Assembly (NCBI GenBank): GCA_900537125.1
Contig: UNRJ01000005.1
Coordinates: 1 to 64,000 of the forward strand
Origin: Rhodobacteraceae bacterium Alg238-R152
Lineage (GTDB): Bacteria > Pseudomonadota > Alphaproteobacteria > Rhodobacterales > Rhodobacteraceae
DNA: 64,000 bases
Direction: 5' to 3'
Made by a program: the position numbers and the translations under genes. Numbering within the stretch: the first letter of the stretch is position 1; each line of letters begins with the position of its first letter. Below the pieces are notes generated by a model. The model was not told the DNA's origin. It was given only the letters and a program-made list of their open reading frames with translations, and searched no databases. This document shows positions 1-64,000 of the stretch, piece after piece.

Positions 1-478
1 TGCGGGCACAGGCCAGCATCGCATAAGCGGCTTCCGGGATCATCGGCAGGTAGATCACCACGCGGTCGCCTTTGCGCACGCCCATCTCTTCGAGCACATT
101 GGCAAAGCGGCAGACACGGCGGTGCAGATCGGCATAGGTGATCGACTGGGCGGGCTCGTTGGGATCATCCGGTTCAAAGATGATCGCAGCCTGATTGCCC
201 CGGGTTTCCAGATGGCGGTCGATACAGTTGGCAGCGACGTTGAGCGTGCCGTCTTCAAACCATTTGATGTCCACTGCACCAGGCGCAAAGGAGGTGTTTT
301 TCACCTTGGTGTAAGGTTTGATCCAGTCCACACGCTGACCATGCTCGCGCCAAAACGCCTCAGGATCAGACATCGATGCGGCGTACATCTCGTTGTAGGT
401 GGCGGTATCAATATGTGCGTCTTTCGTCAGCTCTGCAGACGGCAGTGAGCTGGTGGATGCATTGGTGTCCAGCGACAT
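1..478 (-). CDS. acs: Acetyl-CoA synthetase, N-terminal part (runs off window)
   Basis: The reverse strand from 478 reads about 159 residues beginning [12 protein letters not shown] and continuing through [20 protein letters not shown] and [19 protein letters not shown]. This is the N-terminal part of AMP-forming acetate-CoA ligases, which activate acetate to acetyl-CoA in the cytoplasm. The start at 478 is supported by a strong GGAGGAG-type ribosome binding site just upstream. The catalytic ATP/AMP motifs and the acetylatable lysine lie beyond the left edge, so activity cannot be judged. A propionyl-CoA synthetase is less likely, because the [17 protein letters not shown] stretch fits Acs best. 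Confidence 0.92.
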
Positions 479-810
479 GAAGGCTCCTCCCTCGGTCAAT
501 AACTCAAAAAACTCCTCACTCAAGCCAAATGGCTCAAGACCCCGAGGTCAGAATAGGGAATTGTGAAAACAAAGGAACAAAGCACGGAAATAAAACAAAA
601 AATCTGTAAAATTATTTCCGACATCCCGGTGGATTTTGTAAATATTTTTGTGGCCTTCGCAAGAAAGGCCCTGTTTCTAAGGGGTTGGTAAGAGCTTGTT
701 AACATTCTGCAGTGGCGAAAACCGACAGCACCCGCCGCCTGTTAGCGCCAAGAGTGACGATTTCAATGGTGTGACAATTCGTTGCGTCGGGCGAACACTC
801 AAAACTGCAA
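479..810. other. Intergenic region upstream of acs
   Basis: This is an AT-richer non-coding stretch between acs and the downstream end of the porin gene. It should carry the acs promoter, since acs reads leftward from 478. A 61-codon reverse ORF (520-705) has no family resemblance and odd composition, and I do not regard it as a gene. Confidence 0.5.
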
Positions 811-849
811 GGCGCTCACACCCCCGAGTCGTCGCAAGTGCTGAGCGCC
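811..849 (-). terminator. Probable terminator after porin gene
   Basis: An 8-bp perfect inverted repeat, GGCGCTCA (811-818) and TGAGCGCC (842-849), lies directly past the stop of the porin gene on the reverse strand. The loop is long (23 nt) and the T-tract is weak, so the call is tentative. Confidence 0.45.
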
Positions 850-860
850 CGAAATAGCTG

Positions 861-2060
861 TCAAAACACCAATCGGGTGCGCAACCCCAGAACCGTAGCG
901 GTGCCCAGCCCTGGATTGTCCAGCGGGTTGGTGATCACCTGAACGGACGGGGTAATCTGCAGGCCCGGAGATATTGAGAACCGGTAGAACAACTCAGCGG
1001 TAAACTGGGTCTGTGTTGAGGTTGCGCTCTCTGCCCAATTCAAACCCAGCCCCGCCGCATCAGTGTTACGCCCATAATAGGCCAAGCCCGTTGACAGAGA
1101 CCGCTTGTAAAGCCCGGTGCCTTGATCTGATACACCAGCACGCAAAAATGGCAGCCACTTATTGTCGATAAACCAAGCCGCAGAAAAGCTGGCGCCATAG
1201 TCGTCATTTGCACGACCGCGGCTTGCATCTGCATCAATATGCCAAAGCGTCATGTGCACGTTGTCCAAGTAGATACGATCGCGTGCACTGGTGAAGCCAA
1301 CCTCCAAGCTCTTGAACAGCTTGCCATGGTCAAACACCTCAAATCCCGGATCAGACGGATCTGCGTTCGCATCCGCCACACTGCCCACCGCATACACAGT
1401 GTCGCCAAGCCACACGCCGCCTGCCAATCCCAAGCCTGGGTTTGGCGCATTGATGGTGGGATTGGTATTAAACGACAGATTTTGAAAGGCCGAATACGGG
1501 CTCACAGCGCCGTAGATGTCCAAGAAATCTGTCACATCAATCTGCCCAGCTTGAAAACTCCAGCCACCCTCCGGTGCGCGCTGCGTCCAGAACAGGTTGG
1601 TCAAAAGCGTGCCATTGTCGTTGAACGCCGTACCTGGCATAAACGTCGCCCCGGCCGCAAAGCCGAGGTTTTGCGGCGCCACATCAGTATAGGCATGCCG
1701 ATGCTCCAGCTTAAACGTCAGGCTGCCATTCTCGGTCGCCGCCCAATTGCCGTAAAACCGGAACATGCCACCGGCGGCGCTGTCCTCCGCTACGTCCATG
1801 TTGCTCCACTGGCCCAGCGCGAGATAGTCGAAGTTAAACTTGAAGCCGTTCTCCGCAAGCCCATCTTTCCAGGCAAACCACCCAGGCGCCACATTACGAG
1901 GAAAGTCTGACCGCAGCTGTGGATCGGTCAGCCCGTCACCCAGCTGCAAATCTGCCGCCACGGAAGAAGGTCCGGACAGACCACCTGATTGAGCCTTGGC
2001 GAAACCGCCAAACGCCGCCGCACTCACCAACCCCATCAATATGTATTTATAGATCGTCAT
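861..2060 (-). CDS. Carbohydrate-selective porin (OprB-like) outer-membrane protein
   Basis: The 399-residue product has a signal peptide (about residues 1-23, ending AKAQS) and then beta-strand-rich sequence with alternating aromatic residues. It ends in LGLRTRLVF, a C-terminal Phe typical of outer-membrane barrels. Length and pattern, including GWFAWKDGLAENGFKFNFDY near the start, resemble the OprB family of sugar-selective porins. It would be a passive channel in the outer membrane. A GGAGG ribosome binding site supports the start. It lies 18 bp after the stop of the preceding outer-membrane gene, so the two are probably co-transcribed with the amidohydrolase further upstream. The substrate cannot be read from sequence. 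Confidence 0.75.
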   Translation of the reverse strand: MTIYKYILMGLVSAAAFGGFAKAQSGGLSGPSSVAADLQLGDGLTDPQLRSDFPRNVAPGWFAWKDGLAENGFKFNFDYLALGQWSNMDVAEDSAAGGMFRFYGNWAATENGSLTFKLEHRHAYTDVAPQNLGFAAGATFMPGTAFNDNGTLLTNLFWTQRAPEGGWSFQAGQIDVTDFLDIYGAVSPYSAFQNLSFNTNPTINAPNPGLGLAGGVWLGDTVYAVGSVADANADPSDPGFEVFDHGKLFKSLEVGFTSARDRIYLDNVHMTLWHIDADASRGRANDDYGASFSAAWFIDNKWLPFLRAGVSDQGTGLYKRSLSTGLAYYGRNTDAAGLGLNWAESATSTQTQFTAELFYRFSISPGLQITPSVQVITNPLDNPGLGTATVLGLRTRLVF

Positions 2061-2078
2061 TCTGGCCTCCGATTAGGC

Positions 2079-2951
2079 TTAGCGTATAGGTGCAAGGACA
2101 GCGGCACGCGTTGCCGCATCTACCGGCACGGGCGGCGTTCTCTGAAATGGATTTTTGACAACTGGACTAAATGTAAAGGTGTAAGTCCATTCTTCGGCAA
2201 AAACGTCTGGTCGTACCGCATTGTACTCAGCCGAAAAATTTAACTTCACCAGTTGCTCACCAATCGCAGTTGTTTTTGAAAGGGACAGCTGCACCGGCAC
2301 GGTCCAGGCATCGCCATCTGGGGCATTCCAATCGTAGCTCATGGTTGGTCCTGTGCCGATCAACCAGCCTTCACCAAGGCTGTAGAACAGGAAATACTGC
2401 AGCGACGTGATGGAGGTATCGGGGCCGCTGCCGCCTACTTTCTCATTGTGAAATGGAAACAGACCCCAAACCCCCCAATCGGCAGTTCGCACAGCCAAGG
2501 CACTCGGCCCCAGTAACCAATTCTCAGATGAAGCTACGCTTCCTGTCGGCATCGACCCGACGACCCCGGCACCAAATGTCCATCCATCACCACTCCAAGA
2601 ATAAAGCAGATCATAAGGTATATCGCCCCAAGAATTCCGTTGCGATATGCCGCCACCACTCACGCTTGGCTGATCCCATGCATAGCTGAAAGCCGGGCGG
2701 AAAATCAGGTTATTGCCATTTGAAAGGATAAAAGGCAGCACGGGCTGAAACGTCAGGGTTGTGCTGTTCTGATCACCCGCGCCTGCCAAAGATCCGTCAA
2801 AACTGCGATACTCCAGTTTGAAATTCAAAGTCGCATTTGCGGCTCCGGGATTGGAAAGCTCCTTGGCCAGATCGTCGATATTTGGCCCGACCTGCGCCAA
2901 GAGAGGCGCGCCTGCAAAACACCCGATCAAAACCGGAATTGGAAACCGCAT
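2079..2951 (-). CDS. Secreted outer-membrane/beta-barrel protein, transporter-like unknown
   Basis: The 290-residue product has a signal peptide (MRFPIPVLIGCFAGAPLLAQ) and a body rich in aromatic beta strands, such as TTLTFQPVLPFILSNGNNLIFRP and FFAEEW-like segments. Such proteins are often annotated as neuromedin U-type or MetA-pathway outer-membrane proteins of unknown function. I chose the start at 2951, not the upstream in-frame codon at 2987, because the signal peptide begins there. It is the second gene of a three-gene reverse-strand set with the porin and amidohydrolase, which suggests a shared role in taking up or processing a small substrate. Confidence 0.6.
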   Translation of the reverse strand: MRFPIPVLIGCFAGAPLLAQVGPNIDDLAKELSNPGAANATLNFKLEYRSFDGSLAGAGDQNSTTLTFQPVLPFILSNGNNLIFRPAFSYAWDQPSVSGGGISQRNSWGDIPYDLLYSWSGDGWTFGAGVVGSMPTGSVASSENWLLGPSALAVRTADWGVWGLFPFHNEKVGGSGPDTSITSLQYFLFYSLGEGWLIGTGPTMSYDWNAPDGDAWTVPVQLSLSKTTAIGEQLVKLNFSAEYNAVRPDVFAEEWTYTFTFSPVVKNPFQRTPPVPVDAATRAAVLAPIR

Positions 2952-3026
2952 GTGCTGTGCTCCACGTCCAGAGGGTTGCGAGGACAAACAGTTAGGACGG
3001 AGCCAACAGACACCGCCCTAACAGGT

Positions 3027-4412
3027 TTAATTCAGCGTGTTTTTATAGATCACGCCGTCTTTCATAATAATGCGCAATGTTTCTGGGCTGTCTGGTCGCG
3101 GGTCCGCGCCAAACCACTTGTCGCCGGTCCCAACCACAGAGAAGTCTTCCAAAGGATTACCGTCAATCAGCAGGATATCTGCATAGGCGCCCTCCTCGAT
3201 CACGCCCAGCTTGCCGGCAGTGTAAGGGTTGGTGAAATCACCAGACAGTCCAACCAATTCGCCACCAACCGAAGTCAGCGTTACCAGTGACGCATAGGGC
3301 CCAAAAAAGTCATTGTTCAGCTTTTTCTCATAAGCCACTTGAATATTGCAGGCGGTAACAGACCCCACACAATCAGTTTGGAACGCGCGTTTGACCGGGC
3401 ATTCCTGCATGTTGGGAATGTAGTTTGCAAAGGTTGCAGAAGCCGATTTTGCTTTGGCCAGACTGCTCGGCACGCTAGCAACAGCTGGAATCTCTAACAG
3501 GCCAGGGTCAAAGGCCGTCAGATTGGTTGTAATAAACGCACCCTTTGCATTCATCACTTCGGCAATTTCGCAATCAAATGAAAACCCGTGCTCAATTGAC
3601 ATCACACCGGCCTCCAAGGCGCTCAGGATCGCCTCCTTGCGATAGGAGTGCGCCATGACATAGCTGCCATATTCTTCAGCCACCTGAACGGCCGCTTCGA
3701 TCTCTTCGGTTGAGCCAGCCAACAATTGCCAAGGATCAAACGCAGACACCACGCCTCCGGATTGCATGTACTTTAACTGGGTTGCCCCCATGCGAAAGTT
3801 GTTGCGGCCAAACTTTTGTACATCCCCCACATTGTCCGCCTCCTGTGCCATGTTTAGACGACCAAAGTTGGTGGATGCACCGGGAGGCGAGGTGAAATTT
3901 GCAAAATCAGCATGACCGCCGCGCGTGCCAATAAAAGCGGCTGACGGAAAATATCGGGGGCCAAGGATTTGTCCGCTATCAATGGCACGGCGCAGTCCTC
4001 CATTGCCGCCACCTGCATCACGCACAGTCGTAAAACCCTGCATGAGGTACATCTCAGCCATTTTGCTCCCGTGAATAGCAAAGTCTTCCCAGGTCGAATT
4101 TGCTTCCATCGCAGGAATGCTTGGCCCCATCAGCATCAAATGCGCGTGGGCTTCCACGAACCCCGGCGTCAATGTGCGTCCACCGCCGTCAATCACTGTG
4201 GCATCCGGCGCATCAATCGCCTCTGTACTCACAGCTTTGATCAGATTGCCCTCTATTAGCACCGACGCGTTCTCAATCCGCGCTTCATTCACTCCATCAA
4301 ACACATGCACATTTTTGAAAAGTGTTTGTGGAACAGCATCTTGTGCTGCAAGAGGGGTGCCAAACACTCCGACGACGGCTGACATAAGACCTGATAAAAA
4401 CCGGCTAGACAT
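3027..4412 (-). CDS. Secreted metal-dependent amidohydrolase (imidazolonepropionase/prolidase-like)
   Basis: This is a 461-residue amidohydrolase-superfamily enzyme with an N-terminal signal peptide (about residues 1-23, cleaving after PLAAQ), so it is probably periplasmic. The metal-binding HAH pair sits at His89/His91 in TPGFVEAHAHLMLMG. Further candidate ligands are in YVMAHSYRKEA and SIEHGFSFD, and the C-terminus has the usual ADILLIDGNPL strand. The start at 4412 has a GGGAG ribosome binding site; the longer frame upstream would spoil the signal peptide. The usual GTD aspartate appears only as QTDCVG. Close relatives hydrolyse Xaa-Pro dipeptides or cyclic imides, but the substrate here is unknown. 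It is divergent from the AraC-type regulator gene. Confidence 0.75.
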   Translation of the reverse strand: MSSRFLSGLMSAVVGVFGTPLAAQDAVPQTLFKNVHVFDGVNEARIENASVLIEGNLIKAVSTEAIDAPDATVIDGGGRTLTPGFVEAHAHLMLMGPSIPAMEANSTWEDFAIHGSKMAEMYLMQGFTTVRDAGGGNGGLRRAIDSGQILGPRYFPSAAFIGTRGGHADFANFTSPPGASTNFGRLNMAQEADNVGDVQKFGRNNFRMGATQLKYMQSGGVVSAFDPWQLLAGSTEEIEAAVQVAEEYGSYVMAHSYRKEAILSALEAGVMSIEHGFSFDCEIAEVMNAKGAFITTNLTAFDPGLLEIPAVASVPSSLAKAKSASATFANYIPNMQECPVKRAFQTDCVGSVTACNIQVAYEKKLNNDFFGPYASLVTLTSVGGELVGLSGDFTNPYTAGKLGVIEEGAYADILLIDGNPLEDFSVVGTGDKWFGADPRPDSPETLRIIMKDGVIYKNTLN

Positions 4413-4468
4413 AATCGCGCTCCCTAAAGAAATTTCCCCAATTCTACTTCTGCGTGTCGCAAAAAACA

Positions 4469-4513
4469 GGCCACTTTCAATCGCTTTTAGCCAAACGGTC
4501 AAAAAAAGTGGCC
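4469..4513. promoter_or_regulatory. Inverted repeat in divergent promoter, candidate AraC-type operator
   Basis: A perfect 9-bp inverted repeat, GGCCACTTT (4469-4477) and AAAGTGGCC (4505-4513), sits in the 158-bp gap between the amidohydrolase and the divergent AraC-type gene. A related element, TTTTAGCCA (4485-4493) with TGGCCTAAAA (4531-4540), overlaps it. Position and symmetry suggest a regulator binding site. Assignment to the adjacent regulator is inferred. Confidence 0.4.
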
Positions 4514-4570
4514 GACAACACCATCTAAAATGGCCTAAAAGTGATGGTGTAACAACTTGGACGTCGGCCA

Positions 4571-5572
4571 ATGCCAACCAAACATGACGGCTTTATCAAA
4601 GCTCAACTTCTGCGCCCCTTTGTGAACCTTGCCAAGGCCCGTGGTAACAATGTTGATGCGACTCTAAAGAGCTTTGGACTGTCAGATGCAGATCTGCGGG
4701 ATCCCCACAAAGCCGTGCACGCCGAGATCATCTACGGCCTGACAAACACCCTTGCTGACCGAGCCAACGATCCGCATCTCGGCTACCATGTCGCCGAGAC
4801 CATCGACATGAAAACGTGGCTGCCCATCCAAGACGCTTTTGAAAACGCACGCACCATTGGGGACTACTATACTCGATTTCTTCTCAGCGTACCTGAGCAG
4901 GCAAGCTCCGTTCGCCACACGTTGACTGTCACCGCTCAGCGCGCAAAATACGCGGTAATTCGGACGGTGCAAACCCATCAAAACCCATTGCAGGTTGAGG
5001 GTTTTGGCATGGGATTGCACATTCGGACTCTCCGCCAATTGGCGCAATCCCACTGGAAACCAGAATCGGTGATGATGGAAACTGCGTTTCCAGCGGCGCT
5101 CCCCATGGCCCCTACCGGTGTCTTGATCAAACGCGCCGCTCTTTCTGGACTTGCGCTCTCCTTTCCCAGCACATGGCTTACTTTCCCGGTCCGTACGCAA
5201 GACAACCGTTCCGGCGATATCCCCAAATCGCGCGACCAAGACCTCTCCATCATCAGCGCCCTGCGCACAGCAGCCCGCCCGTTACTGAGCAACCGCAACC
5301 TTAGGCCACAAGACTATGCTCAAGCACTTGGCATGGCCCCTGCTCGTCTCGAGGCCTCGCTGCGTTTGCAGAACACAACCTTGGCCCGCGAGCTAAAACG
5401 TCTGCGCGTCGATGTCGCCAAAGAGGAATTTGTCGGTCCATGTCGAACCGTTGCCGCTGTGGCTCAGACATTGGGGTATTCTGATCAATCTCATTTCGCC
5501 CGGTTCTTTCGATCTCAAACCGGCATGTCCCCCCGCCAATACAAGCGGAGCCTTCAACACATCAAAGAGTGA
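4571..5572 (+). CDS. AraC-family transcriptional regulator (OruR/ArgR-like)
   Basis: The 333-residue protein has an N-terminal ligand-sensing domain of the Arabinose_bd type and a C-terminal AraC double helix-turn-helix (about residues 235-330). The second helix-turn-helix contains TLGYSDQSHFARFFRSQTGMSPRQYKRS, split here by its key residues: GYSDQSHFARFF and GMSPRQYK. It is divergently transcribed from the amidohydrolase/outer-membrane set, a typical arrangement for a local activator responding to the substrate of that operon. No strong ribosome binding site precedes 4571, so the exact start is uncertain. Confidence 0.88.
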   Translation: MPTKHDGFIKAQLLRPFVNLAKARGNNVDATLKSFGLSDADLRDPHKAVHAEIIYGLTNTLADRANDPHLGYHVAETIDMKTWLPIQDAFENARTIGDYYTRFLLSVPEQASSVRHTLTVTAQRAKYAVIRTVQTHQNPLQVEGFGMGLHIRTLRQLAQSHWKPESVMMETAFPAALPMAPTGVLIKRAALSGLALSFPSTWLTFPVRTQDNRSGDIPKSRDQDLSIISALRTAARPLLSNRNLRPQDYAQALGMAPARLEASLRLQNTTLARELKRLRVDVAKEEFVGPCRTVAAVAQTLGYSDQSHFARFFRSQTGMSPRQYKRSLQHIKE

Positions 5573-5609
5573 CTAAGCCCTCTTTTAACCAGACATCCTC
5601 GGTGCGACA

Positions 5610-5918
5610 TTAGTCGTGCTCGCGCTCACCATCTTCAAGCGGACCGGCGCAGCCCGGCAACCCAGCCGGAAGCGCAAGCCACGCGCCGTTGCGCAGCAAC
5701 ATGCGCGCAAAATCTGGCGCCTCTGAGGTCAGCGTCAGAGAAACGGAGCTGGCACCTGTCACCGCCACCTCAGGCGGCATATCTCCAAGCAACTCAGCGC
5801 GCGGAAAAACTACCACCCGTGCCGGTGCCACATCTGTCAAGAACCCCACGCCCACAAGCACCGCAAGCCAGCCGACGATCACAACAGGTATTGCAAGCAA
5901 GAGATCCCTAATAATCAT
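5610..5918 (-). CDS. Small membrane-anchored protein, unknown function
   Basis: The 102-residue product starts MIIRDLLLAIPVVIVGWLAV, a single N-terminal membrane helix, followed by a soluble tail with VVVFPRAELLGDMPP and ending EDGEREHD. The start overlaps the stop of the upstream 349-aa gene by 11 bp, so translation is probably coupled. I do not recognise the family. It is the last gene of the four-gene set running from 8842 down to 5610, which implies a role with the FAD oxidase and membrane proteins. Confidence 0.6.
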   Translation of the reverse strand: MIIRDLLLAIPVVIVGWLAVLVGVGFLTDVAPARVVVFPRAELLGDMPPEVAVTGASSVSLTLTSEAPDFARMLLRNGAWLALPAGLPGCAGPLEDGEREHD

Positions 5919-6957
5919 GGATGTGCTCCAAACGCTGGCTGTCTCCCTGCAACCCCAACAAGGCATCTGCCAAATGCTGCACTTTAACCAATCGGATATG
6001 GCGATAGTCGCCGTAGCCCTGCCGACGCATCGACGAGATTGCCCCTGTGACCTCGGCCACCTCAGACAGAGTTGTGAACATGATATCATCATTGCCCGCA
6101 ATCTCGACAAATTGCACGTCATCACGGGCCATCTCAAGCAACAAATGAGTGAGCACGCGATAGCGCGGCGTCTCAATGATCAAACCTTCTTTGCTTCCCC
6201 CCACAATCGACACGTCTTTATAATCCGATAGATCCCGCTCCTTGGGCTTTATAACCATCCGTAGTGTCATGGCGTCCGCACCGACGCTCTCAACCGCCTG
6301 CGCAATCACTTCTGCATAAGCCGCCTTTGCGCGATACTCCAAGCCAATCGCAAACTCGCGTTCCGCATCTCGAAACACACCTGTGCTCCGCGCTTCCAAA
6401 GCCTGTGCATTCTCTTTGAAGGGCCACCTGTACCAAGGCACCTGCTGTAAAAACGCAGCATACTCTGACGCTTGTTGCGCCGTCAGCGTATCGAGCGCTG
6501 TGTGCTCCGTTCCACGCACCCAGATTGCGGCCCGCCCGAAAGTCTCTTCATAAAGCGCCTTAAGCGCCAACTCAGCGCTGAAACTGACGCCGATCACATA
6601 GACCATCTGCTTGGTATCGCCATCAATCTCCCCAAGCGTAACGGCTTCTTGTGTCAGATCACACAGCGACGACCAGAACCCGGAGATAGCCGCCCAATAG
6701 TGATAGTCATGCGGGTCACCTTCCGAAATCACCTGTGCGTAGTCATCATAGGCGTGCACGATGTGCCATTCTGGATAGGTCAAAAGTGTGCGCGTTTCCG
6801 CTCGCCAATTCTCCTCAGGCAGCGTGGCAGCATACTCCGAAGGTATCCCCTGTCCACGGCACATGGTTTCCACGTAAATCACCGGTGAAGCCAAGGCGAC
6901 GCCAAGCACGCAGAGCATTATCAGCAACCGTCCGATCCATCGCCCGAGCCACCTCAT
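5908..6957 (-). CDS. Membrane-anchored 349-aa protein, unknown function
   Basis: The product starts with an arginine-flanked hydrophobic segment (MRWLGRWIGRLLIMLCVLGV, continuing to about residue 30), suggesting an uncleaved anchor with the bulk outside the cytoplasm. Visible landmarks include LLTYPEWHIVHAYDDYAQV near residue 60 and YHYWAAISGFWSSLC near residue 85. There are many acidic helices and no cofactor motif that I recognise. It overlaps the upstream membrane-protein gene by 4 bp and the downstream small gene by 11 bp, so it is translated as part of a unit. Function is unknown; the context suggests an accessory subunit of an exported oxidase. Confidence 0.7.
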   Translation of the reverse strand: MRWLGRWIGRLLIMLCVLGVALASPVIYVETMCRGQGIPSEYAATLPEENWRAETRTLLTYPEWHIVHAYDDYAQVISEGDPHDYHYWAAISGFWSSLCDLTQEAVTLGEIDGDTKQMVYVIGVSFSAELALKALYEETFGRAAIWVRGTEHTALDTLTAQQASEYAAFLQQVPWYRWPFKENAQALEARSTGVFRDAEREFAIGLEYRAKAAYAEVIAQAVESVGADAMTLRMVIKPKERDLSDYKDVSIVGGSKEGLIIETPRYRVLTHLLLEMARDDVQFVEIAGNDDIMFTTLSEVAEVTGAISSMRRQGYGDYRHIRLVKVQHLADALLGLQGDSQRLEHIHDY

Positions 6958-7358
6958 GTGGTGCGCGCCCGTATTCCAGCAATCACCGCAATGCCGCCCA
7001 GCCCCAGATGTGGTAGGTTGGCCAGGAAGCGCCCAACTGAGAAATTCGCGCCTAGGGATTCATTGGTGAAAATCCCCAAATCGAGGAACCCATACCCGGT
7101 AAACATCCCCAAAATACCATCACACAGATAGGCAAAGCCAAACAGGATCATAAAAACCCGCGACGCCCGGTAAGACGTGAACCCCGCAGCCAACGCCCAA
7201 ACAGCTGACGCCACATGCAGCGCGTCGTCATAAGGATCAAGCGCAAAGATACCAAAGGCCAACCCCTGATCATTGGTCAATCCGGGAATGTAGTTGATCG
7301 ACGCCGCGATCATCAGTGCCACAAAATAGCTCAGCGCAAGTTTTTGCAGTTGTGTCAT
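6954..7358 (-). CDS. Integral membrane protein, DUF4383-like
   Basis: The 134-residue, four-helix membrane protein contains SYFVALMIAASINYIPG, GIFALDPYDDALHVASAVWAL and FMILFGFAYLCDGILGM. The DALH..VWA pattern followed by helices is like DUF4383 proteins of unknown function. The start at 7358 has a GGAG ribosome binding site and overlaps the stop of the FAD oxidase gene (ATGA overlap). The helix LHVASAVWALAAGF contains a histidine that could face the bilayer, but no heme motif is evident. Confidence 0.65.
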   Translation of the reverse strand: MTQLQKLALSYFVALMIAASINYIPGLTNDQGLAFGIFALDPYDDALHVASAVWALAAGFTSYRASRVFMILFGFAYLCDGILGMFTGYGFLDLGIFTNESLGANFSVGRFLANLPHLGLGGIAVIAGIRARTT

Positions 7359-8842
7359 AGCCGCTCCAGATAGTTGTCCCAAAGGTTGTTGCGCAGAACC
7401 AACTGCGGGTCCAGCTCCCGCTTCATTTTGGAAAAGGTCGATGCGTTTTCATATGTTTGCGCCAATTGGTCCAACCGCGCATGTGGGCGATAGGGTAAAT
7501 AATACGCTCCGCCAATGGCCACGATCCGATCAATCAAAGCCTGCGTCATGCGCGCCATATCCGCCTCTGCCCGCGCACTCATTTCCTGACTGAACGACAT
7601 CACCGCCGCAATCCGCGGCACCTTGGCATAGGACAACACGCTCTGATCATCCTGCGCCACATACCGCAACGTGACGTTTAAAAACTCTTGGTAAGACGCC
7701 GGGATAACCTCACGGCACGCGGCCAAAAAACCGTCAAACTGATCAAATCCCACAAAATACTCATGCAGAATATCCACCCGAGACGGATTGCGATCATCAA
7801 GTGTCACCACAGGTTCATTGATGAGGGAATTGCGTGTGGTCTCCCCCCCGCCGAGCGTCGGCCCGACGGCGGTTTCGTTCCACCATCGAAACCGCTTCAT
7901 CTCTTCATTGCCGAGCTGCCCCCGATAAATCCGACTCGCGGCATGCGCCATCCAACCAGATCCAGCAGCAGCAGGCAGGTCTGTTTGATCTGCCGTCTCT
8001 CGATAGGTCACCAACAACGCTTCGGTAAAAAACGTCTTGCGCGCTACATTCAGCCGACCATAGGCCATGCTCACTGCGGGGTCTTGCACCGCAGCCCGAA
8101 ACGCTCCCGCGAATTGCTCTGCTGGGAAGACCTCGAACTGTGGCACCAGCCTTGTGTTTTTTGCTGCCTCTACCTCCATGTCCACAATCACGCCAATCAG
8201 CCCGTATCCGCCCATCGCCAGATTGAACAACTCCACATTTTGTGAAGGAGAACAGGTCACCAGGTCACCATCCGGCAACACCATGCGCAGCGATTTCACT
8301 GTCGCGCCCATCGGCCCTTTGGGCACAGGCCAGCCGTGGGCGTTCACACAAAACGTAGCTGCGACGCCAAAATCATTGTTGGACTGCATCACCATCGGCG
8401 ACAATCCTACCGGGTCCAGCGTCGCAATCACTTGCGACCACCGTGCCCCCGCATGCGCGCGATAGCTTTGAGCCTGCTTATCAACCTGCACCGTCCCGTT
8501 GTCGAAGGTGATCGCAGTGCCGTCCCGTGGAATGGCTTGCCCGCCCATGGAATGGCGCGCCGCCCCTACATTTATTGGACGGCCCTCACTGCGGGCCTCG
8601 ACCAATTCTTTGCGGATTGCCGCAATCAACCCCGCCTCCGGGTTTTGCTTAAGGACGATGTGTTTATGGATGGGTGTTTCCGACAGCAAACTCGCGTCAT
8701 TGAGGACCTTTTTACCACCACGTGGCCCAATCCACATTGTGCCGTCATAGACCGGCAATTTCGCTCGTAACGTGTCTGACGCCATCCAACCGGCCACACC
8801 ACCAAGTCCTGCCAAAAACGCCCTACGTCCCAAATTTTTCAC
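7355..8842 (-). CDS. Tat-exported FAD-linked oxidase (aldonolactone oxidase-like)
   Basis: The 495-residue flavoprotein starts at a GTG (8842) preceded by AGAGG. Its N-terminus, MKNLGRRAFLAGLGGVAGW, is a twin-arginine signal. The FAD-binding PCMH domain follows, with PINVGAARHSMGGQA as the typical diphosphate-binding stretch near residues 90-105. The C-terminus (FSKMKRELDPQLVLRNNLW) matches the D-arabinono-lactone/aldonolactone oxidase type. It probably oxidises a sugar lactone, polyol or similar alcohol in the periplasm, passing electrons to oxygen or to partners encoded next door. It is the first of four overlapping genes. The substrate is not identifiable. Confidence 0.82.
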   Translation of the reverse strand: MKNLGRRAFLAGLGGVAGWMASDTLRAKLPVYDGTMWIGPRGGKKVLNDASLLSETPIHKHIVLKQNPEAGLIAAIRKELVEARSEGRPINVGAARHSMGGQAIPRDGTAITFDNGTVQVDKQAQSYRAHAGARWSQVIATLDPVGLSPMVMQSNNDFGVAATFCVNAHGWPVPKGPMGATVKSLRMVLPDGDLVTCSPSQNVELFNLAMGGYGLIGVIVDMEVEAAKNTRLVPQFEVFPAEQFAGAFRAAVQDPAVSMAYGRLNVARKTFFTEALLVTYRETADQTDLPAAAGSGWMAHAASRIYRGQLGNEEMKRFRWWNETAVGPTLGGGETTRNSLINEPVVTLDDRNPSRVDILHEYFVGFDQFDGFLAACREVIPASYQEFLNVTLRYVAQDDQSVLSYAKVPRIAAVMSFSQEMSARAEADMARMTQALIDRIVAIGGAYYLPYRPHARLDQLAQTYENASTFSKMKRELDPQLVLRNNLWDNYLERL

Positions 8843-9136
8843 ACCACACCTCTCGACGCCGCTCAACAGCGTTCACCACTTCCCCGGTTACGGGGGCAAA
8901 TATATGAATTGAAAGCAATATAGGCCGCTTGATGATTTTGTCAGCCTATTGAAATTACCTGCCACATCGCTCTTATTGTGACCCCAAGGCCGCAAACACA
9001 ATGCCGATCCGGTTGCATTTGATGTCCAAATCGTTTCTGGATTTGACCATTAGCCGCCACTCAGGCAATTAAACAGAAATACATTCCCGTGTGGGCCACG
9101 TGGTCCCTGCACATCTTACAAAGACAGAAAGACACA

Positions 9137-10450
9137 ATGGAACAGTCTATCCCTCTGACGCACCTTCCCATCAACACGCTTTACGGTGAGGGAGACGTCT
9201 TTGTTCTCTTTGGTGAACTGTTTGGTCGCGGCTACGCCACTGGTTTGATCGACGCAGCCAAAGCTGCAGGGATGACCGTTGTTGGCATCACTGTAGGCCG
9301 CCGCGAAGATGACGGCTCCCTGCGCGCGCTGACCAACGATGAACTGACCCAAGCCGAAGACAACCTCGGCGGCAAGATCATCAACATCCCGCTGATGGCC
9401 GGTTTTGACATGGACGCACCAGAGGGTGGTGAGACACCAACCGACATGCTCAAAGCGATGACGTTAGACAACTGGCAGGAGTTCAAACTCGACTGGGACA
9501 AAGTTGAGACCTGCCGTGAGATTGGGACAGCCCGCTTCACCGACGCTCTGAAAAAGGTCATGGGTGAACTCGCTGGCCTGATCCCTGCGGGTCGCAACGT
9601 GCATTTCGCCCACACCATGGCTGGCGGCATCCCGCGCGCCAAAGCCTTCCTGGCAATTGCCAACCGCATCTACAAAGGCCGTGGTGCACGCCACATGTCT
9701 TCCGAAGCGCTGCTGGACGCCGATCTGGGCAAGCTGATCTTGCAAAACTTTGACGAAGTCACCGCCAACAGCTTTGGCCACTTGCTTGAGCACAGCGCAG
9801 AATTGCGCGCCAAAATCGAAGCGGACGGTGGCCAAGTGCGCTACTCGGCCTATGGCTATCACGGCACCCGGGTGCTGATTGGCGGCGAGTACACCTGGCA
9901 GACCTACACCAGCTACACCCAAGGCTATGCCAAAATGCACCTGGAGCAGTTTGCGCAAAAAGCATGGGACAATGGTGTGAAAGCCACCGTCTTCAACTGC
10001 CCTGAAATCCGCACCAACTCCTCTGACGTGTTTGCTGGCATTGAACTGTCGTTGCTGCCTCTGCTGGAAGCGCTGCGTCAGGAAGGTGGCGGTGCCTGGG
10101 TCGACGCGCTTTGGCAGGAATGCCAAGCCCTGCTCAAGGGCGACGTAACGCTCGAAAGCGTACTGACAACGGTACAGGACTATCAGCAAAGCGCCGCGAT
10201 GCAGCCGTTTTACAACTTCACAGCCTGGCCTATGGCCAATAGCGCTGATCAAGTCGACATGACCGTGGGCACTTCGCAAGACATCGTTGCGCTACACAGC
10301 AACCGCAAAGAGCTGATCAGCGACGTATTGAGCCAGCATGTGGTCAACGCCACTGGCGCTCTGATCTTTGGCTCTGCTGGCAATCCTGACGGACCGGTGC
10401 TGTGGCTTGACCATGACATGGTCTCCCAACACCTGATCAAAACCAACTGA
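9137..10450 (+). CDS. Conserved 437-aa cytosolic protein, possible FabMG-type enoyl reductase
   Basis: The protein begins MEQSIPLTHLPINTLYGEGD (start chosen at 9137 over 9089, because the upstream codons look like leader DNA). A nucleotide-fold-like stretch, VFVLFGELFGRGYATGLID, lies near residues 22-40. Other landmarks are HTMAGGIPRAKAFLAIANRI, YSAYGYHGTRVLIGGEYTW and GALIFGSAGNPDGPVLWLDH. It is a soluble, well-conserved-looking enzyme. I associate this pattern tentatively with proteins labelled FabMG-family enoyl-ACP reductases, but cannot verify that. It stands alone, with a strong terminator directly after it. Confidence 0.7.
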   Translation: MEQSIPLTHLPINTLYGEGDVFVLFGELFGRGYATGLIDAAKAAGMTVVGITVGRREDDGSLRALTNDELTQAEDNLGGKIINIPLMAGFDMDAPEGGETPTDMLKAMTLDNWQEFKLDWDKVETCREIGTARFTDALKKVMGELAGLIPAGRNVHFAHTMAGGIPRAKAFLAIANRIYKGRGARHMSSEALLDADLGKLILQNFDEVTANSFGHLLEHSAELRAKIEADGGQVRYSAYGYHGTRVLIGGEYTWQTYTSYTQGYAKMHLEQFAQKAWDNGVKATVFNCPEIRTNSSDVFAGIELSLLPLLEALRQEGGGAWVDALWQECQALLKGDVTLESVLTTVQDYQQSAAMQPFYNFTAWPMANSADQVDMTVGTSQDIVALHSNRKELISDVLSQHVVNATGALIFGSAGNPDGPVLWLDHDMVSQHLIKTN

Positions 10451-10474
10451 TCTCCATCAGGCGAAAATCCCAAC

Positions 10475-10505
10475 AGGCCTCGGCGCGATGCGCCGGGGCC
10501 TTTTT
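10475..10505 (+). terminator. Rho-independent terminator
   Basis: A 12-bp stem (AGGCCTCGGCGC, loop GAT, GCGCCGGGGCCT, with one wobble pair) is followed by a run of five T, 24 bp after the stop of the 437-aa gene. It is a textbook intrinsic terminator. Confidence 0.92.
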
Positions 10506-10678
10506 CGTGCAGGTCGCAACCCCAAGGCGCTATCCCCCTTCGGAATTGCAGATCTAGGTTAAGCTTCTGAAGTGTTAACCAACGACCACTTCCACGCTTC
10601 AGAACATCTCGAGGAAAAGGTAGATCAAATTATTACCAAATGATTAACAGATACGTTTTAGGGAACGAGGGCATCGGG

Positions 10679-11194
10679 ATGAAAGACGAGATTGCACAGG
10701 CATACGACATGCTGGGCGTAACACCCGATGCCACCGACAAAGAGATGCGCTCCGCTTGGCGCAAACTGGTGCGGACCTACCATCCTGATCTTGCAAAAAC
10801 CGATCCCGAAGAAGCCTCTCGCCGCATGGGCGAGATAAACGCCGCATATGACGCTGTAGCGCACCACCGCTTGAAGACGGACAAGGTACAAGCTCCAAGA
10901 AAGCGCCGTGCCTCTCAAGCTCACGGCGCACGCACAACCAAGCGGACATCGAGCAAGAACCCCAAGACACACCGCCCGCGCAATTCGAATGATCGCCGTC
11001 CGCAAAACAACGAGAGCGCCACGCGCGAGAAGTCTCAACAACAGGCATCCGCGCCCAAAGCCGCGCCAAAGCGTGCAACCTATCGAAGCGTTCAAGAACA
11101 ACGACTGATCGATGCCGCCTGCGCTGTCTTTGAAGAAACCCGCAGAAAGCTAAACGCCGCCGCACAGCGACCCGCCTTCTCGGCGTGTCGCTAA
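10679..11194 (+). CDS. DnaJ-domain (J-domain) protein
   Basis: The 171-residue product has an N-terminal J domain (residues 7-60): AYDMLGVTPDATDKEMRSAW and the HPD tripeptide at 35-37. The rest is a basic, low-complexity tail rich in Arg, Lys, Ser and Gln. J domains stimulate DnaK-type ATPases. The G/F and zinc-finger regions of true DnaJ are absent, so this is a specialised co-chaperone, perhaps nucleic-acid- or membrane-linked through the basic tail. The start at 10679 is preferred over 10640 for its GAGG site and for J-domain length. Confidence 0.8.
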   Translation: MKDEIAQAYDMLGVTPDATDKEMRSAWRKLVRTYHPDLAKTDPEEASRRMGEINAAYDAVAHHRLKTDKVQAPRKRRASQAHGARTTKRTSSKNPKTHRPRNSNDRRPQNNESATREKSQQQASAPKAAPKRATYRSVQEQRLIDAACAVFEETRRKLNAAAQRPAFSACR

Positions 11195-11461
11195 ACAGGA
11201 TCAGAGCGGTCTGAAAGGTCAACATCGAAATCTCTGTGATCTCAGCCAGTTGATCCTCACTCATGATTTTTGGCTTGAAGTGTCTTGTGGCTGTTCTAAG
11301 CATGGTCACAATCTATCCGCAGCCGCAAAGCAGATTTGTTTTTTTTGCGAATAGAACACACCCGGAAAAGCGCCGAAATGGTGTGCTGATCTCGAAAAAA
11401 GTTGCGGCATTTATTGAAACGCTCTGATAAGGTTGCCGCAACGACCTAAAATGGCGACGAC

Positions 11462-12172
11462 ATGAGCAGCACTCCAAAAATCGAAGATGACATGCGCGAG
11501 AAAATCATCTCGCAACCCGATGTAATTCTGGAAGACCGAGACTTGATGCGCGCGTTAATAGCCGCCAATGAAAAGGCCATGGGCGGCAACATTGTTGATC
11601 TGCGCGGCATTGCCATGGAACGGCTTGAATCCCGACTGGATCGGCTGGAAGACACCCATCGCAGCGTAATCGCAGCCGCCTATGACAACCTTGCGGGCAC
11701 CAATCAGGTACATCGGGCCATTCTGCGGATGTTGGACCCGGTGGAATTTGAAGGCTTTTTACACGATCTGGGTGGCGAAGTGGCCGATATTTTGCGCGTG
11801 GACGCGGTGCGTTTGGTGCTGGAAACCGAGGCGGAAACCGATGGCGACGCCAATATCGCACGTCTTGGGGATGTTTTGTCGACGGCAACTCCTGGATTTG
11901 TGGAAGACTATCTGACCGGAGGACGCAATATACCACAACGGCAGGTGACGTTGCGCCAGGTGCAAGGTGGGGGTTCGGTGGTCTACGGTGATGACGCAGA
12001 TTGGATCCGCTCTGAAGCCTGCTTGAAATTAGACTTTGGCAGCGGTCGCTTGCCTGGTCTGTTGGTGATGGGCGCGGAAGACCCACATCAGTTCACACCG
12101 CAACAAGGCACTGATCTACTGACGTTTTTTGCCGGTGTGTTTGAACGTGCCATGCGCCGCTGGCTGGCGTGA
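11462..12172 (+). CDS. DUF484 family protein
   Basis: The 236-residue protein fits the DUF484 family (GAF-like fold of unknown function) in length and in its N-terminal pattern: IISQPDVILEDRDLMRALIA, then NIVDLRGIAMERLESRLDRL. In many proteobacteria DUF484 directly precedes xerC, and here its stop overlaps the xerC start by 4 bp. It is probably cytosolic and regulatory; its job is not established. Confidence 0.85.
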   Translation: MSSTPKIEDDMREKIISQPDVILEDRDLMRALIAANEKAMGGNIVDLRGIAMERLESRLDRLEDTHRSVIAAAYDNLAGTNQVHRAILRMLDPVEFEGFLHDLGGEVADILRVDAVRLVLETEAETDGDANIARLGDVLSTATPGFVEDYLTGGRNIPQRQVTLRQVQGGGSVVYGDDADWIRSEACLKLDFGSGRLPGLLVMGAEDPHQFTPQQGTDLLTFFAGVFERAMRRWLA

Positions 12173-13083
12173 TAAGCGCTGCGGCCAGTGACGCGGTTGC
12201 GCGTTTTCTGGCCCACAAAGCAGCGTTGCACGGAGCCTCAGAAAACACGGTATCAGCCTATCAAAGAGATCTCACCGACTTTCTGACCTTTATGACCATG
12301 CACCAAGGTGGTCCGCAGGGGCTGGCGCCTTTGATGAAGCTTGGCATCAGTGACATGCGCAGCTGGATGGCAAGCGCGCGCTCCAGCGGCATCGCACCCC
12401 GTTCACTGGCGCGTAAGCTCTCGTCTGTAAAGAGTTTTTACCGCTGGCTGGCGGAGAAAGAGGGCTGTGATCCGACCGCGGTTTTGGCCACACGGGCACC
12501 GAAGTTTCAGGCTAAGCTGCCGCGCCCGTTGAGCGAAGATGCGGCCAAAGATGTGATTGATACGGTGGAGTTTCAGTCGCAGGAAGACTGGGTCGGTGCG
12601 CGCGATATTGCTGTGATTACAATGCTGTATGGCTGTGGGTTGCGGATTTCCGAAGCGCTGGGATTGACCGGTGCGGATGTGCCTTTGCCCAATGCCCTGC
12701 GCATTGTCGGCAAAGGGGGCAAGGAACGTGTGGTGCCGGTGATCGACGCTGCGCGAGAGGCCGTGGATCAGTATATTCTCCTTTGCCCTCATACACTTAG
12801 CGAAGACCTCCCGCTGTTTCGTGGCGTGCGTGGCGGGGCGCTCAATCCGCGTCAGGTGCAGAAGGTCATGCAGCAGACGCGCCAACAATTGGGTCTGCCC
12901 GCAACCGCCACACCACATGCAATGCGGCACAGCTTTGCCACACATTTGTTGAGCGTTGGTGGGGACTTACGCGCCATTCAGGAGCTCTTGGGCCATGCCT
13001 CGCTCTCAACCACACAAGCCTATACGCAGGTCGATGCGGCGCGGTTGATGGAAGTCTATAACAAGACCCACCCAAAGGCGTGA
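12169..13083 (+). CDS. xerC: Tyrosine recombinase XerC
   Basis: The 304-residue protein has an N-terminal SAM-like core-binding domain and a C-terminal catalytic domain. All catalytic residues are readable: Arg159 (CGLRISEAL), Lys183 (GKGGKERVV), His250 and Arg253 (HAMRHSF), His276 (LGHASLS) and the nucleophile Tyr285 (TTQAYTQV). With XerD it resolves chromosome dimers at dif during division. It starts with GTG in a GTGA overlap with the DUF484 gene, implying translational coupling. No dif-like site was noticed in the window. Confidence 0.92.
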   Translation: MISAAASDAVARFLAHKAALHGASENTVSAYQRDLTDFLTFMTMHQGGPQGLAPLMKLGISDMRSWMASARSSGIAPRSLARKLSSVKSFYRWLAEKEGCDPTAVLATRAPKFQAKLPRPLSEDAAKDVIDTVEFQSQEDWVGARDIAVITMLYGCGLRISEALGLTGADVPLPNALRIVGKGGKERVVPVIDAAREAVDQYILLCPHTLSEDLPLFRGVRGGALNPRQVQKVMQQTRQQLGLPATATPHAMRHSFATHLLSVGGDLRAIQELLGHASLSTTQAYTQVDAARLMEVYNKTHPKA

Positions 13084-13174
13084 GTTAACCTTTTGATTTT
13101 GGACCAAAAATCATGTCGGTATTCTGTCGGTATTACGACTGTTTTGCGGAGGTGCGTTTTGTTGCGCGAACTTG

Positions 13175-14137
13175 TTAAACCTGCGAGCGTTGCGTGCCCG
13201 TGGGGATCACCTCGTATCCGGGCTCTTCCGGTTCGTCATCCAACATCTCCGGTGGGAAACCGGGCGCACGCACTGAGAGGCCGGTGGCGTCTTCCAGTCG
13301 CTTGATGATGTTGGGGCTGAGCTCTCGTTCGCCATAACGGGCGATGGCGTCGTCAAACATCGAGATCATCAGCGGGTTGAGTTCGAGCGGCACCCCTGCC
13401 CTGTCGGCGACCTCCTGAAACAGGCCGATGTCCTTTTTGACCAAATCCATGGTGAAGGAGATGTCTCGCGAGCCGTTCAGGATGACCTGGCTTTCGGTCT
13501 CGTGGCTGAAGGAATTGCCGGAGCTGATGCGGATCGCCTCATAAGCGGTGTTAAGGTCCATGCCCGCCGCTTTGCATGTGGTGAGGGCTTCGGCGGAGGC
13601 CACAAGATGGGCCGTGGCGAGGTAGTTGGTCACCACCTTCAGCACAGATGCAGAGCCAAGCGGGCCGGTGTGCAAGATGCGGCGGCCCATGGTGGTTAGA
13701 AGTGGCAGGATGCGCTCAAAGGTTTCGCGGTCGCAGCCTGCGAAGATCGCAATATTTCCGGTGTCGGCACGATGGCAGCCACCGGAGACAGGGCAATCCA
13801 CCGCTGTGCCGCCGCGTTCGATCACCAGAGCACCGAGGCGTTTGGCCTCAGCTTCGTCCGTGGTGGACATCTCCATCCAGATTTTGCCCTTTGTGACCTC
13901 GGGCAGCATCTCTTGTATCACCGCATCGGAGGCGGCGGGGGATGGCAGGCAAGTGATGACCGCATCACAGAGGCGCATCATTTCGGCCGGGCCAGAGACC
14001 GGTTTGGCCCCTGCGGCAGTTTTTTCCGCCACCAGATCGGGGTTAAGGTCATGCACATAGAGGTCTTTGCCGTTGCGCAGCAGGCTGCCGGAAAGTTTGC
14101 CGCCGACATTGCCCAATCCGATGAAGCCGATTTTCAT
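13175..14137 (-). CDS. NAD(P)-dependent oxidoreductase, 3-hydroxyisobutyrate dehydrogenase family
   Basis: The 320-residue beta-hydroxyacid dehydrogenase has the dinucleotide motif IGFIGLGNVGGKLSGSL at the N-terminus, the substrate loop DCPVSGGCHRADTGN near residues 115-128, and the catalytic-lysine helix SVLKVVTNYLATAHLV. The C-terminal tail after about residue 290 is acidic and longer than usual. It is the last gene of the reverse-strand catabolic set starting at 17585, separated by 83 bp from the racemase-like gene. It probably oxidises a 2- or 3-hydroxy acid produced in that pathway. Confidence 0.82.
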   Translation of the reverse strand: MKIGFIGLGNVGGKLSGSLLRNGKDLYVHDLNPDLVAEKTAAGAKPVSGPAEMMRLCDAVITCLPSPAASDAVIQEMLPEVTKGKIWMEMSTTDEAEAKRLGALVIERGGTAVDCPVSGGCHRADTGNIAIFAGCDRETFERILPLLTTMGRRILHTGPLGSASVLKVVTNYLATAHLVASAEALTTCKAAGMDLNTAYEAIRISSGNSFSHETESQVILNGSRDISFTMDLVKKDIGLFQEVADRAGVPLELNPLMISMFDDAIARYGERELSPNIIKRLEDATGLSVRAPGFPPEMLDDEPEEPGYEVIPTGTQRSQV

Positions 14138-14220
14138 GACTGTACTCCCTGTTGTTGGTTTCAGCCTGCGCAGGGCGATGCAAACTGGCAGGCCTGATAC
14201 CGACAGAGAGGAGACGTTTT

Positions 14221-14964
14221 TTAGCTTTTGAGCAAACGGCCCGGTGCGGTGGGAGCCAGTTTGGCGCCGGAGAGCTTGGCCATATGCCAGGCAAGCGCGA
14301 GGTTGCTGCCAAACACTGGCTTGTCGAGGTCTGCTTCCAAGCCGTCGATAACATCCAGCGTTTGCAGGTTTGTGCAGCTCAGGAAGACCGCGTCAACGTC
14401 TTGATGACCCACCTGCAGGGCGGCAGCTTTCACGGAGGCGGCATCGATGCGGGCGACGTTTTCCTCACCTGCCTCGCCAAAAGACACTAAATGCGGCACG
14501 GCGATGCCTGCGGCTTCAAAGGCGTGCTTCACCGGCATGGAGACGCTTTCGACGTAGGGCGTGACCATGCTAAGGCGGGTGATGCCCAGCGCTTTGCAGG
14601 CGGCGATTGACGCGGTGAGCGGATCGGTTACGGCGGGTGTTTGCACGCCTTGTTTGACGAGATTTGCAACTTTTGTGGCACCAATCATGGTGGTGCCGGA
14701 GGTGCAGCCGTAGCCGACCACGTCGAAGTTTGCGGCGGGCGGGAAGAGGGACGCGCTGGCGGGCAGGGTTTTGGACATCTGAAGCAACGTGTCTTGGGTG
14801 ACTTCCGGCTCAGAGGGCACGCGGCTGGTGTAGAGGGAGAGATCGCGGGACGGGAACAGGCGGCGGAAGTCTTGTTCCAGCGTTTCGTCGAATTTGAGCA
14901 CAATCAGGCCCAGGGTGGTTTGTCCAGCGGCCGGGGTGCCTAGGGTGAAGGGGACGGTCTTCAT
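14221..14964 (-). CDS. Asp/Glu racemase superfamily protein (maleate isomerase/EutA-like)
   Basis: The 247-residue protein of the Asp/Glu/hydantoin racemase superfamily has two cysteine motifs, GYGCTSGTTMIG near residue 90 and FLSCTNLQTLDVID near residue 195. They form the usual pair of catalytic cysteines in maleate cis-trans isomerases, arylmalonate decarboxylases and EutA. A GAGGT site precedes the ATG, and the gene starts 5 bp after the M24 hydrolase stop. EutA of hydroxyectoine degradation belongs to the same superfamily and has similar neighbours. Substrate specificity is not deducible. Confidence 0.75.
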   Translation of the reverse strand: MKTVPFTLGTPAAGQTTLGLIVLKFDETLEQDFRRLFPSRDLSLYTSRVPSEPEVTQDTLLQMSKTLPASASLFPPAANFDVVGYGCTSGTTMIGATKVANLVKQGVQTPAVTDPLTASIAACKALGITRLSMVTPYVESVSMPVKHAFEAAGIAVPHLVSFGEAGEENVARIDAASVKAAALQVGHQDVDAVFLSCTNLQTLDVIDGLEADLDKPVFGSNLALAWHMAKLSGAKLAPTAPGRLLKS

Positions 14965-14969
14965 AGGCG

Positions 14970-16127
14970 TTACCTCAGAATGGGAAGGGATGCGGCGGCG
15001 CGGGTGGACAGGAGTTCCGGGCCGGTGTCGCGCAGGACGATGTTTTCTTCGTGTACTTGGAACACGCCGGGGGCGATTTCGACGCCTGGCTCCAGGGTGA
15101 GCACCATGCCTGCGCGCAGCTCGGTGTGGTCATGCGGCGTGAAGCTGGGCCATTCGGTGAGCGTGATGCCCAGACCATGGCCGAGGCGACCGCCGCCGGG
15201 TGTCGCGCCCTGCTTGGTCAGGTTATCGACAAACATGGCATACACGTCGCTGGCCTTGTGGCCGGGGCGCAGCGTGGTGAGCACATGGTCAGTGACTTGA
15301 TAGAGCTGATCATAAGCGCGCTTGGCGGCGTCATCGGCGCGAGTGATTGCGACGTTGCGATCAAAGTCACAGAAATAACCATCCAACACCGCGCCGGTGT
15401 CGAGCATAAGGATGTCGCCAGCCATGAGGCGTTGATCTGTCGCCGGGGAGATCACATCGCCGTAACCGCCCTGCCCTGCGCCGCCTGCTGTGTAGCTGAC
15501 CCAATCGGCGCCTTCCTCAAGCAAAATACGCTGAAAGTCTCGGAAGACCTGTCCGTGAGTGGTGTTTTCGGAAGCGTATTCGGAAATGCGAGAGAAGGTG
15601 CGGTCGGCAATGCGGCACGCATCGCGAATTTTGGCAACTTCACCCTCGGATTTGATTTCGCGGGTGCGGTGCACGGTGTTGGTGGCGTCAACAAAGCGAC
15701 GCGGAGCGAGGGCTTGGGTCAGCTGGTGGTAGTCCGCAAGTGGCATGCGCAGGTGGGTTTCTAAGCCCATGGGCAGGCCAACGGTGCCGGTGTCTGGCAC
15801 GAGATCAGCGAGGGTTTCTGTGAGCAGACTGACGCCGTCATCACCCGGGAATGGCGCGTCCCAGGTGCGGATATCCGTTAGCCAGGTTTTGGACATCAGG
15901 TCTGCACCAATCGAGGGGATCACGGCGATGGGGTCGCCTTGCGCCGGGACAATCACAAACCACGGACGGGCGGGGCTTTCCCAGAAGCGTGTGAGAAATC
16001 CGGTGGTGTAGAAGATATCTGCCTGCGAGGTCAGCAGGAGTGCCGCTTCGCCTGCTTTTGCCATAGCAGTTTGCAGGCGGCTAATGCGCGCGCGAAACTC
16101 TTCCGGTGGGAAGCCGCGCTTAGGCAT
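14970..16127 (-). CDS. M24-family hydrolase (Xaa-Pro peptidase/creatinase/DoeA-like)
   Basis: The 385-residue protein has an N-terminal creatinase domain (FYTTGFLTRFWESPARPW near residue 45) and a pita-bread metallohydrolase domain. The metal ligands are visible: Asp in MLDTGAVLDGYFCDFDRN, His in GRLGHGLGITLTEWPS, Glu in VLTLEPGVEI and Glu in QVHEENIV. The ATG at 16127 overlaps the end of the PLP-lyase gene by 8 bp. Family members cleave Xaa-Pro peptides, creatine or ectoine (DoeA, about 400 aa). The neighbours make a non-peptidase role plausible, which is inference. Confidence 0.8.
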   Translation of the reverse strand: MPKRGFPPEEFRARISRLQTAMAKAGEAALLLTSQADIFYTTGFLTRFWESPARPWFVIVPAQGDPIAVIPSIGADLMSKTWLTDIRTWDAPFPGDDGVSLLTETLADLVPDTGTVGLPMGLETHLRMPLADYHQLTQALAPRRFVDATNTVHRTREIKSEGEVAKIRDACRIADRTFSRISEYASENTTHGQVFRDFQRILLEEGADWVSYTAGGAGQGGYGDVISPATDQRLMAGDILMLDTGAVLDGYFCDFDRNVAITRADDAAKRAYDQLYQVTDHVLTTLRPGHKASDVYAMFVDNLTKQGATPGGGRLGHGLGITLTEWPSFTPHDHTELRAGMVLTLEPGVEIAPGVFQVHEENIVLRDTGPELLSTRAAASLPILR

Positions 16128-17172
16128 CTTCGGGGCCTTCGGAGACAAAGCACAACACGCGGGCGTTGGCGGGTAGATCCGGGCGTTTCAGGAGCGCAGC
16201 GGCGACACCGGCAACACCCGAAGGTGTGCAGGCGATGGTGTGGGACTTGAGCGTTTCGACCGTGTCCTGCGCCTCTTGCTCGGAGATGGTGACGAAACAA
16301 TCCGCGTCCATCGCAAGACCATTGAGCGCCACCATGGAGGCGGTTTTGCAATCGAGCCGTCCCATGTCAGACACGGGGCCGGTGGTGTCGATCAATTGAC
16401 CAGCGCGGATGGATTCGATCAGCGCGGGGGCAGCCTCGGGCTCTACCACAGTGATATGTGGCGCGTCGCCCCACGTTGCACGGGCATTGGCGGCGACAGC
16501 GGCGGCGAGCCCTCCTACGCCAGCTTGCAAGAAGATGTGCGTGGGAGGTGCCGAGATTTGCGAAGCAGCTTCAGAGGCCATTTGCAAATAGCCTTCCATG
16601 ACGCGGTAGCCGCTGTCCTCATAACCGTGCCATGTGCTGTCAGACAGCAAGGTCCAGCCGTTGTCCTTGGCGGCTTGCGCGGCGGCCTCCATGCTGGCCT
16701 CGTAGTCGTCACCGGCCCATGCAACGGTGGCGCCTTGGGCTTCGAGACGCTTGCCAAAGGCTTGCGGTACGGTGTGGGACAGGTAGATCACCGCCTTAGC
16801 CCCGAAGATGCGCGCGCCAGCGGCGACGGACATGCCGTGGTTGCCCGCCGACGCGGTGACATAAGTGCGGCCGGTCAAAGCGGTGGCCCAGTCGGCGGGT
16901 TCTATGCGGGCCGCGTCGTAAGCGATGGCGTAGGCGGCACCGAGGGCTTTGAAAGAGCCAAGCCCCATGCGGGAGCGTTCGTCTTTAACGTGGAAGCTGG
17001 CGACGCCCAGTGTGGCGGCGAGATCGGCCATGTCGCGCAAAGGGGTTTCGGCGTGGGCCGGGCACAGCGCGAGCAGTTTGGCGACGGCGGTGGTATCACG
17101 GCTTGGGAGGGTTTCGGATTGGCGGTTCGGCAAGCCGGTGCCGCGGTGAGGGTTTTGCAGGATATCAGTCAT
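16120..17172 (-). CDS. PLP-dependent lyase, diaminopropionate ammonia-lyase/threonine dehydratase-like
   Basis: The 350-residue fold-type II PLP enzyme has Lys75 in GLGSFKALGAAYA forming the Schiff base, the substrate loop TASAGNHGMSVAAG and the phosphate-binding QAGVGGLAAAV near residue 215. The SFKALGAAYA and QAGVG pattern is closest to diaminopropionate ammonia-lyases, though the protein is shorter than the 400-residue E. coli YgeX. EutB of hydroxyectoine catabolism is another relative. It overlaps the thioesterase gene by 4 bp (ATGA). It probably deaminates a hydroxy- or amino-substituted amino acid to a 2-oxo acid. Confidence 0.82.
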   Translation of the reverse strand: MTDILQNPHRGTGLPNRQSETLPSRDTTAVAKLLALCPAHAETPLRDMADLAATLGVASFHVKDERSRMGLGSFKALGAAYAIAYDAARIEPADWATALTGRTYVTASAGNHGMSVAAGARIFGAKAVIYLSHTVPQAFGKRLEAQGATVAWAGDDYEASMEAAAQAAKDNGWTLLSDSTWHGYEDSGYRVMEGYLQMASEAASQISAPPTHIFLQAGVGGLAAAVAANARATWGDAPHITVVEPEAAPALIESIRAGQLIDTTGPVSDMGRLDCKTASMVALNGLAMDADCFVTISEQEAQDTVETLKSHTIACTPSGVAGVAAALLKRPDLPANARVLCFVSEGPEDA

Positions 17173-17585
17173 GGCTCGGATTGGCTTTCGAGTAAGGTTT
17201 TGAGACGAGACACCTCCCCTGCCCGCATACGGCCGTCACGATGTTCAAACAGCGCGCGCACCTCGGTGCCTTCAAACGCCAGTTCACCACCGACATAACC
17301 GCGATGGATCAGGCGGTAGGATTTGGCTGACCACTCGGTGATCTCCATGCGGATGGTGAGCGCATCGCCATCGGTCAGTGGGCGGCGGTATTTGGCGTGG
17401 GTTTCCATCAGGCCCAGTCCCACAGCGTCGAGGCGTTCACAGACAGCGGCATGGCCGCCGTACTGCTGCAAAAAGCGCTGAAACGTGCCGTCCATCCAGC
17501 GGTAGATGTTGGGGTAGTAAACAATGCCCGCCGGATCACAGTCGCCAAAAACAACGTTGTGGTGGTTTTCGAAACTAAAAGGCAT
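17169..17585 (-). CDS. Hot-dog acyl-CoA thioesterase (4HBT/YbgC type)
   Basis: The 138-residue hot-dog protein has the signature FGDCDPAGIVYYPNIYRWMD at residues 13-32, where the Asp of DPAGIVYYP is catalytic in 4-hydroxybenzoyl-CoA thioesterases. The start is placed at 17585 (MPFSFENHHNV), because the longer frame upstream is out of keeping with the family length. It is the first gene of the catabolic operon and overlaps the lyase by 4 bp. It probably hydrolyses a short or aromatic acyl-CoA; its fit with the other enzymes is unclear. Confidence 0.83.
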   Translation of the reverse strand: MPFSFENHHNVVFGDCDPAGIVYYPNIYRWMDGTFQRFLQQYGGHAAVCERLDAVGLGLMETHAKYRRPLTDGDALTIRMEITEWSAKSYRLIHRGYVGGELAFEGTEVRALFEHRDGRMRAGEVSRLKTLLESQSEP

Positions 17586-17772
17586 GGCATGGGTCCGACT
17601 GAGATTTCTGTGACGGCCAGAGTGGGCGGGGTTGCGGGGAAAGGCAATGGGCTGTGCAGGGTTGACAGGAGAGGGTTCAGGGCCAAAGGCTAGTGCAAAG
17701 ATTTGGGTAAAATGCTCTGAAACCTCCACAGGCTGAGCGAATTGCCCTCAATTTCTCGACTGGAGCCCCAGC

Positions 17773-18237
17773 ATGACCGCCAACTTGGACGACATCGACC
17801 GCCGCCTGCTCACCGCCGTTCAGAAGAACAACCGGCTGACCGCGGATGAGTTGGGCGAGATTGCGGGCATCTCGCGCTCCGCTGTGCAGCGGCGGCTGAA
17901 GCGGTTTCGTGATGAAGGGATTGTGGAGGCGGATATCTCTGTGGTCTCTGCCAAAGCTGTGGGGCGGCCGATGACCTTTGTGGTGGAGGTCGAGATGGAG
18001 CGCGAGCGCACCGACCTGCTGGATGAGTTCCGTCGCTCGATGCTCAAACTCGATGATGTGCAGCAGTGTTACTACGTCACTGGTCAGGCGGATTTTATTC
18101 TGGTGGTGACCGCCCCGGACATGACCGCCTATGAGGAGTTCAGCCGCCACGTGTTCAACGACAACCCCAACATTCGTCGGTTTCACAGCAATGTGGTGAT
18201 TGATCGGGTGAAGGCGGGGTTACAGGTGCCGGTGTGA
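17773..18237 (+). CDS. Lrp/AsnC-family transcriptional regulator
   Basis: The 154-residue protein has an N-terminal helix-turn-helix (DDIDRRLLTAVQKNNRLTAD, then ISRSAVQRRLKRFRDEGIV) and a C-terminal RAM/AsnC ligand domain with YYVTGQADFILVVTAPDM. It is divergent from the five-gene catabolic operon with a gap of 187 bp. Lrp-type proteins typically sense amino acids, and the DoeX/AsnC regulators of ectoine genes are of this type. It is probably the local regulator of the operon. Confidence 0.9.
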   Translation: MTANLDDIDRRLLTAVQKNNRLTADELGEIAGISRSAVQRRLKRFRDEGIVEADISVVSAKAVGRPMTFVVEVEMERERTDLLDEFRRSMLKLDDVQQCYYVTGQADFILVVTAPDMTAYEEFSRHVFNDNPNIRRFHSNVVIDRVKAGLQVPV

Positions 18238-18262
18238 GGCGACGTGCCGGAGTTCGCAGGCG

Positions 18263-18403
18263 TTATGGAGCGATGGCCAAAGTATTGGGAAATGACTTGA
18301 GCACCAATAAAGCGCCGCCTGCCGCAATTGTTAAAAACACAAGGGCGACCTTCAGATCGCCCCACCAAGATTGTCTTTGCATGTAGTTTTTCATCCTCTT
18401 CAT
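18263..18403 (-). CDS. Small 46-aa single-pass membrane protein (paralogue A)
   Basis: The reverse-strand ORF encodes 46 residues starting MKRMKNYMQRQSWWGDLK, with a hydrophobic helix (VALVFLTIAAGGALLVL) and the tail SFPNTLAIAP. It aligns without gaps to the neighbouring 46-aa ORF at 18532-18672, with 14 identical positions. These include FL, IA, LV and the PNT...P tail. An ATG at 18394 is an alternative start. Preservation of length and tail in two adjacent ORFs argues that both are real. Function is unknown; it is predicted to sit in the inner membrane with a short basic cytoplasmic head. Confidence 0.6.
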   Translation of the reverse strand: MKRMKNYMQRQSWWGDLKVALVFLTIAAGGALLVLKSFPNTLAIAP

Positions 18404-18531
18404 GTCTGTTCTCGCGTTGTGACTACAGACAAGAGATGGTGGCGCCAACAGAGAGTTCATTCAGAAATCGCGACAGTGATTTGGGATGCGGCGCCACAAG
18501 CTAGGTTCGCCGTTTTTTGTATACAAGTGCC

Positions 18532-18672
18532 TCAGGGCCCGGCCTCAATGGTATTTGGCACCGTGTAGATCACTAAAGAGGCCACGCCGTAAGCAATGCC
18601 AAGAAACATGGCGGCCAGCATAATGTTGCGACAGAAATCGTGTTTCTCGCAGAATTTTTGAAAATGCCCCAT
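18532..18672 (-). CDS. Small 46-aa single-pass membrane protein (paralogue B)
   Basis: This is a 46-residue ORF with an AGGA site 7-8 nt before its ATG. It starts MGHFQKFCEKHDFCRN, continues with the helix IMLAAMFLGIAYGVASLVIY, and ends TVPNTIEAGP. Compared with its 46-aa neighbour it has two cysteines and a histidine in the head. Both run leftward, separated by 128 bp, so they may be co-transcribed. No known family is recognised. Confidence 0.6.
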   Translation of the reverse strand: MGHFQKFCEKHDFCRNIMLAAMFLGIAYGVASLVIYTVPNTIEAGP

Positions 18673-19411
18673 GATCGTTCCTAGTGCCAAGGTCCTGTTT
18701 GCCGTCAAACCCTCCCCAGGGCGCAAAACGCACAAACCAGACAAGTTACGCGGGCACCGTGCCGGTTTTAGTTGGAAAGCGACATGGGAATGGGGGGGAG
18801 GTGATCCCCAAAACCGGAGGTTGCGGGTAGCAGAATCCCTTCGCGCATGTCGCAATTCAGTAGGACAAAAAATCGACCAACAAACGCCTCCAACGGTCTG
18901 CGTATCCAAATAGTCCTAAGTACTAGTAGCCAGGTTTCGCTGTCCGCTGCCGCGGCTTCCGGCCTGCAACACATTTACAACTCTTCTCTTGCAGAAACCG
19001 TTGACGTTTTGGCAACCTTAAGGATATAGTTTGACTCGTAAATCATATAAAAGAAATGCATCTTTAATTACTCTCTAAGTGAACGGGGTATGTCATGATT
19101 AAGAAAATTCAATCATACGTTGTCGAAAACGGATGGTTTTTATGCACTATCTAACAGTCTGACCAAACTTCTTTTCCACAGTGCGCATGCCGGCCATTGC
19201 AAACGTAAAGCGATCTCGTAACAACTGGCTGGGATGAGTGGCAAGCCGCACCCGGAAAGTCAAAGTTTAACAAATTTCATACAGAAAGGAGAGCGTCGGC
19301 GCTCCGCAGTTTGCGCTGGACCAAGGCAAACGCAACAATTTTCGCGCCTTTTGTAATGTTATCTCATTTACTTGTGTGTTTCAGCCGATACTTGCCAAGG
19401 ACGAGGTGCAA
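18673..19411. other. AT-rich gene-poor region with a promoter-like element and a mini-ORF
   Basis: No conventional gene is visible here. A sigma70-like promoter reads TTGACG (19001-19006), 18-bp spacer, TATAGT (19025-19030). A 19-codon ORF (19095-19154, MIKKIQSYVVENGWFLCTI) follows it. The region could encode a small RNA or leader peptide, or be the remains of a lost gene. Confidence 0.3.
19001..19030 (+). promoter_or_regulatory. Sigma70-like promoter
   Basis: The -35 hexamer TTGACG and -10 hexamer TATAGT are separated by 18 bp in an AT-rich context. The next recognisable gene is the SnoaL-like ORF about 380 bp downstream, so the transcript would have a long leader or a small RNA. Confidence 0.35.
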
Positions 19412-19840
19412 ATGTCCAAAGAACTATTAATAGAATGGATTGAAGATGGTTGGCTCATGGGTAACCAGGCCACCATAGAAAGAATACTGCCAGCAAATTT
19501 TTCCGTCTCAGGCTTCTCGAACGCCGAAAATTTTCCCAAATCAGATTTTTCAGAACTCGTAGATCTGTTTAGAAAGATTACCGGGCCAGGGCGGATCAAT
19601 CTAACCAACTTGATTGAGGATCCCCCCTGGTTTGCCGCGAAGTTCCTCTTAACCGCACGCCCTCCTTTACAGTCAAGCAATGTAGAAATCGACGTCATGC
19701 TGTTGGCCAAGTTCGAAGATGGCGTAATGACAGAACATCACACTGCATTTGACTACTTTTCCCTGTTTTCACAACTGGGACAACTCCCCCCAAATGCGTT
19801 GGAGCACTGTCTTACAGGGGAACGCCTAACTTGGAGTTGA
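19412..19840 (+). CDS. SnoaL/NTF2-like small protein
   Basis: The 142-residue product starts MSKELLIEWIEDGWLMGNQA (start chosen at 19412 for its GAGG site). An alpha helix comes first and is followed by beta strands with VDLFRKITGPGRINLTNLIE and IDVMLLAKFEDGVMTEHHTA. The tail is FDYFSLFSQLGQLPPNALEH. The pattern fits SnoaL-like/NTF2-fold proteins, which are cyclases, hydrolases or ligand sensors. It overlaps the PilZ-like ORF by about 10 bp. Codon use is visibly AT-richer than the neighbours, suggesting transfer. Confidence 0.6.
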   Translation: MSKELLIEWIEDGWLMGNQATIERILPANFSVSGFSNAENFPKSDFSELVDLFRKITGPGRINLTNLIEDPPWFAAKFLLTARPPLQSSNVEIDVMLLAKFEDGVMTEHHTAFDYFSLFSQLGQLPPNALEHCLTGERLTWS

Positions 19841-20145
19841 TTGGAAATCGGCGGCATCTAGACAATCGCAAATCGGGAAAACGACATGAAAAACAATTGG
19901 CGTGCGAAATTCAGCTTGAGAACCATTCCTTGGGCGCCCAGACTGTGGACATAGGCGCTCATGGTGCATGCATCGAAGCCAGCCTCAATGTTCACAAAGT
20001 GGTCTCTCAGAGCGAAATTCGTGTAATTCTCCCTGGGCCTATATCTCGAAAAGCAAAAATTGTTTGGAGTTCCGGCACCCGAATGGGGTTAAATTTTGCC
20101 ATTCCCCTTAGGACGTCGCAGCTTGAGGCTCTCCTCAGAAAGTAA
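19831..20145 (+). CDS. PilZ-like domain protein
   Basis: The product is about 100 residues with a basic head (NRKSGKRHEK), a DxGxxG loop (VDIGAHGACIEA, like the PilZ D/NxSxxG motif) and the terminal strand AKIVWSSGTRMGLNFAIPL, which is typical of PilZ domains. PilZ proteins bind cyclic di-GMP; the N-terminal Arg motif here is only approximate, so binding is uncertain. The TTG start at 19831 overlaps the SnoaL-like gene and other starts are possible. Composition is AT-rich like its partner. Confidence 0.55.
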   Translation: MELIGNRRHLDNRKSGKRHEKQLACEIQLENHSLGAQTVDIGAHGACIEASLNVHKVVSQSEIRVILPGPISRKAKIVWSSGTRMGLNFAIPLRTSQLEALLRK

Positions 20146-20187
20146 TCCTTCGCAGCACAACTCGAATTGAAGCAATGAAAATACAAA

Positions 20188-20213
20188 AAAGCCGCCCCTT
20201 TCAGGGCGGCTTT
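20188..20213. terminator. Bidirectional terminator
   Basis: A perfect 10-bp stem, AAAGCCGCCC (20188-20197) and GGGCGGCTTT (20204-20213), with A and T tracts on both sides, lies between the convergent ends of the PilZ-like gene and icd. It would serve both strands. Confidence 0.9.
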
Positions 20214-20237
20214 CTTGTTTCTCAGCTCAGTTGAAGC

Positions 20238-22454
20238 TTAGCCGATGATCGCGTTCAGCGTGGCGCTTGGGCGCATCACTTTGGCCTTCAGTTCCACAGA
20301 CGGGCGGAAGTAGCCGCCGATGTCAGCTGCCGGGCCTTGAGCGGCTGCCAGCTCTGCCAGGATAGCTTCTTCGCCGTCTGCCAGCGCTTTGGCAACCGGG
20401 GCAAACTCGGCGGCCAGTGCGGCGTCGTCAGACTGCGCTGCCAGCGCGTCGGCCCAGTAGCGAGCAAACCAGTAGTGGCTGTCGCGGTTGTCTGGCTGAC
20501 CAACTTTGCGGCTTGGGCTGCGGTTGTCGTCCAGAATGCCTTGGGTGGCGGCTTCGGCGGCCACACCCAGAACACCGGCTTTGGCGTTGCCTTTGACGTC
20601 CGCAAGGAAGTTCAGGCTTTCACCAAGGGCACAGAACTCACCCATGGAGTCCCAGCGCAGGTGGTTTTCTTCAACCAGCTGCTGAACGTGCTTTGGAGCG
20701 GAGCCACCGGCACCGGTTTCAAACAGCCCGCCACCCTTCATCAGCTTCACGATAGAGAGCATTTTGGCGGAGGTGCCCAGCTCGAGGATCGGGAAGAGAT
20801 CGGTCAGGTAGTCACGCAGCACGTTGCCGGTGATGGCGATGCTGTCGTTGCCAGCGGTGATGGTCGCAAGCGACTGCGCGGTGGCTTCGCGTGGGGCCAT
20901 GATCTGGAACAGATCCGCTTTGCCAGCCGCTTCCAGCGCCGGGGCCACGTATTTGATCAGCTCGGCATCGTGGGCGCGGTTTGCGTCCAGCCAGAAGATC
21001 GCCTCGGACCCGGTCAGGCGCTGACGGTCCAGCGCCAACTCAATCCAGTTCTCAATCGGCGCCTGTTTCACGGTACAGGAGCGCCAGATGTCGCCTGTTT
21101 CCACATCGTGGGAGTGCAGCACGTCTCCGTTTTCCAGAACGATGCGGATGGAACCAGCGGCTGGAGCTTCAAACGTGGTTGGGTGGGAGCCGTACTCTTC
21201 GGCTTTCTGCGCCATCAGACCGACGTTGGCCACAGAACCTGCGGTGGTCACGTCGAGCGCGCCGTTGGCTTTGAAGAAGTTGACGGTTTCGTCATAGACA
21301 GTCGCGTAGCAGCGATCCGGGATCACACAGTTGGTGTCACCCTTGTTGCCAGCTTCGTCCCAGCCTTTGCCGCCTGCGCGGATCACAGCGGGCATGGAGG
21401 CGTCGATGATCACATCGGACGGCACGTGCAGGTTGGTGATGCCTTTGTCGGAGTCGACCATGTACATGGATGGACGTTCCAGCGCGGCGATCTCTGCTTT
21501 GATCGCGTCGGCGTTGTCCAGCGTGTCGATGGCAGCCAGAACAGCACCGAGACCGGAGTTCGGGGAACCACCAGCGGCCGCGATGGCGTCGCCATGTGCG
21601 TCCCAAACCGGACCCAGCCATGCTTTCACGGCGTGGCCAAAGATGATCGGGTCGGAGACCTTCATCATGGTGGCTTTCATGTGCAGGGAGAACATGGTGC
21701 CGTCGGCTTTGGTGTCTTCGATCGCGTCTGCAAGGAAGCTGCCCAGCGCCGATGCCGACATGAAGGTGGCGTCTGCGATGGTGCCAGCGGCCAGCGGGTA
21801 GCTGTCTTTAAGCACGGTTACGGACCCGTCTTTGCCAACAAATTCGATCTTCGCATCACCTGCTTGCGCCTCAGAGATGGTGGCGGATTTTTCGTTGGCG
21901 TAGAAGTCGTTGCCCGGCATGGAGCTGACTTTGGTTTTGCTGGAGCTTTCCCATGTGCCCATGGAGTGTGGGTTGTTTTGGGCAAAGTTTTTCACCGCAC
22001 GGGCGGCGCGGCGGTCAGAGTTGCCTTCGCGCAGAACCGGGTTCACAGCGGAGCCTTTGATGCCGTCAAAACGCGCGCGGATGGCTTTGTCTTCATCAGA
22101 CTGCGGGTCTTCAGGGTAAGATGGGATGTTGTAGCCTTGGCCCTGCAGCTCTTCGATGGCCGCAACCAACTGAGGCACGGAGGCGGAGATGTTTGGCAGC
22201 TTGATGACGTTAGCGTCTGGGGTCTTTACTAGTTCGCCCAGCGCGGCCAATTCATCGGACTGACGCTGATCTGCGGACAGGTTTTCCGGGAAGGTGGCAA
22301 TGATGCGACCGGCAAGGGAAATGTCCGGCGTGCCAACGGTGATGCCAGCGGCAGAGACAAACTTGCGAATGATCGGCAGGAAGGACGCAGAGGCCAGCTC
22401 AGGCGCTTCGTCTACAATGGTATACAATAGGTCGGGCGATTTGTTATCAGCCAT
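20238..22454 (-). CDS. icd: Isocitrate dehydrogenase, NADP-dependent, monomeric type
   Basis: The 738-residue protein has the length and motifs of monomeric isocitrate dehydrogenase (about 740 aa), distinct from the 400-aa dimeric type. Visible are [20 protein letters not shown] near residue 90, [20 protein letters not shown] near residue 130, and near the C-terminus [20 protein letters not shown]. It decarboxylates isocitrate to 2-oxoglutarate with NADP in the TCA cycle. The start at 22454 ([12 protein letters not shown]) follows an AAGG site. It is a single gene with its own terminator. Confidence 0.96.
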
Positions 22455-22560
22455 GTTTCTCACTACCTTTTTTGCGTCAGGGGTGTTCTGTGACTTGCGG
22501 GATCAGGTCGGAATGACCTGAAGAAATCCGTGTGGTTCTCCTCCATTGCGCAGACTCAAA

Positions 22561-22587
22561 AGCCCGCACAACAGCAGCGTGCGGGCT
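22561..22587 (-). terminator. Terminator after glpD
   Basis: A 9-bp perfect stem, AGCCCGCAC (22561-22569) and GTGCGGGCT (22579-22587), is followed on the reverse strand by TTTT, 45 bp after the glpD stop. Confidence 0.85.
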
Positions 22588-22631
22588 TCATATAGGCCGA
22601 TGAGGCGCAAAGATCAATTCTCGGTTGCCGC

Positions 22632-24215
22632 TCAGGCAGAGGCTTTTTGCCGCGCTGCAGCCATATAGCTGTCGATGGCAGCAATTTGCGGTTCACTCAG
22701 ACGCAGGCCAAGCTTGGAGCGGCGCCAAACCACGTCGGTGGCGGCGCTGGCGTATTCCTTGGCCATAAGCCAATCCACCTCTGCGGCGGTCAGCGTGGCG
22801 CCAAAGTCTGCGCCCAGATCGGCGACGGACTTGGCTGAACCCAACATTGCCGGTGCTTCGGTGCCGTAGGCGCGGATCAGGCGCTTGGCCCAGGCATCGG
22901 TCAGGAACGGGTAATCGCGTTGCAACTCGGCAATCTTGTCCCCCACCTGATGCACTTCAAAATCGCCACCGGGCATGGCCACTCCCGCGGTCCAGGGTGC
23001 TGCGGCCTGTGGGAAGAAGGGGGTGAGCTTCTCCATCGCCGCCTCGGCCAACTTGCGGTAGGTGGTGATCTTGCCGCCAAAGATGTTCAGAACTGGCGCG
23101 CCGCCATCGTCCAGCTTCAGCACATAGTCTCGGGTCGCGGCCTGCGCCGAGGACGCTCCGTCGTCATAGAGCGGACGCACACCTGAGTAGCGCCAGACGA
23201 TGTCCTGCATGGTGACCGGTTTCTTGAAGTAGTTGGAGGCGAAATCACAGAGGTATTGCGCCTCTTCATCAGTACAGGTTGGGGCCACGTCGGCGTGGGT
23301 GTGCTCCTGATCTGTGGTGCCAATGAGAGTGAAGTCTTCCTGATACGGAATGGCAAATATGATGCGGCCGTCAGTGCCCTGGAAGAAGTAACAGCGGTCG
23401 TGGTCAAACAGACGTTTGGTCACGATGTGGCTGCCGCGCACAAGGCGCACGCCGGCGGAAGAGTTCTGTTGGATCACGCCGCGAATGACGTCTGCCACCC
23501 AAGGGCCGCCCGCGTTGACCAGCGCTTTGGCGCGGGTGATGCGACGCACGCCGGTGTCGATGTCTTCCATCTCGACGTGCCACTGGTTGTCTCCCCGCTG
23601 GGCGGAGATCACCTTGGTGCGGGTGCGAATGGTTGCGCCGCGTGCTTCGGCATCCCGCGCATTGAGCACGACGAGGCGGCTGTCTTCGACCCAGCAATCG
23701 GAGTATTCAAAAGCTTTGACAAATTTCTCCTGAATTGGCGCGCCTGCCTCATCGATTGTCAAATCCACGGAACGGGTTCCAGGTAGGATTTTCCGCCCTC
23801 CGAGGTTGTCATACATAAAGAGCCCCATTCGGATCAGCCAGCTGGGACGGCGGCCTTTCATCCATGGCATGACCACACTCAACAGTTTGGAAGTCGGCGT
23901 GTCGTTTTCAAAGCGCATGTCCTTGTGCATGGGCAACACAAAGCGCATCGGCCAGCTGATGTGGGGCATGGCGCGCAGCAGGGTTTCGCGCTCAATCAGT
24001 GCTTCGCGTACCAGACGCACTTCGAAGTATTCGAGATAGCGCAGACCACCATGAAACAGCTTGGTTGAGGCTGACGAGGTGGCAGAGGCCAGATCATTCA
24101 TTTCCGCTAGCTCCACCGAGAGCCCCCGCCCTGCGGCATCGCGGGCGATGCCACAGCCGTTGATGCCGCCGCCAATGACAAAAAGATCCACCGCATTTTC
24201 GGTTTGCGTTTCCAT
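22632..24215 (-). CDS. glpD: Aerobic glycerol-3-phosphate dehydrogenase
   Basis: The 527-residue flavoprotein has the FAD motif VIGGGINGCGIARDAAGRG at residues 12-30, the family segment ATSSASTKLFHGGLRYLEYF, and the second-domain stretch WRYSGVRPLYDDG. It oxidises sn-glycerol-3-phosphate to dihydroxyacetone phosphate at the inner membrane and feeds the quinone pool. The start at 24215 (METQTENAVDLFVIGGG) has a GAAGG site. It is divergent from the DeoR-type gene, the usual glp arrangement. No glycerol kinase or transporter lies in the window. Confidence 0.95.
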   Translation of the reverse strand: METQTENAVDLFVIGGGINGCGIARDAAGRGLSVELAEMNDLASATSSASTKLFHGGLRYLEYFEVRLVREALIERETLLRAMPHISWPMRFVLPMHKDMRFENDTPTSKLLSVVMPWMKGRRPSWLIRMGLFMYDNLGGRKILPGTRSVDLTIDEAGAPIQEKFVKAFEYSDCWVEDSRLVVLNARDAEARGATIRTRTKVISAQRGDNQWHVEMEDIDTGVRRITRAKALVNAGGPWVADVIRGVIQQNSSAGVRLVRGSHIVTKRLFDHDRCYFFQGTDGRIIFAIPYQEDFTLIGTTDQEHTHADVAPTCTDEEAQYLCDFASNYFKKPVTMQDIVWRYSGVRPLYDDGASSAQAATRDYVLKLDDGGAPVLNIFGGKITTYRKLAEAAMEKLTPFFPQAAAPWTAGVAMPGGDFEVHQVGDKIAELQRDYPFLTDAWAKRLIRAYGTEAPAMLGSAKSVADLGADFGATLTAAEVDWLMAKEYASAATDVVWRRSKLGLRLSEPQIAAIDSYMAAARQKASA

Positions 24216-24360
24216 AAGAACACCTTCGAACATTTTCGCACCCTTACGAACCCAAAGCGCGCATGTGGTCAAGGAAAATCTGCGTGATCATGCGGAAAAT
24301 TATTGCTAACTGACATCTTCCCTGCCACTTAAAGTGAAAACCAAACGAAAAGTAACGAAC

Positions 24361-25116
24361 ATGCTGAGCAGTTTTCGCGAACGGGAAATCCTCGAGATTG
24401 CCCGAAATGAGGGCAAGGTCACCGTGGAAGGATTAGCCGCACGTTTTGATGTGACAGTGCAAACCATTCGGCGCGACTTGAACGAAATGGCCAACGCCGG
24501 ACGTTTGGAGCGCGTGCATGGCGGCGCGGTATTGCCGTCAGGTGTGCGCAACATCGCTTATGAAGAGCGCGGCCGGGTGAATGCTGATGCCAAGTCGGCT
24601 ATGGCCGCGCGCTGTGCAGCAGATATCCCCAACGGCTCCGCCCTATTCATCAACATTGGCACCACCACAGAAGCCTTGGCCAGCGCGCTTTTGGGGCATG
24701 ACGGGTTGCTGGTTGTGACCAACAACCTCAACGTGGCGCGCATCTTGTCTGGTAACGCGCGCTGCAACGTGTTGGTGACAGGAGGACGGCCGCGTGCCGA
24801 AGACGGCGGATTGGTGGGGCCCGTGGCGGCACGCATGGTGCGTGACTTTGCCTTTGACTACGCAATTTTGGGCTGTTCGGCGGTGTCAGATACGGGTGTC
24901 GCGTATGATTTTGACATTGATGAGATTGCCGTTTCCCATGCCGCATTGGCCAGCGCACGGGAAACTTGGTTGTTGGCGGACCACTCCAAATTTCAGCGCA
25001 ACGCCCCAGCGCGGATTGTTGATTTTTCTGATGTGAGCCGGATGTACACCGATGAAGTCCCCGATGAGCTGATGCAGCTGTGCGCCGACAAAGGCACTCA
25101 GGTGGTGCTAGGGTAG
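24361..25116 (+). CDS. glpR: DeoR-family repressor, probable GlpR
   Basis: The 251-residue protein has an N-terminal DeoR winged helix (SFREREILEIARNEGKVTVE, then VTVQTIRRDLNEM) and a C-terminal sugar-phosphate-sensing domain with INIGTTTEALASALL and DYAILGCSAV. Next to divergent glpD it is most likely the glycerol-3-phosphate regulator. The start at 24361 (MLSSFREREI) fits family length; an in-frame GTG at 24334 is possible. Confidence 0.85.
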   Translation: MLSSFREREILEIARNEGKVTVEGLAARFDVTVQTIRRDLNEMANAGRLERVHGGAVLPSGVRNIAYEERGRVNADAKSAMAARCAADIPNGSALFINIGTTTEALASALLGHDGLLVVTNNLNVARILSGNARCNVLVTGGRPRAEDGGLVGPVAARMVRDFAFDYAILGCSAVSDTGVAYDFDIDEIAVSHAALASARETWLLADHSKFQRNAPARIVDFSDVSRMYTDEVPDELMQLCADKGTQVVLG

Positions 25117-25222
25117 ATGTCTCGAGGCGTAGGCCGTGCTTTTTCCGCCCCGCGCCGTTGACAAGTCGCGACGGCTATAAGAAAGGTGGCAGCGCAGGAT
25201 AACCTGCCGGCCATTTGGCAAT

Positions 25223-25299
25223 GGCCCCTTAGCTCAACTGGATAGAGCAGCTGACTTCTAATCAGCAGGTTGAGGGTTCGAGTCCTTCAGGGGTCGCCA
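25223..25299 (+). tRNA. tRNA-Arg (anticodon TCT)
   Basis: A 77-nt cloverleaf has the acceptor stem GGCCCCT pairing with AGGGGTC (one G-T pair) and a D-arm beginning AGCTCAACTGGATAGAGC. The anticodon stem-loop CTGACTTCTAATCAG carries TCT, the T-arm has GGTTCGAGTCC, and the 3' CCA is encoded. It is followed within 100 bp by an integrase remnant, so it has probably served as a phage or island attachment site. Confidence 0.96.
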
Positions 25300-25323
25300 C
25301 TTTTTCCTAAAATTTCAAAAAGA

Positions 25324-25386
25324 TAGCCACGATTTTGCAAACCCTAAGTGTACAGTAGGTCCATACTGAACCCAAAATCGTGGCTA
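25324..25386. repeat. 13-bp perfect inverted repeat between tRNA and integrase remnant
   Basis: TAGCCACGATTTT (25324-25336) and AAAATCGTGGCTA (25374-25386) enclose 37 bp with an inner CAGTA/TACTG hairpin. It may be the terminator of the integrase gene or the arm-site region of an integrated element. Confidence 0.7.
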
Positions 25387-25395
25387 GTGTTTATT

Positions 25396-25602
25396 TTATT
25401 GGTCGTTCAGCACGTCGCGAGCCTTCTGAGCGACTACACGCTTAGAAAACTTTGCGTACTTCTGAGTCTGCGTAACGGTTACATGGCAAAGCAAATGAGA
25501 CACCTCCTCTAAAGACATGCCTTTGTTGAGCATTAGCGCCCCTCTCTGGGCCTCTAGACCTGCTACCTGCTCAAGTGTTGAGCGGACATCAATTTGCGAG
25601 CT
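25396..25602 (-). pseudogene. Tyrosine integrase, C-terminal remnant
   Basis: The reverse frame reads 68 codons without a start and ends at a TAA at 25396. It contains LNKGMSLEEVSHLLCHVTVT and then QTQKYAKFSKRVVAQKARDV, the C-terminal box II of tyrosine recombinases with the nucleophile Tyr in QKYAK. The usual LLGH is LLCH here. Upstream it meets a TGA, and the Arg/His-x-x-Arg catalytic part is missing. The gene end points to the adjacent tRNA-Arg, as in tRNA-targeted islands. It is too short for ordinary ORF calling. Confidence 0.8.
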
Positions 25603-26483
25603 TCATAACGACTGCAAAGGGCCATTCGCTCGACTTTGCAAAGCTCACTTCCTGCGCATTACCGCCATTAGCACCTCTCGTCGAAGCCGGCCAAGCGCTC
25701 GTTGGACAAGCATTTGTGCCTGGAGGTCGGCTCTCAGCCCAACTTGGACATTCTTTCTGCAAGTGCATACGTTGGCACCATCTGCAGGCGGGGCGGACTC
25801 CGGACCTTCGCTGCAAGCGCGATCCGATCAAGCCACAAAGATGAAAGCCGACATCCACATTCGCTTGAAATCGAGGTGTTCTCTGTATTGCCGCAAGGCG
25901 GTTGTGAGCCCATTGTTGCCTTTGCCACTAGGGTTGGATGCTGCACTAGCATTGGGCCGATCGCAGCCCAAAGCGAGCCTGGTTGTTCGGCACGTCGGGC
26001 GGCAAGCGGACTCTCGCTGCGCTTGCGAAAGCTTTGCGCTGAGTGGGTTTAGCGGCCATTCAAGCCCAATCGGAAGCAAACCCTCATGCTGCGCGTTCCG
26101 ACGCTGGCAATGCGCCGATTGCGGGCTCTGCAAAATCTGGTTCTCCGTCCCTGGACGAGCCCTGAACAGCCTGCATTGGATAATCGAACTAGGTCGTCAG
26201 TCGCTTGGTGGGAATTTCTGTTCCTAAAATTTCATGATCTTCTAAAGCGGGGCTTAGAGTGACATTGTTCCATGTTGGCAGAGTTGCCTTTCGCGATTTT
26301 CTGTGGTGCTTGGTGTCGCAACGGGATGGCCGAGCTGTTCTCCATTTCTCGGCCCTTTTCTGCTGTTACGAGTACGGCCATTTGATCCGATGCGCCGTTC
26401 TCTATTTTGCCCCTTACACAGGTTGCATCGATGGGACATGAGAACGTTGAAGACGCTTGCACAAAGAGTGTTCGCGCCTTGCG
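25603..26483. other. Gene-less scar next to integrase remnant
   Basis: About 0.9 kb contains no convincing gene. Long open frames on both strands have odd composition and no family motifs. A stretch at 25619-25648 is nearly repeated at 41988-42016. I read the region as decayed cargo of a lost element or as degenerate repeats. Confidence 0.45.
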
Positions 26484-26512
26484 CAGTCACAAAACGTTCA
26501 AGGATCTGACAC
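26484..26512 (+). promoter_or_regulatory. Candidate Pho box upstream of phnC
   Basis: Three 7-mers repeat with an 11-bp period: CAGTCAC (26484), CGTTCAA (26495) and CTGACAC (26506), with AAAA as the first spacer. The PhoB consensus is CTGTCAT repeats with 11-bp spacing. The match is imperfect, but the period and position (about 55-80 bp before phnC) fit. Confidence 0.4.
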
Positions 26513-26565
26513 GTTTCTTTTGAAGAGCCTCTGTATTGCGTGCCTATCAAAGCTGAGGACGCGCT

Positions 26566-27384
26566 GTGCTGAAAGTAGAAAACCTGACAAAAGCCTTTGG
26601 GCCGAACGTGGCTGTGGATGCGGCCTCCATCTCAGTGGAAACGCCAACCATGATTGGCATCATTGGTCGGTCGGGTGCCGGGAAATCCACTCTTTTGCGA
26701 ATGCTCAACCGTCTGACGCAAGAAACCAGCGGTCGGATTGTATTTGAGGGCACAGACATTGGTGCGCTTAAAGGCAACGACAAGCGGCGTTGGCAAAGCG
26801 AATGCGCAATGATTTTTCAGCAGTTCAATCTTGTTCCAAGATTGGATGTGGTGAGCAACGTTATGTATGGCACGCTCAATCGCCGCAGCACGCTGGCGAC
26901 GATGTTCAATTTGTTCCCAAATGAAGACATTCACCGCGCCATCGACATTTTGGACCGCCTTGGCATTGCCGAACATGCAGCCAAACGCGCCGAAGCGCTG
27001 TCCGGTGGCCAGCAGCAGCGTGTCGCGATTGCGCGGGCATTGATGCAGGATCCAAAGATCATCCTTGCGGATGAACCCATCGCCTCACTGGACCCGATGA
27101 ACGCACAGGTGGTGATGCAATCACTGCGCCAGATCCACGAAGAAGATGGCCGCATGGTTATTGCCAACCTTCACACGCTAGACACCGCGCGCCGCTATTG
27201 TGATCGCGTGATTGGCATGCGCGACGGGCGAATTGTCTTTGACGGCACCCCGGCGCAACTAACCACGGGCGTGGCGCGCGACATCTACGGCGCCGACGCC
27301 TCCTTTAGCGAAGCGGCCACCTCGACAGAGATCGAGACACTGGACCGAACGGCCAAGGAGGCCGCCGCACTCGAACTTGCCTGA
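26566..27384 (+). CDS. phnC: Phosphonate ABC transporter, ATP-binding protein
   Basis: The 272-residue ABC ATPase starts with GTG after a GAGGA site. Visible are Walker A ([14 protein letters not shown] near residue 36), the Q-loop [12 protein letters not shown], the signature [16 protein letters not shown] and Walker [13 protein letters not shown]. It energises phosphonate import with PhnD and the two PhnE permeases encoded downstream. The spacing to phnD is 55 bp. Confidence 0.95.
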
Positions 27385-27439
27385 CCCCTATCCCCCACGC
27401 CACGAACAGCGTGGGGTTTTACCAACTGGAGCGACCACA

Positions 27440-28342
27440 ATGAAAAAACTGCTAGCTGCCGCATTGGCAACAACGGCTTTGACCACACCGGTTATGGCTG
27501 ACGAAATCACCGAATTCCGCATTGGCCTTTTGGGCGGGGAAAACGCTCAGGACCGTCTGAACAACAACGAATGCCTGCGCGCCAAAACCGAAGAAGTTTT
27601 GGGTGTGCCAACCAAATTGTTTGCTCCTGCTGACTACAATGGCGTGATCCAGGGTCTTCTGGGCGGCACCATCGACATGGCTTGGTTAGGCGCGTCTGGT
27701 TACGCAAAAACCTATTTGTCTGACCCAGAAGCGGTTGAGCCAATTTTGGTCAAGGTGAACGTGGACGGCGGCTACGGCTACTACTCGATCGGATTTGCCC
27801 GCAAAGATAGCGGCATCACTTCGCTGGAAGACATGAAGGGCAAGACCTTCGGCTTTGGTGATCCGAACTCCACCTCCGGCTTCCTGATCCCGTCCATCGA
27901 GATCCCGGAAGCAACTGGCGCAACCATGACATCCGGCGACTATTTCGGTGAAGTGAAATTCTCCGGCGGTCACGAGCAGACCATTGTTGGCGTGAACAAC
28001 GGCGACTTTGACGGTGGCGTGACTTGGGCCGACGGTCTGGGTGAATGGGAAGACGGTTACAACTCCGGAGCGCTGCGTCGTGCGGTTGATGCAGGTCTCG
28101 TAGATATGAACGAATTGGTTAAAATCTGGCAGTCTAAGCCGATCCCAGAAGGTCCGATCGTTCTGCGCAAAGCTTTGCCGGAAGACGTTAAAGTCAAGTT
28201 CACCGCCTTGATGGCGTCCATGCCCTCCATCGATCCCGATTGCGCCTATGGCGTCCTGTCCGGTGAGGCGAAAGGTGTGATGCCAATCGGCCATGATGCT
28301 TACGAAGTAATTGTTGAAGCGCGCAAGCTGAAGTCCAACTAA
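27440..28342 (+). CDS. phnD: Phosphonate ABC transporter, periplasmic substrate-binding protein
   Basis: The 300-residue protein has a signal peptide (MKKLLAAALATTALTTPVMA, cleaved before DEITEF). Family stretches are FAPADYNGVIQGLLGGTIDM, then AWLGASGYAKTY and FGFGDPNSTSGFLIPS, where the Ser/Thr-rich loop binds the phosphonate group. The start at 27440 has a GGAG site; the longer frame would destroy the signal peptide. A strong hairpin follows the gene before phnE1. Confidence 0.95.
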   Translation: MKKLLAAALATTALTTPVMADEITEFRIGLLGGENAQDRLNNNECLRAKTEEVLGVPTKLFAPADYNGVIQGLLGGTIDMAWLGASGYAKTYLSDPEAVEPILVKVNVDGGYGYYSIGFARKDSGITSLEDMKGKTFGFGDPNSTSGFLIPSIEIPEATGATMTSGDYFGEVKFSGGHEQTIVGVNNGDFDGGVTWADGLGEWEDGYNSGALRRAVDAGLVDMNELVKIWQSKPIPEGPIVLRKALPEDVKVKFTALMASMPSIDPDCAYGVLSGEAKGVMPIGHDAYEVIVEARKLKSN

Positions 28343-28359
28343 GCAACGCGATGCCGGAT

Positions 28360-28394
28360 AAAACAGGCCCCGCCATTCCTGCGGGGCCTGTTTT
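28360..28394 (+). terminator. Strong terminator/attenuator between phnD and phnE1
   Basis: A perfect 14-bp stem, AAAACAGGCCCCGC (28360-28373) and GCGGGGCCTGTTTT (28381-28394), with a 7-nt loop ends in a T-run, just 18 bp before the phnE1 start. It should make the binding protein and ATPase more abundant than the permeases, or stabilise the phnCD mRNA 3' end. Confidence 0.88.
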
Positions 28395-28411
28395 TGAATG
28401 AAAGGGCGGTC

Positions 28412-29284
28412 ATGACAGATCAGGCTTCGAGCGTCGTGGACATCCGCGCCGACTATATGGCGCAGGTGCGACGCAAACGGATGATGGATGGCATCATCCT
28501 TGTTGTGTTCATCGCATTGATGGTGACGGGGTTTATGATTGCGGATGACCGCAATGCGGGGGGCTTCTGGGAGGGCCTACATCGGATTTTTGATTTTCCC
28601 AAAGAGGTGCTGAGCGAAGCAATCGAGAAGATTGCAGAGCTGCCAGCTAACCTTTGGAAATACCTTCCATCGCTGATTGAAACAATCAATATTGCCGCTG
28701 CCTCTACACTTCTGGGCGCGATGTTGGGTATGTTGCTGTCGCTTTTATCGACCCGTGGCATGGCGAAATGGCCGCGCTTGATCCCACTATTCCGCCGTAT
28801 CATGGACGTAATGCGCGCTGTGCCGGAGATCGTGATCGCCTTGGTGCTTATCTTCATCATGGGTGGCGGGCCGGTGCCTGCAATGATTGCGATAGCGTTT
28901 CACACTTCCGGTGCGCTGGGAAAGTTGTTCTCTGAGGTAAACGAAAACGCTTCACTCAAGCCGGTCGAAGGATTGCAATCAGTGGGCGCCAGCTGGGCTC
29001 AGCGGATGTGGCTGGGCGTGATCCCACAGGTGGCACCCAACTATCTCAGCTACGCGCTGTTGCGCTTTGAAATCAACATCCGAGCGTCTGCCATCCTCGG
29101 TTTCGTCGGCGCAGGCGGCATTGGGTACGAGCTGCGCAACGCGATGAGTTGGGGCAAAGGCCAATATGACGACGCCATGGCGATTTTCCTGCTGTTGTTC
29201 CTGACCATTGTTGCCGTTGATCAACTCTCTTCCGTGGTTCGCGAGCGCCTGACCCACGGCAAAACTCAAAAGGTGGCGTCATGA
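28412..29284 (+). CDS. phnE1: Phosphonate ABC transporter permease 1
   Basis: The 290-residue permease has about six membrane helices. The first is MDGIILVVFIALMVTGFMIA. The ABC-permease EAA-like loop is VEGLQSVGASWAQRMWLGVI, and the end region has ASAILGFVGAGGIGYELRNA. The start at 28412 has an AAGGG site. The stop overlaps phnE2 by 4 bp. Alphaproteobacteria typically carry two phnE genes forming a heterodimeric channel. Confidence 0.93.
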   Translation: MTDQASSVVDIRADYMAQVRRKRMMDGIILVVFIALMVTGFMIADDRNAGGFWEGLHRIFDFPKEVLSEAIEKIAELPANLWKYLPSLIETINIAAASTLLGAMLGMLLSLLSTRGMAKWPRLIPLFRRIMDVMRAVPEIVIALVLIFIMGGGPVPAMIAIAFHTSGALGKLFSEVNENASLKPVEGLQSVGASWAQRMWLGVIPQVAPNYLSYALLRFEINIRASAILGFVGAGGIGYELRNAMSWGKGQYDDAMAIFLLLFLTIVAVDQLSSVVRERLTHGKTQKVAS

Positions 29285-30606
29285 CTCTCACAGCCAATGA
29301 AACCGTACTGTTGAAGGTCGAAGCCAACCGTTTGTTTGGCCGCAAAAAACTCATGAGCTTTGGCCTGCCCGCCATTGTGATTGCTTATCTGACCTATATT
29401 GCCGTTGCCTTTGACGTTCCGGGACTGACCCAAAGATTTGAGGTCGATAATGCCCGCGCGCTTGTGGCAGACAGTTACAGCTACAAGACTCACATCGCGC
29501 GCGACAACCGGTCCGGCGAGATCACCGCCGCCATCGAAGGCGAGCGCAAGGGTACCTATCCAGATGGCACAGCGCCAGAGTGGGTCACTTTGGGCGGGAC
29601 CGAGACGGTGATTGATCTGGGTGATAGTCATGTTGTGACCTACGGCGCAGACAATTTTGTCAGCTACGACGTGCCAGGCTACGGCTTGATTACAGCGCAG
29701 CCTAGCCGCAGCAAAGGTGTGCAAGCGGTCTTGCCGACCGCTACCGTGCCAGAGTGGATCAGTGCCTCCAAAAACCGTATGACAATCACCACTGATGCGG
29801 GGCGTCTGACGATTACTCGCAACCGCACCGAGGTGTTTCGGTATTTCACTGGCTGGGAGTTGTTTTTCTTCACACTCGACAGTCCGTATTCCGGCCTGGG
29901 CGTTGGTGAAGTGATGTCACGCGCTTTGGGTGGTGAGCACGCCGAAATCTGGCAAAACTTTTGGACAAACAAGATGTGGCGTCACGCCGATGTGGCCTGG
30001 GCAATCTTTGAAACCATACTAATGGCCTTCCTTGGCACCATGGGGGCTGCCATTGTGGCGCTGCCTCTAGCCTTTCTGGCGGCCAAGAATTTCACCCCGT
30101 TGGTGCTGATCCGACAGGCCACCCGCCGTTTCTTTGACTTCTTCCGTGGTGTGGATGCGTTGATCTGGACAATCATTCTGTCGCGCGCCTTTGGGCCGGG
30201 GCCTCTAACTGGTGCTCTGGCAATCCTGATCACGGACACCGGCAGCTTTGGCAAAATGTTCTCTGAAGCGCTGGAGAATGTGGACAAAAAGCAGATTGAA
30301 GGCATCCAGTCCACGGGCGCCAAACCGGTGCAACGCTATCGCTTTGGTGTGATCCCACAGATCACCCCAATCCTGCTGAGTCAAATTCTCTACTATCTGG
30401 AGAGCAACACCCGCAGCGCAACTATCATTGGCGCCATTACCGGCGGCGGCATTGGTCTCTTGCTCACGCAAGCCATGATCACCCAGAAAGATTGGGAAGA
30501 AGTGACCTACTACATCGTGCTCATCATTTTGATGGTTATGATCATGGATTGGTTCTCCGGCTGGCTGCGCCGCAAGCTCATCACCGGAGACGAAAGCGGC
30601 CATTGA
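29281..30606 (+). CDS. phnE2: Phosphonate ABC transporter permease 2 (long form)
   Basis: The 441-residue permease is larger than PhnE1 because of a periplasmic insert between the first helix (GLPAIVIAYLTYIAVAF) and the core. The core has IEGIQSTGAKPVQRYRFGVI as EAA loop and SATIIGAITGGGIGLLLTQA. The length is normal for alphaproteobacterial PhnE2. Translation is coupled to phnE1 through an ATGA overlap. Confidence 0.93.
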   Translation: MTLTANETVLLKVEANRLFGRKKLMSFGLPAIVIAYLTYIAVAFDVPGLTQRFEVDNARALVADSYSYKTHIARDNRSGEITAAIEGERKGTYPDGTAPEWVTLGGTETVIDLGDSHVVTYGADNFVSYDVPGYGLITAQPSRSKGVQAVLPTATVPEWISASKNRMTITTDAGRLTITRNRTEVFRYFTGWELFFFTLDSPYSGLGVGEVMSRALGGEHAEIWQNFWTNKMWRHADVAWAIFETILMAFLGTMGAAIVALPLAFLAAKNFTPLVLIRQATRRFFDFFRGVDALIWTIILSRAFGPGPLTGALAILITDTGSFGKMFSEALENVDKKQIEGIQSTGAKPVQRYRFGVIPQITPILLSQILYYLESNTRSATIIGAITGGGIGLLLTQAMITQKDWEEVTYYIVLIILMVMIMDWFSGWLRRKLITGDESGH

Positions 30607-30660
30607 TCGATTTCTCCTTCGATTAGGATGTCTGTTCAAAAAATCAAACCGGAGGGAACA

Positions 30661-31278
30661 ATGCCCAAGCTTTCAGCAGACACGCCGCTGATCCACGACA
30701 ATTGCATACTGCACGACGCCACTTTTGGGCGGTATGTGGAGATTGGGCAAGGCAGCCGGATCATCTCGGCGCATTTTGATGACTATTCCTACTGTGACCG
30801 CTTGGCTGAAGTGGCCAATGCCAAAATTGGCAAGTTTGCCAATATTGCGGCCTTTAGCCGGATCGGGGCGACCGACCATCCGATGGAAAACGCGTCGCTG
30901 CATCATTTTCTGTATCGTTCCGGCGATTATTTTGACGATGCCGAACCTCATGCGGAGTTCTTTGCGCATCGTCAAAGCCGCGTGGCCACCATTGGTCATG
31001 ACACTTGGATCGGCCATGGGGCGATGATCAAGCCAGAGATCACCTTGGGCCACGGCAGCATCGTGGCCAGCGGTGCTGTAGTAACCAAGGACGTGCCACC
31101 TTACATGATTGTAGCGGGCATGCCGGCGACTCCCCTGCGCAGACGGTTCAGCGAGACTGTGTCAGATCGCTTGATGGACTTGGCCTGGTGGGATTGGAGT
31201 CATGTGCGCTTGCGCGACGCGCTCGCAGATTTTCGCGCACTGAAAGCTGAAGCGTTTCTGGAAAAATACGAGCGCTGA
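30661..31278 (+). CDS. Hexapeptide-repeat acyltransferase of phosphonate operons
   Basis: The 205-residue left-handed beta-helix protein has xat-type hexapeptide repeats: YVEIGQGSRIISAHFDDYSY, then ATIGHDTWIGHGAMIKPEI and LGHGSIVASGAVVTKDVPPY. It matches the chloramphenicol-acetyltransferase-like proteins found inside many phn operons. The start at 30661 follows a GGAGGG site. It may acetylate an aminoalkylphosphonate, standing in for PhnO; the substrate is not proven. The PhnM-paralogue gene converges on it, with stop codons 11 bp apart. Confidence 0.88.
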   Translation: MPKLSADTPLIHDNCILHDATFGRYVEIGQGSRIISAHFDDYSYCDRLAEVANAKIGKFANIAAFSRIGATDHPMENASLHHFLYRSGDYFDDAEPHAEFFAHRQSRVATIGHDTWIGHGAMIKPEITLGHGSIVASGAVVTKDVPPYMIVAGMPATPLRRRFSETVSDRLMDLAWWDWSHVRLRDALADFRALKAEAFLEKYER

Positions 31279-31289
31279 TCCCTGACGGT

Positions 31290-32471
31290 CTATTCGGCTG
31301 CCAAATGTGACGTCGGTTGGTTGGCGAAGAAGCGATGCGCGGCTTCGCCAGTCAAATGCGAGATGCGCCCGCCAGAAATGGTGCCTTCTACCGCATGTGT
31401 CTGCTCATTCACTATTGTTATGTCGGCGCGTTGACCTAGCGCAAGCCCCCCGCGGTCATTCAATCCCATGATCTCTGCCGCATTGCTTGAAATCATGGCC
31501 CAGGCCTTGGGAAGGTCGCGCAGACCTTCGTCGACCATGCGAAAGGCGGCTTTGGACAGAGCCGGATAGTGGTAATCTGAGACCAGCACGTCGCAAAGGT
31601 CATCCCCAACCAAACGTGACGCGTGGATGTTGCCGGCCTGGCTGCCGCCTCGCACAATGTTGGGGGCGCCCATGACGACATGATCTCCGACGGCCTTAGC
31701 AACCGCTGCGGGCCCGCGAGCGGTTGGGAATTCACAGACGCGCGCGCCGAGAACGGAATAGCGCTCGCGGGTGTCGCCATCGGGGTCGTCATGGCTCCCA
31801 TAACGTACACCGAGCGTGTCGAAGCTTTCTGCCAAGGAGCAGAGATAGCGCGGTACGCGTGGGCTTTGGTCAAAGGCGGCGCGTACGAGACGCATGTGCT
31901 CTTCCGGTGAGCGACCAGCTTTTTTGGCCCAGAGCTTAATTTCATCCGGTTGTTCGCGTGCCAGAAACAGCGCCTCTTCGAGGTGGTTGTTGAACACCAC
32001 ATAGTCGATGCCGTGCTTTTTGATGGCGTTGAGAAGCCGGTCGCCGGTGTCCACGGTATGTGTTTCACAGCGGACCTGTATGCGCAGATCCGTCACCGAG
32101 TGATCGCGGTAGTGATCCATGGCCGACATCAGGGTTTCAGCCGCATCTGGCCCACGGTGTCCACCTTCCCAGCTCCAACTTTGCGCCAACCATGCGGTTG
32201 TCACGCCATTGGCCGCTGCGTCGCGATCGGTTGCCCGCAGCCCCATTTCCAATGGAAACGGCGCCGATGGGCGTGGTGCAATGTGGCGTTCAAAGGCGTC
32301 TCCGTGCATGTCGATTATGCCGGGCAATACCAAATAACCGGAGAGGTCCACTTCAGGCAAAGGGCCAGAGGTGATCACCCCGTGCTCAAGCGTAAGGGTG
32401 CCCTCCTCAAGACGGCCGTTGCGCAGAATTTGGGCGCCGGTCAGGCGCAGGGAGAGGGTCGGTCTGGACAT
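31290..32471 (-). CDS. PhnM-type triphosphate diphosphatase paralogue
   Basis: The 393-residue amidohydrolase has the metal motif LPGIIDMHGDAFERHIAPRP near residue 55. This is PhnM-like, with HGD in place of the HTD of canonical PhnM. Further PhnM features are HTVDTGDRLL, MGAPNIVRGGSQAGNIHASR and VSDYHYPAL. PhnM releases pyrophosphate from the ribose-phosphonate triphosphate. A second, canonical phnM is encoded at 39136, so this copy is divergent and may act on a related nucleotide. The start at 32471 lacks a clear binding site; a TTG at 32483 is possible. Confidence 0.85.
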   Translation of the reverse strand: MSRPTLSLRLTGAQILRNGRLEEGTLTLEHGVITSGPLPEVDLSGYLVLPGIIDMHGDAFERHIAPRPSAPFPLEMGLRATDRDAAANGVTTAWLAQSWSWEGGHRGPDAAETLMSAMDHYRDHSVTDLRIQVRCETHTVDTGDRLLNAIKKHGIDYVVFNNHLEEALFLAREQPDEIKLWAKKAGRSPEEHMRLVRAAFDQSPRVPRYLCSLAESFDTLGVRYGSHDDPDGDTRERYSVLGARVCEFPTARGPAAVAKAVGDHVVMGAPNIVRGGSQAGNIHASRLVGDDLCDVLVSDYHYPALSKAAFRMVDEGLRDLPKAWAMISSNAAEIMGLNDRGGLALGQRADITIVNEQTHAVEGTISGGRISHLTGEAAHRFFANQPTSHLAAE

Positions 32472-32569
32472 GGGGGTGCTCAATATGATTTTGCCCGATC
32501 TATAGGAGGTTTATGTGTCGCCTGCGTGACGCCCCCGGTCCGGATCTCCGGAGTTTGCGCGAGACGACA

Positions 32570-33298
32570 CTATTCTGACAATGTGAGAGTGACGCGGTCT
32601 CCCGCAAACCATGTTGTGCCAAATTCCACTGGTTCCTGGTCCGCATCCACGTTCACGCCGACCGAGCGCAGGATTGGGTCACCCTCGGTCAGGCGCAGGT
32701 GCAACGCTTGCGTAGCTGTCGCGCGTTTCGCCGTGAGGCGTGTCCAAGCGCGGGTGTAATCCTGCACATTGTTGGCTTTGAGCGCGGCTGTGACCGATCT
32801 CAATTCGGCCAACTGTGTCGTCATGTCTGGAAAGCGTGTTTCGGGAAAGACACTGCGAAAAACCGCGATTGGTTGATCATCGGCAAGCGACAGCCCGTCA
32901 TAAACGTGCACGCAGGTGCCTGCGGGTAGCTGCAGAGCTTCTATTTCCTTGGCATCGGCCGCGCGAGTTTCCAGATGCAGAACTTCCTTGCCGGGCAGTC
33001 GGCCCGCCTGTTCCAGATTGCGATGGAAGCGCACCCTCCGACCAATGGCATAGTCCGTGGGCACCTGGGCGACAAACACGCCTGCGCCGCGTCGGGCATG
33101 CACCAAGCCATTCTCGGACATGGATTTTATCGCGTGTCTGACAGTGTGACGATTGACACCAAACCGCGCAGACATCTCGGCTTCTGTGGGCAGCTTGTCT
33201 CCGGGGCTATAGCGGCCTTCGGTGATGTCTTCCGTGAGGGCGGTGGCAATGGATTGCCAGATCGGGGTGCGTTTGGCGGTCATAGTTTGGTCAGTCAC
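32570..33298 (-). CDS. phnF: GntR-family regulator PhnF
   Basis: The 242-residue HutC-type regulator has an N-terminal winged helix (LPTEAEMSARFGVNRHTVRH) and a C-terminal UTRA ligand domain. It is divergent from phnG, and a symmetric sequence in the 109-bp gap is a likely binding site. It probably represses the C-P lyase genes. The GTG start at 33298 or the ATG at 33283 are both possible. Confidence 0.92.
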   Translation of the reverse strand: MTDQTMTAKRTPIWQSIATALTEDITEGRYSPGDKLPTEAEMSARFGVNRHTVRHAIKSMSENGLVHARRGAGVFVAQVPTDYAIGRRVRFHRNLEQAGRLPGKEVLHLETRAADAKEIEALQLPAGTCVHVYDGLSLADDQPIAVFRSVFPETRFPDMTTQLAELRSVTAALKANNVQDYTRAWTRLTAKRATATQALHLRLTEGDPILRSVGVNVDADQEPVEFGTTWFAGDRVTLTLSE

Positions 33299-33304
33299 TG
33301 CTCT

Positions 33305-33322
33305 GTGTCATGAAAACTTCAT
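33305..33322 (+). promoter_or_regulatory. Candidate Pho box upstream of phnG
   Basis: GTGTCAT (33305-33311) and ACTTCAT (33316-33322) are 7-mers with an 11-bp period and the spacer GAAA, close to the CTGTCAT-N4-CTGTCAT PhoB consensus. The site lies about 85 bp before phnG and just before phnF. Confidence 0.45.
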
Positions 33323-33360
33323 GGGTCTCAGGATTGCGCGACTCGCGTCGCAACGCTAGT

Positions 33361-33392
33361 ATTTGTCTAGTTGTATAGTAATGTAGACAAAT
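33361..33392. promoter_or_regulatory. Inverted repeat, candidate PhnF operator
   Basis: A perfect 9-bp palindrome, ATTTGTCTA (33361-33369) and TAGACAAAT (33384-33392), encloses TTGTATAGTAA-type sequence and sits 15 bp before the phnG start. HutC-subfamily GntR proteins bind GT-TA...TA-AC palindromes, which this resembles. Confidence 0.6.
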
Positions 33393-33407
33393 TCACAAGG
33401 TGTCTAG

Positions 33408-33854
33408 ATGACCGCAGAAATTAACAGACGTGCCTGGATGTCGCTGCTTGCCAAGGCGCCTGCAAACCGGCTGAACGCGCTTTGGCAAGCGCACGGCGCC
33501 ACCCCGGCCTTTCACTGGCTGCGTGCACCCGAAATTGGTGCCTCGATGGTGCGCGGGCGGCTTGGTGGAACTGGCGCGCCCTTCAATCTTGGCGAAATGA
33601 CCCTGACCCGCTGCGCCTTGCAACTGGAGAGCGGCGAATTGGGGCATGGCTATGTGCAGGGTCGCGATAAAGCCAAAGCACGGATCGCGGCGTTGGTGGA
33701 TGCCTTGATGCAGGGACCGGAAGCGGAAGCGGTCGCGGCCGGCATCCTGACGCCGCTGGAGCTCGAAATGGCAGAGGCCAAAACCGATAGGGCGGAAAAA
33801 GCCGCTGCCACAAGGGTGGATTTCTTCACCATGGTGCGGGGAGAAGACTCATGA
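33408..33854 (+). CDS. phnG: C-P lyase complex subunit PhnG
   Basis: The 148-residue protein is of normal PhnG length, with RRAWMSLLAKAPANRLNALW at the N-terminus, APEIGASMVRGRLGGTGAPF in the middle and ELGHGYVQGRDKAKARIAAL. PhnG is part of the PhnGHIJ core that couples phosphonate to the ribose of ATP. The start follows an AAGG site, and the stop overlaps phnH by 4 bp. Confidence 0.95.
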   Translation: MTAEINRRAWMSLLAKAPANRLNALWQAHGATPAFHWLRAPEIGASMVRGRLGGTGAPFNLGEMTLTRCALQLESGELGHGYVQGRDKAKARIAALVDALMQGPEAEAVAAGILTPLELEMAEAKTDRAEKAAATRVDFFTMVRGEDS

Positions 33855-34420
33855 ATACAGAGGTCTTGAAAGGCGGCTTTGGGAATGCTCCGGTGGATGC
33901 GGCCTACGCCTTCCGTGCTGCTATGAAAGCTATGGCCTGTCCCGGTACAGTGGAAGTCTTGCAAGGTGCGCAGCCGCCTGCGCCGGTCAGCGTGGCTGCG
34001 GGCACACTTCTATTGACGTTATGTGATCCGGACACGCCTCTACATCTGGCGGGTGACTTCGATTGCGAAGATGTACGCGCGTGGGTTTCCTTCCACATCG
34101 GTGCCCCCGTTGTGGCGGCGGAGGTGTCCATGTTTGCCCTCGGCTCATGGGAGGCGCTGGCGCCATTGAGCCGCTTTGCCATTGGCACACCGGAGTATCC
34201 AGACCGCTCCGCCACATTGATTGTTGAACAGGAGGTGCTGGCGCAGGATGGCATGGCCCTGCGCGGCCCTGGCATCAAGGACAGTGTAACTATGGCTTTA
34301 CCGGAGACAGGGGCGTTTCAGATGAACGCCATGCTTTTCCCATTGGGACTCGATTTCTTTTTCACCAGTGGCGATCAGGTTTCAGCGCTTCCTCGAACGA
34401 CCAAAGTGGAGGTGGCTTGA
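33851..34420 (+). CDS. phnH: C-P lyase complex subunit PhnH
   Basis: The 189-residue subunit contains AAYAFRAAMKAMACPGTVEV, then FALGSWEALAPLSRFAIGTP and a C-terminal FPLGLDFFFTSGDQVSALPR, all typical of PhnH. It forms a dimer bridging the PhnGHIJ core. Both ends overlap neighbouring genes by 4 bp (ATGA), showing tight coupling. Confidence 0.95.
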   Translation: MNTEVLKGGFGNAPVDAAYAFRAAMKAMACPGTVEVLQGAQPPAPVSVAAGTLLLTLCDPDTPLHLAGDFDCEDVRAWVSFHIGAPVVAAEVSMFALGSWEALAPLSRFAIGTPEYPDRSATLIVEQEVLAQDGMALRGPGIKDSVTMALPETGAFQMNAMLFPLGLDFFFTSGDQVSALPRTTKVEVA

Positions 34421-35514
34421 TGTATGTAGCAGTTAAAGGCGGCGAGCGCGCGATTGATAACGCCCACGCGTGGTTGGCAGAAGAACGGCGCGGGGATCTG
34501 AATGTAGCAGAATTGTCCGTGTCACAGATCCGTGAGCAACTGAGCCTCGCCGTTAACCGTGTGATGGCCGAGGGGTCACTTTATGATCCTGACCTAGCAG
34601 CGTTGGCGATAAAACAAGCGCGCGGCGATATGATCGAAGCGATCTTCCTCATTCGTGCTTATCGCACCACCCTGCCGCGTTTTGGGGCTTCAGCACCGGT
34701 GGAAACCGAGGCAATGGCTTGTGATCGCCGGATTTCGGCAACCTTCAAAGATGCACCAGGTGGGCAAGTTCTGGGGCCGACGTTTGACTATACTCATCGT
34801 CTGTTGGATTTTGCACTGGCCGCCGATGGCGAGGTTCCTAACATCGCAAAAGGCGAGGCGCGGACAGAGCCAACGCCGCACATCACCGACTTTCTCAACA
34901 AAGAGGGGCTGATCCAGACCGAAGCGACCTCAGAGGACGTGCCAGGTGATTTAACGCGGGCCCCCCTGGAATTGCCGGCCAACCGTCCACTGCGCCTGCA
35001 AGCGCTGACCCGGGGGGATGAGGGTTTCGTTCTGTCGATGGCTTACTCCACTCAGCGTGGCTACGCGCGCAATCATGCCTTTGTGGGTGAGTTGCGTATC
35101 GGCAAAGTGTCAGTAGAGATGGAAATCCCGGAGCTGGGCTTTGCCATTGAAATCGGAGAGGTCGAACTGACAGAATGTGAGACTGTGAACCAGTTTCAGG
35201 GCTCCAAAACAGAACCCCCACAGTTCACCCGTGGCTATGGCCTGGTGTTTGGTCAGTCAGAGCGTAAGTCAATTTCCATGGCGCTGGTGGATCGGGCCTT
35301 GCGTTGGGAAGAACTAGGTGAGGACAACCTTGGCGCCCCGGCGCAGGATGAGGAGTTTGTACTCTATCACTCTGACAACATTCAGGCGACGGGCTTCTTG
35401 GAGCACATCAAACTGCCGCACTACGTGGATTTCCAGTCTGAACTGGAATTAATCCGCAAGCTGCGCCGCGAAGCTTTGGAGAACGCAAACCCCATTCAGG
35501 AGGCCGCAGAATGA
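34417..35514 (+). CDS. phnI: C-P lyase complex subunit PhnI
   Basis: The 365-residue protein starts MYVAVKGGERAIDNAHAWLA after an initial Met. It carries the long helical pattern of PhnI with VSQIREQLSLAVNRVMAEGS and VLYHSDNIQATGFLEHIKLP. PhnI displaces adenine from ATP with phosphonate, giving the ribose-5-triphosphate phosphonate. Length matches the family (about 355-365 aa). It overlaps phnJ by 4 bp. Confidence 0.96.
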   Translation: MMYVAVKGGERAIDNAHAWLAEERRGDLNVAELSVSQIREQLSLAVNRVMAEGSLYDPDLAALAIKQARGDMIEAIFLIRAYRTTLPRFGASAPVETEAMACDRRISATFKDAPGGQVLGPTFDYTHRLLDFALAADGEVPNIAKGEARTEPTPHITDFLNKEGLIQTEATSEDVPGDLTRAPLELPANRPLRLQALTRGDEGFVLSMAYSTQRGYARNHAFVGELRIGKVSVEMEIPELGFAIEIGEVELTECETVNQFQGSKTEPPQFTRGYGLVFGQSERKSISMALVDRALRWEELGEDNLGAPAQDEEFVLYHSDNIQATGFLEHIKLPHYVDFQSELELIRKLRREALENANPIQEAAE

Positions 35515-36392
35515 GCGACTACAACTTTGCCTATCTGGATGAACAGACCAAGCGCATGATCCGGCGCGCAATCCTCAAAGGACTCGCCATTCCGGGGTAC
35601 CAAGTGCCTTTTGCAAGCCGCGAAATGCCGATGCCTTATGGCTGGGGCACAGGGGGTGTGCAGGTCTCCGCGGCCACATTGACGCCAGCTGACACCCTCA
35701 AGGTTATCGACCAGGGTGCGGATGACACCACCAACGCTGTGTCGATCCGCAAATTCTTTGAGAAAACCGCTGGGGTGGCAACGACGGAAGAAACCGGTGC
35801 AGCCAGCATCATTCAAACTCGCCACCGCATCCCCGAAGAAGACCTGCGTGAGGATCAAATACTGGTCTATCAGGTGCCAATTCCAGAACCGCTGAGGTTT
35901 TTGGAGCCTTCGGAGATTGAGACCCGCAAGATGCACAGTCTGGAGGAATATGGCCTCATGCATGTAAAGCTTTATGAGGACATCGCCAAACACGGTGCGA
36001 TTGCGACCTCCTATGCCTATCCGGTGAAAGTGGAAGGGCGCTACGTGATGGACCCGTCACCGATTCCGAAATTTGATAATCCAAAGATGGAAATGGCGGC
36101 TATCCAATTGTTTGGTGCAGGGCGCGAACAGCGGATCTATGCGTTGCCGCCGTATTGCAAGGTCGTGAGCCTTGATTTTGAAGACTTTCCGTTTGAGGCC
36201 AGCAAAGCGGACCACGCTTGTGACATGTGTGGGGCAACCGACAGCTATCTGGATGAGGTCATCATGGATGATTCCGGTGGGCGGATGTTTGTCTGCTCGG
36301 ACACCGATTATTGCACGGGTCGCCGCCAAGCGGGGCACATGGGCGCGCAAGCTGCCGCTGCAAGCGCAGCTCTGGAGGAGACAGCCGTATGA
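35511..36392 (+). CDS. phnJ: Carbon-phosphorus lyase PhnJ
   Basis: The 293-residue radical-SAM C-P lyase has four cysteines at 237, 240, 262 and 268. Their spacing (3, 22, 6) equals that of the E. coli Fe-S ligands and active-site Cys, in DHACDMCGATD and FVCSDTDYCTG. It splits the C-P bond to give an alkane and the 1,2-cyclic phosphate of ribose-5-phosphate. All key residues are intact, so the locus should be able to cleave phosphonates. It overlaps phnK by 4 bp. Confidence 0.97.
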   Translation: MSDYNFAYLDEQTKRMIRRAILKGLAIPGYQVPFASREMPMPYGWGTGGVQVSAATLTPADTLKVIDQGADDTTNAVSIRKFFEKTAGVATTEETGAASIIQTRHRIPEEDLREDQILVYQVPIPEPLRFLEPSEIETRKMHSLEEYGLMHVKLYEDIAKHGAIATSYAYPVKVEGRYVMDPSPIPKFDNPKMEMAAIQLFGAGREQRIYALPPYCKVVSLDFEDFPFEASKADHACDMCGATDSYLDEVIMDDSGGRMFVCSDTDYCTGRRQAGHMGAQAAAASAALEETAV

Positions 36393-37159
36393 CGCCGCTT
36401 CTGAAAGTAGAGAACATCAGCAAGTTTTACGGCCACAGAATTGGCTGCAAAGACGTGAATTTTGACCTCTATCCGGGAGAGGTCATGGGAATTGTTGGGG
36501 AGAGTGGGTCAGGCAAGTCAACTCTGCTCAACTGCCTCGCTGGGCATCTCAATCCAGAAACCGGCGAGGTTTTGTTCGAAATGCGCGACGGTGCCATGCG
36601 CGATACGGTCACAATGAGTGAACCGGAACGGCGGATGCTCAGCCGCACCGACTGGGCCTTTGTGCACCAACATGCGCGAGACGGGTTGCGCATGAATGTG
36701 AGCGCCGGGGGCAATGTGGGTGAGCGGTTGATGGCTGTTGGCGCACGGCATTACGGCAACATTCGCGAGAACGCGATTGACTGGCTTGGTCGTGTGGAGA
36801 TTAGCGACACACGTGTGGATGATCGCCCATCGCAGTTTTCCGGCGGCATGCAACAGCGCTTGCAAATTGCGCGAAATCTGGTGACGGGCCCAAGGTTGGT
36901 CTTCATGGATGAGCCCACCGGTGGCTTGGATGTCTCGGTGCAAGCCCGCCTTTTGGATCTCTTGCGCGGGCTTGTGCGCGAAATGGGGCTGAGTGCCATC
37001 ATTGTGACGCACGACCTTGCCGTAGTGCGGCTCTTGGCGGACCGCTTGATGGTGATGAAAGACGGCCATGTGGTCGAAACGGGCCTGACCGATCAAGTGC
37101 TGGATGATCCGCAACATGCCTATACCCAGCTGCTTGTCAGCTCGGTTTTGCAAGTGTGA
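36389..37159 (+). CDS. phnK: C-P lyase accessory ABC-type ATPase PhnK
   Basis: The 256-residue ABC ATPase has Walker A GESGSGKSTLLNCLAGH, the signature FSGGMQQRLQIARNLV and Walker B LVFMDEPTGGLDVSVQAR. It docks on the PhnGHIJ core rather than acting as a transporter. The start at 36389 (MTPLLKVENISKFYG) overlaps the phnJ stop; the longer frame is a run-in. Confidence 0.95.
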   Translation: MTPLLKVENISKFYGHRIGCKDVNFDLYPGEVMGIVGESGSGKSTLLNCLAGHLNPETGEVLFEMRDGAMRDTVTMSEPERRMLSRTDWAFVHQHARDGLRMNVSAGGNVGERLMAVGARHYGNIRENAIDWLGRVEISDTRVDDRPSQFSGGMQQRLQIARNLVTGPRLVFMDEPTGGLDVSVQARLLDLLRGLVREMGLSAIIVTHDLAVVRLLADRLMVMKDGHVVETGLTDQVLDDPQHAYTQLLVSSVLQV

Positions 37160-37186
37160 CCCCAAGGTTTTGAGAAAGACATACAG

Positions 37187-37879
37187 ATGATTGAGATCAA
37201 AAATCTTAGCAAGACCTTCACGTTGCACAATCAGGGCGGTGTGATCATTCCGGTGATGCAGGGGGCAGAGCTCACAGTGGCACCTGGCAAATGTGTCGCT
37301 CTAACCGGTGCCTCTGGCGCGGGAAAATCGACGCTAATGCGGATGATATACGGAAATTACCTTTCTGCAGGCGGATCGATTTTGGTAGGCGGTGTGGATG
37401 TGGTCACTGCGGAACCGCGTGAGATAATGGCGCTGCGCCGGGAAGTTCTAGGCTATGTGAGCCAGTTCCTGCGTGTGGTGCCACGGGTGCCCACTTTGGA
37501 TGTGGTGGCCGACCCGCTGTTGGCCGTTGGGGTTGACTCCGATACCGCACGCGATCGGGCTCGTGATCTGTTGGCACGGCTCAATATCCCAGAACGGTTG
37601 TGGTCCCTGTCGCCGACCTCTTTTTCTGGCGGCGAGCAGCAGCGCGTGAATATTGCGCGTGGCTTTGCGCATACCTATCCGGCAATGCTGTTGGATGAAC
37701 CTACGGCGAGCCTGGATGCCGTCAATCGCGAAACCGTGCTGAGCCTCATTGAGGAAGCCAAGGCAGGCGGAGCAGCAATTATCGGGATCTTCCACGACGA
37801 AGCGGCGCGCGATCGGGTGTGTGATCGGGAAATCGATGTCTCTGTCTACACCCCCAACGTCACGAAGGGAGCGGCATGA
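37187..37879 (+). CDS. phnL: C-P lyase accessory ABC-type ATPase PhnL
   Basis: The 230-residue ABC ATPase has Walker [16 protein letters not shown], the signature FSGGEQQRVNIARGFA and Walker B AMLLDEPTASLDAV. In PhnL the loop before the signature (ERLWSLSPTSFSGGEQQ) is typical. It joins PhnK on the core complex. It starts 27 bp after phnK and overlaps phnN by 4 bp. Confidence 0.95.
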   Translation: MIEIKNLSKTFTLHNQGGVIIPVMQGAELTVAPGKCVALTGASGAGKSTLMRMIYGNYLSAGGSILVGGVDVVTAEPREIMALRREVLGYVSQFLRVVPRVPTLDVVADPLLAVGVDSDTARDRARDLLARLNIPERLWSLSPTSFSGGEQQRVNIARGFAHTYPAMLLDEPTASLDAVNRETVLSLIEEAKAGGAAIIGIFHDEAARDRVCDREIDVSVYTPNVTKGAA

Positions 37880-38418
37880 TGACAACCAAGGTTGTTGGTG
37901 TTGTCGGTCCTTCCGGCGTTGGCAAAGATTCCGTGATGGAAGCCATGGCAGCGCTGCGCAAAGATATCCAACTGGTTCGACGGGTGATCACCCGGCCGGC
38001 CGGAGCAGGAGGTGAAAAATCGATCGGCGCCACAGAAGCTGAGTTTGATGATCAGGTTGCGCAGGACCATTTTCAACTATGGTGGGCCGCGCATGGCCTG
38101 CGTTACGGCGTGCCGCGTGCCGCGGTCGATGCCCCGGGAGCTTCCATAGTTCTGGTAAACTTGTCACGCGGTATTTTGGATCAGGCGCGAGCGGCCTTTG
38201 ACGACTTTGCGGTCTTGTCACTCAAGGCAAGAACCGAAACGTTGGGCGACCGTTTGACGGCACGCGGCCGGGAAACCTCAGCGGAGATCGTCGCGCGTCT
38301 AGAGCGTGCGGGTAGCATGCGCCCGCAAGGTGATGATGTGATCGAAATCTCCAACGACGGGCCGTTAGGCGAGACGGTTCAGCGCGCCTTGGCTGCGCTG
38401 CAACCGGTGAGGGCATGA
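37876..38418 (+). CDS. phnN: Ribose 1,5-bisphosphate phosphokinase PhnN
   Basis: The 180-residue guanylate-kinase-fold protein has the P-loop VVGPSGVGKDSVMEAMA and then RRVITRPAGAGGEKS. It turns ribose 1,5-bisphosphate into PRPP, the last step that returns the ribose to nucleotide metabolism. Its 3' end overlaps the convergent DUF1045 gene by 40 bp, an unusually large overlap, though both reading frames look sound. Confidence 0.93.
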   Translation: MMTTKVVGVVGPSGVGKDSVMEAMAALRKDIQLVRRVITRPAGAGGEKSIGATEAEFDDQVAQDHFQLWWAAHGLRYGVPRAAVDAPGASIVLVNLSRGILDQARAAFDDFAVLSLKARTETLGDRLTARGRETSAEIVARLERAGSMRPQGDDVIEISNDGPLGETVQRALAALQPVRA

Positions 38419-39083
38419 CGGTGGATTTCGTGGAACATCCCGTCGTGCGTCTCGCCGACCAACGTCAGGCTCTCGACCTTAAAGGGCCGCGGCAGCAGCG
38501 GCGCGATATGGGGATCAAGCGCTTCCATAGTGGCCTCTACGTCGCGGCCAAGGTCACCAGTCAGCGTGATGTGGAATCGGAACTCTTCCATCACATAGGG
38601 ATATCCCCATTTCGCCAAAAGCGCCTCCTGAGTGGTCGACAAATTGGCCTTTCGGCGTCGCGCCAATTCGACCTCATTCGGCGTGGCACGAAATGGGTCC
38701 AATTCGAGGACCACCGTGTCCGCCAATTCAGCAAGTGGAGTCTGATCGCCGTCGATCTTGAGCGCAATGAAGTTTCCCAGTTGTGTCAAAAACAGACCGT
38801 CCAAAGTGACCGGAGCCAATGTGGTGCACAGCGCCTCAAAACACATTGCGAGCCCGTCGGCGTCCGTGTCGTCAGCCAAGAAGAACGGTGGTTTTATCGT
38901 GCCGTGCAGCCCGTATTTGCGTGGGGTCGCTGTAATTTCAGAGATTTTTTGAGGCAAACTTTCTACGGCCAGGTGGGCGACTGTTTGGCCCGCAACAGGG
39001 TCCCAACCCAACCAAGACTTCCCGAAATCCGCCAGTGCGCCAGGGTGCGGAGTGTAGTAAACGCCGTATCTTTGAAACTGCAT
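38379..39083 (-). CDS. DUF1045 phosphonate-operon protein, 2H phosphoesterase type
   Basis: The 234-residue protein has two HxTx motifs, His60-Gly-Thr62 in RKYGLHGTIKPPF and His171-Ile-Thr173 in EEFRFHITLTG. These define 2H-type (LigT-like) phosphodiesterases. Family members sit in phn operons (DUF1045, TIGR03223). The start at 39083 has a GGAAGAGG site. As phnP is absent from this locus, the protein is a good candidate to open the 1,2-cyclic ribose phosphate made by PhnJ; this is inference. It is convergent with phnN and divergent from phnM with a very short spacer. Confidence 0.85.
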   Translation of the reverse strand: MQFQRYGVYYTPHPGALADFGKSWLGWDPVAGQTVAHLAVESLPQKISEITATPRKYGLHGTIKPPFFLADDTDADGLAMCFEALCTTLAPVTLDGLFLTQLGNFIALKIDGDQTPLAELADTVVLELDPFRATPNEVELARRRKANLSTTQEALLAKWGYPYVMEEFRFHITLTGDLGRDVEATMEALDPHIAPLLPRPFKVESLTLVGETHDGMFHEIHRHALTGCSAAKAR

Positions 39084-39124
39084 GGTGCCTCTTCCAACTT
39101 TTTTATAGCGAATGCCAACAATGC

Positions 39125-39142
39125 GTGACACCCACATGACAC
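39125..39142 (-). promoter_or_regulatory. Candidate Pho box upstream of DUF1045
   Basis: GTGACAC (39125-39131) and ATGACAC (39136-39142) repeat with an 11-bp period and the spacer CCAC. Read on the reverse strand this is GTGTCAT-N4-GTGTCAC, close to the PhoB consensus and pointing at the DUF1045 gene 42 bp away. It overlaps the assumed phnM start. Confidence 0.45.
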
Positions 39143-40281
39143 ATGAGATGATCCTTGCAAATGCCACCCTCGTTTTGCCCGAGGAAACCATCACTGGCTC
39201 AATTGTGGTGCGTGACGGGCACATCGTCGACATGGCGCCGGGCGCATCGGTTCCTACTGGAGCTGAGGATTGCGACGGCGATTTTGTGGCGCCAGGGCTG
39301 GTGGAATTACACACAGACAATCTGGAGCGACATATGAAGCCGCGCCCCAAGGTGGATTGGCCTCATCAGGCCGCGATTGTGGCCCATGATGCAGAACTGG
39401 CAAGCGTTGGCATTACAACCGTATTTGATGCGCTGCGGGTTGGGTCGATCCTCTCAGATGAGCGGCGCAATTACGGAAAATACGCGCGCTCTGTGGCAGA
39501 CGAGATCTTGTCGATGCGCAATAGCGGCGCATTGCGCATCAGCCATCATATTCATTTGCGAGCTGAAACTTGCTCTGAGACATTGGTGGAAGAATTGGCC
39601 GAGTTTGGACCTGAGGATCGGGTTGGTATTGTCAGCTTGATGGATCATACGCCTGGCCAGCGGCAATTCACCGATGTGTCCAAATTTGAAGCCTATGTAC
39701 GCGGAAAATATGCGATGGATGAAGGCAGTTTTGGAGACTACGTCCAGTTTCTGCACGGGCTGCATGACAAGCTTGGCAAGACCCATGAAGAAGCAACTGT
39801 GGCTGCGGCCGCCAGATTTGGCGCGGTTTTGGCCAGCCATGATGACACCACGGCGGAGCAAGTGGCAACTTCGGCGGAGTATGGCATCCATTTGGCTGAG
39901 TTTCCGACCACGTTGGAAGCGGCACAGGCTAACCGTGCGCATGGCATTGCCAATATCATGGGAGGCCCCAACTTGGTTCGGGGCGGAAGCCATTCAGGCA
40001 ACGTCGCCGCAATCGATCTGGCGCAACAGGGCTTGTTGGACATTCTCAGTTCGGATTACGTACCGTCGTCTCTTTTGCTGGGAGCGGTGATGTTGGGCAC
40101 TGTATGGGGCAACATGGCCAAAGGGTTGCATACCGTGACAGCAGCGCCGGCCCACTACACAAACTTACATGACCGTGGGAGATTATCGGTTGGTTTCCAG
40201 GCGGATTTGATCCGCTTTCGATTGACAGACCGAGTGCCCACACTGCGTGCTGTATGGCACAAAGGTAATCGCGTTGCCTAG
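39136..40281 (+). CDS. phnM: Alpha-D-ribose 1-methylphosphonate 5-triphosphate diphosphatase PhnM
   Basis: The 381-residue amidohydrolase has the canonical PhnM motif APGLVELHTDNLERHMKPRP near residue 55, followed by VDWPHQAAIVAHDAELASVG. Further landmarks are SLMDHTPGQRQF, MGGPNLVRGGSHSGNVAA and SSDYVPSSLLLGA. It removes pyrophosphate from the triphosphate intermediate before PhnJ acts. The start is uncertain: 39112, 39121 and 39136 are all in frame and none has a clear binding site; 39136 gives the family-like N-terminus MTHEMILANATLV. Confidence 0.95.
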   Translation: MTHEMILANATLVLPEETITGSIVVRDGHIVDMAPGASVPTGAEDCDGDFVAPGLVELHTDNLERHMKPRPKVDWPHQAAIVAHDAELASVGITTVFDALRVGSILSDERRNYGKYARSVADEILSMRNSGALRISHHIHLRAETCSETLVEELAEFGPEDRVGIVSLMDHTPGQRQFTDVSKFEAYVRGKYAMDEGSFGDYVQFLHGLHDKLGKTHEEATVAAAARFGAVLASHDDTTAEQVATSAEYGIHLAEFPTTLEAAQANRAHGIANIMGGPNLVRGGSHSGNVAAIDLAQQGLLDILSSDYVPSSLLLGAVMLGTVWGNMAKGLHTVTAAPAHYTNLHDRGRLSVGFQADLIRFRLTDRVPTLRAVWHKGNRVA

Positions 40282-40656
40282 CTTCCCGCCCCAAAGGGGC
40301 AATTCGAGAACGTTAGAGGTTTAAAGCCTATTGGCCCAATCACGGTTCAATTCCAGGTCACCCTTCAAATCTAACGACATGAATGGTGCTAGGTGTACGT
40401 GAGTTAGCTTTCCAAACACGACAACCAGAAAGTCGGCTCTTCACCCAAGTTTTGGACGAACTGGGGCCTATACGCCCTGGGCGACTTCAGCTTTTGCTCG
40501 GTCAGCAGTCACCCGCGCCCTCATCGATCAGTGCGCCGACAGTTGATCAAGGTGCCGAGCCGTCGCGTGGCGGCTGAGAACCTAAAAAAATGCCCAATAC
40601 TGCGCGTTGTTTGAATAACTTCTGTCAATTATGGCTGCAGGAATTAAGCTAGCCAT
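40282..40656. other. Intergenic region after phnM
   Basis: A small GCCCC/GGGGC hairpin (40288-40300) without a T-run follows phnM. A 64-codon forward ORF at 40383-40577 has no recognisable family and lacks a good binding site, so I do not call it. Nothing else stands out apart from the presumed promoter of the reductase gene. Confidence 0.4.
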
Positions 40657-41850
40657 ATGTCCACTGCATCCGTTTCTCCATTGAGCCAGCCGCTCTCGCT
40701 GCCATGTGGCGCAACGCTAAAGAATCGAATTGCCAAGTCCGCAATGTCTGACTCTCTAGGTGACGGTGCTGGTAATCCAACCAATGATCAAATCAGGCTT
40801 TATGAACGGTGGGCCCAAGGCGGTCTGGCTCTGTCAATCATTGGTGAAGTTCAAGGCACTCCTCATTTTGCAGAGAAGCCTGGCAACCTCGTTCTGAACA
40901 ATCACTCGGATGAGGAACAACTTGAACGCCTTGCGAGAGCAGGCGCAACGGACGGTGCACAGCTATGGCTTCAACTTGGACACGCAGGTGCAATGGCCGA
41001 TGCCCCAATCAGTAAGCCAAAGGGGCCGAGCGCTCTTGATCTGTCGGGTTTGACCTGCGGTGCGTTGTCATTGGGTGAAATACACAGGTTACCCGCCGAG
41101 TTTGCCCGCACAGCTAGTCTTGCGAAACAGCTTGGGTTCGGAGGAGTCGAACTACACGCGGCACATGGGTTCCTGCTCAACCAATTTCTGTCACCATTGT
41201 TCAACAAGCGGGCGGACGCTTACGGAGGTTCTCTGCACAACCGGATGCGGTTGTTGTTGGAAATAATTGTTGCGGTGCGCAATGCGGTTGGCCCGACATT
41301 TCCTGTTGGCATCAAATTGAACGCCACAGATCAACTTGAAGGTGGTTTAGCTGAAGATGAAGCCCTTGAGGTCGTCACGGCGTTGAATAGGACCGAAATT
41401 GACCTGATCGACATCAGCGGCGGCACATACTTTCCCGGTGCCGCATCATCGTCTGATCGTGCAGGCACTGGCCCTTACTTTTTGGATTTTGCAAGACGCG
41501 CCCGCACAAAGACGCGCATACCTTTGATGGTCACAGGCGGGTTCAAAACGCTTGCTCAAGCAGAAGGCGCTGTGTCTGGGGGCATCGTCGATGTTGTCGG
41601 GTTGGCCCGTGCACTGGTCGTTGACCCCGAGCTACCATCTTTTTGGTTGTCCGGTCAGCACGGCCAGCCACAATTTCCAAGGTTCAAGAACCCGCCTGAA
41701 GGCGGCGTGACAGCGTGGTATACAATGCAGATCACTCGGCACGCCAAAAGAGAAGCCGTGCTTTCTCCTGATGATTTGGAGGATGCGGTCTCGGCCTACG
41801 AAAGCCGAGACGAAGCACGTAGAAAGATTTGGATTTCAGAGTTTAGCTGA
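40657..41850 (+). CDS. NADH:flavin oxidoreductase, Old Yellow Enzyme family
   Basis: The 397-residue FMN-binding TIM barrel has the start-domain pattern LPCGATLKNRIAKSAMSDSL, the substrate histidine motif GGVELHAAHGFLLNQFLSP near residue 165, NKRADAYGGSLHNRMRLLLE and the FMN phosphate loop MVTGGFKTLAQAEGA. It reduces activated C=C bonds with NAD(P)H; the physiological substrate is unknown. It stands alone between two gene-less stretches. Confidence 0.92.
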   Translation: MSTASVSPLSQPLSLPCGATLKNRIAKSAMSDSLGDGAGNPTNDQIRLYERWAQGGLALSIIGEVQGTPHFAEKPGNLVLNNHSDEEQLERLARAGATDGAQLWLQLGHAGAMADAPISKPKGPSALDLSGLTCGALSLGEIHRLPAEFARTASLAKQLGFGGVELHAAHGFLLNQFLSPLFNKRADAYGGSLHNRMRLLLEIIVAVRNAVGPTFPVGIKLNATDQLEGGLAEDEALEVVTALNRTEIDLIDISGGTYFPGAASSSDRAGTGPYFLDFARRARTKTRIPLMVTGGFKTLAQAEGAVSGGIVDVVGLARALVVDPELPSFWLSGQHGQPQFPRFKNPPEGGVTAWYTMQITRHAKREAVLSPDDLEDAVSAYESRDEARRKIWISEFS

Positions 41851-42553
41851 CAGCGGCGCATCCACAGGGAAATGCTGCTTTGCCTGCACTGCTGACCCCA
41901 AATCGCCAAAATGCTAAACCCGTTCGCCAACGGCAGCTATAGGAAAGCTGCAATGCAGCGTTTGGTCATTCGGCCAACGTCGGGTATGGGCCGTTCGCTG
42001 AACTTTGCAAAGGTCGCAAACTACGCATTGCTGACTTTGGAGCAATGCTCCGCGAAAGTGTGCCTCCTATCCGAAGGTGTTAGTTGAACAATTCATTTTT
42101 CAGGTCAAGGATTGTTACTAGACACGCCTAACACGAACCATGCTGACGATCCGCTCCAGTTTCAACGAACGGCTATGGAATTGGGCTGGATTTCACGCAA
42201 CCTGTTAAGCAACTGAGCTCAAAATCCAAAACACGTTCGTGAACGTGAACCTCGGAAGAGGTTGGGGCAAGGCTTATACGCGCGAACCTGCCGACCGAAC
42301 TTGCTAAGGCTTCAGTTTTGTATATCGACAATGACTTAATAAGCCTTTGCGGCCCCTCACTTGGATGCAGCCAATCTTCGCTTCCTTCAGAATCCCGCCC
42401 ACAACCGCAGTGGTGTCTTCAAAGCGGTTTGCCAAGGCCCTCACGAAGGTGTGGCCTATCTTCCGCTCCGCCTTCGTCTACAGTATCAAACCAACAAACA
42501 TTGGATACGTGCTGCCCGTTAAAGCCGCCTTTGTCCGTCACATTGGAGCTGCT
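41851..42553. other. Gene-less region with degenerate repeat sequence
   Basis: There is no credible gene in about 700 bp. Two stretches recur elsewhere: 41853-41872 resembles 57040-57059, and 41988-42016 resembles 25619-25648. The last 200 bp precede the TonB operon and probably hold its promoter. Confidence 0.45.
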
Positions 42554-42985
42554 ATGCCTTTGATCCACCGTCTTTTTGCAATCGCTTTGCTGGCCACTCC
42601 CGGAGTCACACAGGCGCAATCCTCAGAAACTGCGCCGCTTGGGTTGTCGCTCGAACTGAATGCTGTTCAGGATGTCGACGGCGCTTGTCGGTTCACCTTT
42701 GTGGCCAAGAACGACACAGGTGTTGCCATCGACAAAGCAATATTTGAAACCGTGATTTTTGACACCTCCGGCGGCGTGGTGCGCTTGTCCCTGTTTGATT
42801 TTCGCGAGTTGCCAGAGGGGCGTCCACGTGTGCGCCAGTTTGATGTGCCCGCAATGGCCTGTGGCAGCATTGCGCAAACGCTCATCAATGGAACAAGCAC
42901 TTGCATTGTGAATGGTGCAGAAAGTGACCTGTGCGGCGACAGACTGACGCTCAGCAGCCGTATCACCGTTAAGTTACTGGGATAA
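42554..42985 (+). CDS. Periplasmic protein of the TonB operon, unknown function
   Basis: The 143-residue product has a signal peptide (MPLIHRLFAIALLATPGVTQAQ) and then a beta-rich domain with three cysteines, including RFTFVAKNDTGVAIDKAIFE and IVNGAESDLCGDRLTLSSRI. The start at 42554 has a GGAG site. It lies 5 bp before the exbB-like gene, so it belongs to the TonB operon. The domain may assist outer-membrane energy transfer, but no family was recognised. Confidence 0.7.
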   Translation: MPLIHRLFAIALLATPGVTQAQSSETAPLGLSLELNAVQDVDGACRFTFVAKNDTGVAIDKAIFETVIFDTSGGVVRLSLFDFRELPEGRPRVRQFDVPAMACGSIAQTLINGTSTCIVNGAESDLCGDRLTLSSRITVKLLG

Positions 42986-42990
42986 AGACT

Positions 42991-43635
42991 ATGAATGGTT
43001 TGCGCGATGTGGTGGCCCTGGGCGGGCCGGTGGTGGCGATTTTGCTGGTGATGTCGGTTTTAACCGTTGCCGTCACCATCTACAAACTCTGGCAATTCGC
43101 GGCCTGTGGGGTTGGGCGGCACAAGGTGCTGTCAGACGCGCTTGCAGCCTGGGACACAGGCGATACGGAAGGTGCACGGGTGCGCCTCACCAGCAGTCAG
43201 AGCTATCTGGCACCATTTATCGAAACCGCAATGCATAAGCCAAATTCCCAAGCGCTGAGCGACCGATTGGATGCAGAAGCCGGGTTGGCGCTGGCCGGGT
43301 TGGAGCGTGGCTTTCGCCTCCTGGACACCATCGCACAACTGGCGCCTTTGCTCGGTCTGTTCGGAACCGTTTTAGGGATGATTGAAGCCTTCCAAAGTTT
43401 ACAAACCGCCGGCGCCTCCGTTGACCCCTCCCTGCTTGCAGGTGGCATCTGGGTCGCCCTGGTCACGACCGCTGTGGGGCTCGCTGTGGCAATGCCAACT
43501 TCCATGGTGCTTTCTTGGTTGGAAAGCCGCACCGCGCGGGAACGGGTTTTTGCAGACAAAGCACTGCGCACGGTGTTGATGCCACAAGATGTCAAACACC
43601 CGCCGTCCGCCAACGCCATGGGGGATCATGCGTAA
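42991..43635 (+). CDS. exbB: ExbB/TolQ-family proton channel protein
   Basis: The 214-residue protein has three membrane helices: GGPVVAILLVMSVLTVAVTI at the start, and two in the C-terminal half around LLDTIAQLAPLLGLFGTVLG and GGIWVALVTTAVGLAVAMPT. This is the MotA/TolQ/ExbB pattern with conserved Thr/Pro in helices 2-3. It forms the pentameric proton channel that energises TonB. The next gene overlaps its stop by 8 bp. Confidence 0.9.
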   Translation: MNGLRDVVALGGPVVAILLVMSVLTVAVTIYKLWQFAACGVGRHKVLSDALAAWDTGDTEGARVRLTSSQSYLAPFIETAMHKPNSQALSDRLDAEAGLALAGLERGFRLLDTIAQLAPLLGLFGTVLGMIEAFQSLQTAGASVDPSLLAGGIWVALVTTAVGLAVAMPTSMVLSWLESRTARERVFADKALRTVLMPQDVKHPPSANAMGDHA

Positions 43636-43993
43636 TCTTGCCCCCTTTGTACGCCGCCCGTTGACTCTCACGCCGTTGATCGACGTGATTTTCCTTCTGC
43701 TCCTGTTCTTCATGCTGACGTCGACGTTTTCAACGTTTGGCGAAATCGAACTGAGCAATGCAAGCGAAGGCACCGGCACAGCCGATGCCTCTGTCGAACG
43801 GTTCTTTGTGCAGCTGGGCGCAGAGCGGCTGACCCTAAACGGGCAGGCTACGACATTGGAGGACATCGCTTCACGCATCGAAACTGGACAGCTTCTTGTC
43901 AGCCTTGATGCGGACGCCAGCGCGCAGCGCCTCGTAGACCTTCTGCATCGTCTGCGCGCACGCGATGGGCTCAACGTGCTGGTGCTGGAGTGA
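43628..43993 (+). CDS. exbD: ExbD/TolR-family protein (copy 1)
   Basis: The 121-residue protein has one N-terminal helix with the essential Asp in LTPLIDVIFLLLLFFMLTST, the proton-binding position of ExbD/TolR, and a periplasmic domain. It starts inside the end of exbB (8-bp overlap) and precedes a second ExbD-like gene. Confidence 0.88.
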   Translation: MRNLAPFVRRPLTLTPLIDVIFLLLLFFMLTSTFSTFGEIELSNASEGTGTADASVERFFVQLGAERLTLNGQATTLEDIASRIETGQLLVSLDADASAQRLVDLLHRLRARDGLNVLVLE

Positions 43994-43997
43994 GACC

Positions 43998-44375
43998 ATG
44001 ATCCAGCAACCGCCGCCTCGGAAAAAACGAGATTCGACCATTCCTTTGATCAACGTCGTGTTCTTGATGTTGGTCTTTTTCCTGATCGCAGGCACCGTCG
44101 CGCCACCTCTCGATCCGACTCTGCATCTCGTACAAACCAGTGATTTGGAAGGGCGAGAGCCGCCCGATGCCTTGGTTCTGCACGCCGACGGCAGTCTTAG
44201 TTTTCGTGGCCAATCCACTGCGCCCGACGCACATATCGCGGCCAGTGGCACCGGTCCCACCCGCATTGTGCCGGATCGGGATGTGCCGGCGCAACGGCTG
44301 ATGGAGGTTACCGGAGCGTTGCGCCGCGCAGGCGCCACCTCGGTGATTCTGGTAACCGAGCGGGCGCTTCAGTGA
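43998..44375 (+). CDS. ExbD/TolR-family protein (copy 2, Asp replaced by Asn)
   Basis: The 125-residue ExbD-like protein has its helix as TIPLINVVFLMLVFFLIAGT, where Asn takes the place of the proton-carrying Asp seen in copy 1 (PLIDVIF versus PLINVVF). The periplasmic domain has the usual VPDRDVPAQRLMEVTGALRR. The two copies could form a hetero-dimer in which only one carries the proton. The start at 43998 is 4 bp after copy 1. Confidence 0.85.
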   Translation: MIQQPPPRKKRDSTIPLINVVFLMLVFFLIAGTVAPPLDPTLHLVQTSDLEGREPPDALVLHADGSLSFRGQSTAPDAHIAASGTGPTRIVPDRDVPAQRLMEVTGALRRAGATSVILVTERALQ

Positions 44376-45445
44376 TCCCGCGCTCGCTCATAATCGCTCT
44401 TTTTGCTACGGTGTTTTCGCTCTGCTTGCACCTACTGGGGCTTGGGGTTGCCGGGCGCATCGAGCGTGCGCCACCACCAAAAACAACAGGCGCCCCAATC
44501 TCCGTAAGCAACGCGTTTGAAGATATCGCCGAAGCGCTTGAAGACCCTGTGGAACCAGAACCGGACCTCGCGCCGGAACCGGAACCAGAACAACCTATCC
44601 AACCGGCACCGCCCCCAAGCGAAGCAGAAGTGCCGGACACCGAAGTCCTTGTGGCTTCTGAGAACCCGCAAGACACCTATGCTCCTGACACCGGCACGGC
44701 CCAAATTGTAAATCCGGTTCCTCTCCAAGGCACCCAAGGAGAGTTTGCGCCCAAGCCGGACATACTGGAGCCAAACACCGCATTAAACGAAAGCGAACCG
44801 GTTCCCGAACAAGCGGACACCGCAGCAACATTGGGATCACAGACCGACACGGTTGAAGCACTCACCCCAGTGGTTCCACAAACATCCGCGCCCCAAGTGC
44901 CCATCTCCCCCGTAGAAGAGGTGATAGCGTCATTGCCGGATGCATCATTGCCTGCTGTGCCCGTCGACCCCACCGAAACCGTGACCGCAGAGCCCCCTGA
45001 GGAAAGCCCCGAAGACAAACCTCAGCCGTTGTTTCCGGGGTTGCGTGATGGGTTTGCAGACCTGCGCAACCCCTCAAAAACCATTGAATCTCCGCTGGAA
45101 ACCTTTCGGCGTGAAGGCTCTGTTGCCGTTGGAGGGTTTGGCATCCGATCCGGCTCTGCTGCCAACTCGCGTGGTCCAGGCAACTCTGACACAACAAATT
45201 ATGCCGGGCGGGTGCTGGTGCATCTTAACCGATCCCGCACTGTCCACGTCAAAACGCCGGGTTTTGCGCGCGTGTACTTTGAGATCAATCCGGATGGCTC
45301 TCTCAATTGGGTCGAGATCATCGACAGCTCAGGCAGCTCAGATGTTGATCGCGCGGCACGCGTCCAAATTCAAAGCGCGGCCCCCTTCCCAATACCGCCC
45401 AACGGTAAAAGCAAACAGCTGTCGTTCTGGTACAGCTCGGGATAA
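44372..45445 (+). CDS. tonB: TonB-family energy transducer
   Basis: The 357-residue protein has an N-terminal membrane anchor (LIIALFATVFSLCLHLLGLG). A long Pro/Glu-rich spacer (residues 40-230) spans the periplasm, and the C-terminal TonB domain contains VHVKTPGFARVYFEINPDGS and ends KQLSFWYSSG. The GTG start overlaps the stop of ExbD copy 2. It transmits inner-membrane proton force to outer-membrane receptors. No TonB-dependent receptor gene lies nearby. Confidence 0.88.
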   Translation: MIPRSLIIALFATVFSLCLHLLGLGVAGRIERAPPPKTTGAPISVSNAFEDIAEALEDPVEPEPDLAPEPEPEQPIQPAPPPSEAEVPDTEVLVASENPQDTYAPDTGTAQIVNPVPLQGTQGEFAPKPDILEPNTALNESEPVPEQADTAATLGSQTDTVEALTPVVPQTSAPQVPISPVEEVIASLPDASLPAVPVDPTETVTAEPPEESPEDKPQPLFPGLRDGFADLRNPSKTIESPLETFRREGSVAVGGFGIRSGSAANSRGPGNSDTTNYAGRVLVHLNRSRTVHVKTPGFARVYFEINPDGSLNWVEIIDSSGSSDVDRAARVQIQSAAPFPIPPNGKSKQLSFWYSSG

Positions 45446-45671
45446 GAGGGATCTTACAACTTCCTCATTTACCCTATCGCGGTGTGATGACTCTGATGCG
45501 ATTGCAACAAGTTTTCTTCATGCCCCTCAATTGCCCATCACCTCATCCAGTGGGCAAATTTTGCTCACAGAACGGGTATTGGTGGATTCGAATTCCCGCC
45601 TGATCAACATAATTCTTGACCAATTGGTTAAAGGGGGCGTTACTCTGGTGGACCAAGAGAGGGACGATACG

Positions 45672-46679
45672 ATGATGAAACCAACACATCTTAACCGCCG
45701 CCACTTCATGGCAACGACTGCAGCAACCGCGCTGACACTTGGCGCTGGACGTGCCATGGCTGCGGAACCGATCAAAACGGCCGGTATCTACACGGTGCCT
45801 GTCGAACAGCAGTGGGTCAGCCGTATCCATAAAGCGGCGCTTGCGGCACAGGATCGCGGCGACATTACCTACTCCTACTCTGAAAATGTCAGCAACACCG
45901 ATTATACGCGTGTGATGCGGGAATATGCCGAAGCCGGGAACACGCTGATCATCGGTGAAGTGTTTGGTGCGGAGCAAGAGGCCCGTGAAGTTGCCGCCGA
46001 GTATCCAAACGTGTCTTTCTTGATGGGCTCTAGCTTTAAGGAAGACGCCGCCCTGCCAAATTTCTCGGTCTTTGATAACTATATCCAAGACGCGTCGTAC
46101 TTATCTGGCATTATTGCTGGCGCCATGACCAAGTCCGGCAACATCGGCATGGTTGGTGGCTTCCCAATCCCCGAGGTCAACCGGCTGATGCATGCCTTCA
46201 TGGCCGGTGCGCGTGAAATGAACCCGGACATCAAATTCCAAGTGAGCTTTATCGGCAGTTGGTTTGATCCTCCCAAGGCCAAAGAAACCGCCTTTGCGAT
46301 GATCGAAAACGGCGCAGACGTTCTTTATGCAGAGCGGTTTGGTGTGTCTGATGCTGCGCGGGAAAAGGGTGTCCTTGCCATTGGCAACGTCATTGATACG
46401 CAGTCTGATTACCCAGAGACCGTTGTTGCCTCTGCGATTTGGCATTTTGAACCAACCTTGGACAAAGCGATCGCAGAAGTGCAGGCAGGAAGCTTTGCCG
46501 CTGCAGACTATGGTGTCTATTCCTTCATGAACCAGGGTGGCACAAGCCTTGCGCCGTTGGGCACGTTTGACGGCAAAGTTCCCGAAGCCGCGCTTGCGTT
46601 AGTTGCGCAGCGCGAGGCTGAGATTAAGTCAGGGGCTTTCTCGGTCGAGATTAACGACACCGAACCAACGTCGTCCTAA
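45672..46679 (+). CDS. BMP-family ABC transporter substrate-binding protein
   Basis: The 335-residue protein has a Tat-like signal (LNRRHFMATTAATALTLGAG, cleaved after RAMA). The body is of the basic-membrane-protein (BMP/PnrA) type: KTAGIYTVPVEQQWVSRIHK and later GMVGGFPIPEVNRLMHAF, QVSFIGSWFDPPKAKETAFA. This family binds purine nucleosides and related nucleobases. A GAGGG site supports the start; the much longer open frame from 45045 is a run-in over tonB. Confidence 0.9.
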   Translation: MMKPTHLNRRHFMATTAATALTLGAGRAMAAEPIKTAGIYTVPVEQQWVSRIHKAALAAQDRGDITYSYSENVSNTDYTRVMREYAEAGNTLIIGEVFGAEQEAREVAAEYPNVSFLMGSSFKEDAALPNFSVFDNYIQDASYLSGIIAGAMTKSGNIGMVGGFPIPEVNRLMHAFMAGAREMNPDIKFQVSFIGSWFDPPKAKETAFAMIENGADVLYAERFGVSDAAREKGVLAIGNVIDTQSDYPETVVASAIWHFEPTLDKAIAEVQAGSFAAADYGVYSFMNQGGTSLAPLGTFDGKVPEAALALVAQREAEIKSGAFSVEINDTEPTSS

Positions 46680-46685
46680 TCAATT

Positions 46686-48227
46686 ATGTCCGATACTGCA
46701 GTTGAGGCGCTGTCCCTTAACGCCATTACCAAACGATTTGGAGAGCTGACCGCAAACGATGCGGTCAGTCTTTCTGTCAACGTTGGTGAAGTTGTTGCCC
46801 TTCTGGGTGAGAACGGCGCGGGAAAAACCACGCTCATGAATATTCTGTTTGGCCAGTACACGGCGGATAGCGGAACTGTGCGTGTGTTTGGGGACACGTT
46901 GCCACCGGGAAACTCACGGGCGGCATTGGACGCTGGTGTTGGCATGGTGCACCAGCATTTCACGCTTGCTGATAACCTGACCGTTCAAGAAAACATCACC
47001 TTGGGCGTGCAATCCCTCCTGAATCCCAGCTTGGGTCACGCTGCAGCCAAGGCGCGCATTGCGGCACTTTCAGAAAAGTTTCATCTTGCGGTTGCCCCAG
47101 ATGCGCGTGTTGGAACCCTGTCTGTGGGGGAGCGTCAGAGGGTAGAGATACTCAAAGCCCTTTACCGGGATGTGCGCATTCTGATCCTTGATGAACCCAC
47201 AGCGGTATTAACGCCGCAGGAAACGGACAATCTATTTGCAACCCTACGGCTTGCCATCGCCGAAGGGTTATCCATCATCTTCATTTCGCACAAATTGCAC
47301 GAAGTTATGGCGATTGCCGACCGGGTGGTTGTGCTCCGCCATGGGAAGATGGCAGGCGCCGCGAACACAAAAGACACCGATCAAAACGCGCTTGCTGCGA
47401 TGATGATGGGGAGCGAAGCATCCCCACCTGAAGTCTCGCCGGCAAAACCGGGGCCGCCTTTGCTTGCGCTCCGCGACGTCACGACCCCCGATGTGGGCAG
47501 CGTCCCGGGATTGAAATCTGTGTCGTTGGCGCTGAAAGCGGGGCAAATTGTCGGGCTTGCCGGCGTGTCCGGAAATGGGCAGACCGCGATGGCCGATGTG
47601 GTTGCAGGTTTGCTAAACCCAACCGACGGCGACGTGGAAATGGGCCACGAAACTGTGAAAAAATGGTCACCACGCATCGCAGTGGAAAGCGGTATCGCCC
47701 GCATCCCCGAAGATCGGCACAAGACCGGCACCATTGCGGATTTTGACCTTGTCGAAAATGCTATATTGGAACGATACAAGTCCCCAGATTTTAGCAAAGG
47801 CGGCTGGCTGAACTGGCGCAAATCAAGAGCGTTTGCAGACGGAATAATCGAAAAATATGATGTGCGCTGCCCCGGCTCAAGCACGCCGATCCGGCTGTTG
47901 TCCGGCGGGAACATGCAAAAGCTGATCCTTGGACGTGTGCTTGAGGCGGGTCCGCAAATCATTTTGGCAAATCAACCGGTTCGTGGACTTGATATTGGCG
48001 CGGTCCACTATGTGCACAGCCAGTTGCTTGCTGCGCGGGACCGGGGCGCCGCGGTGCTCTTGATTTCTGAGGATCTGGATGAAGTTATGGCCCTGTCTGA
48101 CGTGATACATGTCATAGCAGACGGGCGACTTTCGCCGGAATTTAAGCGCGGTGAAATGACACCGGCACAACTCGGTCTTTGGATGGCTGGTCAAGGATTT
48201 GAATCGGACACCGCGCATGCGTCTTGA
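46686..48227 (+). CDS. ABC transporter ATPase, nucleoside/sugar type, two ATPase domains
   Basis: The 513-residue protein carries two ABC domains. The first has Walker A LLGENGAGKTTLMNILFGQY, the signature LSVGERQRVEILKALY and Walker B ILILDEPTAVLTPQE. The second has a degenerate Walker A (GVSGNGQTAMADV, lacking the Lys) and the signature LSGGNMQKLILGRVLE. Such duplicated ATPases serve ribose- and nucleoside-type importers. It lies 6 bp after the binding protein and overlaps the first permease by 11 bp. Confidence 0.92.
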   Translation: MSDTAVEALSLNAITKRFGELTANDAVSLSVNVGEVVALLGENGAGKTTLMNILFGQYTADSGTVRVFGDTLPPGNSRAALDAGVGMVHQHFTLADNLTVQENITLGVQSLLNPSLGHAAAKARIAALSEKFHLAVAPDARVGTLSVGERQRVEILKALYRDVRILILDEPTAVLTPQETDNLFATLRLAIAEGLSIIFISHKLHEVMAIADRVVVLRHGKMAGAANTKDTDQNALAAMMMGSEASPPEVSPAKPGPPLLALRDVTTPDVGSVPGLKSVSLALKAGQIVGLAGVSGNGQTAMADVVAGLLNPTDGDVEMGHETVKKWSPRIAVESGIARIPEDRHKTGTIADFDLVENAILERYKSPDFSKGGWLNWRKSRAFADGIIEKYDVRCPGSSTPIRLLSGGNMQKLILGRVLEAGPQIILANQPVRGLDIGAVHYVHSQLLAARDRGAAVLLISEDLDEVMALSDVIHVIADGRLSPEFKRGEMTPAQLGLWMAGQGFESDTAHAS

Positions 48228-49266
48228 ACCAATCAACAACCCGACACTGGCCCGCAAACTGGTGCCACCAGCACTCGCGCTCGCCTCCACCGTGGTGATC
48301 GCCTCACTTTTGGCGATGGTCGCAGGGGCAAATCCGTTTTCGGTTATTGGATTGATCCTTAAGGGCGCGTTTGGATCAAAATTTGCGATCCTTGAAACCC
48401 TCAACCGCGCGACGCCACTCATCTTCACCGGCCTCGCGGTTGCGGTCGCCTTTCGAGCGAAGTTTTGGAACATCGGTGCAGAGGCACAGCTCTACGCAGG
48501 CGCACTTGTGACGGTCTTGCTTGGAACCGGTTTCTTGCCATGGTCCAGCTTTGCGATCCTCCCATTGATCATTGTCGCGTCCATCATAGTTGGGGCCGTT
48601 GTCCTTCTGGTTCCCGCGCTTCTCAAGACGCGTTTTGGCGTCGATGAAGTGGTCACTACTCTGCTGTTCAATTTCATTTTCCTGCTGTTTATCTCGATGC
48701 TCCTTGAGGGCGTTCTGAAAGACCCGATGGGCATGGGATGGCCAAAATCGGCCCGCCTCATCCCAGAGGCGAGATTGCCACGCATTGTGGAGGGGCTACG
48801 CCTGCATTGGGGATTTGGGCTGGCGATTTTGTCAGCCGTCGGGATCTGGATCATCCAGACCCGCAGCACCCTGGGCTATGAAATGCGCGCCGTCGGGTTA
48901 AACAAAGAGGCAGCAGCCTTTGCGGGCATTCCAGTGAACGTGGTGATTGTAAAAACAGCCCTGTTGTCGGGCGGCCTGGCCGCATTGGCTGGGTTTTCTG
49001 AGGTGGCTGGATTGAAGGGAAGCCTCACGCTCGATCTGTCCCCGGGGTTTGGCTACACTGGGATCATCGTCGCAATGTTGGCCCTGCTAAACCCGCTTGC
49101 CGTGGTGGTTGCCGCGCTTTTTGTGGCCGGTATTTTTGTTGGGGCTGATAGTATGAGCCGCGCCGCGGACGTCCCGACCTATCTCGCAGATATCATGCTC
49201 GCAACCGCATTGCTTCTTATGGTGTTGGCGATCATGTTGACGCGGTTTCGTGTGGTGAGGGACTGA
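48217..49266 (+). CDS. ABC transporter permease (BMP/nucleoside type) 1
   Basis: The 349-residue permease has 8-10 hydrophobic helices, with the BPD_transp_2 motif FRAKFWNIGAEAQLYAGALV and the coupling-loop-like YEMRAVGLNKEAAAFAGIPV. It forms the channel with the second permease. The start at 48217 (MRLEPINNPTLA) overlaps the ATPase stop by 11 bp; a longer frame from 48199 is less likely. Confidence 0.9.
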   Translation: MRLEPINNPTLARKLVPPALALASTVVIASLLAMVAGANPFSVIGLILKGAFGSKFAILETLNRATPLIFTGLAVAVAFRAKFWNIGAEAQLYAGALVTVLLGTGFLPWSSFAILPLIIVASIIVGAVVLLVPALLKTRFGVDEVVTTLLFNFIFLLFISMLLEGVLKDPMGMGWPKSARLIPEARLPRIVEGLRLHWGFGLAILSAVGIWIIQTRSTLGYEMRAVGLNKEAAAFAGIPVNVVIVKTALLSGGLAALAGFSEVAGLKGSLTLDLSPGFGYTGIIVAMLALLNPLAVVVAALFVAGIFVGADSMSRAADVPTYLADIMLATALLLMVLAIMLTRFRVVRD

Positions 49267-49268
49267 TC

Positions 49269-50213
49269 ATGGAGATTATTGAAATCCTCTTCACAGCCAG
49301 CTTTTGGGCGGCCGCAATCCGTATCGCAAGCCCGCTGATCTTTGCCACATTGGGAGAGCTCATCTGCGAACGTGCGGGCGTGCTGAACCTTGGCATCGAA
49401 GGTATTATGGTCGCGGGTGCCTTTGCGGGGTGGATGGCAGTCTATTCCGGAACCGGGCTTTGGACAGGCGTCTGCGTTGCCATGGTGGTGGGCATGTTGT
49501 TTGGCCTACTGCACAGCACGCTCACGGTGCCGTTTGGCCTGTCTCAGCATGTTGTTGGCCTTGGCGTGACCTTGCTGGCCACCTCTTCCACCTACTATGC
49601 CTATCGGCTGGCGTTGCCAGAGGTTACAAGCCCGCCAAAAATCGAAGCTTTCCAGCCGTTTGAAATCCCAATCTTGTCAGATATTCCCTTGCTTGGGCCG
49701 GCGTTGTTTTCACAAACGCCGCTAACCTATCTCGCCTTCGTTCTGGTTGGGGTCGTTAGCATGGTGCTTTATCGGACACCGCTTGGCCTCGCGGTGCGTG
49801 CCGCTGGTGAAAATCCGGCAGCCGTGGCAGCGCAAGGCCTGTCCGTCACGGCCATCCGCATGGGGGCCGTCATGGTGGGCAGTGGCCTGATGGCGGTTGG
49901 CGGGGCATTCTTAACGATGTCAGCGTTTGACAGTTTCTTCTTTGAGATGGTCAATGGCCGTGGTTGGATTTGCATCGCATTGGTTGTTTTTGGATCATGG
50001 CGCCCCGGTAAGGCCTTGCTAGGTGCGGTGCTTTTTGCGGCGTTTGATGCGCTACAAATCCGCGTGCAACAGACCAGTTTGGGGACGCTCATTCCGTACC
50101 AAATATTTCTGATGATGCCCTACATCCTATCCATTTTCGCCCTCATCTTGATGTCACGACGTGCAGAGGTACCTGCAGCGCTCATGGTGCCATTCAACAA
50201 AGGAGAACGCTGA
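49269..50213 (+). CDS. ABC transporter permease (BMP/nucleoside type) 2
   Basis: The 314-residue BPD_transp_2 permease contains [20 protein letters not shown], which is highly typical of this family, and [20 protein letters not shown]. It starts 2 bp after permease 1 and its stop shares one base with the deaminase start (TGATG). Together with the BMP protein and ATPase it forms a complete importer. Confidence 0.92.
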
Positions 50214-51496
50214 TGTTTGATCTGATTGTCAAAGGCGGCACACTTCCCGATGGGCAGGTTTCCGACATTGGAATGGTCGGGGACAAAATCACCGCGATTG
50301 GACAGCTGGGATCCGCAGAAGCTGGCAAAGTTATTGATGCCTCGGGCGACTTGGTTAGCCCGCCCTTTGTCGACCCGCATTTTCACATGGACGCAACACT
50401 GTCCTATGGGCTGCCACGGATCAACGCCTCCGGCACCTTGCTTGAAGGGATTGGCCTGTGGGGTGAACTCAAGCAGGTCATGACGCAAGACGATATCATC
50501 ACACGCGCGCTCAGCTATTGCGACTGGGCAGCGAGCATGGGCCTTTTGGCGATCCGCAGTCATGTGGACACATGTGACGATCGGCTATTGGGGGTCGAAG
50601 CTTTGCTTGAGGTGCGTGAGCAGGTCAAAGACTACATTGATCTGCAGCTTGTCGCCTTTCCGCAAGATGGTTTTTATCGCGACCCAACCGCGCGCGAAAA
50701 CACCATCCGCGCCCTCGACATGGGGGTCGACGTTGTTGGCGGTATCCCGCATTTTGAACGCACCATGGCAGACGGAGCAGCCTCCGTAAAAGAGCTGTGC
50801 GAAATCGCTGCTTCGCGTGGCTTAATGGTTGATATGCATTGTGATGAATCCGATGATCCACACTCACGCCATATCGAAACACTTGCCTATGAAACCCAAA
50901 AGCTGGGCCTCAATGGCAGAGTTGCTGGATCACATTTGACCTCGATGCATTCGATGGACAATTACTATGTTTCCAAACTGCTGCCGCTCATGGCAGAAGC
51001 TGATATCAACGTGATCCCAAACCCGTTGATCAACATTGTCCTGCAGGGACGCCATGACACCTTTCCCAAACGCCGTGGCCTGACACGTGTGAAAGAAATG
51101 TTGGCCATGGGCATCAATGTGGGTTGGGGGCAGGACTGCGTGCTCGACCCGTGGTATTCGCTTGGCACAGCTGACATGCTTGATGTCGCGTTTATGGGAT
51201 TGCACGTCGCGCAAATGACCAGCCCGGATGAAATGCGGACCTGCTTTGATATGGTCACCGTGAACAATGCCAAAACAATGGGCCTGACGGACTATGGCTT
51301 ACACGTTGGGGCGAAGGCCTCCTTGGTTGTGCTTGATGCCAGCAACCCGATCGAAGCACTGCGCCTCCGCGCTGCCCGACTTTGTGTCATCGCAAACGGC
51401 CGGGTCATTAGTGAGAGCCCGCGCGCCGACGCTACGCTTTCCTTGCCCGGGCGCCCAACATCATCGCGAAGACGACACAGCCCAGGCACCATGTAG
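50213..51496 (+). CDS. Cytosine deaminase-like amidohydrolase
   Basis: The 427-residue enzyme has the metal site [20 protein letters not shown] (His56, His58), the catalytic [20 protein letters not shown] (His-x-Asp-Glu near residue 205), [10 protein letters not shown] and the aspartate in [14 protein letters not shown]. This is the CodA pattern; CodA hydrolyses cytosine to uracil. The terminal 25 residues are Ser/Arg-rich and atypical. Its one-base overlap with the permease gene suggests that the operon imports and deaminates cytosine or a related pyrimidine. N-isopropylammelide-type hydrolases are an alternative. Confidence 0.85.
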
Positions 51497-51812
51497 GTCC
51501 GCGCGCTCCATCGCTTACAGCCCCAAGCTGGTTTGTTTCGTCACAGAGTGATCCGTGCACAACTGGGGGGTACGGAATGAACATAGCTTCTTCAACACTG
51601 GCCGTGTCCCACTCTGGAGTCCAATACCGAACGCACTGCGAATGGTCTCATCATCAACGGGATCGGGAGCGACGTTTCTCGCGGATGATCTGAAAGCAGA
51701 CCTGCCAAGCGTGGTTTCAAACATCCAACCACTGCACTCTGGGCCCTGAAACGACCAGAGTGCCGTATTCGATGCTAATTTTTTTGTAAATCTCCTTTCA
51801 TTTTGGCCATCC
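51497..51812. other. Intergenic region after the deaminase gene
   Basis: No gene is recognised. A 99-codon reverse ORF (51515-51814) has unusual composition and no family motif. No clear terminator was found for the deaminase operon. Confidence 0.35.
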
Positions 51813-52100
51813 ATGGAAGCCTATTCGCATCAAAACAAAGGTTTGAACAAAGCAGTGTTTTGGGTGTCGGTCACATTGTGCTTTCTGGTCCCCACACTTG
51901 TACCGACTTCGGCAAAAGCGGAGGACGTCCAGCCCACACAACATTCCGCTCAGCAACGGATGGAAGAAACCGTGGAGATCGTTCAACGCTTTACCGACCG
52001 GTTTGACCGCAAGACCCTGGCCGCTACCGCGCTCTGGGCCATGAACCAGAAACCTGGTGTGGTGAGCCCAGTCACGGTCACCCAGCCGACAGACGCTTGA
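51813..52100 (+). CDS. Small secreted protein, unknown function
   Basis: The 95-residue product has a plausible signal peptide (KAVFWVSVTLCFLVPTLVPT, cleaving after SAKAE). A hydrophilic helical part (HSAQQRMEETVEIVQRFTDR) follows, with a tail containing ALWAMNQKPGVVSPV. There is no clear ribosome binding site and the flanks are decayed, so it may be a remnant. Confidence 0.4.
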   Translation: MEAYSHQNKGLNKAVFWVSVTLCFLVPTLVPTSAKAEDVQPTQHSAQQRMEETVEIVQRFTDRFDRKTLAATALWAMNQKPGVVSPVTVTQPTDA

Positions 52101-52940
52101 CAACACTGCCTGTTTTTAGCCCGAGCCTCGGCCGTGCTACTATTCTTTGTGCTGTTTGGCTCTGTGACGCTACACCTCCTCGCAATCCGACATGTCCTGA
52201 TGTCGTTTTTGTGAGTTTCGGCCTGTTTGCCAATGTCTCTCTGCGCCATTGACTTGGGTTTTCCAGGGACCTGCTGGTGTCCTTCATCGTTGGCTGTCTG
52301 TTAATTGACCTGTTTGCTTACGCACTCTGGCTCTGGTTTGGCGTGCCAAAATCAATTGCGCAACATTCAAATTGCCACCGGCCTGATTGGTTTTGCACTT
52401 TGCTCCGCCCGACTGTTCTTATGGGGAAAGATGCCCCTTCCTGTTGTCATGAGCATCACACCGCGTGCCGCGTCCAAGTCGTTTCTGCGTTTTGGGATCG
52501 TGGTGTTTTGGCCGGGCTCACATCTTGGCATGTGGCCCATCGGGATCTGAAGGTGATCGCGAAATTGCGAAGCCTGCCCCTGCCGGGTGGTCTCGGGCCC
52601 GGCGCGTTTTTGTTTTTGTCGTCATTCTTTTAATGCTGTATCTTTTGGCACAATGGGATCAATTCCGACGTACAGAAATGCCGGAATTTTGCCCCGACAT
52701 CACAATTGTTATTCCGCGCACAATCAAGAGTACGTTCTTGCCAATACGTTAGGCGCCATCGACAAGGCGGCGACACATTACCAAGGCGAAGTTTTTGTCT
52801 TGGTGGTGGACAACAACTCTCAGGATGACAGCACGACACTGGTCAAAAAGCTTGAAGGCTTCCAATACCGGTCGGGTAGCCACGTTGCCGCCGACTGTCG
52901 TAAAAGCGGATTTGAATTCGCCAGCCCCCAATGCAGGTGA
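52101..52940 (+). pseudogene. Decayed membrane protein/GT2 glycosyltransferase region with frameshift
   Basis: Hydrophobic segments occur in several frames: FIVGCLLIDLFAYALWLWFG at about 52280-52340 and RVFVFVVILLMLYLLAQWDQ at about 52600-52660. After CPDITIVIP (near 52690-52717) the frame must shift to continue as AHNQEYVLANTLGAIDKAAT and then GEVFVLVVDNNSQDDSTT. That is the GT2 nucleotide-sugar fold start (IxxVIPxxNE...VVDNNSxD). After about 52870 the similarity fades. I see a broken membrane-linked glycosyltransferase, with the rest lost. Confidence 0.6.
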
Positions 52941-53235
52941 CAGGTCGGTTTCGACGGCTCAAAGCACCCATTCTTTGTAAATTTGCGAGGCGTTCTGCGG
53001 ATATGGCTAGTCGCCTTTCACCTCTTCCGACGTCAAATAGAAAGTGTTCTGGCCAAGTGCCTGCTTCGCGCTAAAGGCCGCCGCTGCATGAAGTGAAGCT
53101 ATGGCGGTCAACACACAATGCTTCCTGCACGAAATCTGCACAAAAGAACCTCATCCTCTGCATGACCAGAGAGGTCGAACTGCACTTTAGCCGTCCATTT
53201 TCTGTGCCATGAAATCAATTTCCGAGGTCAGAAAT

Positions 53236-54774
53236 ATGAGCAGACAACTAGAGATTGGGGGCGTCCCGGATTGCATTCGTTTGGATGGCTGGTGGCTGGC
53301 GAGCAGCGCTGAGGACACGGCTAAAGAGGCCAAGACACAACAGGAGCCAAAAACACGCGCACCGAGCCTGCGCGATCCGAGAGCCCTCGGTGTCGTGGCG
53401 TTCCTGGTGTTGTTGGCCGATTGGCTGTTTTGGCGCAAGGCTCCGGGGATTTCAGTTGCATTATTCGCCATGGTTTTGTCGGTGGCCATTCTGGCGATGC
53501 GACAGAAGCGGACCACGCGGAGAGAATGGTTTGGTGCGCTGGTCTTCCAACTTGTCTGCAACTTGCCTGTCATCGAGTCACTGCAACCGTTGTCCATTTT
53601 GTTTTCTGCCACGGGTCTCATCGGAGCGATTGTTTGGGCTTACTTCGGGCGCATTGTTGAAGGATGGCAAATGATCTGGTTTATGATGCGGGTCTCAACC
53701 ATCGGAGCAGCCCTGCTGCCCAAAAGAGTGGTTGAGGATGTGCAGTCGGCACAGATCAAGGTTGGTTTTAAACAGCTCTTGAACGCGTTGGCCTTGCCAT
53801 TGGTCATTGGCGGGGTGTTTTTGATGCTCTTGACCACCGCCAATCCCGTTCTTGAACGGTTTTTTGAACAGCTCACCCATTTTGAATTCGTGTCAGACCT
53901 TGACGTGCTCCGGATGGCCTTTTGGGTGGTCTGCGCTTGCCTGATCTGGCCGTATCTGCACCTGAACCACGCCTGGATTGGAGGGATGCCAATACGCAAA
54001 AAAGCAATAGCTGTTCAGGCGCCGTGGGTATCCGCATTGGTAAATGGTGACTCCGTGCGCAACTCGCTGTTTCTGTTCAATGGTCTGTTTTTGGTCCAGA
54101 CAATTATGGATGTGGGTGTGCTCTCCGGCGGTGTGGCGCTGCCAGACGGCATGACCTATGCGGGATACGCCCACCGTGGGGCCTATCCGCTTATGGCTAC
54201 CGCTATCCTGGCCGGTGTGTTTGCCATCACCACGCGCTCCATGGTTCAGGGCGACAGCGTGTTGAGGAAGCTGATGTACCTCTGGTTGGGCCAAAACCTA
54301 TTCCTGGTGGTGACAGCGGCATTTAGATTGAGCCTCTATATTGAAGTTTACAGCCTCACCTATCTGCGACTTGCCGCCTTAATCTGGATGGGGCTGGTTT
54401 TTTTTGGGGGGTCTCTGATCCTCTTTCAGATTTCTCACGCCAAGAGCATTGGTTGGCTTGTGCGCTCTAACCTCATTGTGTTGTCAGCGACGCTCTATCT
54501 CTGCTGCTTTGTCAATTTCGCTTGGGTGATTGCCGACTTCAATTTGAATAGCGGAGATGCTCCGCTCCAACCTGATGCTCATTACCAACTTGATGCACAT
54601 TACATCTGCGATTTGGGGGAATTTGCCTTGCCAGCCATTCGCGCGTTTGAGGCAGAAACCAAAACGACTCTTTGCGCAGGGTATGATGTTCAAATGCCCT
54701 GGCACACGCCGATTATGAACTGGCGTGATTGGGGCTTTCGCAAATGGCGACTTCAGGTCTATCTTGCGGAATAA
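53236..54774 (+). CDS. DUF4173-like integral membrane protein
   Basis: The 512-residue protein has about ten membrane helices, such as ALGVVAFLVLLADWLFW and LYLWLGQNLFLVVTAAFRLS-type segments. It includes the stretch MTYAGYAHRGAYPLMATAIL, which I associate with DUF4173/DUF4153 proteins. The C-terminal periplasmic part includes HYICDLGEFALPAIRAFEAE. The start at 53236 (MSRQLEIGGVPDC) follows a GAGG site. It lies 19 bp before a response regulator gene and is probably co-transcribed with the two-component system, comparable in context to CreD beside CreBC. Confidence 0.75.
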   Translation: MSRQLEIGGVPDCIRLDGWWLASSAEDTAKEAKTQQEPKTRAPSLRDPRALGVVAFLVLLADWLFWRKAPGISVALFAMVLSVAILAMRQKRTTRREWFGALVFQLVCNLPVIESLQPLSILFSATGLIGAIVWAYFGRIVEGWQMIWFMMRVSTIGAALLPKRVVEDVQSAQIKVGFKQLLNALALPLVIGGVFLMLLTTANPVLERFFEQLTHFEFVSDLDVLRMAFWVVCACLIWPYLHLNHAWIGGMPIRKKAIAVQAPWVSALVNGDSVRNSLFLFNGLFLVQTIMDVGVLSGGVALPDGMTYAGYAHRGAYPLMATAILAGVFAITTRSMVQGDSVLRKLMYLWLGQNLFLVVTAAFRLSLYIEVYSLTYLRLAALIWMGLVFFGGSLILFQISHAKSIGWLVRSNLIVLSATLYLCCFVNFAWVIADFNLNSGDAPLQPDAHYQLDAHYICDLGEFALPAIRAFEAETKTTLCAGYDVQMPWHTPIMNWRDWGFRKWRLQVYLAE

Positions 54775-54793
54775 TCAACCAGGTATGTATTTG

Positions 54794-55486
54794 ATGTCAG
54801 GTCACATTCTCATTGTCGATGACGACCCGAATATTCGCGAGGTGATTGGCTTTGCTGTCGAAAAATCCGGGCTTGCCACAGAGTTTGCGGAAGACGGCAT
54901 TGCCGCACTTGCGGCCGCAAAGGCCCGCAAACCGGATTTGATCGTCTTGGATATCGGGTTGCCGGAACTGGACGGGCTGGAAGTGTGTCGCGAGGTGCGA
55001 AAATCCTCAGACGTGCCGATCCTTTTCCTGACCGCACGCGATGATGAAATCGACCGGATTGTGGGTTTGGAACTCGGTGGCGACGACTATGTGACAAAGC
55101 CCTTTTCGCCGCGGGAGCTGGTGGCCAGGATCAAAGCGATCCTTAAACGCACCCGCGTTGTTGCAAAGGTCGACACCGACATGCTGTCACATGGCGATCT
55201 GATGATGGACGCTGATCAGCACAACTGCACATTCGCCGGGCAACCCATTGGCTTAACCGCATCCGAATTCACCTTGCTCAAAGCGTTGGCGGCGCGGCCA
55301 GAGCGGGTGATGTCTCGGCAGTCGATCGTGGACGCTGTGTACGGTCACAACGTACATGTTTCAAATCGGACAATTGACAGCCATATCCGCAACATCCGGG
55401 CCAAACTGTACCGCGCGGGATGCACCGAAAGCATCGTGACTGTTCATGGCGTTGGGTTGAGGATGGGCGCGTGCCGGAAAACGTGA
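54794..55486 (+). CDS. OmpR-family response regulator (CreB-like)
   Basis: The 230-residue regulator has a receiver domain with acidic pocket DDD near residue 10, the phospho-acceptor Asp53 in LIVLDIGLPELDG, and the conserved Lys in YVTKPFSPREL. The OmpR-type winged helix contains LTASEFTLLKALAARPERVM and SNRTIDSHIRNIRAKL. The start at 54794 fits an AGG at -11; 54785 is an alternative. It overlaps the kinase gene by 16 bp. Confidence 0.93.
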   Translation: MSGHILIVDDDPNIREVIGFAVEKSGLATEFAEDGIAALAAAKARKPDLIVLDIGLPELDGLEVCREVRKSSDVPILFLTARDDEIDRIVGLELGGDDYVTKPFSPRELVARIKAILKRTRVVAKVDTDMLSHGDLMMDADQHNCTFAGQPIGLTASEFTLLKALAARPERVMSRQSIVDAVYGHNVHVSNRTIDSHIRNIRAKLYRAGCTESIVTVHGVGLRMGACRKT

Positions 55487-57012
55487 GACAAAAATGGCGA
55501 CCGCGCTTGTGGACAGTGGTTGCAATGGTCTTGGGCGTGGTGCTGTCGTTGCCTTTTGCGGGATTGTTCCTATTCAAGCTCTACGCCAACCAGCTCGTGC
55601 AACAAACCGAGGAAAGTCTGCTGGCTCAAGCCGCCATTATGGCCGCTGTCTATGCACAGTCCTATGAGGCCGCGGTCGAAAACGAGGCCGTGAGTTCAGA
55701 CGTCGAGCAAGGTTTTGCCCCAACTTTTCCTTCCTTATCAATGAGTTCAGGAATCCTGCCACAGCGCCCAGATGCGTCACCCATGGTGGACGATCCCTTG
55801 CCCATCTACCAGGACATTGGACCGGAATTGTCCCACGTGGCCTCCACCGCGCAAACCAACACGTTGGCCGGGTATCGTTTCTTGGATACCCACGGAAATG
55901 TCATAGGAGGGAGCGCAGAGATCGGTCTGTCTCTGGCGCACGTCAAGGAGGTGCAACGCGCTCTTGACGGTGAAAACATGTCCGTCGCCCGTTTGCGCAT
56001 AAGAGACACGCCCGAACCGGCGCTCTATTCATTCAGTCGCGGCGCCCGTGTCAGAGTGTTTGTGGCGGCACCGGTGCGATCCGGAGATGACATTATCGGC
56101 GCTGTTTACATCAGCCGCACGCCAAACCACATCTTTCGCTTTCTCTATGGTGAGCGATTTAACCTCTTAAAAGCCAGCCTGTTTGTTGTGATTTCCACCA
56201 GCCTCATCGGCTTTGTATTCTGGCGCTTCATAACCCGTCCAATCCATGCCTTGATCGCGCGGACCCGAACAACGGGCAGCAACGGTCAGCGTTGGCAACC
56301 TTTGGAGCACTACGGAACGCGTGAGATCGAAACACTCAGCCTCAGCTTTCAATCCCTTACCGAACGCCTTCAGAGCCAACAGGACGCGTTAAAAACCTAT
56401 ACCGCCCACGTAACCCATGAGTTGAAATCCCCCTTAACAGCGGTGAAAGGCTCTGCTGAGTTGCTTGCGGAAGAGGACATGACAACGTCTCAAAGGGCAA
56501 AGTTCATCGAAAACATCGCCCGGAATACGAAGCGGATGGAAGAGCTGCTGGCAAGCATGCGCGCTTTCAGTCTGGCAGACCAAAATGCATTGACTGGAGA
56601 AGCACGTCTCAGGGACATCCTTCAGAACCTCCGTAGCCGCTTCGTTCCAATGGTCATCTCCGCAAGCGGCGCTGACAGCGCACTTCCAATCCATACGGAC
56701 ACGTTACGGATCATTCTAACGCACTTGCTGGAAAATGCACTGCAACATGGGGCGACAGAGGTCACACTCACAGCGAGCAGTGACGCAGTTGGCGCGAGCC
56801 TTACCATCTCAGACAATGGAAATGGCATCAGTGACGGGAACCGAGACAAGGTGCTGACACCATTTTTCACAACCCGACGCGCCCAAGGTGGCACCGGAAT
56901 GGGGTTAAACATCGTCACATCAACATTGGAGGCGCTGGAGGGAACTCTTACACTGTTGCCAACCGAGAAAGGCACGATGTTCAGGATCTCATTCAATGAA
57001 GAGACAAATTGA
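55471..57012 (+). CDS. Sensor histidine kinase (CreC-like)
   Basis: The 513-residue kinase starts at a GTG preceded by GAGGATGGG. The first membrane helix is LWTVVAMVLGVVLSLPFAGL, followed by a periplasmic sensor of about 200 residues and a second helix (SLFVVISTSLIGFVFWRFI). The HAMP and H-box then read YTAHVTHELKSPLTAVKG, with N-box LLENALQHG, G1 DNGNGISDG and G2 GGTGMGLNIV. All catalytic boxes are intact. It pairs with the overlapping response regulator. Confidence 0.93.
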   Translation: MPENVRQKWRPRLWTVVAMVLGVVLSLPFAGLFLFKLYANQLVQQTEESLLAQAAIMAAVYAQSYEAAVENEAVSSDVEQGFAPTFPSLSMSSGILPQRPDASPMVDDPLPIYQDIGPELSHVASTAQTNTLAGYRFLDTHGNVIGGSAEIGLSLAHVKEVQRALDGENMSVARLRIRDTPEPALYSFSRGARVRVFVAAPVRSGDDIIGAVYISRTPNHIFRFLYGERFNLLKASLFVVISTSLIGFVFWRFITRPIHALIARTRTTGSNGQRWQPLEHYGTREIETLSLSFQSLTERLQSQQDALKTYTAHVTHELKSPLTAVKGSAELLAEEDMTTSQRAKFIENIARNTKRMEELLASMRAFSLADQNALTGEARLRDILQNLRSRFVPMVISASGADSALPIHTDTLRIILTHLLENALQHGATEVTLTASSDAVGASLTISDNGNGISDGNRDKVLTPFFTTRRAQGGTGMGLNIVTSTLEALEGTLTLLPTEKGTMFRISFNEETN

Positions 57013-57186
57013 GTAAAGATGGGCGACTTCGAAAGAAGTGCGGCGCATCCGCAGGTAAAACAACATTGAACATCTGCAAAACTGGGCAATAACATTTGCA
57101 ATGTTGTCGTTCACCCGACCTCGCGCTGATCTGTCCAAAGGACCGCTTTGGGCCGAAAGCCGCCCCCAAACAACTACGCGGAGCGC

Positions 57187-57828
57187 TCAGCCTTGTGCCT
57201 TGATCCACGCGGCCGCGACATCACAAACCCGCGACAGCTGTTCGTCATGGCTCAGACCAGTCATCCGCTTGCGCGGCTTTAGGTCATGATCCCCATCTTC
57301 CAGCCAAGCCAGCTCAATGTGCTGCGATAGTTGATAGCCGGGCACCTCCGTGCGGGTTCCAAACGGGTCCCGCGTGCCCTGACAGACCAGCGTCGGCGTC
57401 TGTAGTCCTTTGAGATGCGCGGTGCGCAGTTTCTCTGGTTTGCCCCGCGGGTGAAACGGATAGCCGAGACACAAGAGAGCTGCAATTCCACCTGTGGCAT
57501 ACAGCTCATCAGCGACGAGACTGGCCACCCGGCCGCCCATGGACTTGCCACCAATCACCAACGGACCGTCACAGGACAGCGCCTCAACTGCCTCGCGGAA
57601 TTCATCCTGTAACAGGTCAACTTTGGGCGGCGGGCGTTTGGGCCCGCCACGCCGCCGCGCTGCCATATAGGCAAATTCAAAGCGCGCCACCCGGACGCCA
57701 CGCTTTGCCAGCTCAGCGGCAACCGATGACATGAAGGTGGCCTCCATTGTGGCCCCGGCCCCATGGGCAAACAGAAACGTCGGCGTAGACGGACCAGCTT
57801 CGTCTATCAGAAATTCAATCTCGGACAT
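57187..57828 (-). CDS. Alpha/beta hydrolase (KANL3/Tex30-type), intact copy
   Basis: The 213-residue protein has the oxyanion-region stretch PTFLFAHGAGATMEATFMSS and the nucleophile elbow VIGGKSMGGRVASLVADEL (Ser in GKSMGG). A late acid/His region follows (GTRDPFGTR; LEDGDHDLKPRKRM). It fits the dienelactone-hydrolase-like KANL3/Tex30 family. The start at 57828 has a GGAG site. A truncated second copy lies at 58911-59240 with the same upstream hairpin, so the locus has been duplicated. Confidence 0.85.
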   Translation of the reverse strand: MSEIEFLIDEAGPSTPTFLFAHGAGATMEATFMSSVAAELAKRGVRVARFEFAYMAARRRGGPKRPPPKVDLLQDEFREAVEALSCDGPLVIGGKSMGGRVASLVADELYATGGIAALLCLGYPFHPRGKPEKLRTAHLKGLQTPTLVCQGTRDPFGTRTEVPGYQLSQHIELAWLEDGDHDLKPRKRMTGLSHDEQLSRVCDVAAAWIKAQG

Positions 57829-57843
57829 CGTCGCTCCAAAAAC

Positions 57844-57867
57844 AAAAAAAGGCGCCCCTGGCGCCTT
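57844..57867 (-). terminator. Hairpin with T-run just upstream of the hydrolase start
   Basis: AAGGCGCC (57849-57856), loop CCT, GGCGCCTT (57860-57867), followed on the reverse strand by a T-run, sits about 20 bp before the hydrolase ATG. The paralogue at 59240 has an equivalent hairpin. It may end an upstream transcript or act as a leader attenuator. Confidence 0.7.
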
Positions 57868-58123
57868 AACAGGACATGCAGAAACCCACCAGAACACGGG
57901 CACAAATCTGGGCAACCCCAAAGCTTCGCGAAATCCGCACTCGGATCTCGTGAGAACTTTACAAGGTTTCACACCGGCTCTGAAAATCAGGATAAAGTTG
58001 CCTCGAAACACTTTGGAAAATCCCTTAGATTCAATGGGTTATTTCTGTCCATTTTCAGATCGGAGTAAAGATCCCGCGAGATCGGCCTAAGAATCCCGCG
58101 AAACTTTTGATATCCCAATAAAA

Positions 58124-58143
58124 AAGCCCGCCGAAGCGGGCTT
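58124..58143. terminator. Intrinsic terminator in the duplicated region
   Basis: AAGCCCGC (58124-58131), tetraloop CGAA, GCGGGCTT (58136-58143) has A/T tracts on both sides. The tetraloop hairpin is typical of strong terminators. It separates the intact hydrolase unit from the transposon scar. Confidence 0.8.
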
Positions 58144-58352
58144 GTTAAGCGATGTTTTGTGAAGACGATTAGCTAGGTTCATGCACCTTCAGTAAAGAGG
58201 CGACATCAACATAGACTGCCCCCACCCCGGATCTGTCTGGATGCATGAAATCTCGGGGTCTCGCCCAATGCACAAATAGGATCGCACAGTTCCGCAGGGT
58301 TCATCGCGAAGCTCAGGCAAGTGGCCTTCTTGGTTGGTGCTGGGGAAAGCCA

Positions 58353-58748
58353 TCACCCGTGTTTGTCGCAACGCTGTACATGACGGAAACCCCAAATCAA
58401 CCGAAAGCGCCAATCGGCCTGCTCACCGTCCTCAATCAGGCATGACGGGCAATACCGCGCAGCCCGAGGTGAGAGAAATTGCTTAGAAGTGTCTTCACCA
58501 CGGAACTCACCGCCACGCTGTTTCACGCGCACAGCTGTGCGCATCAATGCATCCTGTGTTTGTCCAGTTGCGGCTGAAAGCGCTTCGACAGCATCAGGAC
58601 GGCCTGAAACAAAATGCTCGACGTTGAAGTAGCGATCTTTCAGCAGTCTCCTCATGCCACAGCCAGTATGCAGCACCGACAAGCAGCCCGAGTAGGACAG
58701 AAGGGTCTCTTCAGGATCAAATGCAAGTGCGGGCTGAAGAAGTGTCAT
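58353..58748 (-). pseudogene. tniQ: TniQ-family transposition protein, truncated
   Basis: The frame reads 131 residues beginning MTLLQPALAFDPEETLLSYS and goes on with LHTGCGMRRLLKDRYFNVEH. It ends after the zinc-ribbon-like ARYCPSCLIEDGEQADWRFR and RHVQRCDKHG, then TGA. This is the N-terminal TniQ domain of Tn7/Tn5053-type transposons (target selection); intact TniQ is several times longer. A short unrelated frame (58189-58413) takes over at the break. Its start overlaps the stop of a TniB-like tail, the normal tniB-tniQ order. Confidence 0.8.
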
Positions 58749-58933
58749 TGTCCCCACCCAATCGCTTCCAATTCCTTCTGCACACTGCGCCAGCCTGCAG
58801 CGTGAAACGGAGTCATTTCAATCGTACCATTGCTCCTGCGGAAGATAGCTTCGGCCCGCTCGAGCGTCAGCGCATCACGGCGGCGCACCACTGCATCATG
58901 CAAAAGCTTCTTACCCAACTCGACGCTGCGACG
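58745..58933 (-). pseudogene. TniB-like ATPase, C-terminal fragment
   Basis: The reverse frame from about 58933 gives 62 residues with no start, including KKLLHDAVVRRRDALTLERA and MTPFHAAGWRSVQKELEAIG, ending in TGA that overlaps the tniQ ATG. Position directly before tniQ and the helical C-terminal character suggest the end of the TniB transposition ATPase. The Walker motifs are lost at the junction with the truncated hydrolase near 58934-58937. The identity is inferred mainly from gene order. Confidence 0.5.
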
Positions 58934-59240
58934 ACATCCGTCCCCCCATCGACTTGCCGCCGATCACCAATGGCCCACCGCAAGCAAGCGCCGCGACCGC
59001 CATGCGGTATTCCTGCTGTAGGATGTCCATTTTAGGTGGGGGCCGCCTCGGCCCACCGCGCCGTCGCGCCGCCATATAGTCAAACTCAAACCGTGCCACC
59101 CGAATACCCCGCGCGGCCAGACCTTGTGCAACCATCACCATGAAGGGCGCATCCATTGTCGCGCCGGCGCCATGGGCAAATAGAAAAGTCGGCGCATCCG
59201 CCGCCTCACCACCGTTTATCAGGAAATCAATCTCAGCCAT
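58911..59240 (-). pseudogene. Alpha/beta hydrolase, truncated second copy
   Basis: The frame starts MAEIDFLINGG and parallels the intact copy at 57187-57828 up to the nucleophile elbow (VIGGKSMGGRM). It then runs into foreign sequence (SSQRRVG, stop). About 100 N-terminal residues are retained, and the acid and His parts are missing, so it should be inactive. A GAGGAAG site and an upstream hairpin are kept. The break near 58935 coincides with the start of the TniB fragment. Confidence 0.85.
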
Positions 59241-59257
59241 CATACTTCCTCGGACAC

Positions 59258-59280
59258 GCAAAAGGCGCCCTCAGGCGCCT
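59258..59280 (-). terminator. Hairpin upstream of the truncated hydrolase copy
   Basis: AGGCGCC (59263-59269), loop CTCA, GGCGCCT (59274-59280), followed on the reverse strand by TTTT, corresponds to the hairpin at 57849-57867. It probably terminates the complex I subunit transcript that ends at 59400. Confidence 0.7.
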
Positions 59281-59399
59281 AGCATCAAAAAATCAAGGTT
59301 TTGCGGGAAAGCCAGCCTTTACCGCAATATATGGACAGCCACCAAGTTTCGCGAAATCCTTGCCCCGATTTCGCGACAACTTTACCCCGATTTACAGGC

Positions 59400-59711
59400 T
59401 CAGTGTGTCCAAACGCCCCGACGGTTGGTGGCAAAGTTCTCACCATACCCACCCTGACGGATGTTGGCTTTGCGCTTGTGCGGCTCGGTCACCTGCACCT
59501 CGATGTTGTTTTCACGCGCGTAAGTCACAGCCGCTTCTTTGCTGTCAAACTTCAGACGTACTTGGCTTTGCGTGTCACCAGAGCCGGTCCACCCCATCAG
59601 CGGGTCGATGTCTTTGGCTTCCGACGGGCCGTATTCCAATACCCACTGGTGGGTCTTTGCGGCGCCCGAGGACATTGCCGTGCGGGCTGGCTGATAGATA
59701 CGCGCAATCAT
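59400..59711 (-). CDS. NADH dehydrogenase (complex I) accessory subunit, NDUFS4-like
   Basis: The 103-residue protein starts MIARIYQPARTAMSSGAAKT. It contains THQWVLEYGPSEAKDIDPLM, the GWTGSGDTQSQVRLKFDSKE stretch and a terminal KANIRQGGYGENFATNRRGV, the pattern of ETC_C1_NDUFS4 proteins in alphaproteobacteria and mitochondria. It stabilises complex I at the inner membrane. The start at 59711 has an AAGGAG site. Confidence 0.93.
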   Translation of the reverse strand: MIARIYQPARTAMSSGAAKTHQWVLEYGPSEAKDIDPLMGWTGSGDTQSQVRLKFDSKEAAVTYARENNIEVQVTEPHKRKANIRQGGYGENFATNRRGVWTH

Positions 59712-60247
59712 GATGCTCTCCTTGGCTTGTCGCTTTATCGGGGATTCTACACGCTCGGGCAAGAGGCCAAACGCAGACAAACCGCCGCAAAGGCAGCGCA
59801 ATTCTTGTTTTCTTGGGGGGAAGCGCTTGCAAGCAGCCCAGATGCCTAACCATTCCGCGGGGAGCGAGGGGTGTAAGTGCAGTTTGGGCGGGCGACCTTA
59901 GTGGGCTGCTTGCTGAGATGACCATAGCGAGGAAGCCAATCATTTGGCAAGCGCAACATATATTTAATTTCAAGAATTGGTAGAATTTTGTTCTAAAATT
60001 ACCGATCGACCCGCAATTTCTTACCAAAAGCCACGCGCAGACCATTACCCCTAGGTAAGTTTACCCCCTTGCCCAGCACGGCAAACTGAATGATCCGTCA
60101 GTTTTTCTGCGCCCGCGAGGAGCCCCATGCTGCGCAACAGCATCACCCACCTGTCATCTGCCCCACCTTTCGCGCTTTTCGCCCTTGCATAAGAACAAAA
60201 AGAGACCAAAATCACGCCAACGACTCTTTCTTACACGGGACGCCAAG
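59712..60247. other. Intergenic region between NDUFS4-like gene and uvrB
   Basis: The divergent promoters of the complex I subunit and uvrB should lie here. An AT-rich block at about 59950-60010 is the best promoter candidate. No SOS box (GAACN7GTTC, the alphaproteobacterial LexA site) was obvious, although uvrB is often LexA-controlled. No gene is supported. Confidence 0.35.
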
Positions 60248-62431
<2,184 letters not shown>

Positions 62432-62765
62432 CCCCTACCCCACACTTGAACCGGAACTTCGCGCAGCAATCACCGTAGGGTGCGCATTCACTGCGCACCA
62501 CCTCATTCACAACAGAAGGGCCAGCGCCGGACCGGGGGCTGGCGCACACACGTCCCAAGTTGGCACTTTATATCCGCCACATGTCTCCCGCCCTATCTAG
62601 CGGTTTCGACACTCGCAAAAGCGCCGGCCCATGGGGCCGGTCCGGCGGCACAAGCGCCTTGTTCCGGGCCGAAAAACTCCCCCCAAAAGAGCAGGACCTC
62701 ACTTTACCTCTACAAAAAGTTGTTTACTATTGGGGGGCCAAGAATTTCCTTAGTGGACAAGATGA
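62432..62765. other. Intergenic region after uvrB
   Basis: It contains GC-rich hairpins (GCCAGC 62520-62525 with GCTGGC 62538-62543; GCCGGCCC about 62622 with GGGGCCGG) without clear T-runs. Short ORFs here have no family resemblance. The promoter of the 171-aa gene probably lies near 62700-62760. Confidence 0.35.
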
Positions 62766-63281
62766 ATGCCTATTCTCATTGCTATTCTAACCGCCGTCGG
62801 GGGCGCAATCTGGTGGTGGGCTCGAATGAACCCGCGCGAAGCGATTGACACAGCGTCTGACCTGGCCACGACAGCAATCAATGCGCCGCGTCGTCTCGCC
62901 TTCCGTCGCAAGACCGGTCAACATCCCGTCGAAGGCATCGATGACCCCCGCATCGCCATCTGCGCCATCGCGCAGTCCTTTCTGGAACTCGACGGCCTGC
63001 CGACACAGGAAACCCGCGACCAACTGCATGTCCTGCTACGCAAAAAACTGCGCTGTTCCGAGGAGGAAGCCCATGAGATGGAGGTGCTGGGGCGCTGGTT
63101 GATGACCCAATGTGACGGACCAACCTACGCCATCCCGCGCCTCGGAAAACGGCTTTATAAGCTGGATGGCGGCAGCGCATGGGACACACTTCAGGATGTC
63201 CTTCAGCCTCTGATTCAGAACGAGCTTTCACAGGGACAAATCAACGCAATTGATGATTTGCGTCTGGCCTTCAAAAGGTAA
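62766..63281 (+). CDS. Membrane-anchored protein of unknown function
   Basis: The 171-residue product has an N-terminal helix (MPILIAILTAVGGAIWWWAR). A cytosolic, helix-rich domain follows, with LAFRRKTGQHPVEGIDDPRI, AIAQSFLELDGLPTQETRDQ and LRCSEEEAHEMEVLGRWLMT. The acidic, helical layout faintly recalls TerB-type domains, but I cannot assign it. It ends 32 bp before the convergent lyase-family gene. Confidence 0.65.
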   Translation: MPILIAILTAVGGAIWWWARMNPREAIDTASDLATTAINAPRRLAFRRKTGQHPVEGIDDPRIAICAIAQSFLELDGLPTQETRDQLHVLLRKKLRCSEEEAHEMEVLGRWLMTQCDGPTYAIPRLGKRLYKLDGGSAWDTLQDVLQPLIQNELSQGQINAIDDLRLAFKR

Positions 63282-63313
63282 ACCGCTTGGGGCGGGTCGT
63301 TGCGCCTGCCCCC

Positions 63314-64000
63314 CTAAGCCTTATACCCCTCTGAGGCCTCATAATACGCCTCAAACCCAATCCGATCCCGCACCTCAGCAAACGACATCAGCGCGCTGTC
63401 CTGCACCTTATCCGCCTTCAGCTCGGCCAAGGTCTCCACCACCTGCTGCATCACCGCAGACAACAGGGTCAGCGGATAGGCCGCGATGTTGAACCCCATG
63501 TCGCGCAGCTCGGCCTGCGGCAGGATCGGCGTGTCGCCGCCTTCCAGCATATTGGCCATCAACAGCCCCGGCGTTTCCTCACAAATCTGGCGCATCTCAT
63601 CCACACTCTGTGGTGCCTCAACAAAGATAATGTCCGCGCCCAGCTCAAAGAACCGCTGCGCCCGCTCAATCGCCTCGCTCATGCCATGTGCCTTACGCGC
63701 ATCCGTGCGAGCAAGGATCAGCACGTCCTCTTCCTCCCGCGCATCCACCGCCGCCTTGATGCGATCAAACGCCACCTCGCGCTCCACCACCGCCTTGCCC
63801 GGCGTGTGGCCACAGCGTTTGGGCGCCACCTGATCCTCAATCATCACCGCCGCCGCCCCAGCCCGCGCCAGACCCTTCACGGTGCGGATCACGTTCATCG
63901 CATTGCCGTAGCCGGTGTCGCCATCGGCCACAAACGGCAGGCTGGTGGCCTCCGCAATGTTGCGCGCATGGTCAACCACTTCGCCATAACTCATCAGCCC
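63314..64000 (-). CDS. Isocitrate lyase/PEP mutase superfamily enzyme (partial, runs off window)
   Basis: The C-terminal 229 residues of a TIM-barrel lyase are visible. They include LPFVADGDTGYGNAMNVIRT (metal-binding Asp), the signature DQVAPKRCGHTPGKAVV and ILARTDARKAHGMSEAIERA. Members include 2-methylisocitrate lyase, oxaloacetate decarboxylase and PEP phosphonomutase. The KRCGH motif favours a C-C lyase of the methylisocitrate/oxaloacetate type over phosphonomutase. The start lies beyond 64000. Confidence 0.85.
   Translation of the reverse strand, partial: GLMSYGEVVDHARNIAEATSLPFVADGDTGYGNAMNVIRTVKGLARAGAAAVMIEDQVAPKRCGHTPGKAVVEREVAFDRIKAAVDAREEEDVLILARTDARKAHGMSEAIERAQRFFELGADIIFVEAPQSVDEMRQICEETPGLLMANMLEGGDTPILPQAELRDMGFNIAAYPLTLLSAVMQQVVETLAELKADKVQDSALMSFAEVRDRIGFEAYYEASEGYKA

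Follow-up and report, generated by a model that had tools for sequence, protein, structure and literature searches.

Two related genes for predicted small membrane proteins, kept side by side under purifying selection in Shimia

Two short open reading frames, equal in length, lie next to each other on the reverse strand of a 64,000-nucleotide stretch of the genome of Rhodobacteraceae bacterium Alg238-R152 (the window; the genome is called G000 below). The question that they raise is whether such frames are genes and, if so, what kind of protein they encode. The two frames, A and B, are listed with the features around them in Table 1. Judged by sequence comparison across genomes, both are real genes under selection, related to each other and found in tandem in several species of the marine Shimia.

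Table 1. The small-protein genes of the window and the sequence features around them
Feature	Position	Strand	Remarks
Lrp/AsnC-type regulator gene	17773..18237	+	Pfam AsnC_trans_reg; convergent fixed neighbour, context only
Gene A (A2 subtype)	18263..18403	-	46 aa and stop; MKRMKNYMQRQSWWGDLKVALVFLTIAAGGALLVLKSFPNTLAIAP
Candidate start-codon hairpin of A mRNA	18401..18431	-	TGTCTGT...ACAGACATG
Shine-Dalgarno region of A	18404..18413	-	GAGAACAGAC preceding ATG; little or no variation among A genes
Promoter-like block of A	18433..18478	-	CACTGTC-N4-TTTCTGAATG ... CGCYACCATCT; conserved
Gene B	18532..18672	-	46 aa and stop; MGHFQKFCEKHDFCRNIMLAAMFLGIAYGVASLVIYTVPNTIEAGP
Shine-Dalgarno of B	18677..18682	-	AGGAAC
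Private bipartite element of B	18784..18823	-	CAACYTCCGGTTYTGGGGA-N13-ATTCCCAT

First, the likeness between A and B exceeds what short frames share by chance. The preliminary description had reported two reverse-strand frames of 46 codons that align without gaps at 14 identical residues and had held a chance pairing to be unlikely; both frames and the identity count were reproduced. The ungapped alignment scores 66 with BLOSUM62; the mean was -15.9 (sd 14.2) after shuffling in which the compositions of the N-terminal, membrane and C-terminal parts were each kept apart, and none of 100,000 such shuffles reached the observed score. The matching tails (PNTLAIAP and PNTIEAGP) were found as described, and the single hydrophobic helix said to be common to both appears as one hydrophobic stretch, residues 17-35, in every member of the family. 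In tblastn searches of their own genome, A and B retrieved only each other (E 0.02-0.03), so that they are the sole paralogues there.

Relatives were found in 7 of 25 Shimia genomes, as 15 copies that represent 14 distinct proteins, one of the copies being ectopic. G000, G303, G316, G310 and G305 carry A and B; G309 has A, B and A at the locus and one ectopic A on another contig; G301 has a single gene. Along the coding strand the array reads B-A, A-B or A-B-A, and thus both paralogue types are held by all six multi-copy loci. Gene A of the window is 93% identical to its orthologue in G309 and 83% to the ectopic copy, and gene B is 91% identical to that of G303, 84% to G316, 61% to G309, 52% to G310 and 43% to G305. 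The site is constant. The pair had been placed between an Lrp gene and a gene-poor stretch, and it does follow the Lrp/AsnC gene, with the next apparent gene at about position 19412; among carriers the family lies between this convergent gene and the gene of monomeric isocitrate dehydrogenase (masked in G310 by the crude gene caller). The lrp orthologue is present in 11 of the 25 Shimia genomes, all seven carriers included, and the four that have it without the family hold other genes at that place.

Codon-level comparison shows the pattern expected of protein-coding frames. Ka/Ks is mostly 0.05-0.3 among family pairs, with changes concentrated at third codon positions; between B of G000 and of G303, 16 of 19 changes fall there (binomial p = 7e-6; Ks 0.82, Ka 0.04). 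Gene B has Ka/Ks of 0.05-0.06 against its two nearest orthologues, and gene A 0.22-0.26 against its two orthologues in G309. One pair, the two A2 paralogues of G309, is an outlier at 0.64. No frameshift or internal stop was found in the homologous loci of the Shimia carriers; a TGA flagged in one A gene of G309 is an earlier natural end that gives 41 residues. The third-position excess, the low Ka/Ks and the lack of frameshifts thus mark the family as protein-coding genes under purifying selection. The preliminary description of A and B as genes was borne out in this respect, since frames are kept and synonymous bias is strong in the six further Shimia genomes. Family members are mostly 45-46 residues long, and B stays at 46 while its start codon varies among ATG, GTG and TTG (TTG in G309). 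The 46-codon start of A is backed by the conserved GAGAACAGAC-ATG and by upstream stops in G305 and G301. Longer starts upstream (65 and 125 aa) were dropped because they are not conserved; for the 65-aa extension of A, G305 has an in-frame stop with no later start codon and G301 a stop just before the start. The A2 gene common to G309 and G000 has a Ks of 0.16, against 0.45 for lrp; this would fit a horizontal origin, although in so short a gene it is no more than suggestive.

Outside Shimia, a profile of all members matched nothing convincingly, whether in 395 genomes that sample the family at about one per genus or in 391 genomes of the order. A GTDB-wide scan, which used the A-type motif W[CW]GDL[KR]VA alone, returned only Shimia-type relatives and one spurious match, and no relatives were found in IMG/VR (A type only) or PLSDB. 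Individual matches were rejected on inspection: that in G248 is antisense to a 203-aa ORF, that in G320 is an unrelated hydrophobic ORF, that in G140 is part of a membrane ORF of 214 aa, and that in Frigidibacter falls within a longer ORF. Pfam, NCBIfam, PHROGs, PADLOC and PDB sequences gave nothing above noise (in PHROGs, the best E was 0.01, to a PHROG of unknown function). Pfam DUF6893 and DUF7396 are likewise short with a single hydrophobic segment, but their scores of 13.1 and 14.1 bits are far under the curated cut-offs of 24.6 and 27 (best E over all 14 members 0.013-0.065), so that A and B are not members. Nothing on the family was found in the literature on Shimia or roseobacter small membrane proteins. 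The earlier suggestion of an undescribed small-protein family therefore gains support, as no library family matches and relatives exist in six further Shimia genomes; the family is undescribed in the searched libraries and, to date, restricted to Shimia.

Small single-span membrane proteins are a well-known kind of protein, and what is new here is the Shimia-restricted A/B family. It offers a well-controlled case in which selection at the codon level confirmed a genus-restricted small-protein family that had first been recognized in raw sequence. Since it is also present in the genome of a cultured strain, Shimia sagamensis DSM 29734 (G303), it is not restricted to metagenome assemblies. It provides a clean system for the origin, duplication and divergence of new small membrane proteins and for their gain of regulatory sites of their own.

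The architecture of the proteins is simple. AlphaFold predicts helices at residues 2-10 and 12-37 with moderate confidence (mean pLDDT 76.7). The net charge of the N-terminus is 0 to +4, mostly positive, and that of the C-terminus -1 to +1, where the sole positive residue is K36, which the A2 subtype has at the end of its helix. Along the membrane helix, sequence entropy is periodic at about 100 degrees when all members are taken together (p about 0.001 to 0.009, depending on the stretch) and in A alone (p 0.003-0.05, likewise stretch-dependent); it is not periodic in B alone, for which the sequences are few and similar. Residue volume was examined as well and shows no periodicity along the helix. 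The conserved face consists of A20, F23, A27, A31 and V34, of which A31 and V34 are invariant, and residue 27 is always small. The single conserved face suggests that the helix packs on a specific partner helix instead of disrupting membranes in a generic way.

The noncoding blocks that adjoin the genes are strongly conserved as well. A genes have in common CACTGTC-N4-WTTCTGAATG ... CGCTACCAT at a near-fixed distance before the start, and its core, ACTGTC-N4-WTTCTRAA, also precedes the single gene of G301; this block is a putative promoter. The element of B is private to it. It begins 140-154 nt before the start codon with internal spacing fixed in all six B loci, and an exact match of CAACYTCCGGTTYTGGGGA occurs once per genome in the six B carriers, upstream of B, and in none of the 19 other Shimia genomes. 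The element contains an imperfect dyad made up of TGGGGA and TTCCCA, whose centres are separated by 20 bp, an arrangement that may mark a regulator site. A conserved terminator-like hairpin, GGGGCG-N7-CGCCCC, stands 3' of the A1-subtype genes, so that A1 is probably its own transcript.

Taken together, these features are best explained, tentatively and with a probability of roughly 0.45, if A and B are a pair of membrane regulator or accessory peptides. They would be single-span inner-membrane proteins of mostly 45-46 residues, complementary paralogues specific to Shimia. The positively charged N-terminus would stay in the cytoplasm, the short first helix would lead into the membrane helix, and the conserved face would pack on a partner helix, which may belong to the other paralogue or to a larger membrane protein that A and B would modulate. 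They would then act much as described small membrane regulators or accessory subunits do, and their expression would probably be tied to a specific condition, sensed by way of the B element. This reading is supported by purifying selection on both A and B, by the presence of both types in all six multi-copy loci whatever their order, by the private conserved element before B, by the helix-face periodicity with its invariant and small residues, and by the predicted helices together with an N-terminal charge and a near-neutral C-terminus. CydX, KdpF and YohP are bacterial examples of such small single-span regulators or accessory subunits. A and B resemble them in size, in the single helix, in the lack of catalytic residues and in genes that are often overlooked, and have what is expected of such proteins, a single span under protein-level selection. 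However, no sequence relation to them was found, and A and B differ in forming a complementary pair of paralogues whose locus is fixed and adjoins no target complex. Against this reading, the helix-face signal is missing in B alone, and no partner protein could be identified, the neighbours being functionally unlinked; an XRE-type HTH gene of the same interval was rejected as partner, as it is missing from the carriers G000, G303 and G316. Because many Shimia genomes do not have the family, no widespread target can strictly depend on A and B.

The main rival, which we consider unlikely, is that A and B are type I toxin-like peptides, small, hydrophobic, tandem and prone to turnover, as Ldr, Ibs and Zor are, and restrained by an antisense or trans-acting small RNA and a 5' mRNA hairpin. 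Toxin-like peptides had been named among the possibilities in the preliminary description, beside stress and complex-assembly peptides. Hallmarks of membrane type I toxins are an antisense or complementary antitoxin RNA at the locus and overproduction that stops growth, which the antitoxin relieves. Like Ldr, Ibs, Zor and Hok, the A/B proteins have fewer than 60 residues and one predicted hydrophobic membrane helix, and their genes are narrowly distributed in tandem copies that are gained and lost, with an ectopic copy besides; Ldr genes are also found in tandem (PMC4147584). A candidate hairpin around the start codon in most A genes and the terminator-like hairpin after A1-subtype genes would also fit. 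The former, however, is replaced or weakened in three A genes and displays no covariation or compensatory changes. No sigma-70-like antisense promoter is conserved across orthologues, the single match inside B of the window not being kept in G303 or G316, and no Rfam antitoxin match lies above threshold near the two genes; an antitoxin RNA could still act in trans or have a promoter of another type. Moreover, cationic residues of membrane type I toxins are generally C-terminal (PMC8309996), whereas those of A and B are N-terminal, and A and B, unlike such toxins, are retained together as diverged types.

Somewhat more doubtful is a metal- or redox-responsive membrane peptide, in which a cytoplasmic C8-x2-H11-x2-C14 motif near the N-terminus (CRRHSWC, CEKHDFC) would serve as a metal site or a thiol-disulfide switch and would govern the membrane helix. 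C8 is present in 9, H11 in 10 and C14 in 11 of the 14 distinct members. In the A2 subtype they have disappeared jointly, with M/L, Q and W in their place, as if they worked as a set. However, A of the window belongs to this subtype and thus has none of them, B of G305 retains only H11 and C14, the protein of G301 only C14, and a motif of three residues is minimal and could be structural. Less probable again is a two-peptide membrane sensor born within the genus, in which A and B would form a hetero-oligomer through their common helix face, the cytoplasmic CxxHxxC site on B and most A proteins would gate it as a metal or thiol site, and a dedicated regulator would act on the B element. Secreted or antimicrobial, bacteriocin-like peptides with allelic turnover are very improbable: tandem, diverging paralogues in a variable interval would suit them, but the conserved neighbourhood has no immunity, transporter or modification gene, and selection is purifying, not diversifying. 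That A and B are accidental or decaying frames, kept by constraint on regulatory DNA or RNA such as the conserved noncoding blocks, is hardly credible, as the codon pattern, with Ka/Ks far below 1, largely refutes it and length is conserved despite the changing B starts.

The interval between lrp and the isocitrate dehydrogenase gene (18238-20237 in the window) is a turnover hot spot in Shimia. Its content differs among species and may be the array of small-protein genes, a gene for an XRE-type HTH protein that ends in a CSCCG tail, or genes of other kinds, some of them methyltransferase-like and sulfotransferase-like by eye. In the window it also encodes a 142-aa protein (19412-19840, + strand) that has no Pfam match and is 84-92% identical in G310 and G303. 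The ectopic A of G309 is accompanied by an apparent fragment of the lrp 3' end and adjoins another ORF that occurs in repeat (at 3953 and 9580), which, in this metagenome assembly, suggests duplication or transposition of a segment. On the other side of the Lrp/AsnC gene, 13175-17585 contains a catabolic-looking cluster (thioesterase-like, PALP enzyme, M24 peptidase, arylmalonate decarboxylase/racemase-like and 3-hydroxyisobutyrate dehydrogenase-like) that appears reminiscent of ectoine-degradation clusters.
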